A program made the translations under genes and the position numbers. Below, one piece after another: positions 1 to 64,000 of a stretch of 64,000 nt of DNA. The DNA lies in assembly GCA_030690365.1 (NCBI GenBank), contig JAUYGX010000125.1:62001-126000 (forward strand), read 5' to 3'. Numbering within the stretch: the first letter of the stretch is position 1; every line of letters starts with the position of its first letter. Below the pieces are notes generated by a model that was given only the letters and a program-made list of their open reading frames with translations, did no database searches and was not told the DNA's origin. The DNA comes from Bacteroidales bacterium. Its GTDB lineage: Bacteria > Bacteroidota > Bacteroidia > Bacteroidales > F082.

Positions 1-1
1 T

Positions 2-829
2 GAATATTCGCCTTGTTATAAGGTTTCTAATATTCAATACAGCGTTGAGCTCTATGATGGTACTTTCTGGTCGCCAAGAAATTCAAGTGATGAACGTATA
101 GGGGAAGAAGTTACCCTGAAATGGGCCTTGGCCAATTCAAATAACTGGATTTCTGCTTATCTGATCAACCGGTTTTCTCCCCAGTCGGTGGTAAATATGG
201 CCCATAAGATGGGCGTTACTTCCGATATTCCGGCTGTACCCTCCATAGCACTGGGTTCGCCTGATTTATCACTTTATGAAATGGTGGGAGCTATGAATAC
301 CTTTGCTGACAAAGGTGTGTATGTAGAACCTGTGTTCTTTACGGCCATTGAAGATCATAACGGCAATACACTGGAGCGTTTTGTACCCCGTAAAACAGAA
401 GCCATGGACGAGGTAACCGCCTACAAGATGTTACGTTTGATGGAAGGTGTGGTAGAAACAGGAACGGGGATACGATTGCGATACAGATATGGCTTCGATA
501 ATCCAATCGCCGGTAAAACCGGCACTACACAAAACCAGTCGGATGGTTGGTTTATGGGCATCACTCCCGACCTAACCACCGGAATTTGGGTGGGTGCCGA
601 CGACAGAAGTGTACATTTCAGAAGCATCAGCCTGGGGCAAGGTGCCAATATGGCTTTGCCTATCTGGGCATTATACATGAAGAAGGTCTATGCTGATCCA
701 TCACTCGGAATCAGCCAGGGAGAGTTTGAAAAACCACTGAAAGATATCAGCATTGAATTCGATTGCGAGAAATATGAACGTGATCAGAAAAATTCATCGG
801 GGTACAAATCCGATACAGATGAGTTTTAG
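2..829 (+). CDS. Class A penicillin-binding protein (PBP1A-like), C-terminal part
   Basis: The reading frame is open from base 2 and ends at TAG 827-829, so this is the last 275 residues of a gene that begins before the window. It is the transpeptidase (DD-transpeptidase) domain of a bifunctional peptidoglycan synthase. The SxN motif is visible as SNN in ALANSNNW, and the third active-site motif as KTGT in AGKTGTTQNQSDGWFMG, followed by the TTGIWVGADDR segment typical of PBP1A-type enzymes. The SxxK serine and the transglycosylase domain lie upstream and cannot be seen. The tail is short and acidic. The stop codon sits at the start of a run of eight G (829-836). The family call is firm; the exact paralogue (1A, 1B or 1C) is not decided. 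Confidence 0.93.
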   Translation, partial: EYSPCYKVSNIQYSVELYDGTFWSPRNSSDERIGEEVTLKWALANSNNWISAYLINRFSPQSVVNMAHKMGVTSDIPAVPSIALGSPDLSLYEMVGAMNTFADKGVYVEPVFFTAIEDHNGNTLERFVPRKTEAMDEVTAYKMLRLMEGVVETGTGIRLRYRYGFDNPIAGKTGTTQNQSDGWFMGITPDLTTGIWVGADDRSVHFRSISLGQGANMALPIWALYMKKVYADPSLGISQGEFEKPLKDISIEFDCEKYERDQKNSSGYKSDTDEF

Positions 830-908
830 GGGGGGGTAAGAGTTCGAACAATAGTTTAGTGTTCGTTTCTCATTTGCTAAATGCGTACCAGAGAAAATTT
901 TTCTGTTC

Positions 909-1403
909 TCACCTACCCACCATATTCTCCTGAAACACCTCCCAAACCGCCAGCACCGTTTCCGCATTTGCTTTTAATTGTGGATTTTTGGTGGTTTGCA
1001 TTTTTTTAATTTCATCGATGCAGTACTTTGGCAAATCCAAATCCCACAGCAACACCATGGCCGCCAGGCGCAGGTACTCGTTTTGTTTTTCGGCATTGTA
1101 CAGGCTGATGGGCTCGGTGGCCAGGTAATCCCTGATGCTTGCCTGACTTTCTCCCATGTATTTGCCCGTAACCGGAGTAGGTTGCTGGTTCATATGTAAC
1201 TGAACCAGATTACGGGGATACATCAGGGGCATCAGCCTTACATCCATGCTCTGTCGCACGTTGGTAACGGAGTAAACAATTTTACCATCGTTAAACGCTG
1301 CATTGGCGTATGGAGTGAGCCAATCAGTGGGGTTTTGTTGTTGTGCGACCAACCAAGAGGAAACTAAAAAAAACAGACTAAAAATGCTGATTATCTTTTT
1401 CAT
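909..1403 (-). CDS. Secreted protein of unknown function, paralogue of the 3622-4095 gene
   Basis: A protein of about 164 residues when started at the ATG at 1403 (MKKIISIFSLFFLVSSW), which gives a clear signal peptide ending near VAQQQ; an ATG seven codons upstream would bury that signal. The mature part shares a pattern with the 157-residue product of 3622-4095: LTPYA near the N-terminus, DGK, RL.P.MY, PV.G.YM.ESQ..IR, then WD in the second half. I recognise no domain. It is the last gene of the downstream copy of a duplicated secreted-protein unit and lies about 190 bp after the 530-residue T9SS protein. Export to the periplasm is supported by the signal peptide; function is unknown. Confidence 0.75.
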   Translation of the reverse strand: MKKIISIFSLFFLVSSWLVAQQQNPTDWLTPYANAAFNDGKIVYSVTNVRQSMDVRLMPLMYPRNLVQLHMNQQPTPVTGKYMGESQASIRDYLATEPISLYNAEKQNEYLRLAAMVLLWDLDLPKYCIDEIKKMQTTKNPQLKANAETVLAVWEVFQENMVGR

Positions 1404-1596
1404 GTGGTATTGAATTATTATCATTTCTTATTTCCTTTTTTTTTGAACGCCGAACTGCCTCCGGCAGTCAAGCCACCGATCAACAGCCTGTCCGCCTGCG
1501 GCGTGAAACGCCGATTGCTGAAGTGGAATCTTACTTCTAAAATCAAAATTCCACGCTAGAGGCGGGCAGGCGTTAATCGATATTCGATATTCATTT
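1404..1596. repeat. Intergenic GC-rich repeats between secreted-protein genes
   Basis: No gene is seen here. The stretch around 1446-1482 (gaacgccgaactgcct and cggcagtcaagccaccg) recurs in slightly expanded form at 4119-4173, in the equivalent position of the other copy of the duplicated unit. The middle part can fold imperfectly: gcctgtccgcctgcggcg near 1487 against the reverse of aggcgggcaggcg ending near 1572, with TGGAAT and ATTCCA nested inside. This looks like a small dispersed palindromic element of the kind common in Bacteroidota intergenic DNA; it may also stabilise or end the transcript. No coding pattern is visible. Confidence 0.45.
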
Positions 1597-3189
1597 TCAT
1601 TTCTTCACCACAAACTTTGCACTTCCAGAGCCGCTCGTGCGACTGCTCACCACGGCAATATATAGTCCATCGGGCCAGGTGGCCACCGTGGTGGTTATTG
1701 CAGTTTGCCCATTGTCAAGAGCCTGCTCAAAAACCCGGTTGCCGTTGATACCAAACACCTGAATCACAACACCCTTGTGATAGGCCGTGTTTTCCATTTC
1801 AAACCTGACGCTGCCCGTTGCCGGGTTGGGCGAAACGCGGAGGGGTATTGTTTTTATGGATGTATGGTACCCCTCTGGTGTTGGCACTTCTTCAATCCCT
1901 GTAATCACATTACAGCCATTTAAATAAATGGTGTCCGAAACTATGGGATGGTCGCAAAGGCTGTCGTACACGTGGGTGGTGGTGTCGTAATCTGCTTGAG
2001 ATAGATCGGAATTTAGTTTGTAGATGAGGATGTCGTTGTTATTGGGTGGAATCTCCATAAGGCTTGAAGTAAACAAAAAAGTCAAATCAGATGTTTTTAT
2101 AATATCAGGCGAGTCTCCAATGGTATTAATGTGTGTAATTGCAGTAATTACTGAAAAGTTATTTTCGACAAGTAGTTCACCAACAGGGTTAACCGTATTA
2201 TCCGAGCCGAAAGTACCGGTAATTATTTGTGTGCTATCAGTAGCCGATATTAATCCGTGTCCTAAATTATCGTTAATATCGCTTCCGATAGCAGTATTCG
2301 GGATGCCCCAATAAGCAGTTTCATCACCCTGACTATCAAAATCCATGATCAATGTATTCCGTTCTCCTGAGTAAACAGAAGGATAGTAAGACCCTACCCC
2401 AGTATTAACTCCATTTTTTTCTTCAACCTTTAACTTGGAAGCCCATCCAACAATGGAATCTCTCACGCCATAAGGCAAAGTAAACACCTCATTATAAGCG
2501 CTGTCAATACGAATAAAAAAAGGGCGTAAAACCAACAATGCCGGATTGTCTGGATAAGGATAGTAACAGTTGCCAACCGCAATAAAATAGTTATTAATAT
2601 GGTAAAGTTTAAAAAGCAACCTGTCTCCATACAATGGGTCTGTGTTAAGAGAAGCATATGCCCTTTTCCAAAGAAAGTTTCCATCAGCATTATAACAAAA
2701 TAAGTAATCCTGATTGGTGACATTACCGTCAATACGTTGCATAAATGCGAGAACGATAATATCTCCGTTGGGTAGCGTTACTGCATCTGCGAAATTTACT
2801 AAATCATACTCAGGATTAATAAACTTACTACACCAAACCAATTCACCACACTGGTTTAGCTTCATAACTAATGCCCCATTGCTAACAAAACCTGTAATAA
2901 TTAACTCACCATCGCTATTTTCAGTAATTGAAGTTGTACCTATATAATCTCCCTGATTAATATATGTCTTCTCCCATAAAAGAGTGCCATTAACATCTGT
3001 TTTAACAATGTAAATCTTCCCATAATAAAGGTAATTTAACAGGCAAAAAGCATTATCGTAGGTTTTTACATTATCAATCGAAGTTTCGCTGATACCAGAT
3101 TTACCAATAATATTTTCCCACCTTTGCTGCCCTGAGGACAGCAAAGGAAGGGAAACAAGTAGTAGGACGTTAAAAAGAATAGCTTTCAT
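1597..3189 (-). CDS. T9SS-exported protein with C-terminal sorting domain
   Basis: A 530-residue protein that starts MKAILFNVLLLVSLPLLSSGQQRW, a good signal peptide. The body contains repeated short W/Y-rich beta strands (GTLLWEKTY, GELVWCSKF, GNFLWKRAY), the pattern of a beta-propeller-like fold seen in secreted Bacteroidota proteins. The last 80 or so residues are a type A T9SS sorting domain: VSPNPATGSVRFEM, VFGINGNRVF, WPDGLYIAVV and terminal SAKFVVKK. It is paralogous to the 518-residue product of 4230-5786. Identity is modest in the body but very high near LCDHPIVSDTIYLNGCNVIT and in the tail. Expected location is the cell surface or medium. The substrate is unknown. Confidence 0.85.
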   Translation of the reverse strand: MKAILFNVLLLVSLPLLSSGQQRWENIIGKSGISETSIDNVKTYDNAFCLLNYLYYGKIYIVKTDVNGTLLWEKTYINQGDYIGTTSITENSDGELIITGFVSNGALVMKLNQCGELVWCSKFINPEYDLVNFADAVTLPNGDIIVLAFMQRIDGNVTNQDYLFCYNADGNFLWKRAYASLNTDPLYGDRLLFKLYHINNYFIAVGNCYYPYPDNPALLVLRPFFIRIDSAYNEVFTLPYGVRDSIVGWASKLKVEEKNGVNTGVGSYYPSVYSGERNTLIMDFDSQGDETAYWGIPNTAIGSDINDNLGHGLISATDSTQIITGTFGSDNTVNPVGELLVENNFSVITAITHINTIGDSPDIIKTSDLTFLFTSSLMEIPPNNNDILIYKLNSDLSQADYDTTTHVYDSLCDHPIVSDTIYLNGCNVITGIEEVPTPEGYHTSIKTIPLRVSPNPATGSVRFEMENTAYHKGVVIQVFGINGNRVFEQALDNGQTAITTTVATWPDGLYIAVVSSRTSGSGSAKFVVKK

Positions 3190-3192
3190 TGA

Positions 3193-3618
3193 CTACATTT
3201 TTATAAACTTACCGGAATCTAATACACGGCCTTCTGACCACAAGCGAATTAAGTAAGTTCCAAGTTTATAGTTACGTAAATCAATTATCTTTTCACCCCA
3301 TTCTCCGTTTAGAGTAAATACTTCTATATTCTGGCCGTCAATCGTTAATATCTCGACAATAATTTTGTGAGAATTGTAAGGCATTTTGTATTCTATTGTA
3401 AGGTATTCATCGGCGGGGTTGGGGTAGAGTCTGAGAAAATCAGATGATTCAAAAAATGAATTCCCAGAATTAGCCAGCTTTATCGGTATAGATTTAGTTG
3501 ATACAGTATCAGGAAAAATATATGGCTCATTATAAACCAGCCCATCGGTAGCGATAAGCATATTGCGGCAATAGGCCTGTAATATTTCATTGGTATTCTG
3601 CATAATGGAATAGCTCAT
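3193..3618 (-). pseudogene. Truncated copy of the C-terminus of the giant T9SS protein
   Basis: An open frame of 141 residues that matches only the last part of the 1687-residue protein encoded at 5790-10853, beginning at YSIMQNTNEILQAYCRN and ending with the sorting domain (RLYPNPADEYLTIEY). It has no signal peptide, so it cannot be exported on its own although it keeps the sorting tail. Bases of about 3490-3613 are nearly identical to about 6076-6199, while the 3' part has diverged. The likely origin is a tandem duplication whose left breakpoint fell inside the giant gene; the ATG at 3618 then arose at the junction, directly after the stop of the 157-residue gene. It may be translated but is probably without function. 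Confidence 0.8.
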
Positions 3619-3621
3619 AAC

Positions 3622-4095
3622 CTACCTGTTTTTATAAGATTCCAACAACGAGATTACCAGTTCCGCATTTTTCTTCACGATATTGTCCTTTGAAACGGCC
3701 AGTTTTTCCAACTCAGATGTGGCGTGGGCTTCCAGTTTGTTGTCCCAGATAATCAACAGCGCACAGAGTTTAATATAATCCATCTGTTCCAGGGTTGGTG
3801 TCATGCTGACCCATTCGGTTTCAACAAAGTTGCGTATTGCCTTTTGACTTTCCGCCATGTATCGGCCATTTACCGGGACATTCGTGTTGTTAAAACGAAT
3901 CTGAAGCAGCCTTTTGTCGTACATTCTGGGCAATAGCCGATACTCAAAGTTCAGTTTTGCATTGCCAATGGTGTATTTCACCTTCCCATCTTCAAAATCA
4001 ATGTCAGCGTAAGGAGTGAGTGGTTTTTTACTGTCGCTCTGCTGAGAGAAAACCAACAATGGAAATGTAACGATAATTAACAATAGAGTCTTCAT
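3622..4095 (-). CDS. Secreted protein of unknown function, paralogue of the 909-1403 gene
   Basis: A 157-residue protein with an N-terminal signal peptide (MKTLLLIIVTFPLLVFSQQ). The mature part begins LTPYADIDFEDGKVKY and contains RLLPRMYDKRLLQ, GRYMAESQKAIRNF and IIWDNKL. These match positions in the 909-1403 product, so the two are paralogues in the two copies of a duplicated unit. No known domain is recognised. It follows the 518-residue T9SS protein by about 130 bp and its stop abuts the truncated 141-residue fragment. A periplasmic or exported role is all that can be said. Confidence 0.75.
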   Translation of the reverse strand: MKTLLLIIVTFPLLVFSQQSDSKKPLTPYADIDFEDGKVKYTIGNAKLNFEYRLLPRMYDKRLLQIRFNNTNVPVNGRYMAESQKAIRNFVETEWVSMTPTLEQMDYIKLCALLIIWDNKLEAHATSELEKLAVSKDNIVKKNAELVISLLESYKNR

Positions 4096-4176
4096 TTTAT
4101 CTTTATTTTATTCATTTAAACGCCGAACTGCCTTCGTGCCTACGGCAGATAAATCGGCAGTCAAGCCACCGTTTAT

Positions 4177-4210
4177 CAACCTGCCGGGTTTTTTCCAACC
4201 CGGCAGGTTG
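4177..4210. other. Perfect 14-bp inverted repeat downstream of a T9SS gene
   Basis: Stem caacctgccgggtt (4177-4190), loop ttttcc, stem aacccggcaggttg (4197-4210). It lies just after the stop of the 518-residue gene on the minus strand. There is no U-tract after the stem on that strand, so it is not a textbook intrinsic terminator. It may protect the 3' end of the mRNA or be a palindromic repeat element. Confidence 0.6.
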
Positions 4211-4229
4211 AAATACGCTCGATATCCCT

Positions 4230-5786
4230 TTATTTCTTCACCACAAACTTTGCACTTCCCGAGCCACCCATGCTGCTACTTGCCACAACCAAATACAGCC
4301 CATCGGGCCAAGCAGCAACAGAGGGGGATATAGCAGACTGACCAGAGGCAAGGGGTTGCTCAAAAACCCGGTTTCCATTAATGCCGAACACCTGAACCAT
4401 AATATTCTTGTGATAGGCCGTGTTCCCCATTTCAAACCTGACGCTGCCCGTTGCCGGGTTGGGCGAAATAGTGAGGAGTATTGTTTTTAGTGAAGCAAAG
4501 TATTCCTCTGGTGTTGGCACTTCTTCAATCCCTGTAATCACATTACAGCCATTTAAATAAATGGTGTCCGAAACGATGGGATGGTCGCAAAGGCTGTCGT
4601 ACACGTGGATGGTGGTGTCAAATGCTGCTTGGGATAGGTCGGGGTTGAGTTTGTAGAGGAGGATGTCGGAATAATTGAGTTGATAAGTTAATTGAAATTT
4701 ATTATCAATGTACTTATGCAGAGGCATGAAACCACCAGTTGTATTTTCATGGGATTGATACTGAAATATGTGTCCAACAGTATCCATAATCCATTCACCC
4801 AATGGGTTTTCCCACCCAGAATTTCCAAATTTTGCCGAAGCAAAATAAGAAGTATCATCTCTAGGTTCTAGATCTAAAAAGAAATTTTCCGTAACAGATT
4901 GGTTTATTTCACCATTATCAATTCCAATATAACTAGTTTCTATCCCATTTATATCAAAATTCAACAAAATTGAATTATAACTCCCAAATCCAAGTTTAGT
5001 ATAACTCCCAAATCCATGAAAAATATTACCGTCAAATGAAACGACTCCTCTGGCATCACCAAGTATTGTATCACTCATACCATATGTCAACACCCATTCT
5101 TTATTGTAATTATTATCAGTTTTTACTATTAATGGTCTTAAGTACACTACATTAGGGTTGTCAGGATAAGCTGAATAGCAGTCACCAGTAATAATAACAA
5201 AATCATCAAAACTTTGCATTTGAAAAGGAAGGGGCAAATATAATGTTTCATACAATGAGAATGGATTAAACCATAAGAAGTTACCATCTTTGTCAAAAGA
5301 CGTTATGGCAACATCATATTTATCACTAATGGTATATAACCAAGTTAGAGCAATAACGTCACCATTTTCGAGGAATACTGCATCGTGATACTCAACACTC
5401 TGATAATGATTAGTATTTTCAAAAAAATTGCACCATATAGGTTCTCCGCATGGATCCATCATTATAAGGATTGCTTTACCGTTTGCATTGCCTGACAGAA
5501 GAATTTCACCATTAGCATTCTGTTTTATTCTAATAATTGAAAGCCATGAGTTATGAAGCAATATAGTTTTATGCCAAAGAACCAAACCATTTCGATCAAG
5601 TTTAAAAACATGTGTATTTATGTCTTGAGTCTTAGCGGCAATTAGTAAACCACCATCATAGGAAAGACAAGAAGTAATTCCATAATAATCAAGGTTATTA
5701 TCATTAAGAATTACCTCCCACCTTACCTGAGAAAAAGCGACAATTGAAAATACTGAAAAAGTTATTGATAAAAATATACATTTCAT
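4230..5786 (-). CDS. T9SS-exported protein with C-terminal sorting domain
   Basis: A 518-residue protein starting MKCIFLSITFSVFSIVAFSQVRW (signal peptide). The body has the same spaced strand motifs as its paralogue at 1597-3189 (GLVLWHKTI, EPIWCNFFE, GNFLWFNPF), suggesting a propeller-like beta fold. The tail is a type A T9SS sorting domain: ISPNPATGSVRFEM, VFGINGNRVF, WPDGLYLVV, SAKFVVKK. The block LCDHPIVSDTIYLNGCNVIT just before the tail is identical in both paralogues, far more conserved than the rest, which suggests gene conversion or strong selection there. It starts 3 bases after the giant gene stops and so is probably co-transcribed with it. Ligand unknown. Confidence 0.86.
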   Translation of the reverse strand: MKCIFLSITFSVFSIVAFSQVRWEVILNDNNLDYYGITSCLSYDGGLLIAAKTQDINTHVFKLDRNGLVLWHKTILLHNSWLSIIRIKQNANGEILLSGNANGKAILIMMDPCGEPIWCNFFENTNHYQSVEYHDAVFLENGDVIALTWLYTISDKYDVAITSFDKDGNFLWFNPFSLYETLYLPLPFQMQSFDDFVIITGDCYSAYPDNPNVVYLRPLIVKTDNNYNKEWVLTYGMSDTILGDARGVVSFDGNIFHGFGSYTKLGFGSYNSILLNFDINGIETSYIGIDNGEINQSVTENFFLDLEPRDDTSYFASAKFGNSGWENPLGEWIMDTVGHIFQYQSHENTTGGFMPLHKYIDNKFQLTYQLNYSDILLYKLNPDLSQAAFDTTIHVYDSLCDHPIVSDTIYLNGCNVITGIEEVPTPEEYFASLKTILLTISPNPATGSVRFEMGNTAYHKNIMVQVFGINGNRVFEQPLASGQSAISPSVAAWPDGLYLVVASSSMGGSGSAKFVVKK

Positions 5787-5789
5787 TTT

Positions 5790-8700
5790 TTAGTATTTTA
5801 TAAACTTAATGCTTTGTAGTGTTTTACCACCATTTCTTAAACGGATAGTAAAAGAACCGCTTTTGTAGGTGCGCAGGTCGATTATTTTTTGCCCCCAATT
5901 TTTATCTAATTTCATCACCTCTATATTCAAGCCATTTGCGTTGAAAATCTCAATAATGCCATCTTTAAAAGAATATGGCAATTGGTATTCCACGGTAATA
6001 TACTCCTTTGCCGGATTTGGATAGAGTCTGAGAAAATCAGAAGACTCCGAAACAAAGGTGTCATCATGGTCTTTTACATGTAATGATTTAGTTGATGCAG
6101 TATCAGGAAAAATATATGGTTCATTATAAACCAGCCCATCGGTAGCGATAAGCATATTGCGGCAATAGGCCTGTAATATTTCATTGGTATTCTGCATAAT
6201 GGAATAGAGCAGAGTTTTTTGTGTGCTATCAACTTCTGTTGGTCTTTTACCCTGTGAGCTCAATTCCAATAATAATTCAAAATAGTCTTCATATCCGCTG
6301 TGTAAATCAGTTTGGTAGGTGGATAACTCGAAGCTATACGGAATTTGTGCAAGCATATTTAACACGCCTGCACTGTCACCCGAATAATAATTGCAGAAAG
6401 CTCGTTTATAATACGAATCCGGTGAATTAATTATTGAAAGGACCGTCTCAATGCTGTCGTTTATGTCAACAAGCATACTATCGCTCATGTACTTCCTTAT
6501 GAGTCCGTTAACAGCATCTACCATATTTGAAGTATAGAATGCCTGTTTTGATTCCAGTATTTCTTTTGCGCCCATAATCGTATCATTGGCATAGAGGCTT
6601 GCCATTTCGCTCTTGCTTGGTGGATTGATGCGGGCATCCAGCGAGTTGAGCACATTTTCAGCTCTAACAGACTGTGGATTGGCTGTTAGCACTTCAGTGA
6701 TTATTGAATTTGGCAGTACATCCTCTTTTTCAGCCGCACTTACCATAACGGTGTCACTTAAATAAGGTGAAGCAGCGAGCAGTTGATCCCTTAATTGCAT
6801 GGTTTCAGGTGGCAGGCTGGTAGCTACATCCAGGGTTAACGCTGTGGTATTACCCTGATCAACCATAGTACTAAGTGAATCAGAATAAATTGCACTATTT
6901 AATTCATTATCTGCAATCAATGATAATAATTCTGATTTTGTTTTACCACCCAAGTTTGAAGGACAGCCCAAATCAGGACGCCAGTTTGTCAAATAATTAT
7001 TGTAATTGAGATGAACTTTGGCTGTATCAACAAAGACGGGTTTAATCTTAAAATCACTACTTAATCCCCAATATGGCATATGATACCAAACATCTTCCCC
7101 CCGATTATCAAAATCACTGAAGCTCAATGTCCCCTGTTGGCTAAACAGATTACCTGCCGGTGCAGTGATTTCGTTAGTCTTATTCCCCTGATTTAATGCA
7201 ATCCCATTTAGCTCACTGGGCTGTCCATCCCAGGTAACTGAAATATCCTGATAGTTATTCTCAAATACATTGCATTTGTACTGCAGGCCTTTTCCCAGGG
7301 TGTTGTAACTTCGGTTGTGGTTTTGTGCCACGGTGGCGAAAAGAAGTTTTGTAAAGGTGTTTTTGTAAACCAGGTTATCCTCCGGCCCCGAGTTGTTTAC
7401 AACCAGCCCCACCGATGTATAACCATAAGGCAAACCCGAATTATAATTGGAAGAAAAGGTATTTTCTTCCACCTGGTATCCGGTACAATTGTCCAAATAC
7501 AAGCCGGAGTAGAGGTCGCCGGGTAAACCTTCATAAAATATCCTGGCGTTAAATACGCAATTGGTCACGCTTACAAAGGTGGAGGCACCCATATAACATC
7601 CGGTTCGGTTTTTGTTAAAATCGGCCCGATCGATAATAATGGGTTTGTTGTTCAGGAAAATATCCCGGGTGGTAATTCCATAATACAGGTTATTAAAGGT
7701 ATTGCGCTTTTCACTCATCGCCGCCCCAACTACCTTAAAACCCGATTGCGAAGCCGCAATGCCTACACCCCGCTTGTTGCCGGCAGCAAATGAAGGCGAT
7801 ACGTTGTTTTCGAACAGGTTGCCTTCAAACAGCACGCCCAACACTTCAGTTAACTGAACATGTGACCGGGGGGTGTCGTCAAAAAAGTAATAGGTGCTGT
7901 CGAAGGTAAACGTACAGTTTTTAAAATAGCTCTTGTTGTCCACGATGGCAAACCGGTATTCCACATGCGGATAAGGAAGTATTGCTATTGAAGAGGTGTT
8001 ATTTTTAAAATGGGCATCTTCAGCTTGAATTACACCTCCTGTAAAATTCAGGTCAACGATGGAATACCCGGATTTGCCCACGGTAATGCCCTTTTTGGCA
8101 TACTGTAGGGTAGCCTGGTTTTTAAGTATTACCCACCCCTGATTTATTGTATCCTGCACGGCGTTTGAATTGCCCCAAACCTCAATCCCATCCCATAAAT
8201 CGGGACACGCGTTGGTAATGGTGCCGCCATCAACAATAAGTTTGGCTCCAGGTTCAACAATTATTTTACAATCGGCGGCCATTTTTAGGGTGCCATAAAT
8301 AGTGTAAGTATTGCCTGTAGGCACGACAATGTTTCCGTAATAGTTTCTTGTAAAGGCTAATCCTATCGATTCGCCGGGTGCTGTATAATGTGTCCCTTCA
8401 ACATTGCCACACCTGGGGGTGGAAGCGTACCATACACCACGACCATAGGTGCCGACATATACTTTTTTGTTGGAGGTCACTCTGATGTCTTTAGCTTCAC
8501 AGTTGGGTAGGTTATTGGTGTAATCAATCCACGAATTGGTGCCGTTTATTTTGTAATACACACCTCGTTCGGTGGCTAACCAGGTTGCGTAATTATATTC
8601 CCGGTAAATAGAGTTGATGCTGCCTGCATCAAGGCCGTTGGTAATGTTATACCAAACGGGGTGGGCCGGATCGAGGGTGTTTACACTATAGATTTTACTA

Positions 8701-10853
8701 CCTATGGAAACGAGTACTGAGTCGGTGTTGTTAGTGATTGCAATGGAAGAAATCGAGCCTGATAAAGGAGTGCTGTCGATTTTCACCCATTTATTGATGT
8801 CGTGACCCCCGCCATTAATCGACTTGTATAAATAATGAAAACCGGTAGGATCCTGTCGGGCACTGGCATAGATTTGATGCACACCGTTGCTTTTTCGCTT
8901 TGCCGCTACTTTCCAGGTACCTGATTTGGCACATCCGATTTGTTGTTCAAAGTCGGACCATTCATGCCAGGCAGAATTATAGTATTTTAGAACTTCTTTG
9001 GTTCCCGCAGCATATAAGGTGTCATTTATATTCACATAATAAGTATCCCAGTTGCCATACATTTGCAGGGTCGTGTTAGTAGTATCGCAAGAGGTATAGG
9101 TTCCCATAGAAAGCGCACTCTGGTTGGATTGATTAAATTTAAGCACCCTTCCTACCTGGGAGCTTAGGTAATACCAATTATCCGTTAAAATAATATTCTG
9201 ATATCCATCGCCAGCCGATTTTTCCTGTATGTTCCAATCAATTCCATTTTCACTTCGGTAGGTATTGCTTCCGCAATCAAATTGCCCACTGGTCACAAAT
9301 TCGTCGATATTAAATTGATCACTATAGGCATCAATATATTCAACGGTGGCAACTCCCATTCCGTAGTTTTTTGATTCCCAGAAAATGGTGGAGTCGTTAA
9401 CAAACCGGCCTTTATATACCCCGCCATCAGTTCCTGCCCAAATGATTTGGTTGTTGTCTTCTACCCACAAAAAATGGGTATCATGGTGTGGAATATCGTT
9501 CTCAAATTCAATCCTTTTCAGCAACACGCTTGAATCGTTGCTTAAACCGTTGCTAAACCGAAATAATTGTTCAACATCACGACCTAAAATTTGCAATTTA
9601 CCAATGCTGTCCGGCCGTATGGCCCAACCCAATTTTCTGCCATATCCATTAAAATTGGCCTGAGTAAAAAACTTGTGCCAGATGTTGTTGCTTATATCAT
9701 AACGGTATATGGCCGTGTAATTATAAGCGCGCATGGAGACTACAGCGAATAAGAAATTGGAATTTACCTGAGGTATTTTCAATGAAATTCTCCTTAGTTC
9801 AGGGCGGGTTAATACCATGGTATCGTACGGAAAGGTGATTGTATCTATATCGAATATTTTTGAGTAAGCATTTGTACCGAGATTGTACTTAAAAATGCCC
9901 GTCCTGTTCGAACCTGATGCGAATATGATGTCAGGGTTGTTTACATCTTGTACCACATCATAAAATTGACCTCTTTTGAGCGTATCCCAGGTGGGAGTTT
10001 CACTGTTCGCATTTCTGGAGTGGTACAGTCCGGCTGTAGTAGTAACAATAAGATGGGTGCTATCTGTGTTGTTGGGAATTTCAATAATTTTTCGCATGTG
10101 ATAGATAGGAGACCCCTGATCATCTTTATCCAGGCCAATATTTTTCCAGTTTTTTCCATTGTCATTGGTTCTCCACACGCCAATAGCTGTTTGCCAGGCT
10201 TTCTCACCGGAGAATCCTTCACCATTACCGGTACTCACATACCAGGTTGAGCTTGATTTGCTATCGATTAATATGCTGGAGACTCCTGACCGGGGTAGTC
10301 CTTTGTCTGTTCCAGCATTTACCCAGGTAGTTCCATCATTCGTGCTTCTGAATAATCCACCCACCGGTGAGCAGGCAAATACAGTTTTCCCCGTAATATC
10401 GTGCGGGTCTTTATAAATATAATGTATCTGGCCAGTACCCTCTGCTCCGGTTCCCGTCGCTGGCACATCATTCGGGCCTATTAAATGCCAGGTTGGTTCT
10501 GTATTGAGATTTTCAATTTGCTTGTAGCTATTGGTATAATCCAATAAATCTGATTGGTAATCAGCATAATCGAAATTTGAATTTAATTTTGGCGCCCAAT
10601 ATCGGTATCTTCTTTGGTACTGTGTGTAACCTGTACCCTGCATGCTGTCGGGGCCAAGTACTGCAACAATCGAATCGTAATAAGTTTTCTGTTGATTGGT
10701 TTCTGAAAGAAATTCCGATTGCGCATAGCTGAAAATACCACCTAAGATGAGTGCAAATGTGAAACAGATCTTAAGAAGGTATTCAAAACCTGTAAGTGTT
10801 ATAAAATAAACAAGTTGAATTAGTTGAGTGGGGGGGGTGGGTCGGTAATGCAT
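5790..10853 (-). CDS. Giant T9SS-exported protein: BNR/sortilin-like propeller, beta-helix, sorting domain
   Basis: A protein of 1687 residues from the ATG at 10853. A hydrophobic export signal lies unusually far in, around residues 24-45 (LLKICFTFALILGGIFSYAQS). Residues of about 100-830 carry repeated BNR/VPS10-type motifs (GGLFRSTNDGTTWVNAG, GVWRTNDNGKNWKNIG, TYGRGVWYAS), the signature of a surface beta-propeller. Residues of about 860-1260 look like a right-handed parallel beta-helix (NNSGPEDNLVYKNTF, NCVFNARIFY). A helical linker follows, then a type A sorting domain (RLYPNPAKEYITVEY to IKFIKY). Such proteins are adhesins or carbohydrate-binding or -degrading surface proteins; no catalytic residues can be assigned. 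The start region contains an eight-C tract and a competing ATG at 10863 in another frame (see findings). Confidence 0.85.
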   Translation of the reverse strand: MHYRPTPPTQLIQLVYFITLTGFEYLLKICFTFALILGGIFSYAQSEFLSETNQQKTYYDSIVAVLGPDSMQGTGYTQYQRRYRYWAPKLNSNFDYADYQSDLLDYTNSYKQIENLNTEPTWHLIGPNDVPATGTGAEGTGQIHYIYKDPHDITGKTVFACSPVGGLFRSTNDGTTWVNAGTDKGLPRSGVSSILIDSKSSSTWYVSTGNGEGFSGEKAWQTAIGVWRTNDNGKNWKNIGLDKDDQGSPIYHMRKIIEIPNNTDSTHLIVTTTAGLYHSRNANSETPTWDTLKRGQFYDVVQDVNNPDIIFASGSNRTGIFKYNLGTNAYSKIFDIDTITFPYDTMVLTRPELRRISLKIPQVNSNFLFAVVSMRAYNYTAIYRYDISNNIWHKFFTQANFNGYGRKLGWAIRPDSIGKLQILGRDVEQLFRFSNGLSNDSSVLLKRIEFENDIPHHDTHFLWVEDNNQIIWAGTDGGVYKGRFVNDSTIFWESKNYGMGVATVEYIDAYSDQFNIDEFVTSGQFDCGSNTYRSENGIDWNIQEKSAGDGYQNIILTDNWYYLSSQVGRVLKFNQSNQSALSMGTYTSCDTTNTTLQMYGNWDTYYVNINDTLYAAGTKEVLKYYNSAWHEWSDFEQQIGCAKSGTWKVAAKRKSNGVHQIYASARQDPTGFHYLYKSINGGGHDINKWVKIDSTPLSGSISSIAITNNTDSVLVSIGSKIYSVNTLDPAHPVWYNITNGLDAGSINSIYREYNYATWLATERGVYYKINGTNSWIDYTNNLPNCEAKDIRVTSNKKVYVGTYGRGVWYASTPRCGNVEGTHYTAPGESIGLAFTRNYYGNIVVPTGNTYTIYGTLKMAADCKIIVEPGAKLIVDGGTITNACPDLWDGIEVWGNSNAVQDTINQGWVILKNQATLQYAKKGITVGKSGYSIVDLNFTGGVIQAEDAHFKNNTSSIAILPYPHVEYRFAIVDNKSYFKNCTFTFDSTYYFFDDTPRSHVQLTEVLGVLFEGNLFENNVSPSFAAGNKRGVGIAASQSGFKVVGAAMSEKRNTFNNLYYGITTRDIFLNNKPIIIDRADFNKNRTGCYMGASTFVSVTNCVFNARIFYEGLPGDLYSGLYLDNCTGYQVEENTFSSNYNSGLPYGYTSVGLVVNNSGPEDNLVYKNTFTKLLFATVAQNHNRSYNTLGKGLQYKCNVFENNYQDISVTWDGQPSELNGIALNQGNKTNEITAPAGNLFSQQGTLSFSDFDNRGEDVWYHMPYWGLSSDFKIKPVFVDTAKVHLNYNNYLTNWRPDLGCPSNLGGKTKSELLSLIADNELNSAIYSDSLSTMVDQGNTTALTLDVATSLPPETMQLRDQLLAASPYLSDTVMVSAAEKEDVLPNSIITEVLTANPQSVRAENVLNSLDARINPPSKSEMASLYANDTIMGAKEILESKQAFYTSNMVDAVNGLIRKYMSDSMLVDINDSIETVLSIINSPDSYYKRAFCNYYSGDSAGVLNMLAQIPYSFELSTYQTDLHSGYEDYFELLLELSSQGKRPTEVDSTQKTLLYSIMQNTNEILQAYCRNMLIATDGLVYNEPYIFPDTASTKSLHVKDHDDTFVSESSDFLRLYPNPAKEYITVEYQLPYSFKDGIIEIFNANGLNIEVMKLDKNWGQKIIDLRTYKSGSFTIRLRNGGKTLQSIKFIKY
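10830..10837. repeat. Eight-base G/C homopolymer at the start of the giant T9SS gene
   Basis: On the coding (minus) strand this is a run of eight C about 20 bases after the ATG at 10853. A second ATG at 10863 (ATGAAAACA) is in a different frame and runs into a stop after 26 codons. Loss of one C would place that ATG in frame with the signal peptide instead. Slippage could therefore alter expression or the N-terminus. Confidence 0.6.
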
Positions 10854-11125
10854 TTGTTTTCATTTTATTTTGTTTTTGTTTATAAAAAGGTAACCTAAAT
10901 TGTTTTTGCCTGTGAGATACAAGGGGTTGTAAAGATATAAAAAAATCAGAATAACAAGAAACCTGACAAAAAAATTCTAACTTTTTTGGGGTTGGATTCC
11001 AAAGCCGGTAGATATCCTCGCTACCTCTACTTTCAAACAAGAACATGTGAGGAGAGTGTTGAAGTGTTTCTTACTTCAAACTTTTACCTATTATCAGGGT
11101 AATGTTTATCCAATACGTCAATCTT

Positions 11126-13162
11126 TTATTTGGCTTCTTCATATAACATCATTCCTTCTTTGGCCAATCCGTTGATGGTTGGGTTTAGCATGAATGAAGA
11201 CATATGCCATTTAAAACCAAAACGGTCGCTGATTTCCGATTCCAGGGTCACCGCAGCCAGCGAATCGATGCCATAGTTAAGGATGTTGCTATCGGGATCA
11301 ATGTCTTCTTTCCTGAATTGCTGATTCCTTACAATCCAGTTGGTTAGCCATTCCTTTAGAATTTCTTCCGTCGGAATTTCTTTTTTCGATGTCCCGGTTT
11401 GTTTGGGATGCTCTTTTTTCCACGAGGCAACAACCTCAAGCTCGTTGTTGAGGTATTCATACCTGGTTTGGCGACGTTGTATTTTACCACTTGAAGTGAG
11501 CGGGATGCTTCCGGTTTTTATCAGGATAACGGCTTGAACCTCAATTTCATGTTCTTCGGAAACAGATTTCCTAATGGCGGCAATCAAGGCATCGAAATCA
11601 GTATTTCTCATGGCTGTTCGTTCCAGCTCCTGCACAATTACAAGCACTTCCTGGTTGTTATGGGTGACCGGGAAGGCCGCACCACTGTTTTCGCGTAAGG
11701 CTGTATCTGTGTTTTGTACGGTAAACTCGATATCATTGGGATAATAATTGGCTCCCCTGATGATGATCAAATCCTTGAGCCGTCCGGTGACATACAGTTC
11801 ACTTCCGTGGAAGAACCCCAAGTCGCCGGTACGCAAATACGGTCCGTCCTGGTTATTTATAAACGCATTAAAAGTACGTTGCGTTTCATCGGCTTTGTTC
11901 CAGTATCCTGCTGCCACCGTGGGGCCTTTTACCCAGATTTCCCCTATTTCGTCGGACGACGAAAGTTTAAAAGTATCAGGATTTACTATTTTCACCACTG
12001 TTTCCATCCAGGTATGCCCGCAACCGGCAATGGCAATGGATTTTTTTGAGTCGTTGCTAATCACGACCTTGTTTCTCGAAAGGGCTTCCTGATCCAGATC
12101 CAGGAATACAGGTTCTTCGTCCTGACTATTACCGGTAATGATAAGCGTAGTTTCAGCCATTCCATAACACGATAGCAGTTGTTTTGGCGAAACCCCGGAG
12201 CTTTTAAAATGGGCTGTAAACGATTGGCAGGTCGATTTACGAATGGGCTCTGAACCACTATAAAACACAGTCATACTGCTTAAATCCAGCTCAGCAGTTT
12301 CCTCTGAGGTAGTTTTCTGAACACAAAAATCATAGGTAAAATTAGGTCCACCTCCGGTTGTAGCCTTATATTTTTGAATTGCCTTTAGCCAGTTATAAGG
12401 ACTTTTTAGAAAAGCCACAGGTGGCATACCGATGTTGATGCACCCTATATAAGCAGCCTGTAAAATTCCTCCGATCAGCCCCATATCATGAAATACAGGT
12501 AACCAATTCATGCCTATCGATTGTTTGTTTAGTCCAAAGGATTGACGAATATATTCTGAGTTGTATAAGAGATTTAATTGAGTGATCATCACTCCCTTAG
12601 GATGTCCTGTTGAACCAGAGGTATATTGTAACAAAGCAACGTCTTCAGCCTTGATTTTGGTGGGAGCAAATCGACTGCCGTCTTCTGGATTAATATCTTC
12701 ATAAATAACCCATTTCATGTTCTGAAGCATCGGTTCTTCATGGAAGTTGCGTTCGATGTCGTTATAAATTTGACGGGTTAGCAGACAAATTTTCGCTTCA
12801 GCATCTCCAATAATGGAAAGCAGACGTTTTAGCCCCCTGTTTTTTCGGGGTGGATAAGCAGGAACGGCAATCATTCCACTGTAAAAACACCCGAACAATG
12901 AAGCTACATAAGTTAACCCCGGAGGAAACAGCATCAGTACCCGATCACCTTTTTTGCCATTTTGTTGAAGTGCAGCCCCCACTGCTTTTGCCCGGGCTGA
13001 CAAGGCTGCATAGGTAAATACCTCCGATTCGTTGACGCCATCTTCCAGAAACCTGTAAACCACATGATCAGGTGTTTCCAATGTTCGTTTTATAACTACC
13101 TCCAGGTAGGTGTTCGATTGTTGAACGATGGGATCATCAAAATCCCTTAAGAAATCGTGCAT
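11126..13162 (-). CDS. Fatty acyl-AMP ligase with C-terminal acyl carrier domain
   Basis: About 678 residues when started at the ATG at 13162 (MHDFLRDF); a GTG at 13225 gives a 21-residue longer form, but a -7 promoter element lies inside that extension. The adenylation domain shows YTSGSTGHPKGVMIT, then NWLPVFHDMGLIGG, the hallmark of fatty acyl-AMP ligases, and later YLRTGDLGF and LIIIRGANYYPNDIE. The C-terminus (about residues 580-670) is a phosphopantetheine carrier domain with the attachment serine in NYGIDSLAAVTLE. The protein should activate a fatty acid with ATP and load it on its own carrier arm. It is divergent from a hydrolase, and a KAS III-like gene is nearby, suggesting a small lipid or polyketide-type pathway. 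The final product is unknown. Confidence 0.88.
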   Translation of the reverse strand: MHDFLRDFDDPIVQQSNTYLEVVIKRTLETPDHVVYRFLEDGVNESEVFTYAALSARAKAVGAALQQNGKKGDRVLMLFPPGLTYVASLFGCFYSGMIAVPAYPPRKNRGLKRLLSIIGDAEAKICLLTRQIYNDIERNFHEEPMLQNMKWVIYEDINPEDGSRFAPTKIKAEDVALLQYTSGSTGHPKGVMITQLNLLYNSEYIRQSFGLNKQSIGMNWLPVFHDMGLIGGILQAAYIGCINIGMPPVAFLKSPYNWLKAIQKYKATTGGGPNFTYDFCVQKTTSEETAELDLSSMTVFYSGSEPIRKSTCQSFTAHFKSSGVSPKQLLSCYGMAETTLIITGNSQDEEPVFLDLDQEALSRNKVVISNDSKKSIAIAGCGHTWMETVVKIVNPDTFKLSSSDEIGEIWVKGPTVAAGYWNKADETQRTFNAFINNQDGPYLRTGDLGFFHGSELYVTGRLKDLIIIRGANYYPNDIEFTVQNTDTALRENSGAAFPVTHNNQEVLVIVQELERTAMRNTDFDALIAAIRKSVSEEHEIEVQAVILIKTGSIPLTSSGKIQRRQTRYEYLNNELEVVASWKKEHPKQTGTSKKEIPTEEILKEWLTNWIVRNQQFRKEDIDPDSNILNYGIDSLAAVTLESEISDRFGFKWHMSSFMLNPTINGLAKEGMMLYEEAK

Positions 13163-13183
13163 GTGATTTGGTTTGGAAAAATG

Positions 13184-13191
13184 CAAAAGTA
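13184..13191 (-). promoter_or_regulatory. Promoter -7 element (TACTTTTG) of the acyl-AMP ligase gene
   Basis: Read on the minus strand this is TACTTTTG, a match to the Bacteroidota -7 consensus TAnnTTTG, 22 bases before the ATG at 13162. It supports that ATG over the upstream GTG. I do not see a good -33 TTTG. Confidence 0.45.
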
Positions 13192-13215
13192 ACTTTTTGA
13201 GCGTGTATTTTCTTT

Positions 13216-13244
13216 TTTGGCTCACAGAATTCCAATTATCTTTG
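13216..13244 (+). promoter_or_regulatory. Promoter (-33 TTTG, -7 TATCTTTG) of the alpha/beta hydrolase gene
   Basis: TTTG at 13216-13219 is followed after 17 bases by TATCTTTG (13237-13244), matching the Bacteroidota primary sigma consensus TTTG...TAnnTTTG. The ATG of the hydrolase follows 19 bases later, with an AGGATC between. Confidence 0.55.
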
Positions 13245-13263
13245 TCAAAAAAAAAGGATCCTC

Positions 13264-14061
13264 ATGGAAAAAGTGATTGGTTACCGCAATAAGCAGGTTG
13301 TTTACAATACCATTGGCACAGGAAAAACGGTGGTGCTGCTGCATGGCTTTTTGGAAAACCTGCATGTGTGGGATGGCGCATTGCCCTATCTGACGGATAA
13401 TCATCGGGTGATTGCCATCGATTTGCCCGGCTTTGGTAAGTCGGATGTTATCACCGAAATACACAGCATGGAATTGATGGCAGACGTGGTAAAGCATGTG
13501 CTGGATGCAGAGCAGGTAGCATCCTGTTTACTGATTGGACATTCTATGGGTGGTTACGTGGGTGCGGCATTCGCAGAGAAATTCCCGGAAATGCTTTCGG
13601 GGCTGGTATTCTTTCATTCACATGCCGCTCCTGATAATGAAGATGGTAAACGAAATCGCAACAGGACCATAGAAGTGGTAAAAAATGACAAAAAAAATTA
13701 TATTGCCTCCTTTATTCCCCTTATGTTTGCGGAAGAAAACATAGTTCGTTATCAAAAAGAAATTACACAGTTGCAACAAATGGCCCTGGAAACATCAGCC
13801 GAAGGTGTAATAGCTGCCCTGGCAGGAATGCGCGATCGCAAAGATCAGCAACCCACCTTGTCAGCATTAAATGTACCTGTGATGTTTATTATCGGAAAGC
13901 AGGATTCACGGATTTCCATGGATAAAATAATGCCCCAGATTTCACTTCCTCAGCACAGCGAAATACTGATTCTGGAAGGGGTTGGACACATGGGGATGAT
14001 TGAAGAGGGCGAGAAAACTTTGATGGCTCTCCAAAGTTTTGTAACGCGTGTAAGTAATTAA
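13264..14061 (+). CDS. Alpha/beta hydrolase
   Basis: A 265-residue protein of the alpha/beta-hydrolase fold. VVLLHGFLENLHVWDGALPYL gives the oxyanion-hole HG motif, LIGHSMGGYVGAAFA is the nucleophile elbow with the catalytic serine (GHSMGG), and the histidine is in GVGHMGMIEE near the C-terminus; the acid is probably D in IIGKQDSRIS. No signal peptide, so cytoplasmic. Substrates of this family vary widely (esters, thioesters, epoxides). It is divergent from the acyl-AMP ligase and only 6 bases ahead of the TMTC-like gene, so an editing or product-releasing thioesterase role in that locus is possible but only inferred. Confidence 0.85.
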   Translation: MEKVIGYRNKQVVYNTIGTGKTVVLLHGFLENLHVWDGALPYLTDNHRVIAIDLPGFGKSDVITEIHSMELMADVVKHVLDAEQVASCLLIGHSMGGYVGAAFAEKFPEMLSGLVFFHSHAAPDNEDGKRNRNRTIEVVKNDKKNYIASFIPLMFAEENIVRYQKEITQLQQMALETSAEGVIAALAGMRDRKDQQPTLSALNVPVMFIIGKQDSRISMDKIMPQISLPQHSEILILEGVGHMGMIEEGEKTLMALQSFVTRVSN

Positions 14062-14067
14062 TTTGCC

Positions 14068-16158
14068 ATGGAAAAAAAAAGATTGAAAAATGCTGTTAAT
14101 CCACTGGATGCAATTGCAATGCGGAAAAAACAGCAATATATTTTTAAATGGATTTTAGTCATTCTGACTGTTTTGCTCTACTATAATACGGTGTTTAATT
14201 ATTTCTCGCTCGACGATAACTATATCAACATCAGCAACGAGCAAAATGTGCAGGGGATCAAAGCCATACCAGAAATATTTTCGACCCTGTATTCCGACAA
14301 TGGAGAACAAGCATACGGTTACCGGGCTCTTACACGGGCTACGTTCGCTTTGGAGTACCAGTTTACCGCTGATAGCCCTTACAATCCTTATATCAGCCAT
14401 TTTATAAACCTGTTGCTTTATATTCTGGCGGTGCTGATTTTGTTTAAAGTACTCAACCGATTGCTCAGGGACTACAATCCCTGGTTTGTTTTTTTGGCGG
14501 TGGGACTGTTTGTTGCGCATCCTACGCATACCGAGGTGGTGGCAAGCATTAAAAACAGGGATATTCTGTTGCACTTTATTTTTGCTTTCCTGGCTATCTG
14601 GCAATTTGTAAGGTGGATCGACATGAATAAAACCAGGCATTTGCTACTGGGGTTGTTATATTATTTGTTGGCGCTTATTTCAAAAGAAACAGCCATCGTG
14701 GAACTGGCCATTTTCCCGTTGGTACTTTACTTTTTTACGGATATCAGCAAATCTAAACTCATTGGTATTGTGGGAATTACGCTGGGTTTAATTGTACTGG
14801 TGTTTGGTTTACGGATGTTGCTCCTGCCAACCACAAATCGGGTGTATTTAATGATGGAAAACCCCCTGGTTTATGAAACCGACTTTTTTAAACGCATTGC
14901 AACAGGATTTTATGGGTTAGGATTTTATCTGAAGCTGTTACTTATACCTTTCCCATTGTTGTATTATTATGGGTACAATATGATTCCCGTGGTGGGATTT
15001 AATAACATTTGGGTATTGATTTCTGTAGTCATTTATGTAGGCTTATTCATTGTAGCCATGATGCGTATCAGAGAGAAGAAGTTCATTTCGTTTCTGATTT
15101 TGTTCTTTCTGGTTCACATGTCGATGTATGCCAATTTTATAATGCCTGTACCGGGAATAGTAGCTGATCGGTTTGTCTTTTTCTCTTCCATCTCATTTAC
15201 TCTGGCCCTTGTATGGGGATTGTTCCTATTGTTCAAGGTACAACCCAATCAGGGATTCATTTTATTTGAAAAGCGTACGGGAATTGTACTGATCGTTTTG
15301 TTGATTCTAATTCCTTATGGTTATTATGTACATCAACGAAATAAACAGTGGAAAACCTATTCATCACTCCTTGAAGCTGATATGAATCGACTCCATAATT
15401 CGGTGAAAGCCAACAACCTGTTAGCATCCGATATCCTCACACGTGTAAATGCTGAACTGGCAAAACCTGTTAATCCCTATAAGTTTATTGTTAAACTAAT
15501 CGACAAAGCTGAACACTACTATGTTCGGGCCATCCAGCTCGATTCCACGCATGTAGCTTCCATCAACAGTTTGGGAGTGATAAATTCCAGGATACATGGA
15601 AATCAGGCGCTTATACGTGAGATAGGATATGAAAAGCAGGGTCAATCGGAAGAAGCAAAGAAGGCCCATCAGGAAAGTGTGGTGTACTTTAACAAAGCCA
15701 TCGGCTACTTCCACGACGCACTAAAATATGATCCTAAAAATGGCATCTCCTTTTATAATCTGGGAAACACCTATGAACTGATACAGGAGTATGACTCTGC
15801 CAGAGCGTATTATCAAAAGGAAATCGATGCAGACGGACCCACAGCAGTAAGTATGTCCAGGCTTTCAAATGTCCTGTACAAGTTGGGTGATGTAGAGGCA
15901 GCATTGAATAAAAACAGGGAAATCATCAGTTTGTTTCCCGATAGTTTTCAACCTTATATTAACCTGGGTAACTATGCTTTTATGGCCAATGATACCGAAA
16001 CCATGCTCTCCAACTTTACAAAAGCGGTGAAATTGGGTGCCGGCCCGGAAGTCTCCAAATTTTTATCCTCCTATTACAACAGTATCGGGGATACCCATTC
16101 GGCCAACTATTACCAGGGAATTGCTAATCAGGCTGGAAAAAACCCGAATAAGAAATGA
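14068..16158 (+). CDS. TMTC-like multi-pass membrane protein with TPR repeats
   Basis: A 696-residue protein. The first 30 residues are basic and cytoplasmic; about ten membrane helices follow to residue 430. The first loop contains SLDDNYIN and later GYRALTRATFALEY and FVAHPTHTEVVASIKNRD, patterns typical of the GT-C glycosyltransferase-like TMTC/DUF1736 family. From about residue 480 the protein carries tetratricopeptide repeats (YFHDALKYDPKNGISFYNLGNTYELIQEYDSA is one of them, in part). Family members transfer mannose or similar sugars from lipid carriers, but activity here is not shown. Its stop overlaps the KAS III-like gene by 4 bases (ATGA), so the two are translated together. Confidence 0.82.
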   Translation: MEKKRLKNAVNPLDAIAMRKKQQYIFKWILVILTVLLYYNTVFNYFSLDDNYINISNEQNVQGIKAIPEIFSTLYSDNGEQAYGYRALTRATFALEYQFTADSPYNPYISHFINLLLYILAVLILFKVLNRLLRDYNPWFVFLAVGLFVAHPTHTEVVASIKNRDILLHFIFAFLAIWQFVRWIDMNKTRHLLLGLLYYLLALISKETAIVELAIFPLVLYFFTDISKSKLIGIVGITLGLIVLVFGLRMLLLPTTNRVYLMMENPLVYETDFFKRIATGFYGLGFYLKLLLIPFPLLYYYGYNMIPVVGFNNIWVLISVVIYVGLFIVAMMRIREKKFISFLILFFLVHMSMYANFIMPVPGIVADRFVFFSSISFTLALVWGLFLLFKVQPNQGFILFEKRTGIVLIVLLILIPYGYYVHQRNKQWKTYSSLLEADMNRLHNSVKANNLLASDILTRVNAELAKPVNPYKFIVKLIDKAEHYYVRAIQLDSTHVASINSLGVINSRIHGNQALIREIGYEKQGQSEEAKKAHQESVVYFNKAIGYFHDALKYDPKNGISFYNLGNTYELIQEYDSARAYYQKEIDADGPTAVSMSRLSNVLYKLGDVEAALNKNREIISLFPDSFQPYINLGNYAFMANDTETMLSNFTKAVKLGAGPEVSKFLSSYYNSIGDTHSANYYQGIANQAGKNPNKK

Positions 16159-17168
16159 AACATTCACATATAGAACATATTGCCTGTTATTACCCGCATC
16201 ACGTGTTAAGCAATGCGGATATCCAGAAAGAGTTTCCGGATTTTAAAATCCAGGAGATGACACGTCTTACCGGTGTATCAAGCCGGCATGTTACGGCCAG
16301 GAACGAAACCTCCGTGGACATGGGAGCCAAAGCCGTCGAAAGACTATTTGCCGAATATAATGTGGATGCCGATGAAATCGGATACCTCTTGTTTTGTTCG
16401 GCCGGTGGTGATTATATTACGCCACCATCTGCCTGTATTTTACACGACCGTGTTGATCTTCCTCCACACTGTGGTGCCATGGATTTTAACCAGGGTTGCA
16501 CCGGATTTTTATATGGTTTAAGTCTGGCCGATAGCCTGATCGGTGCCGGACAAACCAAAAAAGTGCTACTGGTTACTTCCGAGGCCATCACAAAAACATT
16601 GCATCCATTGGATAAGGGAAACCGCACCATCTTTGGAGATGCCGCTGCCGCCACCCTGATCTCCGCCAGCAACTCGTCCCTGTTGTCGGGTGATTTTATT
16701 TTTGGAACCGACGGAAGCAAACACGAGCACATCATCATCCGCGAAGGACGCGAGCGTAACCCGCTATTCGACAACGATGGCAAGGATTTTATCGATAACC
16801 TTGGAAATATTCGCAATCACCGCAATTTCTATATGAATGGTTCTGAGGTTTTTAATTTTACGGTTTCAAAAGCACCTGAACTGGTAGATGGGTTGTTGTC
16901 GCGCTTTCAGATGGAATTCGACGACATTGATTTATTTGTCTTTCATCAGGCAAACCGCATTATTCTCGAATCCATCGGTAGAAAGCTGAAAATACCTGAA
17001 AGCAAATTGGTTATTGAGTTGAAAGATACCGGAAATACAGTTTCGTCTACCATACCTGTTGCGCTGAAAAAACTGGAGCAACGTGGATTGCTCAAGCGTG
17101 GTATGACACTGTTACTTGCCGGATTTGGCGTTGGATTTTCCTGGGGAGGGACTATTATAAAATATTAG
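16155..17168 (+). CDS. 3-oxoacyl-ACP synthase III-like enzyme (KAS III)
   Basis: A 337-residue thiolase-fold condensing enzyme. The catalytic triad is complete: cysteine in DFNQGCTGFLYGL, histidine in FVFHQANRIIL and asparagine in DTGNTVSSTIP. The GFGVGFSWGG glycine-rich C-terminus is typical of FabH. The enzyme joins an acyl-CoA or acyl starter to malonyl-ACP. Its translational coupling to the TMTC-like gene, and the acyl-AMP ligase with a carrier domain close by, suggest a specialised role rather than the housekeeping FabH, which usually sits beside rpmF/plsX. It ends 4 bases before the convergent nucleoside phosphorylase gene. Confidence 0.88.
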   Translation: MKHSHIEHIACYYPHHVLSNADIQKEFPDFKIQEMTRLTGVSSRHVTARNETSVDMGAKAVERLFAEYNVDADEIGYLLFCSAGGDYITPPSACILHDRVDLPPHCGAMDFNQGCTGFLYGLSLADSLIGAGQTKKVLLVTSEAITKTLHPLDKGNRTIFGDAAAATLISASNSSLLSGDFIFGTDGSKHEHIIIREGRERNPLFDNDGKDFIDNLGNIRNHRNFYMNGSEVFNFTVSKAPELVDGLLSRFQMEFDDIDLFVFHQANRIILESIGRKLKIPESKLVIELKDTGNTVSSTIPVALKKLEQRGLLKRGMTLLLAGFGVGFSWGGTIIKY

Positions 17169-17171
17169 GCG

Positions 17172-18053
17172 TTAAAGCTTTAAAGCTATCCGATCCAGCA
17201 TTTCAACAATTAAATGCTTCATGCTGTCCTTGTAATGTGGATTAAACTGGCTGTTCACCCTGTTGGCGATGATATCACAAACCGTCAGCGCCCTGTGGCC
17301 CAACATGGATGAAATAACATAAAGAGCCGATGTTTCCATTTCAAAATTCGATACCCTGAATCCATTCCATTCAAATTGACTTGCTTTTGGGATGAAGGTT
17401 TTATCTAAAACAGCCAACCGCAATTCTCTTCCCTGTGGAGCATAAAATCCCGGAGCGGTCAGTGTGATGCCCTGTCGCCATCCAAATCCGAGTTTTTCAA
17501 GCAATTCGGGTGACGCTTCAATCCCGTAAGGCCGGGGCAGATAAGGGTCGGAGTTCATCTGTGTTATAAAACTTTTGGTCATTTCCATGTTGATGGTTTC
17601 GGGGCCTTTATGATAGAAGTAGGCGAGCCCATCCAATCCGATGGCCGCCGCTGAAACCAGAAATGAATCTACTACAGGAATGTCTTCCTGAAGTGCTCCC
17701 GAAGTACCAATGCGTATCAGATTCAGGGAAGTCAGTTGTTCCTTTGGCTTCAGATTTTCGATGTCTATATTAAACAATGCATCTATTTCGTTGATCACAA
17801 TTTCGATGTTGTCCGGCCCCATTCCGGTGGACATTACACTAATTCGTTTTCCTTTGTAACTTCCTGTAAAAGTGACAATCTCGCGATTTTGCCGGTGTAA
17901 TTCAATCTCGTCAAAAAAATTGGCCACAAGTTGTGCTCTGCCAGGATCGCCTACCAGGAGAATGGTTTCGGCCAGTTCTCCGGGATGAAGGTGGATATGA
18001 TAAATGGAGCCGTCGATATTTCGTACAAGTTCAGAATGATTAATCTTCTTCAT
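17172..18053 (-). CDS. Nucleoside phosphorylase (uridine phosphorylase type)
   Basis: A 293-residue enzyme of the PNP/UDP family. LLVGDPGRAQLVANFF holds the phosphate-binding GDPGR, VMSTGMGPDNIEIVINE is the family core, LIRIGTSGALQ matches the conserved IGTSG segment, and NFEMETSALYVISSMLGHRA is the nucleoside-binding MET region. It cleaves nucleosides with phosphate to base and (deoxy)ribose-1-phosphate in the cytoplasm. The overall form resembles uridine phosphorylase more than hexameric PNP, but substrate choice cannot be fixed from sequence. Adenine salvage is also represented in this window (28443-30086). Transcribed alone, convergent with the KAS III-like gene. Confidence 0.85.
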   Translation of the reverse strand: MKKINHSELVRNIDGSIYHIHLHPGELAETILLVGDPGRAQLVANFFDEIELHRQNREIVTFTGSYKGKRISVMSTGMGPDNIEIVINEIDALFNIDIENLKPKEQLTSLNLIRIGTSGALQEDIPVVDSFLVSAAAIGLDGLAYFYHKGPETINMEMTKSFITQMNSDPYLPRPYGIEASPELLEKLGFGWRQGITLTAPGFYAPQGRELRLAVLDKTFIPKASQFEWNGFRVSNFEMETSALYVISSMLGHRALTVCDIIANRVNSQFNPHYKDSMKHLIVEMLDRIALKL

Positions 18054-18082
18054 ATTAAAGGGGGATCAAAAAAAGAAATAGT

Positions 18083-18090
18083 TAAGTTTG
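18083..18090 (+). promoter_or_regulatory. Promoter -7 element (TAAGTTTG)
   Basis: TAAGTTTG matches TAnnTTTG and lies 27 bases before the ATG of the universal stress protein. It also sits in the 64-base gap between divergent genes. Confidence 0.4.
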
Positions 18091-18117
18091 CAAATATAAC
18101 GTTAAACCTTAGTCTTT

Positions 18118-18999
18118 ATGCGAAATTTGCCTGAAACCATCCTTGTTCCCATTGATTTTAACGAACAATCGATATTTGCCATGCAACGGTCTTATGATTT
18201 TGCCCGATTTCTTGGGCTTGAAGTTGTACTATTGTATGTTTTTGAAAACCAGGATTATGCCGATGCTTTCTACACAAAGGAAGAATTGGTTGGTAAAATC
18301 AATAATCAACTGGAAAAAACTGCCCTTGAGCTGCACAAAAAAACCGGTTTAAGAGTCAGCACACAGCTGAAGATTGGAAAGGTATATTCCGAAATATTAA
18401 AAACAGCTAAGGAGATGAATGCCAGGTATATATTGATGGGAACCAACAGTGCTTCGGAAAATGTGCGCATGGATAAAAATCAGATCGGCAGCAATACTTC
18501 CAAAATTATCAGGCAGTCGCCCATCCCGGTGATCACGGTGAACGGCAAGGAGAAATTCGGTTTCTGCCACAACATCCTGTTGCCCCTTGATTTAACCAAG
18601 GAAACCAGACAAAAAGTGACTTATGCCGTTGAGATGGCCCGGCGTTTTGGGGCTGGCATCAAAGTGGTTTCGGTACTCTGGTCGAAAAAAGACAAAGACA
18701 TTAAAATTGAGTTGTTAACGCAACTGGAACAAGTCCAGCGGTTTATAGAAGGTGAAAACATCAGGTGTACCAGCGAGCTGCTCGAATCGGATGGCGGTGA
18801 AAAAATGATGGTTCCCAGACTACTGCAATATGTTGAAGAACAAGGGGATGTAGACATTATTATGATTATGACCCAACAGGAAAATAAACTGATAGAGTTT
18901 TTTCTGGGGTCAGCTGCACAATCCATTATCCGCATGTCAAAAGTGGCCGTGATGTCGATTACGCCCTTTGAGTTGGGAACTTTTTCCTTGACTTATTAA
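18118..18999 (+). CDS. Tandem universal stress protein
   Basis: 293 residues made of two UspA folds. The first (about 1-145) starts PETILVPIDFNEQS and ends with SPIPVITVNG; a nucleotide-loop-like GTNSASENVRMDKNQIGSNTS precedes that. The second (about 150-285) starts CHNILLPLDLTKETR and ends SKVAVMSITP with LGSAAQSIIR before it. Double-domain USPs are common in Bacteroidota and are cytoplasmic stress or energy-status proteins, some of which bind ATP. The glycine loop of the first domain fits ATP binding only partly. It is a single gene between divergent and downstream cinA. Confidence 0.85.
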   Translation: MRNLPETILVPIDFNEQSIFAMQRSYDFARFLGLEVVLLYVFENQDYADAFYTKEELVGKINNQLEKTALELHKKTGLRVSTQLKIGKVYSEILKTAKEMNARYILMGTNSASENVRMDKNQIGSNTSKIIRQSPIPVITVNGKEKFGFCHNILLPLDLTKETRQKVTYAVEMARRFGAGIKVVSVLWSKKDKDIKIELLTQLEQVQRFIEGENIRCTSELLESDGGEKMMVPRLLQYVEEQGDVDIIMIMTQQENKLIEFFLGSAAQSIIRMSKVAVMSITPFELGTFSLTY

Positions 19000-19112
19000 T
19001 TCCCATGCCTCACGTTTAACACACTAAACTGACAATATTTTGATCGGAATCATCGTTGATAGACTGTCAAATTATTATGAATCTTATTCACAAACGGTAA
19101 CCCTCTATTATC

Positions 19113-20381
19113 ATGATATATGCTGAAATCATCAGTATTGGCGATGAGTTGCTCATTGGCCAGGTTGTAAACACCAATGCCAGCTGGATGGCTGCAGAAT
19201 TGAATAAAAATGGCATCGCGGTGGTGCAGGTAACGGCCATTGGCGATCAGCAGCAATCCATCCGGAATGCCATCGACGAAGCCCTGGGTAGGACACATAT
19301 TGTGTTGATTACGGGAGGTCTTGGTCCAACCAAAGACGATATTACCAAAATGGCACTGGCCGCTTATTTCGATTCAAAGATAGTGTTTCATCAACCCACT
19401 TTTGAGCACATAGAAAAGTTGTTTGGTGTCAGGAATTATCCGCTTACCGATGTCAACCGGATTCAGGCCGAAGTACCCGAAAAATGTATTCCTTTGTTTA
19501 ATACACATGGAACTGCCCCCGGTATGTGGTTTGAAAAAGACGGGAAAGTGGTGGTTTCGATGCCGGGCGTACCGTTTGAAATGAAAACGTTGGTTGTTGA
19601 TGAAGTTATTCCGCGAATGAAGGAAAAATTTGCTTTGGGTTCGATTTATCATAAAACCATCATGACGCATGGAGTTGGCGAATCGGCACTGGCAGAGCGC
19701 ATTAGTGAATGGGAATCGGCTTTGCCAATCGGAATAAAACTGGCCTATCTGCCCCAACCCGGAATTGTCAGGTTGCGGCTTTCGGTTTCGGGCGATCAGC
19801 TTGAAAATCTGCAAACAGCAGTTAATAATCAATGTTTAAAATTAGGAAAACTGATTCCGGATTTGATATTTGCTTACGATGATCGCCTGATGGAGGAAGT
19901 GGTGGGTGATTATTTGAAGAAAACCGGGCAAACATTGGCTGTTGCCGAAAGCTGTACCGGAGGTTATCTATCGCATCTTATTACCACCATTCCGGGAAGT
20001 TCGGCCTATTTTAACGGATCGGTGGTTAGCTATACAAATGCAGCCAAGACAGAAATGCTTGGCGTTCCCGAAGAAATAATCGTTAGCCATGGTGCAGTAA
20101 GTCAGGCAGTGGTAGAGGCGATGGCATTGGGTGCTTTAATGCGGTTTTCAACGGATTACGCTTTGGCTGTCAGCGGCATTGCCGGACCTGACGGTGGAAC
20201 ACCTGAGAAACCTGTTGGGACTGTTTGGATCGCTCTGGCGACTATGGATGGTGTGGTATCGAAGTTATTTCATTACGGTGAACACCGGGGCCGGAACATC
20301 CGCCGATCGGCTTTGTCGGCATTGAACATGCTGAGAATCAAATTAAAAGAAAAGTTGCCGAATGATCCACAATCATGTTAA
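19113..20381 (+). CDS. cinA: CinA-family nicotinamide-nucleotide amidohydrolase
   Basis: A full-length 422-residue CinA. The N-terminal domain (about 1-250) is the molybdopterin-binding-like COG1058 part: AEIISIGDELLIGQ, ITGGLGPTKDDITK and VVSMPGVPFEMK. The C-terminal domain (about 260-415) is the NMN deamidase: AVAESCTGGYLSHLITTIPGSS and SGIAGPDGGTPEKPVGTVWIA. The enzyme converts nicotinamide mononucleotide to nicotinate mononucleotide in NAD salvage; the N-terminal part can act as an ADP-ribose pyrophosphatase in some homologues. It ends just before a bidirectional terminator. Confidence 0.95.
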   Translation: MIYAEIISIGDELLIGQVVNTNASWMAAELNKNGIAVVQVTAIGDQQQSIRNAIDEALGRTHIVLITGGLGPTKDDITKMALAAYFDSKIVFHQPTFEHIEKLFGVRNYPLTDVNRIQAEVPEKCIPLFNTHGTAPGMWFEKDGKVVVSMPGVPFEMKTLVVDEVIPRMKEKFALGSIYHKTIMTHGVGESALAERISEWESALPIGIKLAYLPQPGIVRLRLSVSGDQLENLQTAVNNQCLKLGKLIPDLIFAYDDRLMEEVVGDYLKKTGQTLAVAESCTGGYLSHLITTIPGSSAYFNGSVVSYTNAAKTEMLGVPEEIIVSHGAVSQAVVEAMALGALMRFSTDYALAVSGIAGPDGGTPEKPVGTVWIALATMDGVVSKLFHYGEHRGRNIRRSALSALNMLRIKLKEKLPNDPQSC

Positions 20382-20383
20382 AT

Positions 20384-20415
20384 AAAAAAAGCCGGTTTAA
20401 ACCGGCTTTTTTTTT
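20384..20415. terminator. Bidirectional intrinsic terminator between cinA and fabD
   Basis: A run of A (20384-20390), perfect 8-bp stem gccggttt/aaaccggc (20391-20406) and nine T (20407-20415). It works on either strand and separates the convergent cinA and fabD; the fabD stop codon overlaps its edge. Confidence 0.9.
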
Positions 20416-21295
20416 AGAATTCTGCGCTCATTGTTTCCACCTTTCGGTCGATTTTTTTGAAAAGTCCCTGTAGCACTGTTCCCGGACCGACTTCGATAAT
20501 TTTGTTGGCACCATCGGCCAGCATATTTTGCATGGTTTTGGTCCACCTGACGGGTGAAGTAAGTTGCTTTACCAGGTTGTTTTTAATGATCTCAGGATCG
20601 TTAACCGATTGTCCTGTAACATTTTGATATATCGGGCAAATTCCTTTGTTAAACTTTGTCAGGTTGATGGCTTCGCCAAGTTCGAGGCGTGCAGGTTCCA
20701 TCAATGGAGAATGGAATGCACCACCAACTTTTAATATCAAGGCTCTTTTCGCTCCGGCTTCGGTACATTTTTCGATGGCCTTTTCAATGCCAGCAATAGA
20801 ACCGGAAATTACCAATTGTCCCGGACTGTTATAATTGGCCGGAACCACCACTTCATGAATATTTCCACAAATCCTTTCCACCTCTTCATCACTTAACCCC
20901 AGGATGGCAGCCATGGTCGAAGGCTCAATTTCGCAGGCTTTTTGCATGGCGGCAGCTCTTTTTGCTACCAGCTTAAGTCCGTCCTCAAAGGTAAGCACGC
21001 CGTTGGCTACCAGAGCGCTAAACTCGCCCAGCGAGTGTCCCGCAACCATATCGGGTTTAAACTCATCACCCTTAACGGCGGCTAAAATTACCGAGTGTAG
21101 AAAAATGGCGGGTTGTGTAACATTGGTTTGTTTCAGATCATCTTCAGTTCCATCAAACATGATGTCGGTAATCTTGAACTTCAGGAGGCTGTTGGCCTTC
21201 TGAAACATTTCTTTGGCCCTGGGCGACTTTTCGTAAAGATCTTTACCCATACCGACATACTGTGCTCCCTGACCGGGAAAAACATACGCGTTCAT
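20414..21295 (-). CDS. fabD: Malonyl-CoA:ACP transacylase
   Basis: 293 residues, the usual FabD length. N-terminal VFPGQGAQYVGMG, the active-site serine in VAGHSLGEFSALVA, the arginine region KRAAAMQKA, and the catalytic histidine in GGAFHSPLMEPA are all present. It moves malonyl from CoA to acyl carrier protein to supply fatty-acid elongation. It stands alone rather than in a fab operon, and the nearest lipid genes are several kilobases away. Stop codon overlaps the shared terminator with cinA. Confidence 0.95.
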   Translation of the reverse strand: MNAYVFPGQGAQYVGMGKDLYEKSPRAKEMFQKANSLLKFKITDIMFDGTEDDLKQTNVTQPAIFLHSVILAAVKGDEFKPDMVAGHSLGEFSALVANGVLTFEDGLKLVAKRAAAMQKACEIEPSTMAAILGLSDEEVERICGNIHEVVVPANYNSPGQLVISGSIAGIEKAIEKCTEAGAKRALILKVGGAFHSPLMEPARLELGEAINLTKFNKGICPIYQNVTGQSVNDPEIIKNNLVKQLTSPVRWTKTMQNMLADGANKIIEVGPGTVLQGLFKKIDRKVETMSAEF

Positions 21296-21418
21296 AAAAA
21301 GTGGTTTATGTTTAAGTCTTTTATCAAATGGATTGGATGATTCTTCTATTTAAAAGTTGGATAATTTTCAATCAATTGATAATCATGATTTTTGATATTT
21401 AATAATGGAACTTTGTTG

Positions 21419-22144
21419 TTATTTTCTGTTGCCAAAAAACCGCAGCAAAAATAAGAATAAATTGATGAAATCGAGATATAAACTGAGGGCACCGAAAATG
21501 GTCATTTTGCGCATGCTTTCGCTGTCGGCAGTCACATTGTTGCCAATTCTTTTTAGTTTTTGAACATCATAGGCAGTAAGCCCTGTAAAAACGAGAACTC
21601 CGATAAAACTGATGATATAATCCATTTGTGAGCTTCTCATAAATACATTCACCACAGAGGCTATGATAATGCCTATCAACCCCATGAACATGATGCTGCC
21701 GAATTTTGTTAAATCAGTTTTAGTGGTATATCCCAGAATGGCCATAAAACCAAACATCCCGGTAGAAATAACGAAAGTTTTGGCGATGGATGGCAGTGTG
21801 TACATAAAGAAAATAAAGCTGAGGCTCATGCCCATCAGGATAGAGTATCCCACAAATACCATGAGCAATGTGGAGGCGGACATCCTGTTGATGCCTGCCG
21901 ACATCAGCAATACCAGTGCCAGAGGGGCAAACATGACCACCCATCCTAAGATTGTCATGCTTCCGGTTTGAGCATCAAATAATAAGCCCATCAGCTGGGC
22001 ACTACCGGCGAAAAGCCAGGAAGTAAGCGCGGTAATGGCCAGGGCGATTCCCATCCACATGAAAACACCCGACAGAAACGACTGCGTAACGGCAATGTTT
22101 TCCTCGCGTTGGCCAGTGTAGTTTATTGGATTGTATTGGTTCAT
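21419..22144 (-). CDS. Bax inhibitor-1/YccA family membrane protein
   Basis: About 241 residues from the ATG at 22144 (MNQYNPINYTG); another in-frame ATG lies three codons upstream. Seven membrane helices are visible, beginning with FLSGVFMWMGIALAITALTSWLF. The conserved family elements GLTAYDVQKLKRIG and ALSLYLDFINLFLFLLRFFG near the C-terminus are present; the paired acidic residues around YD and YLD form the pH-sensing site in this family. Members act as calcium or proton leak channels; the bacterial role is not settled. No operon partner. Confidence 0.9.
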   Translation of the reverse strand: MNQYNPINYTGQREENIAVTQSFLSGVFMWMGIALAITALTSWLFAGSAQLMGLLFDAQTGSMTILGWVVMFAPLALVLLMSAGINRMSASTLLMVFVGYSILMGMSLSFIFFMYTLPSIAKTFVISTGMFGFMAILGYTTKTDLTKFGSIMFMGLIGIIIASVVNVFMRSSQMDYIISFIGVLVFTGLTAYDVQKLKRIGNNVTADSESMRKMTIFGALSLYLDFINLFLFLLRFFGNRK

Positions 22145-22233
22145 TTTGATCAATTTTTCAGTTAAACGATAATTTTTAAAAATTAGTCTGGTTAGTTAGT
22201 TGTATTTATGGGTGATTTTTGAAATTTTAAAAG

Positions 22234-22851
22234 TTATGAAAATCGGGTTGATATCAGGCTGATAAATTCGGCCCTGGTTTCGGGTCGGTTAAAGGCTCCT
22301 GTAAAATCGCTGGTGGTGGTTACCGAATTTTGCTTTTGTACACCACGCATGGCCATACAGAGGTGTTTGGCTTCGATCACCACGGCAACGCCCAACGGAT
22401 TCAGGGTGTTCTGAATGGCCTCTTTTATCTGGGTGGTCAACCGTTCCTGCACCTGTAACCTCCTTGAGTAGGCCTCCACCACACGTGCAATCTTGCTAAG
22501 CCCGGTGATGTATCCATTTGGAATATAGGCCACGTGGGCTTTGCCAATAAACGGGATCATATGGTGCTCGCACATGCTGAAAATTTCGATATCCTTAACG
22601 ATAACCATTTCGCGGTAGTCTTCTTTAAATTTGGCTGAAAGCAGGATTTCTTCAGGGTTGTGATCGTATCCCTGAGTTAAAAACTGAATGGATTTGGCCA
22701 CACGCATGGGTGTGTCGAGCAATCCTTCACGGGCAGGGTCTTCTCCTATCAGTTTTAAGATTTCATGATAATGGAATTCAAGTTTTTTTAAATTTCCCGG
22801 ATTGAACTTTTCTATTTTTTCGTAACCCAGTAAATGTTTTATTTTTTCCAT
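22234..22851 (-). CDS. folE: GTP cyclohydrolase I
   Basis: 205 residues. Zinc and catalytic residues are in [19 protein letters not shown] and [15 protein letters not shown]; the [20 protein letters not shown] segment is the family signature. It makes 7,8-dihydroneopterin triphosphate from GTP, the first step to folate, and in many bacteria also to queuosine through QueD. The next gene upstream on the same strand (22929-23342) is that QueD-type enzyme, 77 bases away, supporting joint use of the product. Confidence 0.95.
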
Positions 22852-22928
22852 GGAAATGACATTATTGCCAATTGGCTGTTCAAAAAAGATGCCAGAACAA
22901 ATTGGCAGGGTTGTTCAAGTTATTTAGG

Positions 22929-23342
22929 TTAGTTACCGCAATATTCTACAAAATTATTCTCCGACTCGGTAACTTTAACACAATGAAGATCAGAGCCTAA
23001 TTGTTTAACATATGGTTCCAGGACTTCCCAGATACTTACTGCCAGATTTTCCGTTGAAGCCAATTTGTTTTGCATAAAATCAACTTCAAGATTGATGTTT
23101 TTATGATCGATTTTAGAAATTATTTCTCTTTGAATGAGGTTGCTCAACTGTTTTAGGTTGATTAAAAATCCGGTCTCAGGATTTATTTCTCCCTTGAGGG
23201 TAACAAACAGCTCATAATTGTGACCATGCCAGTTGGGATTTGAACACTTTCCAAAAACCTCTTCATTCATTTCATCGCTGAAATCTTCTCTGAAAAGCCG
23301 ATGTGCTGCATTAAATCGTTCACGACGGGTGATGTATATCAT
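22929..23342 (-). CDS. queD: 6-carboxytetrahydropterin synthase / 6-pyruvoyl-tetrahydropterin synthase family
   Basis: 137 residues of the PTPS/QueD family. RRERFNAAHRL carries the first zinc histidine, GKCSNPNWHGHNYELFVTLKG has the catalytic cysteine and the HGH zinc pair, and KVTESENNFVEY is the C-terminal pterin-binding part. The CxxxxxHGHNY spacing is that of QueD, which forms 6-carboxytetrahydropterin for queuosine. A true biopterin synthase cannot be fully excluded. It is followed by folE, whose product is its substrate. Confidence 0.88.
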   Translation of the reverse strand: MIYITRRERFNAAHRLFREDFSDEMNEEVFGKCSNPNWHGHNYELFVTLKGEINPETGFLINLKQLSNLIQREIISKIDHKNINLEVDFMQNKLASTENLAVSIWEVLEPYVKQLGSDLHCVKVTESENNFVEYCGN

Positions 23343-23359
23343 GGGTATTTATTTAACGA

Positions 23360-23367
23360 CAAAAATA
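23360..23367 (-). promoter_or_regulatory. Promoter -7 element (TATTTTTG) of queD
   Basis: Minus-strand TATTTTTG, a match to TAnnTTTG, 17 bases before the ATG of queD at 23342. It could drive queD and folE together. Confidence 0.45.
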
Positions 23368-23449
23368 CATATTTTATAGGTCCTTAAAAGGCCATACGAA
23401 TCAAACCCTCTATAGTAGTTCGGTGCAAAAATAATTAAACCCACAGGTA

Positions 23450-23483
23450 TTGGGTCATTTTACAACTATTTACTATAAATTTG
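23450..23483 (+). promoter_or_regulatory. Promoter of the DUF4468 gene and mevalonate operon
   Basis: TTG at 23450-23452 and TAAATTTG at 23476-23483 separated by 23 bases fit the Bacteroidota promoter. It lies 26 bases before the ATG at 23510 and would be inside the gene if the frame-open TTG at 23450 were used, so it supports the later start. Confidence 0.45.
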
Positions 23484-23509
23484 CTCTACTAACCAAAGCT
23501 AAGTATATC

Positions 23510-24049
23510 ATGAATAAACTTGCGTTGTTTTTTTTTGTGTTTATAAGCTTCCAGATAAATGCTCAGACCACGGATCTGTTTGTTCCCGTTGACAGTGTTA
23601 CCCAGTTAATTAAATTTCAAGGCGTTGTGGAGGAGGAAGGCGATCAGTATGAGCTATTTAAGCGTTGTATTTATTGGCTAAACGATTACTATAAAGATCC
23701 CGTAAGGGTAACCTCCGAACGCGACAAAGTGTCGGGCAAGATTATTGGTCATTCCCGTTTCCGGATTTATTTTTACGATAAGGACAGTGTAAAACACGTT
23801 GGCGGGATGATCAATTACACCTTTACCATCGAAATGAAAGACAACCGATACCGATATACCATCGACGAGCTGGTGTTAAAATCGCAAACCAATATTCCGG
23901 TTGAAAAATGGCTTGATAAAAATGATCCGGCCTACGACCCCAGGTGGGATAGCTATCTGAAGCAGATTGCCGATTATGTAAATAATTGGGGGAATATTTT
24001 GGAAGAGAAAATGAAACCCGAAAAAGAAAAAGTGGAAGATACCTGGTAA
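23510..24049 (+). CDS. DUF4468-type secreted protein
   Basis: About 179 residues from the ATG at 23510, which starts a clear signal peptide (MNKLALFFFVFISFQINAQ). The mature protein has the DUF4468 pattern of Bacteroidota: ITVLIKF-like strand (VTQLIKFQGVV), YELFKRCIYWLNDYYKDP, SGKIIGHSRFRIYF and GMINYTFTIEMKDNRYRYTIDEL. The function of the family is unknown; members are periplasmic or surface associated. It lies 36 bases before the HMG-CoA reductase gene and may be the first gene of that transcript, though a functional link is not evident. Confidence 0.8.
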   Translation: MNKLALFFFVFISFQINAQTTDLFVPVDSVTQLIKFQGVVEEEGDQYELFKRCIYWLNDYYKDPVRVTSERDKVSGKIIGHSRFRIYFYDKDSVKHVGGMINYTFTIEMKDNRYRYTIDELVLKSQTNIPVEKWLDKNDPAYDPRWDSYLKQIADYVNNWGNILEEKMKPEKEKVEDTW

Positions 24050-24085
24050 CTCCGGGCGATGAAGAAAGTTTTTTGAAAATCTCTT

Positions 24086-25423
24086 ATGCCAAGAAGAAGA
24101 AAACGTGATCTGATTATCAGGGGTTTTTCAAAACTCCTGAAAGAAGATAAGCTGAAGATTGTAGCCGAACTGATGGACAACCAGTTGGAAACCATTGAAC
24201 TCCTCAAGAGTTTTTGGCACTCTGATCATAATAAGCAAAAAATATTTGACGAGTTTAGCGAAAACACCATTTCCAATTTCTATATCCCTTACGGAGTAGC
24301 ACCCAACGTAATTATTAACGATATCAATTACCTTGTTCCGCTGGTTATCGAAGAAAGTTCAGTGGTGGCGGCAGCTTCTTCCAGTGCTCGATTTTGGTCG
24401 GAACATGGTGGTTTTCATGCTGAGGTAACAGATGTGGAAAAAATCGGTCAGGTTCACTTTTTGTGGAAAGGAAAAAAGAAACGGCTGTTTGCCGTTCTCG
24501 ACGAATTGTATCTGAAATTGCGTGAGGCAGCCAAACACCTTACGGTGAATATGGAGTCGAGAGGAGGGGGGATTGTTGGTTTTGAGCTGGTAGATCTTAC
24601 CCGTCAGATCGACCACTATTATCAGCTCAGGGTAGCTTTTAACACGGTGGATTCCATGGGGGCCAACTTTATTAATTCGTGTCTGGAGGAGTTTGCGCAG
24701 GAAATGCAGCATTTTTTTAAGGAGCAGGAATCGTTTAAAACGGATGAACGCGAATGTGAAATTGTGATGTCCATCCTGTCGAATTATACCCCCAACTGTT
24801 TGGCAAAAGCCTGGGTAGAATGTCCATTTTCTGATTTGGATGACTTGGATGAAAGCCTTACTGGTGAGCAGTTTGCAAAGAAATTTGAGCTGGCGGTACA
24901 TATAGCCGAAATTGATGTTTTCAGGGCCACCACGCACAATAAAGGTGTATTTAATGGCATCGATGCCGTGGCCATTGCCACAGGAAACGATTTCAGGGCC
25001 ATCGAAGCTGCGGGACATGCCTATGCTTCCAGAGGAGGGCAATACAAGAGTCTTACAACAGTGGATTTATCGAAAGGTTTTTTCAGGTATGAACTTACCT
25101 TGCCCATGGCACTTGGAACTGTGGGCGGATTAACTTCGTTGCACCCCCTGGCAAAGCATTCTTTAAAAATGCTGGGTAATCCAACCGCCAGGGAATTGAT
25201 GATGATTGCTGCATCGGTTGGATTGGCCAACAACTTCGCCGCTGTACGATCGTTGGTAACCAAAGGGATACAGATTGGTCATATGAAAATGCATCTGCTC
25301 AACATCTTAAACCATTTTGAAGCCACCAACCAGGAAAAGGAAAAAGCAGTGGCCTACTTCATCGACAACAAGGTTACTTTTTCAAATGTCAGTCAGTTTA
25401 TGGCTAACCTGCGCAATAGCTAA
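24086..25423 (+). CDS. mvaA: Hydroxymethylglutaryl-CoA reductase, class II type
   Basis: 445 residues. It matches class II (Pseudomonas mevalonii-like) reductases: the catalytic glutamate in VIEESSVVAAASSSARFW, the NAD(P)-binding and aspartate segment DAVAIATGNDFRAIEAAGHAYASR and the flexible C-terminal histidine in KGIQIGHMKMHLLNI. The reaction is HMG-CoA to mevalonate, the entry into the mevalonate route to isopentenyl diphosphate. The stop overlaps the start of the next gene (TAATG), and three further mevalonate genes follow, so it acts biosynthetically here despite the class II form. Confidence 0.93.
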   Translation: MPRRRKRDLIIRGFSKLLKEDKLKIVAELMDNQLETIELLKSFWHSDHNKQKIFDEFSENTISNFYIPYGVAPNVIINDINYLVPLVIEESSVVAAASSSARFWSEHGGFHAEVTDVEKIGQVHFLWKGKKKRLFAVLDELYLKLREAAKHLTVNMESRGGGIVGFELVDLTRQIDHYYQLRVAFNTVDSMGANFINSCLEEFAQEMQHFFKEQESFKTDERECEIVMSILSNYTPNCLAKAWVECPFSDLDDLDESLTGEQFAKKFELAVHIAEIDVFRATTHNKGVFNGIDAVAIATGNDFRAIEAAGHAYASRGGQYKSLTTVDLSKGFFRYELTLPMALGTVGGLTSLHPLAKHSLKMLGNPTARELMMIAASVGLANNFAAVRSLVTKGIQIGHMKMHLLNILNHFEATNQEKEKAVAYFIDNKVTFSNVSQFMANLRNS

Positions 25424-26358
25424 TGAGCATTCAGAAGAATTTTAAGGCCAATGGAAAATTGCTGTTAACAGGCGAATACCTGGTGATGGAAGGCGCACAG
25501 GCACTGGCGTTGCCACTCGTGAAAGGTCAGCAAATGCAGGTAAACTCCAACACGGAGGAATTGTTGAACTGGGAAGCCTGGTCGCCAGACGGGTTGTGGT
25601 TTAAATCTTCCTTCGCACTTCCTGAAATATCAATTGTTTCGACTTCTGACCATCTCCTGGCAAAAAAACTAAAGGAAATATTGACTGAAGCATTAAAACA
25701 GACTTTCTTCAAAAAAAACCGGGGGTTTGATATCAAAACCATCCTCGATTTTAATCCGGCCTTTGGATTTGGTTCTAGTGCCACGTTGGTTGCTTTGTTA
25801 GCACAATGGCTGGGTTTGGATGCGTTTGGGTTGCATCACAAAATATTTGGCGGATCGGGTTACGACATCGCTTGTGCAACAGCTTCCGGCCCCATTATCT
25901 ATTCCATTGAAAAAGGGGTTCCAAAAACTCAACCCATCGACTTTTTCCCCTCTTTTCACCATCAGCTATATTTTGTTTATTTGGGAAGCAAACAACACTC
26001 TGCAAGAGAAATTGCCAGGTTTAAGGATATTTCAAAGGTAAACTCATCGGATATTGAACAAGTAAATCAATTAACTGAGATTGTTTGTAATGCCAACAGG
26101 CTGGAAGATTTTGAACGGGCTTTAAGGGCGCATGAAGCCTTGTTATCGGGCATTTTAAAAAGAACCACCATCCAGGAGGAACGGTTTCCGCTACATGAAG
26201 GAGTGGTAAAATCACTGGGAGCCTGGGGTGGCGATTTTGTGCTGGTCACAACAAAAAAGGAAAAGTCAGCCTTTGTTCAGGAAATGAAACAAGCTGGATA
26301 CGAGGTGGTTTATTCTTTTGCAGATATGGTTTTATCGCATACATCCAAAAAATCTTAA
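25423..26358 (+). CDS. GYDIA-family GHMP kinase, probable phosphomevalonate kinase
   Basis: 311 residues of the GHMP kinase fold. The N-terminus KANGKLLLTGEYLVMEGAQALA resembles mevalonate and phosphomevalonate kinases. The ATP-binding loop is PAFGFGSSATLVALLA, and GGSGYDIACATASGP carries the motif that names the GYDIA family. It lies between HMG-CoA reductase and diphosphomevalonate decarboxylase. Mevalonate kinase is encoded separately downstream, so by elimination this should phosphorylate mevalonate-5-phosphate. That assignment is inference: the protein is shorter than and distant from classical phosphomevalonate kinases. Confidence 0.85.
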   Translation: MSIQKNFKANGKLLLTGEYLVMEGAQALALPLVKGQQMQVNSNTEELLNWEAWSPDGLWFKSSFALPEISIVSTSDHLLAKKLKEILTEALKQTFFKKNRGFDIKTILDFNPAFGFGSSATLVALLAQWLGLDAFGLHHKIFGGSGYDIACATASGPIIYSIEKGVPKTQPIDFFPSFHHQLYFVYLGSKQHSAREIARFKDISKVNSSDIEQVNQLTEIVCNANRLEDFERALRAHEALLSGILKRTTIQEERFPLHEGVVKSLGAWGGDFVLVTTKKEKSAFVQEMKQAGYEVVYSFADMVLSHTSKKS

Positions 26359-26367
26359 TTTCGCGCC

Positions 26368-27417
26368 ATGCAAGGAAAAATGACCTGGGAGAGCCCATCG
26401 AATATCGCTTTGGTGAAATATTGGGGAAAATATGGTGACCAACTGCCACAAAATCCCTCCTTAAGTATGACGTTGCATAAAGCCTTAACTACTACTTCAA
26501 TCCATTATAGCAACAATTATAACCAGGAGGAAGTAAAACTTTCATTTTTGTTCGACGACCAGCCAAATGCCGATTTCGAAAAAAGGCTTTTTCATTATTT
26601 GGTACGTCTGACCGATCGTTATCCGTTGATCTCCCGGCTCCGGTTGGAAGTTTCATCACGAAATACTTTCCCGCATTCATCGGGGATTGCTTCCTCCGCT
26701 TCTGCGTTTAGCGCATTGGCCCTAGGTTTGTTATCGGTTATTGAGGAGGTTTCGGGTGAGAAAAGAAATACAGATTCCTTCTTTCAGGAGGCATCCAACC
26801 TGGCCCGGATGGGCTCGGGAAGTGCTTCCCGATCGGTATACGGTGGCTACGTGGTTTGGGGCAAAACGGATGGTTTTCCGAAATACAGCAATTCGACAGC
26901 TCATCCGGTAACAACCGCTATACATCCGGTTTTTCAAGAAATGCACGATTCCATCCTGATTGTGAATGCCGCAACTAAAAAAGTAGGCTCAAGTGCCGGT
27001 CATGGCTTGATGAACACAAACCCGTTTGCCAAGGTGAGGTATCAACAGGCTGAGCAGCATGTAATTGAGATGCACCAGGTACTGACCAACGGCGATCTGG
27101 AACGGTTTATTCAGATTGTGGAGCAGGAAGCCCTCACCTTGCATGCCCTGATGATGGCTTCCCAACCGGGCTATCTGTTGTTGGAAGGAGGCACTTTGGC
27201 CATTATCGATCGCGTCAAGCAGTTTAGAAACGACACAAAAATTCCCCTGTGTTTTACGCTGGATGCCGGGCCCAACGTACATTTGCTGTATCCTGCATCG
27301 TATAAAGCAGAAATTGATGACCTGATTAAACGGGAATTGTTGTTATTTTGCACCTCCAATCACTTTCTGGATGATGGTATCGGGCATGGCCCGACAAAAG
27401 TAACGAATCAGGGATGA
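26368..27417 (+). CDS. mvaD: Diphosphomevalonate decarboxylase
   Basis: 349 residues. SPSNIALVKYWGKYGDQLPQ is the N-terminal signature with the substrate-binding tyrosine and lysine, SGIASSASAFSALAL is the ATP loop, RMGSGSASRSVYGGYVVW is the family block, and CFTLDAGPNVHLLYP holds the catalytic aspartate. It converts mevalonate-5-diphosphate to isopentenyl diphosphate. It starts 9 bases after the GYDIA kinase gene and overlaps the next gene by 4 bases (ATGA), so all are in one transcript. Confidence 0.95.
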   Translation: MQGKMTWESPSNIALVKYWGKYGDQLPQNPSLSMTLHKALTTTSIHYSNNYNQEEVKLSFLFDDQPNADFEKRLFHYLVRLTDRYPLISRLRLEVSSRNTFPHSSGIASSASAFSALALGLLSVIEEVSGEKRNTDSFFQEASNLARMGSGSASRSVYGGYVVWGKTDGFPKYSNSTAHPVTTAIHPVFQEMHDSILIVNAATKKVGSSAGHGLMNTNPFAKVRYQQAEQHVIEMHQVLTNGDLERFIQIVEQEALTLHALMMASQPGYLLLEGGTLAIIDRVKQFRNDTKIPLCFTLDAGPNVHLLYPASYKAEIDDLIKRELLLFCTSNHFLDDGIGHGPTKVTNQG

Positions 27418-28352
27418 CCGAAGAAAAAGCGTATTATTCAAAGCTGTTGTTGTTTGGCGAGTACAGTGTAATCTGCGATTCGATGGGCTTGACAGTGCCA
27501 TTGAAAATGTTTACGGCCCATTGGCGGTTTAAAGAGGGTGGTCCAAAAACAAATAGTCCGGATTCAAATTTTGAACTGGGCCTGTTTTACAACTACTTAG
27601 CGGAATTACATGAAAAAGGTGATTTGCTTGCCGACCTCAACCTAAACTTGTTTGCCACCGAATTAAAAGATGGTTTGTATTTCGATTCAAAGATTCCCCA
27701 GGGCTTTGGTGTGGGGAGCTCCGGTGCTTTGTGTGCCGCCATTTATGAACGATATACGGCAACACCGGTGGATATTCATCCCGGAAATGAAGAGCAAATC
27801 ATCGCCTTGAAGAATCAGTTGGCCCAGATGGAATGTTATTTTCATGGGGTAAGCTCTGGCCTCGATCCACTGCTTTGCTACCTTCAGCAGCCGTTGCTGA
27901 TCAAAAACAAACAAGAAATTGGCTTTGCCCATGTACCCGATAATTTGCACTTTAACGATTTCTCGGTCTTTTTAATCAATACAGGTGTTATTGGCAAAAC
28001 AGGTCCCCTGGTGAACCAATTTTTTGATCAATGCAGGCAACATCGTTTTTACAGTCGGTTTGTAAATCAATTGATACCTGCTAATAACCAATGTATTAAA
28101 GCCATCGTTGAGGGTGATACTGATTTGTTGTTTGAGAACCTGGCTCTGCTATCTGGTTTTTTTTATGAACATTTTACACCCATGATTCCTGAGTCGTTCA
28201 GGCCTGCCTGGCAAAATGGATTGAAAACAGGTGATTATTTCCTTAAACTTTGTGGCTCGGGTGGTGGAGGATTTCTACTGGGGTTTACTAAAAACATTTC
28301 TGCTGTAAAGCAGTATTTTGGTTCCACCGGAAACGATTTAATCATGTTATAG
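27414..28352 (+). CDS. Mevalonate kinase (GHMP family)
   Basis: 312 residues. AYYSKLLLFGEYSVICDSMGL is the N-terminal GHMP motif, PQGFGVGSSGALCAAIYERY is the ATP-binding loop, MECYFHGVSSGLDPLLCYL is the mevalonate-kinase motif with the catalytic aspartate, and KLCGSGGGGFLLGFT is the third GHMP motif. It phosphorylates mevalonate. Last gene of the mevalonate operon, 90 bases before adenine deaminase. Some Bacteroidota annotate it only as a GHMP kinase, but the FHG.SSG.D block supports mevalonate as substrate. Confidence 0.86.
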   Translation: MTEEKAYYSKLLLFGEYSVICDSMGLTVPLKMFTAHWRFKEGGPKTNSPDSNFELGLFYNYLAELHEKGDLLADLNLNLFATELKDGLYFDSKIPQGFGVGSSGALCAAIYERYTATPVDIHPGNEEQIIALKNQLAQMECYFHGVSSGLDPLLCYLQQPLLIKNKQEIGFAHVPDNLHFNDFSVFLINTGVIGKTGPLVNQFFDQCRQHRFYSRFVNQLIPANNQCIKAIVEGDTDLLFENLALLSGFFYEHFTPMIPESFRPAWQNGLKTGDYFLKLCGSGGGGFLLGFTKNISAVKQYFGSTGNDLIML

Positions 28353-28442
28353 TCGTCAGGCACCACCTACCGATTTAATGTAATCAGTAACACCATTTCC
28401 ATAATTATCTATTATTTTTGCTGTCAACTTAAATGCTTTACC

Positions 28443-30086
28443 ATGTCAAAAACTCAAACTTACTCCCTTAGCGGTAAAATACTTGATTTACATAACCAGA
28501 AAATAATTGAAGGAACCGTCCATGTTGAAAACGGTAAAATCAAATCCATAGTTCCCGGAATAGTTAGCACCGATCAGGTGATTCTACCAGGATTAATTGA
28601 TGCGCATATCCACATCGAAAGTTCTATGCTGATCCCGTCTGAATTTGCCAAATTGGCCGTGGTGCATGGAACCGTTGCAACGGTTTCCGATCCCCATGAA
28701 ATTGCAAATGTCCTGGGTATCGATGGAATTAAGTATATGATTGCCAATGGTAACCGGGTTCCATTCAAATTTTATTTTGGAGCTTCTGCCTGTGTTCCGG
28801 CCACTCCTTTCGAAACTGCCGGCTTTCAGTTTAAAAGCACTGAAATTGAAGAGTTACTGGGCATGAAGGAAATTAAATACCTTTCGGAGATGATGAATTT
28901 CCCGGGTGTAATCAACCGCGATGCCTGGGAAATGGAGAAAATTGCCATCGCCCAAAGGCACAATAAACCTGTGGATGGCCATGCTCCGGGCGTAAAAGGT
29001 GAAAATGCCATGAAATATGCTTCGGCCGGTGTTACCACCGATCATGAGTGTTTTACCATGGAAGAAGCCCTCGACAAGATAAAATATGGCATGAAAATCC
29101 AAATCAGGGAAGGCAGTGCTGCCAAAAACTTTGAAGCCCTGGTCGACCTGCTTAAAGACCATGCCGATGAAGTGCTGTTTTGTTCCGACGATAAACATCC
29201 GGATGATTTGGTAAAAGGACACATCAACCAAATGGTGGTGCGGGCTATTGGCAAAGGATACGATCCGTTGAAAGTGCTCAGAAGTGTTATCCTGAATCCA
29301 ATCAAACATTATGGATTAGAGGTAGGCACACTGCAAATTGGCGATCCAGCCGATATGATTGTGGTAGACAATCTGGAAGATTTTAATGTAAAACAAACTT
29401 ACATCAACGGGCAACTGGTGGCCGATAATGGGAAATCGCTCATCGATTCAGTTTACGAAGACCAACCCAATAACTTTGATGCTGAACCTATTCTGGCCGA
29501 CGACTTGCGGATTGTGCCCAAAGGGGGAAAACTACAGGTGATTGAAGCCTATGACGGCCAGTTGATTACGGGAACCCTGTTTGAGCAACCCAAAGTAGTT
29601 GATAACAACGTGGTGAGCGATACAGAAAGAGATGTATTGAAGATGGTAGTATTAAATCGCTATGAGCGGAAAGCAAAACCCGCCATCGCCTTTATAAAAA
29701 ACTTTAACCTGAAGGAGGGTGCTATCGCCTCCAGTGTGGCCCACGATAGCCACAACATTGTAGCGGTGGGAACCTCCGACGAATATATTGCGCGGGCTAT
29801 AAATCAGGTAATTGCAGAAAAGGGCGGCGTTGCCGTGGTGAACAAGCGTGTTGCAAATACCCTTCCGTTGCCGGTTGCAGGCTTAATGTCCACATGCGAT
29901 GGGTACAAAGTTGCGCACCATTATTATCAAATCGATCAGGAAGTCCATAAAATGGGATCGACATTAAGAGCACCCTTTATGACGCTGTCGTTCATGGCTT
30001 TACTGGTAATACCCGAGCTTAAATTAAGCGACAAAGGCCTGTTTGATGGCAAGTCGTTTACCTTTACAGATTTGTTTGTCAACTAA
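28443..30086 (+). CDS. ade: Adenine deaminase
   Basis: 547 residues, usual length for the AdeC family. LPGLIDAHIHIESSMLIPSEFAKLA contains the HxH metal pair and the ESSM block, GTVATVSDPHEIANVLG, PVDGHAPGV and EVLFCSDDKHPDDL are further metal and active-site segments of the amidohydrolase domain, and the C-terminal domain has VAHDSHNIVAVG. It deaminates adenine to hypoxanthine for purine salvage. It follows the mevalonate operon on the same strand but with a 90-base gap and no pathway link. Confidence 0.95.
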   Translation: MSKTQTYSLSGKILDLHNQKIIEGTVHVENGKIKSIVPGIVSTDQVILPGLIDAHIHIESSMLIPSEFAKLAVVHGTVATVSDPHEIANVLGIDGIKYMIANGNRVPFKFYFGASACVPATPFETAGFQFKSTEIEELLGMKEIKYLSEMMNFPGVINRDAWEMEKIAIAQRHNKPVDGHAPGVKGENAMKYASAGVTTDHECFTMEEALDKIKYGMKIQIREGSAAKNFEALVDLLKDHADEVLFCSDDKHPDDLVKGHINQMVVRAIGKGYDPLKVLRSVILNPIKHYGLEVGTLQIGDPADMIVVDNLEDFNVKQTYINGQLVADNGKSLIDSVYEDQPNNFDAEPILADDLRIVPKGGKLQVIEAYDGQLITGTLFEQPKVVDNNVVSDTERDVLKMVVLNRYERKAKPAIAFIKNFNLKEGAIASSVAHDSHNIVAVGTSDEYIARAINQVIAEKGGVAVVNKRVANTLPLPVAGLMSTCDGYKVAHHYYQIDQEVHKMGSTLRAPFMTLSFMALLVIPELKLSDKGLFDGKSFTFTDLFVN

Positions 30087-30141
30087 TTCTTATTTAGAAC
30101 TGGTAAAAAATATGCATCTGAACAATATATGTATCTTAATG

Positions 30142-30173
30142 TTTGTTTACCAGATTGGATAGTAATATTTTTG
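30142..30173 (+). promoter_or_regulatory. Promoter (TTTG-N20-TATTTTTG) of the ArsR-type regulator
   Basis: TTTG at 30142-30145 and TATTTTTG at 30166-30173, 20 bases apart, a close match to the Bacteroidota consensus. The ATG at 30188 follows 14 bases later. The element lies inside the longer frame opening at 30143 and so decides for the later start. Confidence 0.6.
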
Positions 30174-30187
30174 TAAAAATTTTTAGA

Positions 30188-30487
30188 ATGTATACAGTAG
30201 AGATCGACATACTAAAGTTGGAATCGGCAGCCAGCAAACTGAGGGCCATTTCACATCCCATGCGTATTGCCATGATCGATTTATTAGCTGATGGGAAAAA
30301 GTTGAGTGTAACTGAAATTTACGAACAACTCGATATTGAGCAGGCCACAGCCTCGCATCATTTAAACATATTGAAAAACAAAGGCGTACTTAACTCCAAG
30401 AGAGTTGGTAAAAAGATTTACTATTCATTGCGCAGCCTCATTCTGACCGAAATCATAGAATGCGTCAACAGGTGTAATGATTATTAG
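30188..30487 (+). CDS. ArsR-family winged-helix transcriptional regulator
   Basis: 99 residues from the ATG at 30188 (MYTVEIDILKLESAASKLRAIS). The DNA-binding winged helix is clear: HPMRIAMIDLLADGKKLSVTEIYEQLDIEQATASHHLNILKNKGVL, followed by the wing VGKKIYYSLR. It lacks the ELCVCDL metal-binding cysteines of ArsR/SmtB; two residues near the C-terminus (ECVNRC) could bind a ligand or thiol. No target gene is obvious beside it; the next genes are the MtfA-like peptidase downstream and adenine deaminase upstream. Confidence 0.88.
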   Translation: MYTVEIDILKLESAASKLRAISHPMRIAMIDLLADGKKLSVTEIYEQLDIEQATASHHLNILKNKGVLNSKRVGKKIYYSLRSLILTEIIECVNRCNDY

Positions 30488-30702
30488 TAGGGAATCCTGT
30501 TTATTTCCTTTCTTTTTTTTATTGAAATCATGGCACTTCTGAGTGATGTCAAAAGTATTTTGTGATACGTTGCCTTGCCATTTCCAATCGGAGGATTTTC
30601 TCCGACCAAAGGCATAATCAGCAATTTGATGTTGATTACGGCCCTAAAATCAATTATTTTAGCTTAGGTTTGGTATTTTTTAAATAATGTTGGTTTTTCA
30701 GC

Positions 30703-31617
30703 ATGACAGATCTTAAAATATACTACCTGCGACGTGTTAAACAGGGACAACTTAAGATTGCCATTTGGGCGGTGTTGATATTTGCAGCCTATTCCACCAT
30801 TGCCTGGCGCATCAATTCTGCTGCACCATTGGCCTTCTGTGTTGCCACTTGGATTGTATTGATATTGTTTCATTTACGGTTTAATCTGCGGTTTTATCGC
30901 CGACTCAAAATGGTGGATAAACCATTTCCTTTGGCCTGGATTGCGATCCTGAAGAAGCATTCCCTGTTTTATAAAAAACTAAATTCCGATGAAAAGACGT
31001 TGTTCAACCAACGGGTTTCATTTTTTTTGTCGGAGAAAAAAATCGAAGGCATCGACACCACTGTTGACGATACCACCCGGTTATTGGTGGCAGCCAGTGC
31101 CATTATCCCGACTTTTGCATTTCCATTTTTTGAGTATCCCAACATCCATGAAGTATTAATTTATCCCAACTCGTTCGATACTGAATTTCAAACCGAACCT
31201 TTCGGTGAAAACGACCAAACTATCATTGGAATTGTGGGCGATCGCTATATGAACAATTCAGTGGTACTATCAAAACCGGATTTGCTCAATGGTTTTAATG
31301 GCACCGGAAATAAACAAAATGTGGGGATTCATGAATTTGTTCATCTGCTCGACAAAGCCGATGGTCTGGTGGACGGTGTCCCGGAATTGTTGTTGGACAA
31401 CGCCTATGTATTGCCCTGGCTGCAAATCATTAAAAAAGAAATGCAACGAATTGAAAGCGGCCGTTCCGACATTAATCCCTATGGCATGACCAACAATGCC
31501 GAATTCTTGTCGGTGGTGAGCGAATACTTTTTTAACAACCCGCACGAATTTCACCAAAAACATCCGGAACTGTACGAGTATCTGGCCTCCATATTTCATC
31601 AACAACCAGACAAATGA
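30703..31617 (+). CDS. MtfA-like (M90) zinc peptidase with membrane segment
   Basis: 304 residues. Two hydrophobic helices near residues 20-65 (AVLIFAAYSTIAW and LAFCVATWIVLILFH) anchor the N-terminus, unlike the soluble MtfA of Escherichia coli. The peptidase domain has VLIYPNSF, VLSKPDLLNGF and the zinc motif HEFVHLLDKADGLVDGVPELL (HExxH), with the later conserved NAEFLSVVSEYFFNNP supplying the third ligand. MtfA controls glucose uptake in E. coli by binding Mlc; that partner is not expected here, so the role is open. Convergent with the Ig-like lipoprotein gene, 7 bases apart. Confidence 0.85.
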   Translation: MTDLKIYYLRRVKQGQLKIAIWAVLIFAAYSTIAWRINSAAPLAFCVATWIVLILFHLRFNLRFYRRLKMVDKPFPLAWIAILKKHSLFYKKLNSDEKTLFNQRVSFFLSEKKIEGIDTTVDDTTRLLVAASAIIPTFAFPFFEYPNIHEVLIYPNSFDTEFQTEPFGENDQTIIGIVGDRYMNNSVVLSKPDLLNGFNGTGNKQNVGIHEFVHLLDKADGLVDGVPELLLDNAYVLPWLQIIKKEMQRIESGRSDINPYGMTNNAEFLSVVSEYFFNNPHEFHQKHPELYEYLASIFHQQPDK

Positions 31618-31624
31618 CAATCCT

Positions 31625-33394
31625 CTACCAGGTCCATTCTTCTTCCACTTCCCAGTTGGCCCTGATTTCGATTTCCTTGTCAAAGTAAATCACTTCTTCG
31701 GGCTGAAGTTTAGTGCCATAGTATCCGGGATCCCACTGGTGGTTGCCATTGTTGTCGAAAATTACCTTAAAAATGTACTTGCCAGGTGTCAGGAAGTCAA
31801 GCACTATAGTGGTGTCGCCGGAAAACTCAACCTGATTCACTACCACTTCTTTTACGGTTTGCATCTGTAGGATATAGTGTTGTTCGTAATCAGGATGCAA
31901 TTTAAACGTGAAAACACCATAATCTTTGAGCGGTTTTGGCGTGAATGCAAGGGATATTTCACTGTTAAAAAATCCATTCCAATCGATGAAAGACGAATCC
32001 GGATAGTAAATCTTATATTTGGTTTCTTCTGCTATTTCAATAGGAAACCGGATGGACTGATGCAGGCTGTCGAGGTAAATAAATTCAGGATTTGGAATGG
32101 TATCCGCACCAGCGATCAGATAAGCAGAATCGGCAATGCATTTTACTATGGGTTGCAGAAAAGTGATTTCAGGCTTTTTTGTCAGGATGAGGTTGCTACT
32201 TTTGATGTTGGATTTCCACTCCAGGTATTCTTTTTTTGCATTCTTTTTTTTGTTTAATCGTGCTCTTCCGGTAGATTTATCAGGGTCGAGCCGCAGATAC
32301 ACCTGTCCCAATGTATCATCCTGGTTTTTAATGAGTACCACCAGCGTGTCGATGGGTAGGGTTTTCAAATACCAGGTAATGGTGTCTTTTTTAGCCGAAA
32401 AAACTTCCGCATGCCAGAGTGTATCCGGGCTAAAATTCATTGGAATCAGATCCACGTTATCAGCAGGTTGCGAGAAGGCAAATTGTAGGGTATTGCGGCG
32501 CAACAACTCAGCTTTCAGCAAGCGTTGAGTGCTATCGTACTGCTCAAACATCATTAGGCTGATTCCCTTATATTTTTCATTGAAAATGGAATCCTGTTGG
32601 ATAGAATCAAGCCGGGCCTGAAGTGTATCCACTTCCAGACCGATCACGCTATCAACTTCAACAGGGAGTTCTTTTGGAATAACGATGTTGTCGAAGTATG
32701 GATGGACCAATGAATCAAGAAAGGCAATGCTTTCGCCCGGTTGGTCGAAAATATAGTTGGCATTCAGGTCCCTGAGTGCAAACATCAGGTACGACTCGTT
32801 GGCCAGCCCCCTCAATCCAAATTTACCGGTGGCATCCGTTTTACTTACGTAATAGGGTGGTACAAAATAAGGCAAACTATCCAGTGGGATGGTGTCGTTG
32901 TTATTTTTGTACAACATCACAAAAACCTGCTCCTCAGCAACCAGATTCTGAGCATTCAAAACGGTTCCAAATAAACTAAGCGAGTCAACATAGGTTCCGG
33001 TGGAGAAGATGTACGAATAATTAAGCAGCGGATTTTCTTCGGTCAGATCACCAATTGCATCTCCAAAATATACCGAGTAAGTGGTATTGGGTTTCAGGTC
33101 CTCATTAAACCTTACATGAATAGATTTTCCACGGGTAACAAAATCAGGAGATTTGCTCATGGGCGGAGAAATCAGCGCTGCCTGTAAGATGTTTTTCAGT
33201 ACCACAAACTCATTTGTGTAAAGAACAAACTTGTTCCCTTTGAAGTTCGCGCTTCCATTGGGTGGTGTCGACGAAATGATTTCGGGTGGTTTAATGTCCT
33301 TGGGTCCACCTGAAGGCATTACGGGATGTGCACACTGCACTAGAATACCTGCGATCCACAGGATGACTGAAAAATATAAAATGCGTTTGGCCAT
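31625..33394 (-). CDS. Ig-like domain lipoprotein (Big_5 type)
   Basis: 589 residues. The N-terminus MAKRILYFSVILWIAGILVQCAHPVMPSGGPKD is a signal with a cysteine that fits a lipobox, though Q before C is unusual. It is followed by the Bacteroidota-typical GGPKDIKPPEIISSTPPNGS and an SbsA/Big_5 Ig-like domain (KFVLYTNEFV, VRFNEDLKPNTTYSVYFG). Middle and C-terminal parts are further beta-rich segments ending GKYIFKVIFDNNGNHQWDPG. Homologues are widespread single-copy outer-membrane lipoproteins of unknown function. Upstream on the same strand is the polysaccharide deacetylase gene, so the two might share a transcript. Confidence 0.85.
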   Translation of the reverse strand: MAKRILYFSVILWIAGILVQCAHPVMPSGGPKDIKPPEIISSTPPNGSANFKGNKFVLYTNEFVVLKNILQAALISPPMSKSPDFVTRGKSIHVRFNEDLKPNTTYSVYFGDAIGDLTEENPLLNYSYIFSTGTYVDSLSLFGTVLNAQNLVAEEQVFVMLYKNNNDTIPLDSLPYFVPPYYVSKTDATGKFGLRGLANESYLMFALRDLNANYIFDQPGESIAFLDSLVHPYFDNIVIPKELPVEVDSVIGLEVDTLQARLDSIQQDSIFNEKYKGISLMMFEQYDSTQRLLKAELLRRNTLQFAFSQPADNVDLIPMNFSPDTLWHAEVFSAKKDTITWYLKTLPIDTLVVLIKNQDDTLGQVYLRLDPDKSTGRARLNKKKNAKKEYLEWKSNIKSSNLILTKKPEITFLQPIVKCIADSAYLIAGADTIPNPEFIYLDSLHQSIRFPIEIAEETKYKIYYPDSSFIDWNGFFNSEISLAFTPKPLKDYGVFTFKLHPDYEQHYILQMQTVKEVVVNQVEFSGDTTIVLDFLTPGKYIFKVIFDNNGNHQWDPGYYGTKLQPEEVIYFDKEIEIRANWEVEEEWTW

Positions 33395-33448
33395 TCAGAA
33401 TGATGTTTGATTTACAAAGATGCAAAATATTGACATGCGGCAGCTATT

Positions 33449-34063
33449 TTACCCGGTTTGCAGGGCTTTAAACTGATATCCCATCTCACTCATTTTTTCA
33501 AGGTAAACGGGAAGTGTCGCCAACATATTTTTGGCTGCTTTCACACTGTCGTGAAAAACTGCAATCGTTCCCGGAAAACTGTGTTTCATCACATTTTCGA
33601 GGCATTGTTCAGGGGTGATTTGTACACGAAAATCGTACGAAATAACCGACCACATAATGAGCTGATATTGCTTTTTTAGTTGCATTTGCTGTATCGGTGT
33701 TATCTTGCCGTAAGGTGGCCTGAACAGGTTGCTTTCAATTACCTGAGCTGCCTTCTCAATGTTTTCAAAATAGGTCTTATTGTTTGTTGTCCAGCCTTTT
33801 AAATGGTTGAAGGTGTGGTTCCCGGTAGTATGTCCACGGGCAAGAATTTCCCGATAGGTTTGTGGGTGTTTCACTACATTATCGCCTACACAAAAGAAGG
33901 TAGCTTTGGCCTGAAAACGATCCAGGATTTCCAGTACCTGTAGTGTGATTTCAGGATGCGGACCATCGTCAAAAGTCACGAAAATCACCTTTTCGGAGGT
34001 GTTTATTTTCCATGTTACACCAGGTAACAAAAAACGTAAAACGAGTGGAGGCTTAACTTGCAT
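33449..34063 (-). CDS. Polysaccharide deacetylase (NodB/CE4 family)
   Basis: About 204 residues from the ATG at 34063 (MQVKPPLVLRFL). CE4 motifs: FVTFDDGPHPEITL (catalytic base aspartates), GNHTFNHLKGW (metal histidines), FRPPYGKIT and IAVFHDSVKAA. It should remove N-acetyl or O-acetyl groups from a cell-wall or surface polysaccharide. There is no signal peptide cleaved in the usual way; the short hydrophobic N-terminus may anchor it. A TACTTTTG promoter element sits 4 bases before the ATG, which suggests a leaderless message. Confidence 0.88.
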   Translation of the reverse strand: MQVKPPLVLRFLLPGVTWKINTSEKVIFVTFDDGPHPEITLQVLEILDRFQAKATFFCVGDNVVKHPQTYREILARGHTTGNHTFNHLKGWTTNNKTYFENIEKAAQVIESNLFRPPYGKITPIQQMQLKKQYQLIMWSVISYDFRVQITPEQCLENVMKHSFPGTIAVFHDSVKAAKNMLATLPVYLEKMSEMGYQFKALQTG

Positions 34064-34067
34064 CAGG

Positions 34068-34075
34068 CAAAAGTA
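34068..34075 (-). promoter_or_regulatory. Promoter -7 element (TACTTTTG), probably leaderless start
   Basis: Minus-strand TACTTTTG only 4 bases before the ATG at 34063 of the deacetylase. If used, transcription would begin at or next to the start codon. It rules out the ATG five codons upstream. Confidence 0.45.
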
Positions 34076-34107
34076 CAATTGTCTGCATTATGTGCACCGT
34101 ATTTTAG

Positions 34108-34115
34108 TAATTTTG
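34108..34115 (+). promoter_or_regulatory. Promoter -7 element (TAATTTTG) of gpmA
   Basis: TAATTTTG fits TAnnTTTG and lies 32 bases before the ATG of the phosphoglycerate mutase gene at 34148, in the gap between two divergent genes. Confidence 0.45.
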
Positions 34116-34147
34116 TTTTCTGTTATTAATTTTTAAAAGACTTTAAA

Positions 34148-34894
34148 ATGAAACGATTAGTGCTTTTACGCCATGGGCAAAGTGTTTGGAATAAGGAAAA
34201 CCGTTTTACGGGATGGACTGACGTACCCTTGTCGGAGCAGGGAATTGAGGAGGCGCGTAAAGCGGGTAAGGTGTTAAAAGACGAAGGGTTTAATTTCAGA
34301 CTGGCCTATACCTCCTACCTTTCAAGAGCCATTAAAACCTTATGGCTAACACTCGAGGAAATGGACCTGATGTGGATTGATGTGAAAAAAAGCTGGCGAC
34401 TCAACGAAAAACATTACGGCGCATTACAGGGATTAAATAAAGTGGAAACAGCCAAACAATACGGCCCCGAAATGGTGCAATTGTGGAGACGCAGCTTCGA
34501 TACGCCTCCTCAACCTTTGGCTGCTGATGATGAGCGTAATCCACGATTCGACGACCGTTATGCAAATCTCACCGCCGTTGAATTGCCCATGACCGAATCG
34601 TTAAAAGAAGTGATCGAACGTCTGGTTCCGTACTGGGAAATTGAATTGATCCCTGCCTTAAAGGAACAAAACGACTTGTTGATTGCGGCTCACGGAAACA
34701 GCCTACGCGCCCTGGTGATGAAATTAAAAAATATGAGCCGCGAAGAAATACTCGAATTCAACATCCCAACTGGTATTCCCTATGTGTTTGAATTTGATGA
34801 TGATATGAACCTGATAAAGGACTATTTTTTGGGCGATCCCGAAGAGGTTAAAAAGCTGATGGAGCAGGTAGCCAATCAGGCCAAAGGAAAATAA
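34148..34894 (+). CDS. gpmA: 2,3-bisphosphoglycerate-dependent phosphoglycerate mutase
   Basis: 248 residues, the normal dPGM length. The phosphohistidine motif LVLLRHGQSVWNKENRFTGW, YTSYLSRAIKTLW, the glutamate in RLNEKHYGALQGLNK, and the second catalytic histidine in LIAAHGNSLRALVMKL are all present. It interconverts 3- and 2-phosphoglycerate in glycolysis and gluconeogenesis. Followed after 79 bases by a metallophosphatase that has its own -7 element. Confidence 0.96.
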   Translation: MKRLVLLRHGQSVWNKENRFTGWTDVPLSEQGIEEARKAGKVLKDEGFNFRLAYTSYLSRAIKTLWLTLEEMDLMWIDVKKSWRLNEKHYGALQGLNKVETAKQYGPEMVQLWRRSFDTPPQPLAADDERNPRFDDRYANLTAVELPMTESLKEVIERLVPYWEIELIPALKEQNDLLIAAHGNSLRALVMKLKNMSREEILEFNIPTGIPYVFEFDDDMNLIKDYFLGDPEEVKKLMEQVANQAKGK

Positions 34895-34941
34895 TAATAT
34901 TAGCTTCACAATCTGAAATTCCCTACGAAGCAAATTTTTGT

Positions 34942-34949
34942 TATTTTTG
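34942..34949 (+). promoter_or_regulatory. Promoter -7 element (TATTTTTG) of the metallophosphatase gene
   Basis: TATTTTTG matches TAnnTTTG, 24 bases before the ATG at 34974. Confidence 0.45.
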
Positions 34950-34973
34950 AAGCCAATCTAAAAAAACCAACAA

Positions 34974-35708
34974 ATGCCTAAGAAATGGATCATTCCTGAC
35001 ATACATGGTTGTGTACGCACGCTTAAATTCCTGATAGAGCATCAAATAAAGCCTGAAATAGGGGATGAGCTGTTTTTTTTAGGCGATTATATCGACCGTG
35101 GTCCCGACAGCAAAGGGGTTATCGACTATCTGATGGGCCTTCAGGCTGCGGGGCACAGGATGAAGTTGCTCATGGGCAACCACGAAGATTATTGTATCAA
35201 AGCCTGGGAGGAGGATAAAAAGACCAAAGGTTTCTTAGGAATCCGTTCCAAAACCAAAATCCAGAAAGAATGGGAAGTCTATGGTGGTGAGCAGACACTC
35301 GAAAGTTTCGATGTGGAAGCTCCCAGGGAAATTCCTGAAAAATACATCGATTGGATGCGTCAGTTGAACTATTTTGCCCTGACTGATGATTACGTCATTG
35401 TGCATGCCGGCCTTAATTTTAAGGAGGAGGATCCTTTTAGCGATACCCGGTCGATGATCTGGATCAGGGAATTTAGGGTTGAAAGTGCAAAAATCAATAA
35501 CAGAAAGGTGATACATGGCCATGTGCCTGTAAACCTGGAATTTATAGATATGTGTATCACCCAGCCGGGGTATAAATTTATCGATCTCGATAATGGTGTA
35601 TATTTCACCGACAGAACGGGATATGGCAACCTGGTGGCCCTCGAACTTACCGAAATGCGCTATGTGGTTCAGTCGCTTATGGACGAGGTAGATTATAAAA
35701 TGCGTTAA
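34974..35708 (+). CDS. Serine/threonine protein phosphatase-like metallophosphoesterase
   Basis: 244 residues of the calcineurin-like PPP family, close in layout to bacterial PrpA/lambda phosphatase. Motifs: WIIPDIHGCVRTL (DxH), FFLGDYIDRGPDSKGV (GDxxDRG), LLMGNHEDYCIKAW (GNHE), IVHAGLNF and VIHGHVPVN. These bind two metal ions. It may dephosphorylate proteins or diadenosine polyphosphates; the family does not decide. It is followed by a degraded ClC gene. Confidence 0.88.
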   Translation: MPKKWIIPDIHGCVRTLKFLIEHQIKPEIGDELFFLGDYIDRGPDSKGVIDYLMGLQAAGHRMKLLMGNHEDYCIKAWEEDKKTKGFLGIRSKTKIQKEWEVYGGEQTLESFDVEAPREIPEKYIDWMRQLNYFALTDDYVIVHAGLNFKEEDPFSDTRSMIWIREFRVESAKINNRKVIHGHVPVNLEFIDMCITQPGYKFIDLDNGVYFTDRTGYGNLVALELTEMRYVVQSLMDEVDYKMR

Positions 35709-35811
35709 GCCGCTTCTTTCATTCCACTAACTATTTGTCGGAATTTAAAATGAATTTAAATTTTATAGGCATACCAGGTTATAAAACAAGCGATTATGTA
35801 CATTTGCGTCA

Positions 35812-36386
35812 ATGACCAGATTACATATCAGAAATAGGTTATGGCCATGCACTTTACATGGTTTTCCCGCCATCGGAATTCTCGCCACCCTTATTTTTAT
35901 CAAATTTGTGCTTCGCAAACCGGTACGCGATGGTATTCCTAACGTATTATATGCCATTTCAAAAGAACAGGGAATCATTCCAAAACACAATACTTTCTCA
36001 TCCATTGTCACCAGTGCCCTGACAGTTGGTTTTGGGGGTTCGGTAGGATTGGAAGGCTCAACCGTTGTCACCGGAGCTGCCTGGGGATTGATAATTACCC
36101 AAATATTCAGGCTCAACAACAAAGAAATTGTGGCAGTGCTTGGTTTTGCCGCCGCCGCTGCCATGTCGGCCATTTTTAAGGCCCCCATTGCGGCCATCGT
36201 GTTTGCCCTCGAAGTCATTCTCTTCGATATGACCATGATGGTTTCACTACTGCCGGCCACCATAATTGCCGCCCTTATTTCCTGTTGGTATATTTCATTA
36301 AAACCCATGTGTTTACAGAGATGATGTTAAACAAGTTTAAGCATTGGTTTTTAAAGTTTCTGGTGTGTGCCGGTGCGTCATGCTGA
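35812..36386 (+). pseudogene. Degraded ClC chloride-channel gene
   Basis: The open frame 35812-36324 (170 residues) matches only helices of the middle of the intact ClC at 36546-38315: FPAIGILATLIFIKF, NVLYAISKEQGIIPKHNTFSS, LTVGFGGSVGLEGSTVVTG and IFKAPIAAIVFALEVILFDMT. The beginning of the channel and everything after residue about 215 of the homologue are missing. A further piece, NKFKHWFLKFLVCAGAS at 36321-36386 in another frame, resembles KVNNWFVKVLIGG of the intact protein, so the gene seems to have suffered both a deletion and a frameshift. It is diverged from its neighbour, so the duplication or acquisition was not recent. A functional channel is not possible from this. Confidence 0.82.
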
Positions 36387-36545
36387 TCGATTTTGTTTCC
36401 AGGGCAAACATTTTTTCCCTCTATCCCGACATGCGAAATGGTTGGTTGGAGGATTAATTGTAATATCGGGCTAAAGTGGGAATTTACCCTGAATTTTAAG
36501 TCCATTATTGTTTACTTTAGCCGTAGTTTTTCCTGAGAAAAGAAG

Positions 36546-38315
36546 ATGACAGATTTTCGTGCCAGATTGATAGCCAGGTTGCTTTCGAACACACACCGAC
36601 AACGACAACTTGTACTTGTGTTAAGCATCATTATTGGTTTGGTGAGTGGCCTGGCGGCAGTTGTGTTGAAGAACACGGTGTTTTACACCCATGATTTAAT
36701 TACCAATGGTTTTAAATTCGATAAATCCAACTACCTCTTTCTGGCCTTTCCGTTTATAGGAATTTTGCTGACTGTGATATTCGCCACCTATCTGATTCGC
36801 GACAATATCGGACATGGGGTAAGCCGCATTTTGTACGCCATTTCGCGCAACAACGGCAAACTGAAAAAGCACAACATGTATTCTTCGATGGTGGGCAGTA
36901 CTCTTACTGTTGCTTTTGGAGGTTCTGTTGGTCTTGAAGCTCCTATTGTGCTTACAGGAAGTTCGCTGGGTTCCTATTTTGGCCAGTTGTTTCACCTCAA
37001 CCGCAAAACCATGATGATTTTGGTGGGGGCCGGTGCTTCGGGAGCCATCGCTGCCATTTTTAAAGCCCCCATTGCTGCTGTGGTCTTTTCCCTTGAAGTG
37101 TTGATGATCGACCTCACCATGAGTGCACTGATTCCACTGTTGATTTCTTCGGCAACAGGTGCTATGGTGGCCTATTTTTTAATGGGAAGCGGAGTACTTT
37201 TTTCGTTTGATTTAACGGAAGGGTTTTACCTGCGGCATTTGCCATATTATGCCGGGCTGGGATTGCTAACCGGACTTGTAAGCCTGTACTTTTCACGTTT
37301 CTCCATGTACATTGAAGGACAAATGAAAAAAGTTAACAATTGGTTTGTAAAAGTGCTTATTGGCGGGGTTGCTCTGGGTGTGATGATATTTATGCTGCCT
37401 TCGTTGTATGGTGAAGGGTACGAGTTTTTACACCAGTTAATTAACCACAAGGTGGATGCGCTGGTGAACGAAACCTTGCTAGGCCACACTACCAATGTCT
37501 ATTTCATGCTGTTGTTTTTGGTGTTAATTCTGATATTTAAGGTGGTAGCCATGGCCGTTACCAATGGCAGCGGAGGCGTTGGTGGGGTTTTTGCTCCATC
37601 GCTTTTTATGGGAGGTGTGTTTGGTATTTTCTACGCAAAGGCAGTTAATTTGTTGCCCATCATTCCGGTACCCGAAAAAAACATGGCACTGGTTGGAATG
37701 GCAGGCGTGATGGCAGGCGTCATGCATGCCCCTTTAACAGGAATCTTTTTAATTGCTGAGTTTACTGGTGGATACGCCTTGTTTACTCCGTTGATTGTCA
37801 CTGCCGTTATATCCTACATCACCATTATGTATTTCGAACCGCACAGCATTTACACCAAACGACTGGCTGCACGTGGTGAACTGTTTACGCATCACAAAGA
37901 TAAATCGGTGCTGCAGATGATGCACATAAGTAACCATCTGGAAACCAACTTTAAAACAATCAATAAAGAAGGCACTTTGGGCGATCTGGTAAAGGTAATT
38001 GCACAATCGGAACGCAATGTAATTCCGGTGATTGACGAAGAAAAAACCTTTTATGGTATTGTGTTTATCAACGATATCCGTACCATTATGTTTCAACCCG
38101 AATTGTACGAAACCACTCTGGTTACCGATCTGATGTACATGCCTGATACGCTTGTTGATCCTGATGAAAGTATGGAAGAAGTAGCACGTAAATTTCAGGA
38201 AACCAGCCATTATAACCTGCCGGTGATCAAAGACGGTAAATACATGGGCTTTGTTTCCCGTGCCCGTATTTTCTCTGCATACAGGAAACTGTTAAAGGAG
38301 TTTTCGGAGGAATGA
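36546..38315 (+). CDS. ClC-type chloride channel or antiporter with CBS domains
   Basis: 589 residues. About ten to twelve membrane segments from residue 20 to 430 with the ClC signatures AFGGSVGLEAPIVLTGSSLG (gating glutamate region), GSGGVGGVFAPSLFMGGVFG and GVMAGVMHAPLTGIFLIAEFTGGY. The C-terminus (about 450-585) has two CBS domains, the second with YNLPVIKDGKYMGFVSRARIF. CBS pairs bind adenine nucleotides and regulate the channel. Whether it is a channel or a Cl-/H+ exchanger cannot be read with confidence. A broken paralogue lies directly upstream. Confidence 0.92.
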   Translation: MTDFRARLIARLLSNTHRQRQLVLVLSIIIGLVSGLAAVVLKNTVFYTHDLITNGFKFDKSNYLFLAFPFIGILLTVIFATYLIRDNIGHGVSRILYAISRNNGKLKKHNMYSSMVGSTLTVAFGGSVGLEAPIVLTGSSLGSYFGQLFHLNRKTMMILVGAGASGAIAAIFKAPIAAVVFSLEVLMIDLTMSALIPLLISSATGAMVAYFLMGSGVLFSFDLTEGFYLRHLPYYAGLGLLTGLVSLYFSRFSMYIEGQMKKVNNWFVKVLIGGVALGVMIFMLPSLYGEGYEFLHQLINHKVDALVNETLLGHTTNVYFMLLFLVLILIFKVVAMAVTNGSGGVGGVFAPSLFMGGVFGIFYAKAVNLLPIIPVPEKNMALVGMAGVMAGVMHAPLTGIFLIAEFTGGYALFTPLIVTAVISYITIMYFEPHSIYTKRLAARGELFTHHKDKSVLQMMHISNHLETNFKTINKEGTLGDLVKVIAQSERNVIPVIDEEKTFYGIVFINDIRTIMFQPELYETTLVTDLMYMPDTLVDPDESMEEVARKFQETSHYNLPVIKDGKYMGFVSRARIFSAYRKLLKEFSEE

Positions 38316-38537
38316 TCAATCATCAATGTGGTCCACTGAAAAATTCCAAAAGTCGGTGAAGAGGTCTTTTACTCCGGGGTTTTCATTTATGCGAATTAAT
38401 TGTATTTTCGCAATGACTAAACGTTAAAAACGGTTCTGAATTTTTATTCTGCTTTTTATATCCTAATACCACACAATACCAGTTACATACAATTATGAAT
38501 AGAACTTTAACTCATTTAAAACCATAAACATATCAGG

Positions 38538-39131
38538 ATGAAAAAAATTATCTTTCCACTGCTCATACTTTTTCTCGTTTCGTGTAATCCCTGGAAATAT
38601 GTGGGAGTATATGACCACCAGGCTGATTTTAGTCAGTACAAAACCTTTGGGCTTTTAAATTGGAACCCGGCCAATGATAAAATTGTGCAGCCCGAAACCA
38701 AGAAAAATATCCTGATGGCCATCAAACATCAGTTGGAACGTCGTGGATATGTTTATCAGGAGAATGGAGCTGTTTTGCAGGTGTCGGTGTTTGTGATTGT
38801 TAAACAAGAAACCAGCTATTCGGCGTATACAAATCACTATGCCGGATATAACGGGTATGGTGCTGTGGCTGTGGGTGTTGGCGTGGGATCCGGTGGTGTA
38901 GGAGTTGGTGCTGTTGGGTATGGAATGCCCAATTACCCTTATACCATGGTAAATCATGATTATGAAGTAGGTACGGTAATTATCGACCTCCTTGACGATG
39001 CCAAAAAGCGGCAGGTATGGCAAGGGGTTGCCACCGGACGAATTATTACGGATGTAGTATCGGCCGACAAAGTGAACAAGACCATAGATCACCTTTTTAA
39101 AACCCTCCCCGTAAAAAAAGTAAAGAAGTAG
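38538..39131 (+). CDS. DUF4136 lipoprotein
   Basis: 197 residues. The N-terminus MKKIIFPLLILFLVSCNPW is a lipoprotein signal with lipobox LVSC. The mature protein has the DUF4136 pattern: DHQADFSQYKTFGLLNW near the start, KKNILMAIKHQLERRGY, and near the end GTVIIDLLDDAKKRQVWQGVATG. A glycine/valine-rich stretch (VGVGVGSGGVGVGAVGYG) sits in the middle, a low-complexity loop common to this family. The function is unknown; location is the outer membrane or periplasm. Confidence 0.88.
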   Translation: MKKIIFPLLILFLVSCNPWKYVGVYDHQADFSQYKTFGLLNWNPANDKIVQPETKKNILMAIKHQLERRGYVYQENGAVLQVSVFVIVKQETSYSAYTNHYAGYNGYGAVAVGVGVGSGGVGVGAVGYGMPNYPYTMVNHDYEVGTVIIDLLDDAKKRQVWQGVATGRIITDVVSADKVNKTIDHLFKTLPVKKVKK

Positions 39132-39194
39132 ATATTTGGCATGAAGGATTGTTTCATTTTGAAAATGTATTCAAACAACCACTAACCCTTCAAT

Positions 39195-39233
39195 AAAAAA
39201 GCCCTGAACCATTTCTGATTCAGGGCTTTTTTT
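39195..39233. terminator. Bidirectional terminator between the DUF4136 gene and tRNA-Pro
   Basis: Stem gccctgaa (39201-39208) and ttcagggc (39219-39226) with a 10-base loop, A-run before and T-run after. It ends the minus-strand tRNA transcript directly and can end the plus-strand gene. Confidence 0.88.
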
Positions 39234-39234
39234 G

Positions 39235-39308
39235 TCGGAGTGGCCCGACTCGAACGGGCGACCACTTGCACCCCATGCAAGCATGCTAGCCAACTGCACC
39301 ACACCCCG
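39235..39308 (-). tRNA. tRNA-Pro (anticodon GGG)
   Basis: 74 bases on the minus strand. Acceptor stem CGGGGTG pairs with CACTCCG (one G-U), D stem GTGC/GCAT, anticodon stem CTTGC/GCAAG with loop ATGGGGT (U33, anticodon GGG, G37), T stem GCCCG/CGGGC with loop TTCGAGT, discriminator A. CCA is not encoded. It reads CCC and CCU. A terminator hairpin follows. Confidence 0.96.
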
Positions 39309-39499
39309 ATGTTTTATGAACAAAATCTCAACCGGAGTTGAGGCTGCAAAAATAAACAATTTTTGTTTGTACAAGAGGTTTCATTCCACAAAACAATGGA
39401 TTATCCTAATTGAAATTCATAAGCCATCCGTTTCAAATTAATTGACACCCGCCTACAGCCAAATTGACATGTTTTTCTTGTAAAAAGTATTGGATTTCC

Positions 39500-39520
39500 T
39501 TTGGCATACTCTTTGCCAAA
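39500..39520. promoter_or_regulatory. Inverted repeat upstream of trxB
   Basis: TTTGGCA (39500-39506) and TGCCAAA (39514-39520) with a 7-base spacer, 41 bases before the trxB start at 39562. Position and symmetry suit an operator, but no regulator is identified. Confidence 0.35.
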
Positions 39521-39561
39521 AAACTACCTTTACGCTAGATACCAGAACAAAAATTTATAGA

Positions 39562-40503
39562 ATGGAAACAATCAAATGTTTGATTATTGGCTCCGGCCCG
39601 GCCGGATACACTGCCGCTATTTATGCCGCCCGCGCTGACCTTAAACCCGTTATTTACGAAGGAATGCAGCCCGGTGGCCAGCTCACTACCACCACCGAAG
39701 TGGATAATTTCCCCGGTTACCCGGAAGGAATTGATGGCCCTAAATTGATGGAAGACTTAAAAAATCAGGCCGTACGCTTTGGTACTGATTCACGTTGGGG
39801 AATGGTAAACCACATCGACACCACCAAACGTCCTTTTAAAGTAACCATTGATGACGGTACTGAACTGCTGGCAGAAACGGTGATTATTTCAACCGGTGCC
39901 ACAGCCAAATACCTGGGACTTGAATCGGAAGAAAAATTCAAAGGCGGAGGTGTAAGCGCCTGCGCAACCTGTGATGGTTTCTTTTATAAAGGTAAAGATG
40001 TAGCCGTAGTTGGTGGTGGTGATACCGCTGCCGAAGAAGCTACCTACCTGGCCAATATTGTCCGTAAAGTGTACCTCATTCACCGCCGCGACGAACTCAG
40101 GGCTTCCAAAGCCATGGTGCACCGCGTGATGAATACCCCCAACATTGAAATGCTTTGGGATACCGAAGTAAAGGAAATAGTTGGTACAGAAAGTGGATTT
40201 ATGAAGGCCCTCAATGGTGCTATCGTCGTAAACAGAAAAACCGGTGTGGAACGAAAATTGGATATCGAAGGCTTTTTTGTCGCCATCGGGCATTCTCCCA
40301 ATACAGAGATATTTAAGGGTAAACTGGATATGGATGAGGTAGGGTATCTGATCACCAAACCCGATTCAACAGCCACCAATGTCCCGGGGATTTTTGCTGC
40401 CGGAGATGTTCAGGACAAGCACTATCGTCAGGCGATTACTGCTGCCGGAACGGGTTGTATGGCCGCCATCGAAAGCGAACGGTTTCTTGGCGAGAACAGA
40501 TAA
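39562..40503 (+). CDS. trxB: Thioredoxin-disulfide reductase
   Basis: 313 residues from the ATG at 39562 (METIKCLIIGSGPAGYTAAIYAARADL); the earlier ATG would add 24 unrelated residues. FAD-binding GSGPAGYTAAIYAAR, the redox-active CATC in SACATCDGFF, NADPH-binding VVGGGDTAAEEA and the C-terminal GIFAAGDVQDKHYRQA are all standard. It reduces thioredoxin with NADPH. Transcribed alone and ended by the hairpin at 40521-40559. Confidence 0.96.
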   Translation: METIKCLIIGSGPAGYTAAIYAARADLKPVIYEGMQPGGQLTTTTEVDNFPGYPEGIDGPKLMEDLKNQAVRFGTDSRWGMVNHIDTTKRPFKVTIDDGTELLAETVIISTGATAKYLGLESEEKFKGGGVSACATCDGFFYKGKDVAVVGGGDTAAEEATYLANIVRKVYLIHRRDELRASKAMVHRVMNTPNIEMLWDTEVKEIVGTESGFMKALNGAIVVNRKTGVERKLDIEGFFVAIGHSPNTEIFKGKLDMDEVGYLITKPDSTATNVPGIFAAGDVQDKHYRQAITAAGTGCMAAIESERFLGENR

Positions 40504-40520
40504 CCTGAAAATAAAATCTG

Positions 40521-40559
40521 AAACGGTCTTTTGGGATTCCCTAAAAGGCCGTTTTTTTT
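40521..40559 (+). terminator. Intrinsic terminator of trxB
   Basis: Imperfect stem aaacggtctttt against aaaaggccgttt with a short loop, then a T-run to 40559. Confidence 0.75.
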
Positions 40560-40566
40560 ATCTTTG
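40559..40566 (+). promoter_or_regulatory. Promoter -7 element (TATCTTTG) of the cation efflux gene
   Basis: TATCTTTG lies 18 bases before the ATG at 40585 and directly after the trxB terminator. It excludes the in-frame codon at 40531 as start. Confidence 0.5.
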
Positions 40567-40584
40567 ATCCAAAGTCGCTCAACC

Positions 40585-41526
40585 ATGCTGATGCAACCCC
40601 GTGAGAAAAAAATTATATTGGCTTCCCGCATCGCTATCGTCGGCAATGCGGCCCTGGCACTGCTCAAAATAACTGTCGGAATACTTGCCGGCAGCCTGGC
40701 TGTGGTGGCCGATGGAATTGATTCGGCCAGCGATATCATTACCTCACTGATTACCCTGTATGCGGCTTATATTGTTGCCCGTCCTCCCGACATAAAATAT
40801 CCTTACGGTTATCAAAAGGCGGATACCCTGGCGACTAAATTCCTGTCGTTTATCATCTTTTTTGCAGGTGCACAGCTGGCCATGTCATCTATCGGGAGAC
40901 TTATCGACCCGGTCGTCAGACCTGTTCCCGAAAATATTACACTTTACGTTGTTGGGATTTCCATTATTGGAAAACTGTTGCTTTCGTGGTATCTCAAAAA
41001 AACAGGCAAGGCCGTGGATAGCGCTATGCTGATCGCCAATGCGCGAAATATGAAAAATGATGTGGTCATTTCTGTTTCAGTACTTATTGGCCTGGTGTTT
41101 ACCTTTATGTTTAAATTGCCTCTTATCGACACACTTACGGCTTTGGCGGTGAGCTTTTACATCATGTTTATTGCTTTTCGTATTTTTATGGAAACCAACC
41201 TCGAACTGATGGATGGTGTCGACTCGCCTGAAATATACAGACAAATTCTGTCAGCTGTAAAGGGCGTAAAAGGTGCTACCAACCCGCACCGTATCCGGGT
41301 GAGGAAAATGGCCAATCAATACATGATTGTGCTTGATATTGAGGTGGATGGATCGTTAACGCTTACCGAAGCCCATGAATTGGGGGAGAAAGTCGAAAGG
41401 GAAATCAAGGACACCATCCCCAAAGTGTATGATGTGTTGTTGCACATCGAACCTATTGGAAATACTGAGCCTCACGAAGTTTTTGGCGTTTCAGAAGCTC
41501 AGCTTCCAAAGGAAGATACCAAATAA
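40585..41526 (+). CDS. Cation diffusion facilitator (CDF) family transporter
   Basis: 313 residues from the ATG at 40585 (MLMQPREKKIILASRIAI). Six membrane helices are predicted. The metal-binding motif on helix II is DGIDSASD and on helix V VSVLIGLVFT follows KNDVV (RNMKNDVV). The C-terminal cytoplasmic domain begins near AVKGVKGATNPHRIRVRKM and includes VDGSLTLTEAHELGEKVE, the usual histidine-bearing dimer domain. CDF proteins export Zn2+, Fe2+, Mn2+ or Co2+ in exchange for protons; the metal here is not decided. Confidence 0.9.
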   Translation: MLMQPREKKIILASRIAIVGNAALALLKITVGILAGSLAVVADGIDSASDIITSLITLYAAYIVARPPDIKYPYGYQKADTLATKFLSFIIFFAGAQLAMSSIGRLIDPVVRPVPENITLYVVGISIIGKLLLSWYLKKTGKAVDSAMLIANARNMKNDVVISVSVLIGLVFTFMFKLPLIDTLTALAVSFYIMFIAFRIFMETNLELMDGVDSPEIYRQILSAVKGVKGATNPHRIRVRKMANQYMIVLDIEVDGSLTLTEAHELGEKVEREIKDTIPKVYDVLLHIEPIGNTEPHEVFGVSEAQLPKEDTK

Positions 41527-41572
41527 AATTCACGTTTTTTAACAAAGCATAGTCCCTTCAATTTTGCTTTTC

Positions 41573-41580
41573 TATCTTTG
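41573..41580 (+). promoter_or_regulatory. Promoter -7 element (TATCTTTG) of purL
   Basis: TATCTTTG, 35 bases before the ATG at 41616. No clear -33 box at the expected distance. Confidence 0.45.
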
Positions 41581-41615
41581 CAGCTGTTATTTTCATCTTA
41601 CAAACACGCTGTGCC

Positions 41616-44600
41616 ATGGTATATTTTTTTACTCAGGATCAAAAAGTTTACTACGTAGTTCAATCGCAGGAGGTATTAACTGATTTTAACCGGAAAAAGT
41701 TAAAATGGCTTTTGAATGGTGCCCGCCAGGTTAAAATGGATGCTTTGGACGGATTATTCGTAGGTCCCCGTAAAGAAATGATTACCCCATGGAGTACAAA
41801 TGCGGTGGAAATTTGCCAGAATATGGCCATCAACGGTATCCAACGCATTGAAATGTATTCCCGTGCAACGGACGAAAATCCAAAATTTGATCCCATGTTA
41901 CAGCAAAAGTACACGGGCATCAATCAGCAAATTTTCGACATCCCCGAAACTCCGGAACCCATCAGGACTATTTCGGATATCGATTTATACAACCGGCAGG
42001 AAGGCTTGGCGCTGAGTGCCGATGAAGTAGCTTATTTACAGTCTGTTTCAAAGCAGATTAACAGAAACCTCACCGATTCTGAAGTCTATGGCTTTGCCCA
42101 AATCAATTCAGAACATTGTCGGCACAAGATCTTTAATGGCACCTTCATTATCGATGGTGTGGAAATGAAAGATAGCCTGTTTGCCATGATTAAAAAAACA
42201 TCGGCAGAAAATCCAAACTCACTCGTATCAGCTTATAAAGACAATGTTGCTTTTGTATTGGGACCTAAAATTGAGCAATTTGCTCCTGTAACGCAGGAAA
42301 CAGCAGCCTATTTCCAAATCCGCGATGTCGACACGGTACTTTCCATAAAAGCCGAAACACATAATTTTCCCACCACCGTGGAGCCATTTAATGGTGCTGC
42401 CACCGGTACAGGCGGCGAAATCCGCGACCGCATGGCAGGCGGCAAAGGCAGCGTGCCATTGGCAGGTACTGCCGTGTACATGACTTCATATACCCGCAAC
42501 AACCCCAACCGCGACTGGGAATTTAAATTCAAACCCCGTCCATGGCTGTACCAAACCCCTGAACAAATTCTTATCAAAGCCTCCAATGGAGCCTCTGATT
42601 TTGGGAATAAATTTGGACAGCCACTCATCAACGGAAGCCTGCTTACGTTCGAACACGCTGAAAATCATAAAACCTATGGCTACGACAAGGTCATTATGCA
42701 GGCAGGCGGAATTGGTTATGGCAACTTCAAGGATGCACAAAAAGAGGTGCCTGAACCAGGCGACATCATAGTTGTGCTAGGGGGCGATAATTACCGCATT
42801 GGTATGGGCGGTGGCGCTGTTTCTTCTGTCGCCACCGGTGAGTTTGGAAATCAAATTGAATTGAATGCCGTTCAACGAGCAAATCCTGAAATGCAAAAAA
42901 GAACCATGAATGCTATCAGGGCCATGGTTGAATCGGTTGATAATCCGATTGTTTCCATCCACGACCATGGCGCTGGCGGCCATTTGAACAGTTTGTCGGA
43001 GCTTGTTGAAGAAACGGGTGCCATCATCCATTTGAACAGGTTACCGGTGGGTGATCCCACCCTTTCGTTTAAGGAAATTTTAGGAAATGAATCGCAGGAG
43101 CGCATGGGTCTGGTGATCAGGAAAAAAGACTACCCGATTTTGGAAGCGGTGGCTAAACGCGAGCGTTCGCCCATTTATCCGGTAGGAACCGTGAGTGAAA
43201 ACCAGCACCTGCAATTTCAATCGGATAACAACGAATGCCCGGTGGATTTGAAACTGGAATATTTATTTGGGAAACCACCAAAAACAATTTTGGATGATGT
43301 TACTGAATTACCTGATTTTGAAGAGGTAACCTATGATTCCAATAGCATAGAGCAATACATCTTTCAAGTACTGAGGATCGAATCGGTGGCCTGTAAAGAC
43401 TGGCTCACCAACAAGGTCGACCGCTCTGTAACCGGCAAAGTGGCTATGCAGCAAGGTGCTGGAACCATTCAACTGCCTTTGAATAACCTGGGAATCATGG
43501 CACTTGATTTTCAGGGGAAAACCGGGATGGCCACGGCTTTGGGCCATGCGTCCATCAGCGGACTAGTTGATCCGGGAGCCGGATCACGTCTTTCTGTGGC
43601 TGAATCGCTCACCAACTTGGTTTGGGCACCAATTGAGGATCAGCTCAAAGGAGTTAGCCTCAGTGCTAACTGGATGTGGCCCGCTAAAAATCCGGGAGAA
43701 AATGCGCGTTTATATAAAGCCGTGGAAGCACTCAGCGATTTTGTCATTCAACTGGGCGTGAACATCCCCACCGGGAAGGATTCATTGTCCATGACACAAA
43801 AATATCCCAACGGTGAAACCGTTTATGCACCAGGCACGGTGATTATCAGTGCTTCCGGACAGGTATCTGATATTAGAAAAGCAGTTACTCCCGTGGCTTA
43901 TCCCAAAGCCGGATTACAGCTATTGTATGTTGATTTTTCAAAATCCCCCATGGAATTGGGTGGAAGTAGTTTTGCACAAACGCTGAATAAGATTGGTAAA
44001 CGGACTCCTGATGTGGCAGATGCCAGGTATTTTGCTGCTGCTTTTAATACAATTCAATCGCTTATCGAACAGGGTGAAATTAAAGCCGGGCATGATGTAA
44101 GTGCCGGTGGATTGGTTACTACCTTGCTCGAAATGAACTTCGCCAATTGTGACCATGGTATGGAAATCGATTTGGGTTCGTTCACTGAAAAAGACATTGT
44201 AAAAGTGCTGTTTAGCGAAAATCCGGCTGTTGTTATACAAGTGGAAAATTTGGAAAAAGTCAGTCAACAGCTTACAAGTGCCGGAGTCGGTTTTATTCAG
44301 ATTGGGAAAACAGTAATAGAACGGACGTTAACCTTCAATCATCCTGAAAGAAAAAGAATTAGGCTTGATATTGATCGTTTACGCGATACCTGGTTCGAGA
44401 CTTCCTATCTGCTTGATAAAAAACAATGCGGAGAGGGACATGCGCGTTGTCGCTATCAAAATTACAAATTCCAGGACCTGAGTTTTAGCTTTAACAAAGG
44501 GTTCACCGGCATAGCCAAAGATTTTGGCATCGATATGCACCGAAGGAAACCTACAGGAATCAAAGCCGCCATCATACGTGAAAAAGGTGTGAATGGCGAC

Positions 44601-45320
44601 CGCGAAATGGCTTATGCCATGTATTTGGCCGGATTTGATGTAAAAGATGTCCACATGACTGACCTGATTTCGGGCAGGGAAGATCTGAGTGATGTAAATT
44701 TCATCGTTTTTGTGGGCGGTTTTTCCAACTCGGATGTTTTGGGGTCGGCCAAGGGCTGGGCTGGTGCCTTTTTATACAATGAAAAGGCGGCCAAATCGCT
44801 CGAAAATTTTTATGCACGCAAAGATACCCTCAGTCTGGGTGTGTGCAATGGTTGCCAGTTGATGACAGAGCTAAACCTAATCTATCCCGAGCATCCTGAA
44901 CGGGTGAAGATGTTACACAACGAATCCGGTAAATTTGAATCCGGGTTTGTAAACGTGGATATCCCCGAAAACAACTCGGTGATGTTACATTCCCTATCGG
45001 GAAGTCGTTTAGGTGCCTGGGTGGCTCATGGAGAAGGTAAATTCAGTTTCCCATGTTTCAACGACAAGTATAATCTGGTGATGAAATACAGCTACGATTT
45101 GTATCCCGGCAATCCCAATGGATCTGATTGGTCTACCGCAGCCATTTGCTCTAACAATGGACGCCATCTGGCCATGATGCCTCACTTGGAAAGGTCATTT
45201 TTGCCCTGGCAATGGCCCGTGTATCCGGAAAAACACCAACAGGATGAGGTGTCCCCCTGGATAGAAGCATTTGTTAATGCCAGAAAATGGATCGAAAACT
45301 TTAAATCCATGAGACATTAA
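41616..45320 (+). CDS. purL: Phosphoribosylformylglycinamidine synthase, single-chain
   Basis: 1234 residues, the long form that joins PurS-like, PurL and glutaminase (PurQ) parts. Synthase signatures: AQINSEHCRHKIFNG, ETHNFPTTVEPFNGAATGTGGEIRD, and GMGGGAVSSVATGEFG. The C-terminal glutaminase has FVGGFSNSDVLGSAKGWAG, the nucleophile cysteine in LGVCNGCQLMTEL and the histidine/glutamate in GRHLAMMPHLERSFLPWQWP. It converts FGAR to FGAM in purine synthesis. Stand-alone gene, followed by a long hairpin and 500 bases without genes. Confidence 0.97.
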   Translation: MVYFFTQDQKVYYVVQSQEVLTDFNRKKLKWLLNGARQVKMDALDGLFVGPRKEMITPWSTNAVEICQNMAINGIQRIEMYSRATDENPKFDPMLQQKYTGINQQIFDIPETPEPIRTISDIDLYNRQEGLALSADEVAYLQSVSKQINRNLTDSEVYGFAQINSEHCRHKIFNGTFIIDGVEMKDSLFAMIKKTSAENPNSLVSAYKDNVAFVLGPKIEQFAPVTQETAAYFQIRDVDTVLSIKAETHNFPTTVEPFNGAATGTGGEIRDRMAGGKGSVPLAGTAVYMTSYTRNNPNRDWEFKFKPRPWLYQTPEQILIKASNGASDFGNKFGQPLINGSLLTFEHAENHKTYGYDKVIMQAGGIGYGNFKDAQKEVPEPGDIIVVLGGDNYRIGMGGGAVSSVATGEFGNQIELNAVQRANPEMQKRTMNAIRAMVESVDNPIVSIHDHGAGGHLNSLSELVEETGAIIHLNRLPVGDPTLSFKEILGNESQERMGLVIRKKDYPILEAVAKRERSPIYPVGTVSENQHLQFQSDNNECPVDLKLEYLFGKPPKTILDDVTELPDFEEVTYDSNSIEQYIFQVLRIESVACKDWLTNKVDRSVTGKVAMQQGAGTIQLPLNNLGIMALDFQGKTGMATALGHASISGLVDPGAGSRLSVAESLTNLVWAPIEDQLKGVSLSANWMWPAKNPGENARLYKAVEALSDFVIQLGVNIPTGKDSLSMTQKYPNGETVYAPGTVIISASGQVSDIRKAVTPVAYPKAGLQLLYVDFSKSPMELGGSSFAQTLNKIGKRTPDVADARYFAAAFNTIQSLIEQGEIKAGHDVSAGGLVTTLLEMNFANCDHGMEIDLGSFTEKDIVKVLFSENPAVVIQVENLEKVSQQLTSAGVGFIQIGKTVIERTLTFNHPERKRIRLDIDRLRDTWFETSYLLDKKQCGEGHARCRYQNYKFQDLSFSFNKGFTGIAKDFGIDMHRRKPTGIKAAIIREKGVNGDREMAYAMYLAGFDVKDVHMTDLISGREDLSDVNFIVFVGGFSNSDVLGSAKGWAGAFLYNEKAAKSLENFYARKDTLSLGVCNGCQLMTELNLIYPEHPERVKMLHNESGKFESGFVNVDIPENNSVMLHSLSGSRLGAWVAHGEGKFSFPCFNDKYNLVMKYSYDLYPGNPNGSDWSTAAICSNNGRHLAMMPHLERSFLPWQWPVYPEKHQQDEVSPWIEAFVNARKWIENFKSMRH

Positions 45321-45359
45321 TTTCAGGAATCCCAAGAATTTGGGATGAACTGAAATTAA
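45317..45359. terminator. Long hairpin at the end of purL
   Basis: Outer arms ttaatttcag (45317-45326) and ctgaaattaa (45350-45359) and inner arms atcccaa/ttgggat form a two-part stem overlapping the purL stop codon. There is no long T-run, so it may end or protect the transcript rather than be a textbook terminator. Confidence 0.5.
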
Positions 45360-45567
45360 TTAGTCGAATTGATCCTGAGCGAAGTCGAAAGATCTTATTG
45401 ATAATAACTTGTCTGAGGCAGTCAGGTTCTCCGCGCCTGGGTGCGTATAAAACAACAAGATATTTTCATTTTGATACTTTGTTAGCTCTGCTACAAGGTA
45501 GTTCACTAGTGTTTAAACTGCTGATAATTAGTAATTAAAAATTTAAGCTCCTTGCTTAAATAGATCA

Positions 45568-45607
45568 ACTGTTGCATTATTCAACACCTGTTGTATAATG
45601 CAACAGT
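45568..45607. promoter_or_regulatory. 13-bp perfect dyad, candidate activator binding site
   Basis: actgttgcattat (45568-45580) and ataatgcaacagt (45595-45607) are exact inverted copies; the 14-base spacer holds a further caaca/tgttg pair, making the element almost fully palindromic. It lies about 145 bases before the candidate sigma-54 promoter, the usual range for an enhancer site of an NtrC-type activator, and such an activator is encoded at 52258-53598. It has no T-run and no gene ends next to it, so a terminator is less likely. Confidence 0.55.
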
Positions 45608-45751
45608 ACCCCTAATCAACTGATATATAACCTACTCATTTCTAAAGACGATATCTTGTGTAACGAAATTCAACACAAGCCTTCCTTATTTTACAGGCGA
45701 ACATTTTATAACATACATATAAACAGCATGTTACAACTCTGTTTTTGGGTT

Positions 45752-45767
45752 TGGCATGCGGTTTGAC
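45752..45767 (+). promoter_or_regulatory. Candidate sigma-54 promoter of the FeS/NrfD module
   Basis: TGGCAT (45752-45757), five bases, then TTGAC (45763-45767). Against the consensus TGGCAC-N5-TTGCA it keeps GG at -24 and TTG at -14/-12 but has A in place of the usually conserved C. It is 61 bases before the ATG at 45829, and no TAnnTTTG element is seen there. Confidence 0.45.
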
Positions 45768-45828
45768 TTTGCTTTGGTGAGCGGCGGGAATAAAGCCCCG
45801 TTGCAGCAAACCACTTAATATCGCAAAG

Positions 45829-47520
45829 ATGAAAAAGTTCATTCCATTAATTAGTTTAGCGACCCTTTTTGTAGTTCTTTCTACAAATATTAATCAGGTG
45901 TCGGCAAAATCCTTTGAAGCCAAAAGCGACTCTGTGCAAATTTGGTGCAGTCCCGATCTGGCCGAAATAGCTTCCTCCTGGGTGAGCGTGTACACCCGGC
46001 TAAATCCTGAAATAAATTTGGGTTTGAAAATAGCCGACAAGGAAGATATTCATGTGTTGATGGAAAAACCGGAATTTTTTGGGTTTTTCTCCGGTAATTT
46101 TATCACCAACGACAATAACCTTTCTGTCTGGACAACAACTGTCGGGCGCGAAATCATCGTCCCTGTGATGAATACCAAAAATCCCTTCCTCAACCAAATC
46201 CTTCAACAAGGAATTGCTCCCGCGCAATTTGCAGAGGTTTTTGCTGGTTCGTCAAATCAAACCTGGGGTAAACTGCTTGATGATGAGTCGCTAAATTCAG
46301 TTGGATGTGCCTGTTTTGGAGAAACATACAACGATTCAAACTTATCAGAATTTTTGAAAACGAACAAGGAAAATATCCATTATACAAAGGTTTTGGGGAA
46401 AGAGGGATTTATTACAGAAATATTAAACAATCCCAATTCAATTGGATTTTGTCGACTGACCGATGTGCTTGATCCTGAAAATCAAGAATTGCTGGAAGGC
46501 ATTAGTTTGGTGCCAATTGATATGAACAGCAATAAAAAGGTGGATTATTTTGAAGATATTTACAACAACTCCGGTGATTTGGCCCGGGGCCTCTGGATAG
46601 GTAAATATCCCAGAACCTTGTACCAAAACATTTACGCCCTTTCCGGCATTCAGCCAACGGGGGAGACGAATCTGGATTTCCTGGAATGGATTCTCACAGG
46701 TGGACAACACTATCTATATTCTGCCGGTTATTCTGAACTGGTTTTCAATGAGCGAAAATCAAAATTAGAAGACTTAACGGAGGTTCATGTTCCCATTGTC
46801 GATGCACAAACAAATTCAAACCAAACCGCTATGATCTTGATATTTATCGGATTACTGGTGGCTGCCGGATTTATCCTGTTCCTAGTGATCAACTATTTCG
46901 GTGGTGAAAAAAAAGAAGCAGTATCGGAAGAAAACCCCGATATTCCGGTGTTTGGTGAGCATTCTGTAACGGCTCCTGCCGGTTTGTTTTTCGATAAATC
47001 GCATACCTGGGCCTTTATGGAAAAAGAGGGTGCTGTCAGAATTGGGATTGACGATTTCCTTCAACATGTAACGGGTTCCATCACGAAAGTGAAGATGAGA
47101 AATCCGGGAGAAAAAATCAAAAAAGGAGAACCTTTTCTTTCACTCATTCAACATGGTAAACAACTGGATATCAAATCTCCGGTAACGGGAACCATTCTGG
47201 AAAGAAACATGTGGCTTCAAACGGAGTCTTCAATTCTCAACATTTCGCCTTACGGCGAAGGGTGGGTGTACATGATGAAATCGGATAACTGGCTAAAGGA
47301 AATAAAGTCACTTTTTATGGGCGAATCCTATCAAGCCTGGTTGCAGTACGAATTTTCAAGATTGAAGGATTTTCTTTCCTTCAACATTAAATCAAAATCG
47401 TTTGTTAATTTACCTGTGGTATTGCAGGAGGGAGGAGAAATGAAAGATCACATGCTGGAGGAATTCGGGCCGCAAGTGTGGGAGGAATTTCAAAACGATT
47501 TTATCAATGGTGCTGACTGA
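45829..47520 (+). CDS. Solute-binding-like domain fused through a membrane helix to a glycine-cleavage-H-like domain
   Basis: 563 residues. Residues 1-26 are a signal peptide (MKKFIPLISLATLFVVLSTN). Residues of about 31-325 resemble a type II periplasmic binding protein of the PstS/ModA kind (VQIWCSPDLAEIASSWVSVY, EFFGFFSGNFIT, NPNSIGFCRLTDVL). A membrane helix spans about 334-356. Residues of about 385-490 form a GcvH-like lipoyl-type domain (FFDKSHTWAFMEKEG, VRIGIDDFLQHVTGSI, SPYGEGWVYMMKSDNW). At the place of the lipoylated lysine stands G443, with K444 one step off. The tail has VVLQEGGE and QVWEEFQNDF, shared with the 49667-50395 product. By topology the binding domain is periplasmic and the H-like domain cytoplasmic. 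First gene of the module; its partner and ligand are unknown. Confidence 0.82.
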   Translation: MKKFIPLISLATLFVVLSTNINQVSAKSFEAKSDSVQIWCSPDLAEIASSWVSVYTRLNPEINLGLKIADKEDIHVLMEKPEFFGFFSGNFITNDNNLSVWTTTVGREIIVPVMNTKNPFLNQILQQGIAPAQFAEVFAGSSNQTWGKLLDDESLNSVGCACFGETYNDSNLSEFLKTNKENIHYTKVLGKEGFITEILNNPNSIGFCRLTDVLDPENQELLEGISLVPIDMNSNKKVDYFEDIYNNSGDLARGLWIGKYPRTLYQNIYALSGIQPTGETNLDFLEWILTGGQHYLYSAGYSELVFNERKSKLEDLTEVHVPIVDAQTNSNQTAMILIFIGLLVAAGFILFLVINYFGGEKKEAVSEENPDIPVFGEHSVTAPAGLFFDKSHTWAFMEKEGAVRIGIDDFLQHVTGSITKVKMRNPGEKIKKGEPFLSLIQHGKQLDIKSPVTGTILERNMWLQTESSILNISPYGEGWVYMMKSDNWLKEIKSLFMGESYQAWLQYEFSRLKDFLSFNIKSKSFVNLPVVLQEGGEMKDHMLEEFGPQVWEEFQNDFINGAD

Positions 47521-47564
47521 TAAATCTCAATTAAGTTTTTGTGTTCGACCTAAATTTAGATGCT

Positions 47565-48434
47565 ATGAATATAAATCGACGAAACTTTCTTGCTGTACTG
47601 GGCGTGACGGGGGTATCACTGGCCACCGGAACAAAGTTGCAAGCCAGCCGGGAAAATGAAAATGACACAGAATTCTATGGTGTACTGTACGACTCCACCC
47701 GATGTGTGGGTTGTCAGGGTTGTGAAACTGCCTGTGCGGAGGAGCATGGATTGCCCGAACCCGACCCGGACGACATGCCGGAAGTTGGCAAGGTACGCAA
47801 GGCCAACGAAAACCGCCGTACAGTGGTTAATGTGTACGATACCAGTCAGGGTGAGGTGTATGTAAAAAATCAATGTATGCATTGCAACCAACCAGCTTGT
47901 ACATCAGCTTGTTTGACGCGTGCCATGCAAAAAACCATGGAGGGACCTGTAACCTGGACAGGTGATAAATGTATGGGATGCCGTTATTGCATGGTTTCGT
48001 GTCCGTTCGATGTACCCAAGTTTGAATACCACAGCGCCAATCCGAAGATCGTAAAATGCAATATGTGTTACGAACGGGTAGTAGAAGGTAAACTGCCGGC
48101 ATGTGTCGAAAACTGTCCGGCCGAAGCACTTACTTTTGGAACCCGGCGCGAATTGGTTGCGGAAGCCCACCGAAGAATCAGTGAAAATCCTGATGTATAT
48201 TTTGGGGAAATCTATGGAGAAACCGAAGCCGGGGGTACCGGATTTCTGTACCTCTCTCCGGTTCCTTTCAAAGAACTGGGTTTCAATACTTCTGTTCAGA
48301 AAAGCTCTTACCCTGAATTAACAAAGGGATTTCTTTACAGCGTACCTACCATTTTTGTTTTGTGGCCGGCCGCTTTGCTTGGGATTCAAAAAGCCTTAAA
48401 GAACAATACAACACAGGAGGAAGATCATGAATAA
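47565..48434 (+). CDS. Tat-exported ferredoxin-type subunit with four [4Fe-4S] sites (HybA-like)
   Basis: 289 residues from the ATG at 47565; an upstream GTG at 47541 would displace the twin-arginine signal MNINRRNFLAVLGVTG from the N-terminus. Sixteen cysteines fall in four groups: C47-C50-C53-C57, C104-C107-C112-C116, C136-C139-C142-C146 and C165-C168-C180-C184, enough for four [4Fe-4S] clusters. A hydrophobic helix near residues 253-275 (FLYSVPTIFVLWPAALLG) would anchor it to the membrane, as in HybA of hydrogenase-2. It should pass electrons between an outside partner and the membrane subunit encoded next, with which it overlaps by 8 bases. No catalytic subunit gene is beside it. Confidence 0.9.
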   Translation: MNINRRNFLAVLGVTGVSLATGTKLQASRENENDTEFYGVLYDSTRCVGCQGCETACAEEHGLPEPDPDDMPEVGKVRKANENRRTVVNVYDTSQGEVYVKNQCMHCNQPACTSACLTRAMQKTMEGPVTWTGDKCMGCRYCMVSCPFDVPKFEYHSANPKIVKCNMCYERVVEGKLPACVENCPAEALTFGTRRELVAEAHRRISENPDVYFGEIYGETEAGGTGFLYLSPVPFKELGFNTSVQKSSYPELTKGFLYSVPTIFVLWPAALLGIQKALKNNTTQEEDHE

Positions 48435-49653
48435 TCAGGAAACAATACTGGCGAAAGACAATGATGGTATGCCCATCGTTAAGTTCCTGCGGGAAGCTAT
48501 CAAGCCGAGGGGCGCTATTTTTACACCTTTTAACGTCATTTCGGTACCCATCATGTTGTTGGGTCTCGGAATCATCGTCGTCAGGTTTATAAAGGGAATT
48601 GGTGCCGTAACCAACCTTACCCAGGAAGTACCGTGGGGCCTCTGGATTGGTTTTGATGTGGTTACGGGAGTCGCCTTTGCGGGTGGAGCCTATGTTATCA
48701 CCTTTATGGTGTATATCCTTCACATGAAGAAATACCATTCCATCGTCCGGGTAACTGTATTGAACGGATTTCTGGCTTATGTGTTTTATGCCGGTGCATT
48801 ATTGCTCGATTTGGGTCGCCCCTGGAATGTAATTAATCCGATCATTGGCAACAGTTTTGGCGTGAGTTCGGTACTTTTTCTGGTAGCGTGGCATTTTTTG
48901 TTGTATATGATCGCCATGCTGATCGAATTTTCTCCCGCTATTGCGGAATGGATCGGGCTTCAGCGGGCGCGGAAAATCCTTTCGGGGATGACCCTGGCCG
49001 CCGTCATTTTTGGGATCACACTTTCTACCCTTCACCAATCAGGTTTGGGGGCTTTGTACCTGATGGCAAGAGACAAAATTCACCCGTTGTGGTATTCTGA
49101 ATTTATCCCGGTTTTGTTCTTTGTTTCGAGCATATTTGCCGGTCTTTCGATGGTTATTTTTGAAGGATCAATCAGCCATAAGATATTTGGTAGCCAAATC
49201 AGTGATAAAAACCACCGGGCTCATGATGGGATTATACATGGGCTTTCTAAAATTTGTACCTTGACCATGTTTATTTACTTTTTCTTACAGGTACTTACTT
49301 TTGTCCATGGCAAGCGCTGGATTTATCTGGACAGTCCGATGGGAACCTGGTACCTGGTGGAAATCATTGGCTTTGTTCTCCTGCCGATGGTGCTGTTTTT
49401 CTACAGTTACCGAAATCAGAACATCTTTCTTATAAAACTGGCCGCATTTATAACCATGGTAGGCGTAATTATCAACCGGCTCAATGTTACTGTTATTGGC
49501 TTTAGATGGGATGCGGCGGTGCATTATTTCCCATCATGGATGGAGATTGTTGTTACGCTTACCGTATTGTTTGTCGAGATCTGGATTTTCAGGTGGATAG
49601 TAAACCGTTTGCCGGTGTTGCGCGACTCCCCATCCTGGGTAAACAACAAATAA
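48427..49653 (+). CDS. NrfD/HybB-type quinone-interacting membrane subunit
   Basis: 408 residues with nine or ten membrane helices. Family features include the EVPWGLWIGFDVVTGVAFAGGAYV segment, GRPWNVINPIIGNSFGVSSVLF, STLHQSGLGALYLMARDKIHPLWYSEFIPVLFFVSSIFAG, and the HGKRWIYLDSP loop, which put it closer to HybB than to NrfD or PsrC. No heme is expected. It exchanges electrons between quinone and the ferredoxin subunit of the preceding, overlapping gene. In known systems a molybdoenzyme, hydrogenase or cytochrome completes the complex; none is present in this window. Confidence 0.9.
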   Translation: MNNQETILAKDNDGMPIVKFLREAIKPRGAIFTPFNVISVPIMLLGLGIIVVRFIKGIGAVTNLTQEVPWGLWIGFDVVTGVAFAGGAYVITFMVYILHMKKYHSIVRVTVLNGFLAYVFYAGALLLDLGRPWNVINPIIGNSFGVSSVLFLVAWHFLLYMIAMLIEFSPAIAEWIGLQRARKILSGMTLAAVIFGITLSTLHQSGLGALYLMARDKIHPLWYSEFIPVLFFVSSIFAGLSMVIFEGSISHKIFGSQISDKNHRAHDGIIHGLSKICTLTMFIYFFLQVLTFVHGKRWIYLDSPMGTWYLVEIIGFVLLPMVLFFYSYRNQNIFLIKLAAFITMVGVIINRLNVTVIGFRWDAAVHYFPSWMEIVVTLTVLFVEIWIFRWIVNRLPVLRDSPSWVNNK

Positions 49654-49666
49654 ATTAACCTTAAAA

Positions 49667-50395
49667 ATGATTATTATGGAAGGCTATAGTTATATCAACA
49701 TTTTCGATACCAAGGGAATTGAGTACCTGGTTATCATTGGGTTTCTTTTGCTTTTAGTCCCTTTTTGGAGGGCACTGAACAAACCGTTGAAAGCCAGGGT
49801 AACTGCCCTGTCGCCGTTGAGGGTGCTTACGGCAAATATCCTGAAAATCCCGCAAGGGATACTTTACAGCCGGAATCACACATGGGCGCACCTCGAAAAA
49901 GAAGGATATGCCCATGTGGGTCTGGACGATTTATTGCTACACATTATCGGGCAGGTCAGCATCAAGGTATTTAAAATGCCTGGTGACAAAGTTATTAAGG
50001 GAGAACAAATTGCTGAAATTTCGCGGGTCGGGGGGTCTCTTACGATAAAATCTCCTATCTCCGGCGAGGTTCAGGGAGTCAACACTTCGCTTCGTGAGGA
50101 TACCGGTGCTTTAAGCGCCGATCCGTACGGAAAAGGGTGGATGTACCAAATAAAACCTGAGAGGTGGGCCGAGGATACTAAAGCATGTTTTCTGGCCAAT
50201 GAAGCCACCCTCTGGTTTAAGACCGAGCTGCTGAGGTTCAAAGACTTTATGGCCATGTCGATAAACAAATACACCCCCGAAACCGTCCAGGTGGTTTTGC
50301 AGGAAGGAGGCGAATTGGCTGATAATCCGCTTGTAGGTATGCCGGCAGAAGTATGGCTTGATTTCCAGGAGCATTTTCTGGATCAGGTAAGTTGA
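49667..50395 (+). CDS. Membrane-anchored glycine-cleavage-H-like protein
   Basis: 242 residues (ATG at 49667; a second in-frame ATG three codons on at 49676). One membrane helix lies at about 18-36 (IEYLVIIGFLLLLVPFW). A GcvH-like domain covers about 62-165: LYSRNHTWAHLEKEG, AHVGLDDLLLHIIGQV, LTIKSPISGEV, ADPYGKGWMYQIKPERW. Where GcvH has its lipoylated lysine, this has G122 in SRVGGSLTIKSP with no lysine nearby, so lipoylation seems impossible. The tail shares VVLQEGGEL and EVWLDFQEHF with the 45829-47520 product, so both belong to one unusual family. It is the last gene of the membrane module, before the two-component genes. Confidence 0.83.
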   Translation: MIIMEGYSYINIFDTKGIEYLVIIGFLLLLVPFWRALNKPLKARVTALSPLRVLTANILKIPQGILYSRNHTWAHLEKEGYAHVGLDDLLLHIIGQVSIKVFKMPGDKVIKGEQIAEISRVGGSLTIKSPISGEVQGVNTSLREDTGALSADPYGKGWMYQIKPERWAEDTKACFLANEATLWFKTELLRFKDFMAMSINKYTPETVQVVLQEGGELADNPLVGMPAEVWLDFQEHFLDQVS

Positions 50396-50539
50396 AAAAT
50401 AAGGAATTAAGTCCTTCTGTTTGAATCTTTTTTTGTAAATTTCGACCTGTTAAAAGCATTGGTATTTTGCAAAAGATGGATCACATATTAATCGTTGGGA
50501 GGAGGATCCGGGAGGAATCCTCCTTCATGATTTCAGTAA

Positions 50540-52246
50540 ATGAACAAAAATAATGCTTCAATAATACCAGCTGCCATGTCAGGAAGTCTGAAAAAGTTTT
50601 ATGCAAAATTGCTCGACAACGAGCTTGTGAAGAGTTATATCCGCTTAAAATCATCCATCTATGGCCGGGTTGTATTTATTATTGGTGGTTCCATATTGGT
50701 GTTATATGTGTTATTTAATATTATTTTTCGATCGGTTTATGTAGATTTTATCAACACTACAATCCGGCAAAATGGCGATAATGTGAGTTCCATCGTTGAA
50801 GGTTCATTGTATTATTCCATGCTCGAAAACGACAAAGCCATGCTGCAACGAACGCTATACATTATCAGCACCATGTCGGGAATTGATGAGGTGAACATGT
50901 ACAACGACAACGACAGCCTGGCGTTTACCTCCATCTCAGCAGAAAAAGAGGGGCGTGGAAACCCGGATTGCGGGGTCTGCCATACTGATTTTGGTACCAT
51001 GTTTCCTCCCAAAGAAAAATCGTACCGCATCGTAGGCGAGATGCCGGATTGTGGAATTTCACAAACAGAAACCAACAGCCGCTATCTGTTGATCAGAAAA
51101 CCCATTCTAAACGAAAAATCATGCTACACAGCGGCCTGTCATGCCCATGACAGGGAAGATGAGGTACTTGGATCGTTGATTATCAAGTTGCCTTTGAATG
51201 AAATTGACGCCTTCGAGAATAAGTCGACTACCGACTTTCTTCTTCTGGTATCGCTGATTACTGCACTTTTGATGACTTTTTTAATCGTGTTTACCTGGAA
51301 GAAGATCAAAAACCCATTGTATTCCATCATTCATGCCAGCGAGGCAGTATCCAAAGGCGATACCAGTATCCGTCTGGAGATAAAACCAAATTTGCTCGAC
51401 GACCTGAGCAAGGTATCCATGGCGTTTAACAACATGCTCGATAACATCGATTCTGCTGCCACCGAATTGCAAAACTGGTCGCAGCAACTGGAGTACAAAG
51501 TGCAACGCAAAACGGAGGAATTGTCGGAAGCACAAAACGAACTCATCCATGTGGAACGAATTGCTTCGCTGGGTAAACTATCTTCTTCGGTTGCACACGA
51601 AATCAACAATCCGTTATCAGGAATTCTTGTTTATACAAAGTTGATCTATAAACAATTAAACAATGCCGATTTTTCTCACCAAAAAAAGGAATCCATTTTA
51701 AAGCATCTAAAACTCATCGAAACAGAAACCAAGCGGTGTGGCGATATTGTAAAAGGATTGCTCGATTTTTCGAGAAAAGACCAGGATGATTTTGAGGTGG
51801 CCAGTCTGCATCCATTGCTGGAGGCTACTTATGCGTTGATGACCCATTCCATAAAAATTGCAGACATCAGCTTTTTGACCGATTTCAGGGCCAATTCCGA
51901 TCAAATATTCTGTAGCCCTAATCAGATCAAGCAAGCTTGTGTGGCCATCCTTGTCAATGCATCGGAGGCTATTGAGGAACATGGTGAAATTATTATCAGA
52001 ACCACAAATCCGGATGAGGACTCCATTCGTCTGGATATTTCAGACAATGGTTTGGGCATTGCACCCGAAGATATGTCGCATATTTTTGAGCCTTTCTTCT
52101 CCACCAAACGCGATGCCAGCGGTATCGGTCTGGGATTGGCCATCGTGCATGGGATCATCGAAAATCACAAAGGCAAAATCACAGTAGATTCCGAAATCGG
52201 GAAAGGCACAACCATATCAATCATTTTCCCGCTTAGCAGGAATTAA
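50540..52246 (+). CDS. Sensor histidine kinase with periplasmic c-type heme motifs
   Basis: 568 residues. Membrane helices at about 43-64 and 232-252 frame a periplasmic domain of about 165 residues. That domain has C144-G-V-C147-H148, a standard CxxCH heme-c motif, and C195-YTAA-C200-H201, a CX4CH variant, so one or two covalently bound hemes are likely. Then come a HAMP segment, a coiled coil, the DHp domain with phosphorylated H353 (SSVAHEINNPLSG) and an ATPase domain with DNGLGI, FEPFFSTK and GIGLGLAIVHGII. It probably senses redox state, a gas or an oxidant at the outer face and phosphorylates the activator encoded 11 bases downstream. A cytochrome maturation system would be needed and is not in view. 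Confidence 0.92.
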   Translation: MNKNNASIIPAAMSGSLKKFYAKLLDNELVKSYIRLKSSIYGRVVFIIGGSILVLYVLFNIIFRSVYVDFINTTIRQNGDNVSSIVEGSLYYSMLENDKAMLQRTLYIISTMSGIDEVNMYNDNDSLAFTSISAEKEGRGNPDCGVCHTDFGTMFPPKEKSYRIVGEMPDCGISQTETNSRYLLIRKPILNEKSCYTAACHAHDREDEVLGSLIIKLPLNEIDAFENKSTTDFLLLVSLITALLMTFLIVFTWKKIKNPLYSIIHASEAVSKGDTSIRLEIKPNLLDDLSKVSMAFNNMLDNIDSAATELQNWSQQLEYKVQRKTEELSEAQNELIHVERIASLGKLSSSVAHEINNPLSGILVYTKLIYKQLNNADFSHQKKESILKHLKLIETETKRCGDIVKGLLDFSRKDQDDFEVASLHPLLEATYALMTHSIKIADISFLTDFRANSDQIFCSPNQIKQACVAILVNASEAIEEHGEIIIRTTNPDEDSIRLDISDNGLGIAPEDMSHIFEPFFSTKRDASGIGLGLAIVHGIIENHKGKITVDSEIGKGTTISIIFPLSRN

Positions 52247-52257
52247 AACACAGTAAA

Positions 52258-53598
52258 ATGGCAAAAAAAATTTCCATCCTGATTGTCGACGACGAAGAAT
52301 CCGTCAGAGACTCCCTGTATAACTGGTTTATTGATGACGGTTACCTGGTTGAATGCGCCGAGAACGCCAAAAAGGCCTTGACGATGCTCGAAGCAAAAGA
52401 TTTTGATATCATTCTGGCCGATATCAAAATGCCCGGAATGGACGGTTTGGAGATGCATCGACGCATAAAAACGCTCAATAAAGAGCCCATTTTTATCGTA
52501 ATGACCGCTTTTGCCTCGGTGGATACAGCGGTTCAGGCGCTTAAAAACGGAGCTTACGATTATGTGACCAAACCCTTCGATCCCGACGATTTATCGCATC
52601 TGATACGCAACGCCACAGCTCAGATTATCCTGAAGACTGAAAATGAAAGCCTTAAAAATAAATTGTCGTCGTTGGTGGATGTGGAAGATTTGATTGGTGA
52701 AAGTGAAGCCCTGCGAAGAGTCCTCAAGGAAGTGGAAAGTGTGGCGCAATCCAATTCGTCGGTGATTATCACTGGCGAAAGTGGCACAGGTAAAGAGTTA
52801 ATTGCCAGAGCGATTCATGCTAATTCTCCCCGAAAATATTTCCCGCTGGTAAGTGTGCATTGTGGTGCATTATCCGAAAGTCTGCTGGAAAGCGAACTTT
52901 TTGGTCATGAAAAAGGAGCGTTTACCGGAGCCACTTTTAACCGAAAGGGACGTTTTGAGATGGCCGATGGAGGCACCATTTTTTTAGATGAAATTGCTAC
53001 CATCTCTTCCAAAATGCAAATTGAACTTTTACGGGTACTGGAGTCGAAAACCTTTGTGAGGGTTGGCGGCAACAAGGAAATATCCTCCGATTTCAGGGTT
53101 ATCTGCGCCACCAACCGCGATTTGACCAGCATGGTGAAAAATGGCACTTTCCGCGAGGATCTTTTTTACCGGCTGAATGTGGTGAACATCAAAATTCCAC
53201 CTCTGCGTGAGCGAATTGAAGACATCCCACGATTGGCCAACCATTTTATTAAAAAGTACTGTACTTCCATGAGCAGGGACATTATATCCATTGAGCCGGC
53301 CGCTTTAAAACACCTGGAAGGGTTCGAGTTTCCGGGAAATGTACGTGAACTGGAAAATATGATAGAACGCGCCATCGTCATTGGCAATGGCAAAGAAATC
53401 AGGCTCAAGGATCTTCCTATGGGCAAAGAGGTGATAAGCAGTTCCATCGAAAGTCTCGACGATCTGGAGAAAAAGCATATTGCCATGATTTTGAACAAAT
53501 ACGGTTGGAATATTTCGCGTGCCGCAAAAGCATTAAATGTGGATCGGGTAACGCTGTATAACAAAATTAAAAAATACGATCTTAAAGTGGACGAATAG
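52258..53598 (+). CDS. NtrC-family sigma-54-dependent response regulator
   Basis: 446 residues in the order receiver, AAA+ and Fis-type helix-turn-helix. The phosphorylation site is D55 (DIILADIKMPGMDG) with acidic residues DDEE near position 11. The AAA+ domain has the Walker A GESGTGKELIARAIH, the sigma-54 contact loop HEKGAFTGATFNRKG, Walker B GGTIFLDEI and the arginine-finger region REDLFYRLNVV. The C-terminus NISRAAKALNVDRVTLYNKIKKY binds DNA. It is the partner of the heme-motif kinase. The likely target is the module upstream, where a sigma-54-like promoter and a dyad are seen. Confidence 0.95.
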   Translation: MAKKISILIVDDEESVRDSLYNWFIDDGYLVECAENAKKALTMLEAKDFDIILADIKMPGMDGLEMHRRIKTLNKEPIFIVMTAFASVDTAVQALKNGAYDYVTKPFDPDDLSHLIRNATAQIILKTENESLKNKLSSLVDVEDLIGESEALRRVLKEVESVAQSNSSVIITGESGTGKELIARAIHANSPRKYFPLVSVHCGALSESLLESELFGHEKGAFTGATFNRKGRFEMADGGTIFLDEIATISSKMQIELLRVLESKTFVRVGGNKEISSDFRVICATNRDLTSMVKNGTFREDLFYRLNVVNIKIPPLRERIEDIPRLANHFIKKYCTSMSRDIISIEPAALKHLEGFEFPGNVRELENMIERAIVIGNGKEIRLKDLPMGKEVISSSIESLDDLEKKHIAMILNKYGWNISRAAKALNVDRVTLYNKIKKYDLKVDE

Positions 53599-53635
53599 TT
53601 CAAACCGTTAATCACCTTAATTACAGGATTTTTCA

Positions 53636-54196
53636 TTGGAAAAGCAACCTATCATACTCGTCACCTGTGGTCATTTCGAAAAAGAAGTGCTCAGGTTGAT
53701 TTCCGATGATATTACCCGCGCATTTCATCATCCCGTAGTGCAAAAGGAATGTAGTTTCGATTTAAGCAGCTTCTATAATCCGGGCCGCCGCCAGTACGAT
53801 GGCAATGGAATATTGAAGATGGTTGCTGAAAAAGCACCAACTAATGCACTGAAGACTATTGGATTGTTTCGTGTGGATTTGTTTATCCCCATCCTTACCT
53901 ATATTTTTGGGCAGGCATTTTTGAATGGAAACACCGGTATTGCCTCGCTTTTTCGCTTGAAGAATGAATTGTATGGCCTTGAGCATAACAATACACTGCA
54001 AATCGAGCGTTTTAGGAAAGTGATACTTCACGAACTGGGACATACCTTTGGTTTGATCCATTGCCAGTACCCGATTTGCGTTATGCGATCGAGTACCTAT
54101 GTAGAAGATATTGACCAGAAAAAAATCTCCTTCTGTCAAAATTGTCAGAATGAATTAAACAGAATGCAATTGTTGAAGTTACCAGGTGGCGATTAA
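53636..54196 (+). CDS. Archaemetzincin-family zinc protease
   Basis: 186 residues. The zinc motif is HELGHTFGLIHCQYPICVMRSS: the HExxHxxGxxH of metzincins followed at once by a cysteine, with the methionine turn in CVMRSS, and a later CQNC pair. This cysteine-rich layout, with a second structural zinc, is specific to archaemetzincins. The start is TTG at 53636: the frame has no ATG upstream before the in-frame stop at 53618-53620, and an AGGA lies eight bases ahead. The protein is probably cytoplasmic and its substrates are unknown. It is 37 bases after the response regulator and may share its transcript. Confidence 0.9.
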   Translation: MEKQPIILVTCGHFEKEVLRLISDDITRAFHHPVVQKECSFDLSSFYNPGRRQYDGNGILKMVAEKAPTNALKTIGLFRVDLFIPILTYIFGQAFLNGNTGIASLFRLKNELYGLEHNNTLQIERFRKVILHELGHTFGLIHCQYPICVMRSSTYVEDIDQKKISFCQNCQNELNRMQLLKLPGGD

Positions 54197-54198
54197 AC

Positions 54199-54498
54199 TC
54201 AAATGATTTGCAGGTGCTTGATTTGATGCAGGTCGATTTGAAGCTTTTTTTCCTCGCAATGTGGGCAAACTATATGGGGTTCAGTAAATTCCATTTTGCA
54301 TTGTGGACACTGATACCTGGTAATATAATGCGATACCCTGAGAAAACGATCTGATTTTAAAACAGCGATAAGACCACTGATGGGCGTAAGAAAAATGCTG
54401 ATTGTTAATGCGTTTAAGTAACTGATCCGTTTACCGAACGAGAATAAAGAAACGGTTAATGCACAACAAAAATAACCCAAAGCTATCGACTCCAACAT
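54199..54498 (-). CDS. Small membrane protein with zinc-ribbon motif
   Basis: 99 residues. Two hydrophobic helices occupy the first half (IALGYFCCALTVSLFSFG and LTISIFLTPISGLIAVL) and the second half has CPQC and CPHC pairs (YQCPQCKMEFTEPHIVCPHCEEKK), a zinc-ribbon-like site facing the cytoplasm. No named family is recognised. It ends 2 bases after the convergent archaemetzincin gene. Confidence 0.72.
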   Translation of the reverse strand: MLESIALGYFCCALTVSLFSFGKRISYLNALTISIFLTPISGLIAVLKSDRFLRVSHYITRYQCPQCKMEFTEPHIVCPHCEEKKLQIDLHQIKHLQII

Positions 54499-54668
54499 AT
54501 TTCAAATTTTTTAAAGTTGGTGCAAATCCTATGCCGCTTAAATCAAAGAATTGATGGCTAGATTTTTAATCAAAGTTACTCCGGGGTCTATCGAAATTAT
54601 TCTCCGAATGTGGATATTATTTTGTTAAAAATGGAGTTAAAGAATGAAGCAGCCTGCACATGTTTTGC

Positions 54669-54676
54669 TAAATTTG
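54669..54676 (+). promoter_or_regulatory. Promoter -7 element (TAAATTTG), probably leaderless start
   Basis: TAAATTTG lies 6 bases before the ATG at 54683 of the serine-hydrolase lipoprotein. It would fall inside the gene if the ATG at 54644 were used, so it favours the later start, which is also the one that gives a lipoprotein signal. Confidence 0.42.
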
Positions 54677-54682
54677 CGGCCA

Positions 54683-55903
54683 ATGAAAAGAAATACTTTC
54701 TACATCCCCGCCTTTGTTTATCTGGGTTTCATGCTTTTTTTGATGTTCGCATGCGGGCCACGCAAAGTTGTTGAGAATAAGGTTGAAAAGGAAAGTCCAA
54801 TTATTGAAACACCTTCTATTCTATACCTTGATAGTCTTGTTATCGAACAAAAGAGAGACGAACTCGACAAAATATTTAAGCGGCTGGTTCGGATTACCGG
54901 ATTTAATGGTACCGTGCTTTTCGCCGAGAAGGGGCACCTGATTCTGGAAAAGGCCTATGGTTATGCCGATGTTCGTCACCGGAAAGGGGAACTTGCGGTG
55001 GATGATGCTTTTCAGTTGGCTTCGGTTTCAAAAATGTTCAGCGCCATGGCCATCATGATATTGAAAAATGATGGTAAATTGGATTTCGATGAGGATATTC
55101 GTACTTATCTGCCTGACTTTCCTTACGAAGGAATCACACCCCGTTTGCTCATGACGCATCGGGCGGGTTTGTCACGATATGAGAGTCTGGCCCAGGATGA
55201 GTGGAAAAACAAACAAATCCCAATGGATAACGATGATATGTTCGACTTGCTAGTAAAATATCATCCGGATGTATATTTTAAACCCAACAATGGATTTCAT
55301 TACTGCAATTCAAATTACGCTATTCTGGCCAACATTGTAGAAGCTGTTTCTGGCCAGCATTTTGAGGATTTTATTCAGGAGAAGATCTTCAATCCGCTGG
55401 GGATGGATCATTCCTTTGTCAATAACATGCGCCACGACACAGCGGTTTCACTCTACGTCCACAAAGGAATTCCTGGTTTCTATCACAGGGGAAGCCGCTG
55501 GCGCGAGATGGAAAATGACTACCTGAACGGTGTAATGGGCGATAAAAATATATATACAACTGTTGGTGATTTGTACAAATTCGATCAGGGACTGGATCAA
55601 AGTACCCTTGTTCCCGATTCGCTGTTAAAATTGGCTTTCTCACCAGGCAGTCCAAAATACTGGAGCAGAAAAGACAATTACGGTTTTGGATGGCGCATAA
55701 AAAGCGGAATGGATAGCGTTGTATATCATTTTGGATGGTGGAAAGGGTTCCGCACCTTTTACATCCGCGACATGAAGCACTACAAAACCCTGATTGTGCT
55801 TACCAATAAAGATAAAGGTGCCGGATCGGATCATTATTGGAACATCATCAAATCGGATACCCTGGCATTGGGACTGAAAACCAATCTGGATTTTAGAGAA
55901 TAA
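54683..55903 (+). CDS. Serine hydrolase lipoprotein (class C beta-lactamase fold)
   Basis: About 406 residues from the ATG at 54683, whose N-terminus MKRNTFYIPAFVYLGFMLFL ends in a lipobox cysteine (MFACGPRK). The enzyme domain has the SxxK motif QLASVSKMFSAMAI, the Y-x-N motif YCNSNYAILANIV, and YGFGWRIKSG with the later YHFGWWKGF as the third box (H-F-G where beta-lactamases have K-T-G). Members are D-amino-acid peptidases or esterases acting in the periplasm; a true beta-lactamase is unlikely. It is a single gene flanked by the zinc-ribbon protein and the rfaE2 operon. Confidence 0.88.
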   Translation: MKRNTFYIPAFVYLGFMLFLMFACGPRKVVENKVEKESPIIETPSILYLDSLVIEQKRDELDKIFKRLVRITGFNGTVLFAEKGHLILEKAYGYADVRHRKGELAVDDAFQLASVSKMFSAMAIMILKNDGKLDFDEDIRTYLPDFPYEGITPRLLMTHRAGLSRYESLAQDEWKNKQIPMDNDDMFDLLVKYHPDVYFKPNNGFHYCNSNYAILANIVEAVSGQHFEDFIQEKIFNPLGMDHSFVNNMRHDTAVSLYVHKGIPGFYHRGSRWREMENDYLNGVMGDKNIYTTVGDLYKFDQGLDQSTLVPDSLLKLAFSPGSPKYWSRKDNYGFGWRIKSGMDSVVYHFGWWKGFRTFYIRDMKHYKTLIVLTNKDKGAGSDHYWNIIKSDTLALGLKTNLDFRE

Positions 55904-55912
55904 GAATTTGTT

Positions 55913-56410
55913 CTATTGGTTTCCCCTGATTTTCTGCTCGATGGAAGTGGTGGAATATCCTTCCAGAAAATCGATGGTAATAATTTCACCTTTGTTGGCC
56001 ATCACCACATCGTATCCAACAATCTCCTCGGGTTTGTAATCGCTGCCTTTGACCAACACATTGGGTTGAACCAGTTTTATCAGCTCGTAAGGGGTGTCTT
56101 GGTCAAACAAAACCACTGCATCCACAAAAAACAACGACGCTATAATAGTGGCCCGTGAAATCTGATTGGTGATGGGACGGTTGATTCCTTTGTTGAGTCG
56201 TTTTACTGAATCATCCGTATTTACGCCCACAATTAAAACATGGCCCAAATCCCTGGCCTTGCTGAGATAATCGATGTGCCCCAGGTGCAACAAATCGAAG
56301 CAACCATTGGTGAAGACAATTTTTTTACCCATGAATTTCCATACGGCCAATGCTTTGGAGAGGGTTTCGGGGTCCATTATTTTTTTTGAAATAAGTTCAG
56401 ATTTTGTCAT
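55913..56410 (-). CDS. rfaE2: D-glycero-beta-D-manno-heptose-1-phosphate adenylyltransferase
   Basis: 165 residues, matching the stand-alone C-terminal half of HldE. The nucleotidyltransferase motif is KKIVFTNGCFDLLHLGHIDYLSKAR, with VGVNTDDSVKRLNKGINRP and the last ISTIEQKI-like segment (YSTTSIEQKIRGN). It makes ADP-D-glycero-beta-D-manno-heptose for lipopolysaccharide inner core. The kinase half (HldE1) is not beside it. It overlaps the flippase-like gene upstream by 14 bases, so both come from one transcript. Confidence 0.93.
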   Translation of the reverse strand: MTKSELISKKIMDPETLSKALAVWKFMGKKIVFTNGCFDLLHLGHIDYLSKARDLGHVLIVGVNTDDSVKRLNKGINRPITNQISRATIIASLFFVDAVVLFDQDTPYELIKLVQPNVLVKGSDYKPEEIVGYDVVMANKGEIITIDFLEGYSTTSIEQKIRGNQ

Positions 56411-57431
56411 TGAGTGGTTTTTGGGTTTTGGCTAACCAGGTAAGATAAAAGTAAGAAAATGCGCCAACAAATATGTTCAGCAAAGTCTGTCCGGCATGTG
56501 TGATGGCTGCAAACGAACCGGCAATGGTACTGTTGATATGGTATAGTTCCAAGAGAATGGCTTTGATAATAAAATGGTAGGCTCCGATACCGCCAGGGAC
56601 AGGGGCCACAATGCCGAGGCTGCCAATCGACATCAGGGTAAGCGCATCAATAAAATCAAGGTGGCTGGTTTGTGGAAACATAAAAACCGGAAAATATACC
56701 ATCAATGCATAAGTAAACCAGATGACGGCGGTATATATTAGAAACAGTAACTTTTCTTTCAGGTTGATGATGGTTTTAATTCCTTCGAGCAAACCTGCCA
56801 GAAAGGAATGAATTTTTTGATAGAATCCGAGTTTCTGTATGGAGGATTTATAGCGTTTTACAAAAAACCACAAACCACCAAAGAAAACAGCCAGGGCCAT
56901 TGCAAATAGCGCCACATTGGTTATGTCCGAAAACATCGATTCCTGAATGCCTCCAAAGAGTTTGTTCAGGGTACCTTGCAACAGATCAAGCTGAAATACA
57001 ACCACCAGGATGATGATCAATATCAAAACCACCAAATCGAAGAGCCTTTCTGAGATCACGGTTCCAAACAAGGAATTGAAAGGTATTTTTTCCTTTTTCG
57101 ACAGAACGCCGCAACGCATGAATTCTCCCATCCGGGGGACCGCTGTATTGGCCATATAGCCCACCATGACTGCAAAAAAGGTGGTTGACAACCTTGTTTT
57201 GTAACCCATTGAATTAATCAACAGATTCCACCTCAACGCCCTGAAAATGTGTGAAATCAATGCAACAAAAAGCGAAATAACCAACCAGATATAATGAGCT
57301 GTCAGGATGTCGTTCCACACTTCGGTCATATCCAGTTTCCTGAAACATAGCCACAACAGGAATATCCCAAACCCCAGAAAAAAGAGGTATTGGGTTAGGT
57401 TTAAGTTTCTCTTTCGTGCAGCGGTTAACAA
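56397..57431 (-). CDS. Lysylphosphatidylglycerol-synthase-type flippase-like membrane protein (UPF0104)
   Basis: 344 residues with about eight membrane helices. RALRWNLLINSMGYKT and the stretch VGYMANTAVPRMGEFMRCGVLSKKEKIPFNSLFGTVISERLFDLV are typical of the family, as is APVPGGIGAYHFIIKAILL. No ATG is available near the first helix; a TTG at 57431 is the best start, 4 bases after panD stops. Homologues move lipid-linked intermediates or are membrane parts of lipid-modifying enzymes. Its coupling to rfaE2 hints at a link to cell-envelope lipids or sugars, but this is inference. Confidence 0.85.
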   Translation of the reverse strand: MLTAARKRNLNLTQYLFFLGFGIFLLWLCFRKLDMTEVWNDILTAHYIWLVISLFVALISHIFRALRWNLLINSMGYKTRLSTTFFAVMVGYMANTAVPRMGEFMRCGVLSKKEKIPFNSLFGTVISERLFDLVVLILIIILVVVFQLDLLQGTLNKLFGGIQESMFSDITNVALFAMALAVFFGGLWFFVKRYKSSIQKLGFYQKIHSFLAGLLEGIKTIINLKEKLLFLIYTAVIWFTYALMVYFPVFMFPQTSHLDFIDALTLMSIGSLGIVAPVPGGIGAYHFIIKAILLELYHINSTIAGSFAAITHAGQTLLNIFVGAFSYFYLTWLAKTQKPLNDKI

Positions 57432-57435
57432 ATAA

Positions 57436-57783
57436 TTATCTTATTTGGTTGTTACTATCTGGAAAAATAATGGAAGGTTTAAAATGTTTTGCTTCTTCAA
57501 AATCCATAGAGGCATACGATACAATGATGACCAAATCCCCCTCCTGGGCTTTGCGTGCCGCCGCTCCGTTGAGGGAAATAATGCCAGAACCACGTTCACC
57601 TTTTATCACGTAAGTGGCCAATCGCTCTCCATTGTTTATATTAAAAATTTCAACCTTCTCGTTTTCAATGAGGTTAGCCGCGTCCATTAGATTTTCGTCG
57701 ATGGCAATACTCCCGATATAATTCAGGTTTGCCATGGTGATGGTAGCCCGGTGTATTTTAGATTTTAGTATGTCGATATTCAT
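57436..57783 (-). CDS. panD: Aspartate 1-decarboxylase
   Basis: 115 residues. The self-cleavage site is the G-S bond in [14 protein letters not shown], which yields the pyruvoyl group. [29 protein letters not shown] is the family core around the active-site arginine. It makes beta-alanine for pantothenate and coenzyme A, matching panC directly upstream on the same strand (42 bases). Confidence 0.96.
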
Positions 57784-57825
57784 GATGAGATGAATAAAAT
57801 TAGGGGATAACCTTTTGCAAAATTA

Positions 57826-58668
57826 TTAAATAATTCGAATATTGTCTATTAATCTCACCTGACCCAGGTTTAAAGCCACAAAAGCGCGTACGCCATTGTC
57901 AGCAGGCCAGCTTTCAATCGGTTGCAACGTTTGGTTGTCAGCAATTTGAAAGTATTCCACATCGAACTCATTTACACCCTGTAGTTGTTCCAGCCCCCAC
58001 TGCTGTATCGAAACAGGATCCATTTCGTCGGCTTTGGTTTTCACCTCTTTAAGCGTTTTGTAAATCTGTGGGGCAATGGCTCTTTCTTCATTGGATAGCC
58101 GCACATTGCGCGAACTCATGGCCAAACCGTCTTTTTCGCGTACAATATCGCACGGAACGATTTCAACAGGGATATTCTCCAACTCTACCAGGCTTTTAAT
58201 GATGGCCAACTGCTGAAAGTCTTTTTCACCAAAATAAGCCTTGTGGGGCGCAATAATCTCAAAAAGTTTTTGTACTACAATGGCCACACCATTAAAATGA
58301 CCTGGCCTGAAAGCACCTTCCATCACACGTTCCAACGATCCAAAATCAAAGGTTTTTTTCACGGGTTCAGGATACATTTCGTTTACCGAAGGAGCAAAAA
58401 CCGCATTGCAGCCTATGGGCTTTAATAATTCCAAATCCTTGAAGAGAACCCGGGGATATTTTTTCAAATCCGTTGGATTGTTAAACTGGATGGGGTTCAC
58501 AAAAATGCTAACCACCAACAGGTCGTTTTCCTTTTTGGCCCGGCGCATCAACTCCAGATGTCCTTCGTGCAGAGCGCCCATGGTAGGTACAAATCCAATG
58601 GTTTGATTGAGCCCACGTGCCTTGTTTATATAGCGATGGGTTTCTTCAATGGTTTTAAAAACGTGCAT
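57826..58668 (-). CDS. panC: Pantothenate synthetase
   Basis: 280 residues from the ATG at 58668 (MHVFKTIEETHRYI); a start 15 codons earlier would overlap the preceding gene. GFVPTMGALHEGHLELMRRAK has the HxGH motif, SIFVNPIQFNNPTDLKKYPR, FGEKDFQQLAIIKSLV, PCDIVREKDGLAMSSRNVRLS are further conserved blocks. It joins pantoate and beta-alanine with ATP. It forms an operon with panD and probably with the thioredoxin-like gene before it. Confidence 0.96.
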   Translation of the reverse strand: MHVFKTIEETHRYINKARGLNQTIGFVPTMGALHEGHLELMRRAKKENDLLVVSIFVNPIQFNNPTDLKKYPRVLFKDLELLKPIGCNAVFAPSVNEMYPEPVKKTFDFGSLERVMEGAFRPGHFNGVAIVVQKLFEIIAPHKAYFGEKDFQQLAIIKSLVELENIPVEIVPCDIVREKDGLAMSSRNVRLSNEERAIAPQIYKTLKEVKTKADEMDPVSIQQWGLEQLQGVNEFDVEYFQIADNQTLQPIESWPADNGVRAFVALNLGQVRLIDNIRII

Positions 58669-58685
58669 ACCTTTGATTTGGCTGG

Positions 58686-59198
58686 TTAAAGTGTGGTGGA
58701 AATAATTTTCCACAGATTTTTCTCCATCGACTTGGTGGGTGTTTCGATGATTCGACCAATCTCAATCCCGTTTTTATACAGAATAAAGGTTGGAACCCGC
58801 TCAATATTCAAATCCTTGATGTCCACCAAAATAGCCGCTTTGCTGCGGTCTACACCGATCAGTTTCACCCGTTTGTCGCTGTATCCCAGCTCGCTGAGGA
58901 TTTTATAAAAACGAGGCACCTGTAGTTGACTATCACCGCACCAGGTTCCCATCACAACGGTAAATTCTATTTTATCGGCGATTGGCTTGAGCCGATCGAT
59001 GTATTTTTTTGAAGGTTTATATTTTTCAAATCCGGGATTGAAATAATCAGCAAAAACGCCTTTTTCCAGACCGCTTTTGTTGCAGTAGCCAATCATGACC
59101 TCTTTGTTGATTGCCGGGTCGAGGATTACTTTGTTCACTGTTTGTCCAAAACCCTGAATGCCAATTGCTATCAGCAAAACTAAAAACCATTTTTTCAT
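58686..59198 (-). CDS. Exported thioredoxin-like protein with single active-site cysteine
   Basis: 170 residues with signal peptide MKKWFLVLLIAIGIQGFGQ. The thioredoxin fold is shown by FTVVMGTWCGDSQLQVPRFY and the cis-proline in IERVPTFILYKNG. The active site reads WCGDS, so the second cysteine is replaced by serine; it cannot form the usual disulfide and may act as a monothiol or reductase-independent chaperone. It is 17 bases before panC, and a strong promoter lies upstream (59224-59255). Confidence 0.85.
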   Translation of the reverse strand: MKKWFLVLLIAIGIQGFGQTVNKVILDPAINKEVMIGYCNKSGLEKGVFADYFNPGFEKYKPSKKYIDRLKPIADKIEFTVVMGTWCGDSQLQVPRFYKILSELGYSDKRVKLIGVDRSKAAILVDIKDLNIERVPTFILYKNGIEIGRIIETPTKSMEKNLWKIISTTL

Positions 59199-59223
59199 TG
59201 TCTCTACAATATTAATAAGAATG

Positions 59224-59255
59224 CAAAAGTAGAATAAAGCACCAAGTTTATCAAA
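59224..59255 (-). promoter_or_regulatory. Promoter (TTTG-N20-TACTTTTG) of the thioredoxin-like/pan operon
   Basis: On the minus strand TTTG (59252-59255) is followed by 20 bases and TACTTTTG (59224-59231), an excellent Bacteroidota promoter, 25 bases before the ATG at 59198. It is likely to drive the operon through rfaE2. Confidence 0.62.
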
Positions 59256-59260
59256 CCGGA

Positions 59261-60427
59261 TTAATCGAAAGCCGGAATGCCGGTAATGTCCATGCCGGTA
59301 ATAAGCAAATGTATGTCGTGGGTACCTTCGTAGGTGATCACCGATTCGAGGTTCATCATGTGGCGCATGATGGGAAAATCTCCGGTAATACCCATGGCCC
59401 CCAATATTTGGCGGCTTTCGCGGGCAATATTTAATGCCATCTCAACATTGTTGCGTTTGGCCATCGAAATCTGAGCAGGGGTAGCTTTGTTTTCGTTCCG
59501 CAAAGTTCCCAATCGCCAGGCCAGCAGTTGTGCTTTTGTGATTTCTGTAATCATCTCTGCCAGTTTTTTTTGTTGTAACTGAAAGGAAGCCACAGGTTTG
59601 TTAAACTGTTTGCGTTCGAGTGCATATTGCAGGGCTGTATCATAACAGGCCATGGCGGCTCCAATGGCACCCCATGCAATACCATAACGAGCTGAGTTCA
59701 GGCACATCAGCGGACCTTTTAACCCTTTGATATTGGGCAGGAGGTTTTCTTTGGGTATATGTACATTGTCGAATACCAGTTCGCCCGTTAAAGAAGCACG
59801 TAACGACCATTTGTTTAACGTTTCAGGAGCGGTGAAGCCTTCCATGCCCTTTTCAACCAGGAGGCCGCGAACCACGTCCTGCTCGTCTTTTGCCCATACC
59901 ACGGCTACATCGGCAATAGGTGCATTGGTAATCCACATCTTGGAACCATTCAGGATATAATGATCTCCGGCATCTTTGATTTTAGTTAACATGTTTCCGG
60001 GATCGGATCCATAATTGGGTTCGGTCAATCCAAAAGCGCCTATCATTTCTCCCGAAGCAAGTTTTGGCAGGAATTTCAATCGTTGCTCTTCGTTTCCAAA
60101 AGCATAGATGGGATACATCACCAGTGAAGATTGTACCGAAGCCGTTGACCGGATAGCAGAGTCGCCCCGTTCGAGTTCAGTCATAATCAGGCCATAAGCC
60201 ATCTGGTCCAATCCTGCGCCTCCGTATTTTTCGGGGATGTAGGGCCCAAAAGTGCCGATCGAACCCATCTCTTTGATCAGATGTTTGGGAAATTCATGGC
60301 GTTGGGCATAACCATCAATTACAGGCACCACCGATCGGTCGACCCAATCGCGTACCGATTTTCTGATCAATCGGTGTTCTTCACTAAGCAATTCATCCAC
60401 AAGGTAATAATCGGGTGCAGTGTACAT
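59261..60427 (-). CDS. Acyl-CoA dehydrogenase, glutaryl-CoA dehydrogenase-like
   Basis: 388 residues. Family blocks: PEKYGGAGLDQMAYGLIMTELERGDSAIRS, GAFGLTEPNYGSDPGNM, KMWITNAPIADVAVVWAK, RYGIAWGAIGAAMACYDTAL, and the catalytic glutamate in ITYEGTHDIHLLITG. The YEGTHDIH form and C-terminal position match glutaryl-CoA dehydrogenase, which both oxidises and decarboxylates glutaryl-CoA in lysine and tryptophan breakdown. Other short-chain acyl-CoA substrates remain possible. FAD is the cofactor. Single gene, divergent from ridA. Confidence 0.9.
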   Translation of the reverse strand: MYTAPDYYLVDELLSEEHRLIRKSVRDWVDRSVVPVIDGYAQRHEFPKHLIKEMGSIGTFGPYIPEKYGGAGLDQMAYGLIMTELERGDSAIRSTASVQSSLVMYPIYAFGNEEQRLKFLPKLASGEMIGAFGLTEPNYGSDPGNMLTKIKDAGDHYILNGSKMWITNAPIADVAVVWAKDEQDVVRGLLVEKGMEGFTAPETLNKWSLRASLTGELVFDNVHIPKENLLPNIKGLKGPLMCLNSARYGIAWGAIGAAMACYDTALQYALERKQFNKPVASFQLQQKKLAEMITEITKAQLLAWRLGTLRNENKATPAQISMAKRNNVEMALNIARESRQILGAMGITGDFPIMRHMMNLESVITYEGTHDIHLLITGMDITGIPAFD

Positions 60428-60503
60428 TGGCGTTTTTTGTTTATGAAGTGTAAAAGTACAAACTTTTAGTTGGTGGTCAAAACCACGCTTCGGATAGTTT
60501 TTA

Positions 60504-60511
60504 TACCTTTG
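60504..60511 (+). promoter_or_regulatory. Promoter -7 element (TACCTTTG) of ridA
   Basis: TACCTTTG lies 38 bases before the ATG at 60550. It matches TAnnTTTG. Confidence 0.4.
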
Positions 60512-60549
60512 AAAGCATTCAAAAATTAACTTTAAAAATTAAATTTACC

Positions 60550-60933
60550 ATGAAAAGAGTCATATTTACAGAAAACGCTCCGGCACCCATTGGTCCTTAT
60601 AGCCAAGCCATTGAAAATAACGGCATGTTGTTTATTTCGGGTCAGGTACCCATTGATCCGGCTACCGGAAAAATTGTGGAAGGTGGTGTTGCCGAGCAAA
60701 CCCAACAAGTGATGGAAAATATCCAGGCAATTGTTAAAGCAGCCGACTTTGGAAACGATTTATCCAACATTTTGAAATGCACCATTTACCTGAGTGATAT
60801 GTCACTTTTTGGGGCGATGAATGAGGTTTACGGAACTTATTTCCCAACCCAGCCACCTGCAAGAGCTGCATTTGCTGTTAAAGGATTGCCACTGGGTGCT
60901 TTGGTGGAGATAGAAGCCGTGGCGATGAGGTAG
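60550..60933 (+). CDS. ridA: Reactive intermediate/imine deaminase RidA
   Basis: 127 residues. Starts MKRVIFTENAPAPIGPYSQAIENNGMLFISGQVPIDP, with GGVAEQTQQVMENIQAI and the active-site arginine in FPTQPPARAAFAVKGLPLGALVEIEAVA. RidA hydrolyses reactive enamines and imines, such as 2-aminoacrylate made by serine/threonine dehydratases. It stands alone. Confidence 0.95.
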   Translation: MKRVIFTENAPAPIGPYSQAIENNGMLFISGQVPIDPATGKIVEGGVAEQTQQVMENIQAIVKAADFGNDLSNILKCTIYLSDMSLFGAMNEVYGTYFPTQPPARAAFAVKGLPLGALVEIEAVAMR

Positions 60934-61767
60934 ATGGGTCTGTTTCTGGGGAATTTTTTCTTGAATCAGGATGAATATGAGCATCACGAGTAGTCTGACT
61001 ACTCGATGCCTGACATTATATAATAAACAGGCAAAAACAACTCTTTCACCATAAATCCTATACACGCCAAAAAATTGCCCGGTCATTTTGAGACCAAACT
61101 CCCTCGGAAAAATGGGGCATACATGGTGTGATGACAAATCCCAAAGCACCGACCTGTCATATCGAAATCAGCCTCAAGCTGATGAGACCTGCCTACCGGC
61201 AGGTAGGTATCCCCCGGGAATTGAAAACCTCCATTTTTACACTAACCTTATACACAGTGTTATAACCAAAAGTTGTCATAGGTAGACCAACAGCCCCTTT
61301 TCCTGGTGTCTTTTTACTCGGAATAATTGAAACCTTTGATAATTTGGGTGTTGCTTTGTGTTTTTTTTGATGTAATTACTGTGAAAAATCCGTGTCCATC
61401 CGCTCAACCCGTGTCACCCGTGTTCTAATACTTTCCTTACCTCACCGGCACCACCATGCCTTCTACTACCTGGATTGAAATCCAGGCTTACAATATCGGT
61501 CGTGCCGCTGGCACTGGGATGTGGGTGCAATTGATGATCATCACCAATCATAAACATTTGAGCCTGTCCCGTTTGTACGGGGTTCCAATGAGGCCCGATC
61601 ATAGTAGTAATCAAAAAATAATTCGTTGTCATCCGTTCAACCCGTGCCTGTCCCGTTCGTACGGGGTCGTCAGTGTTCTAGCGAGGCCCAATTACCTATT
61701 CTTACCAAGTACATCCGTCACTTCCATCACCTGGAATAAAACCCATGTTAAAACATGTCGGCCGTAC
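60934..61767. repeat. 834-base gene-free stretch with several small repeats
   Basis: No gene is supported here; the longer frames (61088-61285 and 61456-61887) have no recognisable content and the second overlaps pabA. Visible structure: a hairpin gcatc.cgagtagt/actactcgatgc at 60981-61009; a palindrome cctgcctaccggcagg near 61186-61201 inside tgtcatatcgaaatcagc-type repeat; two copies of cctgtcccgtt.gtacggggt (near 61564 and 61648), and two related copies of a ccatccgctcaacccgtg / catccgttcaacccgtg block (near 61394 and 61630). It looks like a landing zone for dispersed short repeats. Confidence 0.6.
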
Positions 61768-62328
61768 CTATCCCGAAATCTTGAGCCAGTTTTTTATCAT
61801 CTCCAGTCCAAAATCTGTCATCACCGATTCGGGATGAAACAGCAATCCCGTAAGGGAAAGGCTGCGGTGTGCAAAAGCCATGTTTAAACCTGTTTCATCG
61901 CGCATAATGACATGCATGTCAGAAGTAAATGTGCCTTCGTCGGCAATCCATGAATGGTAATGCCCAATGTGAAACCGGTGGGGAAGACCTTTGAAAATGG
62001 CATGAGGAACGGTTACATTTCCGCTATTTCTGATGCCATGAAGTGGTTCTTCAAGTTGTACCAATGAGGCTCCACAAAGTTCTACCAGGGCTTCGTATCC
62101 CAGACAAATACCCAAAATGGATTTTTGGTACATAATTTTGCTTAGAAAAGGCATCAGGTCCCCGGCTTCGGCGGCCAGTCCCGGTCCGGGCGAAATAAGT
62201 ACTTTGTCGAAATCACCGGTGTTCAGTGCCATTAACCGGTCGTTTTTTACCAGCCGAACATCCTCCACGCCAGCCTGTTCAACCAGTTGCAACAGGTTGT
62301 ACGTAAACGAATCGTAATTGTCGATCAT
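61768..62328 (-). CDS. pabA: Aminodeoxychorismate/anthranilate synthase glutaminase subunit
   Basis: 186 residues from the ATG at 62328 (MIDNYDSFTYNLLQLVEQAG); an earlier ATG would add 13 residues outside the family. Glutaminase triad: cysteine in SILGICLGYEALVELCG, histidine and glutamate in TGLLFHPESVMTDFGLEMIKNW. SPGPGLAAEAGD is the glycine-rich loop. It feeds ammonia to the pabB product encoded divergently 122 bases away. TrpG cannot be excluded from this subunit alone; the neighbouring PabB and PabC-like genes favour the folate route. Confidence 0.9.
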   Translation of the reverse strand: MIDNYDSFTYNLLQLVEQAGVEDVRLVKNDRLMALNTGDFDKVLISPGPGLAAEAGDLMPFLSKIMYQKSILGICLGYEALVELCGASLVQLEEPLHGIRNSGNVTVPHAIFKGLPHRFHIGHYHSWIADEGTFTSDMHVIMRDETGLNMAFAHRSLSLTGLLFHPESVMTDFGLEMIKNWLKISG

Positions 62329-62344
62329 CAGTAGTTTCACGCGC

Positions 62345-62352
62345 CAAAAATA
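62345..62352 (-). promoter_or_regulatory. Promoter -7 element (TATTTTTG) of pabA
   Basis: Minus-strand TATTTTTG 16 bases before the ATG at 62328; it lies inside the longer frame and so supports that ATG. Confidence 0.45.
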
Positions 62353-62436
62353 AGGTAAAGAGCACATACTTTTTGGAGTGGACTCAAATTTGTTCTCAAA
62401 TTCAACGAAACGGAATTCTGTATTTTACGAAAAGCT

Positions 62437-62444
62437 TACTTTTG
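62437..62444 (+). promoter_or_regulatory. Promoter -7 element (TACTTTTG) of pabB, probably leaderless
   Basis: TACTTTTG is 6 bases before the ATG at 62451. Divergent from the pabA element. Confidence 0.42.
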
Positions 62445-62450
62445 CGAAAA

Positions 62451-63425
62451 ATGCCACCATTGAATACAGGGTTTGAAAAAATGAACCAATTTGGAAAGGA
62501 AGGTATTCCTTTTCTTTTTGTCATCGATTTTGATGGAAATCAAGTGATTGTTTCTCCGTTGGATCAGGTGGACCGAAGCCTGATGCTGTATTCATTCAAT
62601 GGAAAATCGAACCTGGACAAACCCATGTCCATCAAAGATAACCTGGCATTTCGGATTACACCCGTGGATCGTGAACGCTATCAGAAGGCCTTTGAACTGG
62701 TGCAGCAACACCTGCATTATGGCGATAGTTTTTTACTGAATCTCACCATGCCGTCGGCGATAGAATCCAATTATTCGCTTCAGGAAATATTTTATTCGGC
62801 TCATGCACGCTATAAATTGTGGATGAAAGATCGGTTTGTGGTGTTTTCACCCGAGACTTTTGTAACCATAAAAGAGAACGTCATCCGCTCATTTCCCATG
62901 AAAGGTACCATAGACGCCTCCATCGCGGATGCAGAACGGAAACTGCTTGAAAGCGAGAAAGAACTGGCCGAACACTACACTATTGTCGATTTAATCAGAA
63001 ACGATTTAAGCATGGTATCAAAAAATGTGCGGGTTGAGCGGTTCAGGTACATCGAACGGCTTGAAACACACCGCCATTGCCTGTTGCAGATGAGTTCTGA
63101 AATTGCCGGAGATTTGTCGCCCGACTATCCTGAAAATATCGGGACCATCCTCTCAAAAATGTTACCGGCGGGCAGTATTACAGGTGCTCCTAAGAAGAAA
63201 ACGGTTGAAATCATCCGTCAGGCAGAGCAGTATGAGCGCGGTTTTTATACGGGTGTGATGGGTGTTTTTGATGGAACAAACCTCGATAGTGCAGTGATGA
63301 TCCGTTTTGTGGAACAAACTCCCGGTGGGTTAATCTATAAAAGTGGTGGAGGAATTACCACCCAAAGCCGTTGCGATGAGGAATACCAGGAACTAATGGA
63401 TAAAATTTATGTGCCGGTTGCTTGA
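62451..63425 (+). CDS. pabB: Aminodeoxychorismate synthase component I
   Basis: 324 residues from the ATG at 62451 (MPPLNTGFEKMNQFGKEGIPFLFVIDF). It is the short form of the chorismate-binding family, lacking a long N-terminal domain. Conserved blocks: FSPETFVTIKENVIRSFPMKGTID (PMKGT), ELAEHYTIVDLIRNDLSMV, LLQMSSEIAGDL, MLPAGSITGAPKKKTVEII and GFYTGVMGVFDG. PMKGTI and the GSITGAPK segment mark a chorismate-using aminase; with pabA and the following lyase-like gene this is the p-aminobenzoate branch of folate synthesis. Confidence 0.92.
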   Translation: MPPLNTGFEKMNQFGKEGIPFLFVIDFDGNQVIVSPLDQVDRSLMLYSFNGKSNLDKPMSIKDNLAFRITPVDRERYQKAFELVQQHLHYGDSFLLNLTMPSAIESNYSLQEIFYSAHARYKLWMKDRFVVFSPETFVTIKENVIRSFPMKGTIDASIADAERKLLESEKELAEHYTIVDLIRNDLSMVSKNVRVERFRYIERLETHRHCLLQMSSEIAGDLSPDYPENIGTILSKMLPAGSITGAPKKKTVEIIRQAEQYERGFYTGVMGVFDGTNLDSAVMIRFVEQTPGGLIYKSGGGITTQSRCDEEYQELMDKIYVPVA

Positions 63426-64000
63426 AACCATCCGAATGGAAAACCGCCAGGTTGAAAACCTGAATGCCCATCAATTCAGGATGGACCAGTCGTGTCTGCA
63501 TTTCTTTGGGCACCCATCCGGGATTAATCTTCAGGATTTGGTAGATGAAAGTATTCAAAATCCCAATCCATCCAATCTCAATAACGGAATCTTCAAGATG
63601 CGGGTGGTTTATTCGCGACAGTTGGAGGAAATCACTTTCATGCCCTACACGCTGCCTGAAATCCGGTCGTTAAAACTGGTTATTGATGATGAGATCGACT
63701 ACGCCCACAAATTCGCCGAAAGGCAAAAGCTGGAGCAACTGATGTTGAAGAAGGAAACTTGTGATGATATTGTCATCGTTAAAAACGGATTGTTGACAGA
63801 TTCTTCCTATGCCAATCTGGCTTTATTCGATGGAAATCATTGGTTTACACCTGATAAGCCGTTGCTGAAAGGCACGCGACGAGCCATGTTGATTTTGCAG
63901 GGGAAAATCCACCCAACCCAAATCAGGCCCGGGCATCTGCGGTTTTTCACAAAAGCCAGGTTGTTCAATGCCATGATCCGATGGGAAGACAAGGTAGATG
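63409..64000 (+). CDS. Aminotransferase class IV, probable aminodeoxychorismate lyase, 5' part
   Basis: An open frame from the ATG at 63409 to the end of the window, 197 residues, not closed. It overlaps the end of pabB by 17 bases. MCRLLETIRMENRQVENLNAHQFRM, then FKMRVVYSRQ and the class IV signature region SSYANLALFDGNHWFTPDKPLLKGTRR, the usual place of PLP-enzyme substrate loops. The lysine that binds PLP is probably in ERQKLEQLMLKKE or near it and cannot be fixed. Position after pabB makes 4-amino-4-deoxychorismate lyase (PabC) the best guess; a branched-chain or D-amino-acid aminotransferase is less likely. Confidence 0.8.
   Translation, partial: MCRLLETIRMENRQVENLNAHQFRMDQSCLHFFGHPSGINLQDLVDESIQNPNPSNLNNGIFKMRVVYSRQLEEITFMPYTLPEIRSLKLVIDDEIDYAHKFAERQKLEQLMLKKETCDDIVIVKNGLLTDSSYANLALFDGNHWFTPDKPLLKGTRRAMLILQGKIHPTQIRPGHLRFFTKARLFNAMIRWEDKVD

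Follow-up and report, generated by a model that had tools for sequence, protein, structure and literature searches.

NrfD-type subunits are treated, in one account of such proteins (PMC8076601), as parts of energy-transducing enzymes. The described systems that most resemble the redox genes considered here are the Hmc complex of sulfate reducers (HmcABCDEF) and the HybA/HybB pair of hydrogenase-2 from E. coli. Other parts of the same locus recall the NtrB/NtrC-type sigma54 systems, the glycine cleavage H protein (GcvH) and lipoate-binding LbpA, the phosphate-binding protein PstS, and the archaemetzincins (AmzA, peptidase family M54). The latter occur in archaea and bacteria as well as in some mammals or eukarya, with a biological role that the accounts cited describe as little known (PMC3427221, PMC4681839).

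The locus lies in a stretch of 64,000 nt, all of which was analyzed and is called the window below. An initial annotation had recognized four adjacent genes, A to D, as a membrane electron-transfer module. The four open reading frames (ORFs) are present at the positions in Table 1 with the composition described, and are separated by 20, -8, and 13 bp (A-B, B-C, and C-D). A module of four genes is not borne out, however, because the nearest relatives hold seven, adding a heme-motif histidine kinase, an NtrC-type regulator, and an archaemetzincin. The original observation was incomplete, as E, F, and G (50540-54196) are in the same conserved unit. The order A-B-C-D-E-F-G is kept in 9/9 relatives (L001-L009; the contig of L004 stops after D), and genes outside A-G are each common to no more than three of the nine. 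Among 80 retrieved loci, the A-D order is kept in these nine, while neither B nor C is matched in the remaining 71. The annotation had advised looking for this gene order elsewhere along with a fifth, catalytic gene; the order does recur, with E, F, and G, but no catalytic redox family recurs in at least 4/71 FeS+NrfD loci. In the open-licence literature searched, the seven-gene set is without a description, in agreement with the earlier remark that no system of such composition was known. L002 was omitted from the alignment of B and L001 from that of F due to split ORFs. L003 was omitted from the upstream and binding-domain sets.

Table 1. Positions of genes and predicted regulatory sites in the window
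Feature	Description	Position	Strand	Remark
A	Signal peptide, PstS-like binding domain, TM, lipoate-free GcvH-like domain and C-terminal extension	45829..47520	+	
B	Probably Tat-exported 16-Cys FeS protein, C-terminal TM, HmcB/HybA-like	47541..48434	+	likely start 47565
C	NrfD-type quinone subunit, HmcC/HybB-like	48427..49653	+	
D	TM-anchored lipoate-free GcvH-like protein	49667..50395	+	C-terminal extension same as that of A
E	Histidine kinase: periplasmic Cache-like sensor (CxxCH and CX4CHxH), HAMP, HisKA, HATPase_c	50540..52246	+	
F	NtrC-type response regulator, GAFTGA	52258..53598	+	phospho-acceptor D55
G	Archaemetzincin (peptidase M54), HExxHxxGxxHCx4CxM...CxxC	53636..54196	+	
Promoter	Sigma54-like -24/-12 element (TGGCAY-N5-TTGA)	45752..45767	+	before A
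Proximal site	Palindromic, predicted F site	45659..45677	+	93 bp before -24 element
Distal site	Possible palindromic site (TGT...ACA type)	45589..45607	+	163 bp before -24 element

The best NCBIfam models for B and C are HmcB and HmcC (327 and 408 bits), although both scores fall below the curated cut-offs of 420 and 550 bits. In the NrfD tree, the branch containing C begins with the NrfD of a 16-heme-cytochrome locus (L183). Unlike Hmc, the window has no multiheme cytochrome and has extra genes for GcvH-like proteins, a kinase, a regulator, and a protease. No 16-heme HmcA was found in the operon, and the sole CxxCH-containing ORF of more than 120 aa in the window is E, with one such motif. 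B and C are 39% and 27% identical to HybA and HybB, with the FeS cysteines kept. Changes at R89, Y99, E148, and H184 of HybB are recorded as lowering H2 oxidation (PMC8076601), and C looks active because it is identical to HybB at all four of these functional residues. C nevertheless differs from HybB at 8/25 compared sites (T63V, S95G, S105A, E133L, S187G, S190A, R265Q, and E268T), and the flanking genes scanned hold no hydrogenase gene.

C matches the Pfam NrfD family (E = 3e-12) and has ten hydrophobic segments; a PDB sequence search with this protein gave no match. B carries 16 Cys, a C-terminal TM, and an RRNFL leader, with a match to Pfam TAT_signal (E = 0.017) that is below the cut-off. 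Its likely start is ATG 47565, where the aligned relatives begin, rather than GTG 47541. The export leader is missing in 24/67 FeS entries, and therefore periplasmic contact with the sensor cannot be general.

The layout of E is that of a c-type heme sensor kinase, in which CxxCH-type motifs between two TMs are combined with HisKA and HATPase_c domains. Because two heme motifs are present, we infer that the sensor carries two covalent c-type hemes. The second motif is kept in 57/57 kinases of our first survey, the window's included, and the first was among the criteria by which these 57 were picked. A model of the sensor matches Cache/PDC domains, among them that of Geobacter GSU0935 (E = 3e-4), a protein that binds c-type heme; a PDB sequence search with the sensor yielded one chance-level match. 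F combines a receiver Asp, an AAA+ domain with GAFTGA, and a Fis-type HTH. E and F thus share kinase and activator domains with NtrB/NtrC-type systems, and a sigma54-like promoter and an upstream palindrome precede the operon, but the E/F set is distinguished by its heme-motif Cache sensor and by being invariably linked with GcvH-like proteins and a redox pair in the membrane.

The zinc and Cys motif of G is as given for archaemetzincins in one description of the family (PMC3427221). HExxHxxGxxH and the four-Cys extension are found in the window and in 7/8 relatives with a G gene (the L006 copy is without this stretch). When a spacer of 14-18 residues is allowed, the motif is found in G and 54/56 surveyed archaemetzincin copies. 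In contrast to known archaemetzincins, G is tied to a two-component system.

A and D each have a GCV_H match after a single TM (Pfam, E = 4e-22 and 6e-19). Basic residues follow the TM, and therefore, by the positive-inside rule, both GcvH-like domains are predicted to be cytoplasmic, as the annotation had proposed. By profile, the GCV_H fold is common to A, D, the glycine cleavage H protein, and LbpA. However, A and D have no lipoyl lysine, possess TM anchors and a C-terminal extension with an LQ-GG motif, and score 69.5 and 59.2 bits with TIGR00527 (gcvH), for which the cut-off is 115.85. Lys is found in the lipoyl-lysine column of 0/10 A and 0/10 D sequences, the column being set by five reference GcvH proteins that were chosen by the lipoyl motif itself and that serve as a ruler, not a control. 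The true GcvH of the same genome, chosen independently of this motif, reads EAVKTV. Lipoate chemistry via A and D was rejected because the lysine column is lost. As a separate observation, A has an invariant lysine one position past this column.

Parts of the set recur in other classes of its own phylum and in the Desulfobacterales-type phylum, in several forms. One unites the redox pair with the heme-motif kinase, regulator, and archaemetzincin, and another unites it with a 13-heme cytochrome, the heme-motif kinase, and receivers to which GcvH-like domains are fused. A third retains the kinase, regulator, and archaemetzincin without the redox pair. Of 80 surveyed loci, 40 hold FeS, NrfD, GcvH-like, heme-motif kinase, NtrC, and archaemetzincin genes, and 13 hold receiver-GcvH fusions, all with FeS, NrfD, and the heme-motif kinase. 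Nine loci have GcvH-like, kinase, NtrC, and archaemetzincin genes without FeS/NrfD, and their kinases are without CxxCH in the first 330 residues. The phospho-Asp is kept in 26/26 receiver domains that are fused to GcvH-like domains. From these recurring forms, including one without the redox pair, the GcvH-like domains thus follow signaling proteins more than the redox pair. Because some are fused to receivers and some accompany a kinase, regulator, and archaemetzincin without FeS/NrfD, they are better read as signaling parts.

In 395 genomes of the same phylum, archaemetzincin is present in 30/30 that have non-fused GcvH-like proteins (fusion status judged by ORF length), within 10 kb in 24/30, and also in 25 genomes with neither GcvH-like form. 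In the first survey, heme-motif kinase and FeS+NrfD occurred together at 52 loci, each without the other at one locus, and neither at nine (Fisher 4e-9, for loci picked through GcvH-like matches and by a test that ignores common descent). A rule that the heme-motif kinase occurs only with NrfD held in this survey, failed in the second, and was abandoned. When 247 genomes from the Desulfobacterales-type phylum were searched with the kinase-sensor profile, at least 30 of the best 80 matches had NrfD within 12 kb, and GcvH-like or receiver-GcvH genes lie in 5/17 fetched NrfD-free loci of sensor-profile kinases. Heme-motif kinase and NrfD are separable, because such NrfD-free loci exist, some of them with GcvH-like genes.

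With moderate confidence, we interpret the set as a redox-linked two-component signaling module, with an Hmc/Hyb-type quinone module as its redox input or target. The seven genes include a sensor kinase, an activator, and a protease, so the role of A-D is probably in redox sensing and not in support of an enzyme. B and C would make up a conduit of the Hmc/Hyb type that has no enzyme of its own and through which electrons presumably flow between menaquinone and the periplasm. E, with its two putative hemes, could monitor the redox state of the periplasmic electron carriers that this conduit reaches, perhaps by direct electron exchange with B. It would phosphorylate F, its predicted phosphorelay partner, and F would activate the sigma54 promoter before A, thereby raising the operon to which it belongs. 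In A and D, the GcvH-like domains may be non-lipoyl, membrane-tethered cytoplasmic adaptors that join B-C to E/F/G, and G may act in the cytoplasm as a protease by which a partner is trimmed or removed. The sequences themselves show the order of the genes, the conserved motifs, the missing lipoyl lysine, the promoter element, receiver-GcvH fusions, and redox-pair-free forms. Against the strongest form of the signaling interpretation, similar kinases occur without NrfD.

A further and tentative proposal is that the NrfD/FeS module has been removed from respiration and made an input to signaling that reports how the quinone pool and periplasmic cytochromes are balanced to the heme kinase. Lipoate-free H-protein domains, which related systems have fused to receivers, would then represent a type of adaptor or output domain new to two-component systems, and would control archaemetzincin. 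If this is true, an orphan protease family gains a role. A widespread set of NrfD pair, heme-motif kinase, lipoate-free GcvH-like domains, and archaemetzincin could let bacteria read membrane redox state, and receiver-GcvH fusions and bacterial archaemetzincins would gain a testable context. Part of the GcvH-profile matches that are unable to carry lipoate may be explained as well.

We consider it possible, if rather unlikely, that the locus encodes an ordinary respiratory conduit. Like Hmc and Nhc complexes, B-C would shuttle electrons between menaquinone and multiheme cytochromes that diffuse in the periplasm and whose genes lie elsewhere. The kinase and NtrC protein would do no more than turn on the operon, with A and D as structural or assembly subunits. 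Consistent with this, the same genome has three more NrfD genes, Cytochrome_C7 gives 30 matches in it with E<=0.01, some of which exceed the cut-off, and small tetraheme cytochromes occur in several clusters (L113, L130, L131, and L173). In L003, the gene after G encodes a protein in which 16 CxxCH motifs are combined with a cytochrome b561 domain, and 13-heme HmcA-like cytochromes are present in 13/13 receiver-GcvH clusters. Three heme-motif kinases (L265-L267) adjoin FeS, NrfD, and a 16-heme (as in L266) or 5-heme cytochrome with no GcvH-like gene, an arrangement that fits plain gene regulation. However, a conduit leaves unexplained the receiver-GcvH fusions, the nine FeS/NrfD-free loci with GcvH-like, archaemetzincin, kinase, and regulator genes, and the presence of archaemetzincin in 30/30 genomes.

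That B-C instead serve a distantly encoded catalytic subunit, as in a normal oxidoreductase with a relocated enzyme gene, is improbable. Distant catalytic genes are beyond the reach of neighborhood analysis, but within the stretches fetched no catalytic redox family recurs in at least 4/71 FeS+NrfD loci. As the annotation had noted, no catalytic redox gene is adjacent: the seven flanking ORFs scanned are of thioredoxin-reductase, cation efflux, PurL, beta-lactamase, cytidylyltransferase, and LPG_synthase_TM types, with one giving no match, and NiFe hydrogenase subunits were not found among them. A multiheme cytochrome family does recur, in 10 of the 71 loci. Clustering of unlabelled neighbors gave 17 families in at least 4/71 loci, some being parts of A-G in L001-L009 or apparent antisense ORFs. 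A hidden catalytic gene was rejected, since Pfam searches with ten family representatives gave no catalytic redox partner; they returned a decarboxylase, an aromatic-pathway enzyme, an amylase, an OPT transporter, a Maf-domain ORF, a multiheme cytochrome, and four without a match. Overall, the first interpretation stands as regards the missing catalytic neighbor and the cytoplasmic H-like domains, but not the four-gene module.

That signaling starts from a periplasmic ligand of the PstS-like domain of A, with the redox pair in a secondary role, is very improbable. The window and eight relatives possess this domain, but L003 and all 100 loci of two surveys, many with otherwise complete sets, lack it. 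The domain is a lineage-specific addition. PBP_like_2 was matched in A of 7/9 members, the window's own copy being without a match. PstS structures rank top in a fold search of the PDB with a model (mean pLDDT 66), and the fold is PstS-like.

The self-activation that redox-linked signaling would assign to F can be compared with upstream regions of the window and eight relatives. The strict sigma54 pattern occurs in 7/9 regions, whereas none of 2000 composition shuffles gave more than 1/9. The copies in the window and L004 miss it at its end. The proximal palindrome, a probable binding site of F, is the window's best match (16/16) to a consensus derived from the same sequences that it scores, and matches lie at -85 to -94 in 7/9 regions (scores 11-16). 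Distal matches at -161 to -172, also in 7/9 regions, score a weak 10-13/16, several near chance. When the entire genome was scanned for the upstream-site-plus-promoter pattern, ten matches represented nine distinct sites (two overlap), and all save that before A fall inside ORFs of at least 90 aa. A wider regulon was rejected on these matches, though other targets may exist. Among operons of the surveys, sigma54-like sites at p<=0.05 (200 composition shuffles; a few best sites fall inside the reading frame) precede 29/63 of all examined, including 3/12 receiver-GcvH operons that start with FeS and 22/29 that start with a TM-GcvH gene.

The four open reading frames (ORFs) that the initial annotation grouped as an electron-transfer module were confirmed in place and composition by ORF checks and domain scans. 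Gene A encodes a signal peptide, a PstS-like binding domain, one transmembrane (TM) segment and a GCV_H domain, B a 16-cysteine iron-sulfur (FeS) protein with an RRNFL leader and a C-terminal TM segment, C an NrfD-type quinone subunit with ten hydrophobic segments, and D one TM segment and a GCV_H domain. In both A and D the GCV_H domain is followed by a common stretch that contains an LQ-GG motif and terminates in W..FQ..F. The reported absence of an adjacent catalytic partner was also borne out, in that none of the seven flanking ORFs scanned qualifies. A separate feature of A is a D-x-N-x-N-x3-D-x2-E motif in the binding domain, kept in 9/9 sequences, whose spacing is that of an EF-hand calcium loop.

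The limit of four genes did not survive comparison, because a histidine kinase (E), an NtrC-type regulator (F) and an archaemetzincin (G) adjoin A-D in the nearest relatives. When D was searched against genome contigs and the best 80 loci were examined, nine (L001-L009; record titles Bacteroidales, Marinilabiliales, Bacteroidetes and one Chlorobiota) carried A through G in the same order and on the same strand. L004 stops after D, A of L003 is without the binding domain, and two genes are split, B of L002 and F of L001. The remaining 71 loci matched neither B nor C; a few of them have generic kinase or regulator matches. No gene beyond A-G was found to be common to more than three of the nine relatives.

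The GcvH-like domains of A and D are predicted not to be lipoyl proteins. In the lipoyl-lysine column, defined by five reference GcvH proteins themselves selected by the lipoyl motif, all ten A proteins have glycine and none of ten D proteins has lysine. A wider set has lysine there in 5/66 TM-anchored, 4/67 soluble and 3/26 receiver-fused proteins. The window's genome also encodes a true GcvH, distinct from A and D, that retains the lysine. In the receiver domain, by contrast with the lipoyl column, all 26 receiver-GcvH fusions preserve the Asp and Lys.

The redox pair B-C looks functional, judging from its residues. The 16 cysteines of B align with those of HybA, and C keeps E. coli HybB R89, Y99, E148 and H184 as well as D58, D109, E291 and R329, with 8 of 25 compared positions differing (HybB residue list from PMC8076601). 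Among 67 survey entries the FeS protein has mainly two topologies. The leader form, mostly with a C-terminal TM segment, is that of the window clade, of the receiver-GcvH clusters and of most entries from the Desulfobacterales-type phylum. The leaderless form (24/67, of which 23 are without the C-terminal TM segment) comes nearly always from other classes of the window's phylum. NrfD sequences, 75 with HybB included, were placed in a tree. There the copies of the window, the nine relatives and two other-class loci group together (100/96), and this clade unites with 13 Desulfobacterales-type rows (100/98), among other rows from the latter phylum. The leaderless form and the 13-heme form each have a branch of their own. 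The tree suggests an inter-phylum transfer, in either direction.

A GcvH-plus-extension profile (E<=1e-25) matched 52 of 395 genomes of the window's phylum (Bacteroidota, as inferred from L001), with non-fused proteins in 30, the longer receiver-fused form in 26 and both in 4, as told apart by ORF length. Archaemetzincin is present in all 30 genomes with the non-fused form (within 10 kb in 24) and in 2/22 with the receiver-fused form alone, where it is never linked; another 25 of the 395 have archaemetzincin and neither form. The record of L016 is titled Desulfobacterales; of 247 genomes from its phylum, 148 match a wider profile (E<=1e-24), a count that includes true GcvH.

Eighty loci were then mapped; they were picked from the upper part of the GcvH-like hit lists and so are not a random sample. 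FeS, NrfD, GcvH-like protein, heme-motif (CxxCH-type) kinase, NtrC and archaemetzincin occur together in 40. Thirteen, including 2 of these 40, combine FeS, NrfD, a 13-heme cytochrome, a heme-motif kinase and receiver-GcvH. Nine others (L186, L187, L218, L220, L221, L224-L226 and L228) have GcvH-like protein, a kinase without CxxCH, NtrC and archaemetzincin without FeS or NrfD. The remaining 20 miss at least one label, in some cases where the contig or the fetched stretch ends. No binding domain like that of A was detected in the 80 mapped loci or in 20 further ones.

CxxCH and CX4CH occur in 57/57 kinases of this first survey, in which CxxCH was part of the selection, and CX4CH is followed by x-His in 54. 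An AlphaFold model of the sensor (mean pLDDT 84) matches Cache/PDC sensors, including WalK and GSU0935. By locus, heme-motif kinase and FeS/NrfD were both present in 52, heme alone in 1 (at a contig end), NrfD alone in 1 (with a separate 16-heme operon) and neither in 9. The rule that such kinases go with the redox pair was broken by a search with the sensor itself: at least 30 of the best 80 matches, picked by sensor with heme motifs checked in part, have NrfD within 12 kb. All 20 loci fetched from these (17 NrfD-unlinked, 3 linked) have a heme-motif kinase. GcvH-like or receiver-GcvH genes occur in 5 of the 17, and the 3 have FeS, NrfD and a 5- or 16-heme cytochrome with no GcvH-like gene. 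In L265 and L267 a second protein has the same sensor but is short and apparently lacks a kinase part; its gene adjoins those of a 5-heme cytochrome, FeS and NrfD, and a heme-motif kinase and an NtrC regulator are encoded nearby.

In the window, as in its relatives, a sigma54-type -24/-12 element precedes A. With L003 excluded, 7/9 regions have the strict pattern, against at most 1/9 in any of 2000 composition shuffles; the other two, the window and L004, deviate from it at the end. Farther upstream, 7/9 regions have a TGT...ACA-type palindrome 85-94 bp before the element, and 7/9 have a weaker one at 161-172 bp. The consensus was derived from the sequences on which it was scored, and some matches have scores (10-11/16) that chance gives in DNA stretches of this kind; weight is placed on the strong proximal matches and the like spacing alone. 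In the window's genome the combined pattern occurs outside ORFs only before A. Together these features make it likely that F activates its own operon.

GcvH-like domains accompany kinase, regulator and archaemetzincin even without the redox pair, and elsewhere are fused to receivers. We read the A-G set as a putative two-component system whose input or target is a quinone-linked redox module. Heme would be attached to the sensor of E, electrons would pass from the redox module to this kinase, A and D would act as adaptors and G as a protease on a partner. Among the loci examined, no catalytic enzyme was found to recur next to B-C; multiheme cytochromes do recur there. The main rival, an ordinary cytochrome-linked conduit regulated by the neighboring kinase, is less likely but possible.

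Beyond C, the window's genome encodes three NrfD proteins and gives 30 Cytochrome_C7 matches (E<=0.01), on contigs C8, C10, C27, C96, C111, C118 and C151 (L229-L238), and therefore probably belongs to a cytochrome-rich anaerobe. In several 13-heme receiver-GcvH clusters, 19-, 16- and 4-heme cytochromes come next, and these clusters are perhaps linked to extracellular electron transfer. In three loci a cysteine-rich protein (W...C...C..CP) occupies the usual place of the second GcvH-like protein; no Pfam family matched the copy in L123, and the proteins form a family common to nine loci.

Positions of features in the window and in surveyed loci
Feature	Locus	Position
D-x-N-x-N-x3-D-x2-E motif (A residues 231-242)	window	46519-46554
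ATG of B equivalent to the start of aligned relatives	window	47565
FeS, NrfD, 13-heme cytochrome, heme-motif kinase, two receiver-GcvH	L124	8243-15449
Same set	L125	9797-17048
Same set	L126, L127, L128, L129, L132	
Cysteine-rich protein	L123	6465-7148
Cysteine-rich protein	L125	5555-6274
Cysteine-rich protein	L130	11084-11836
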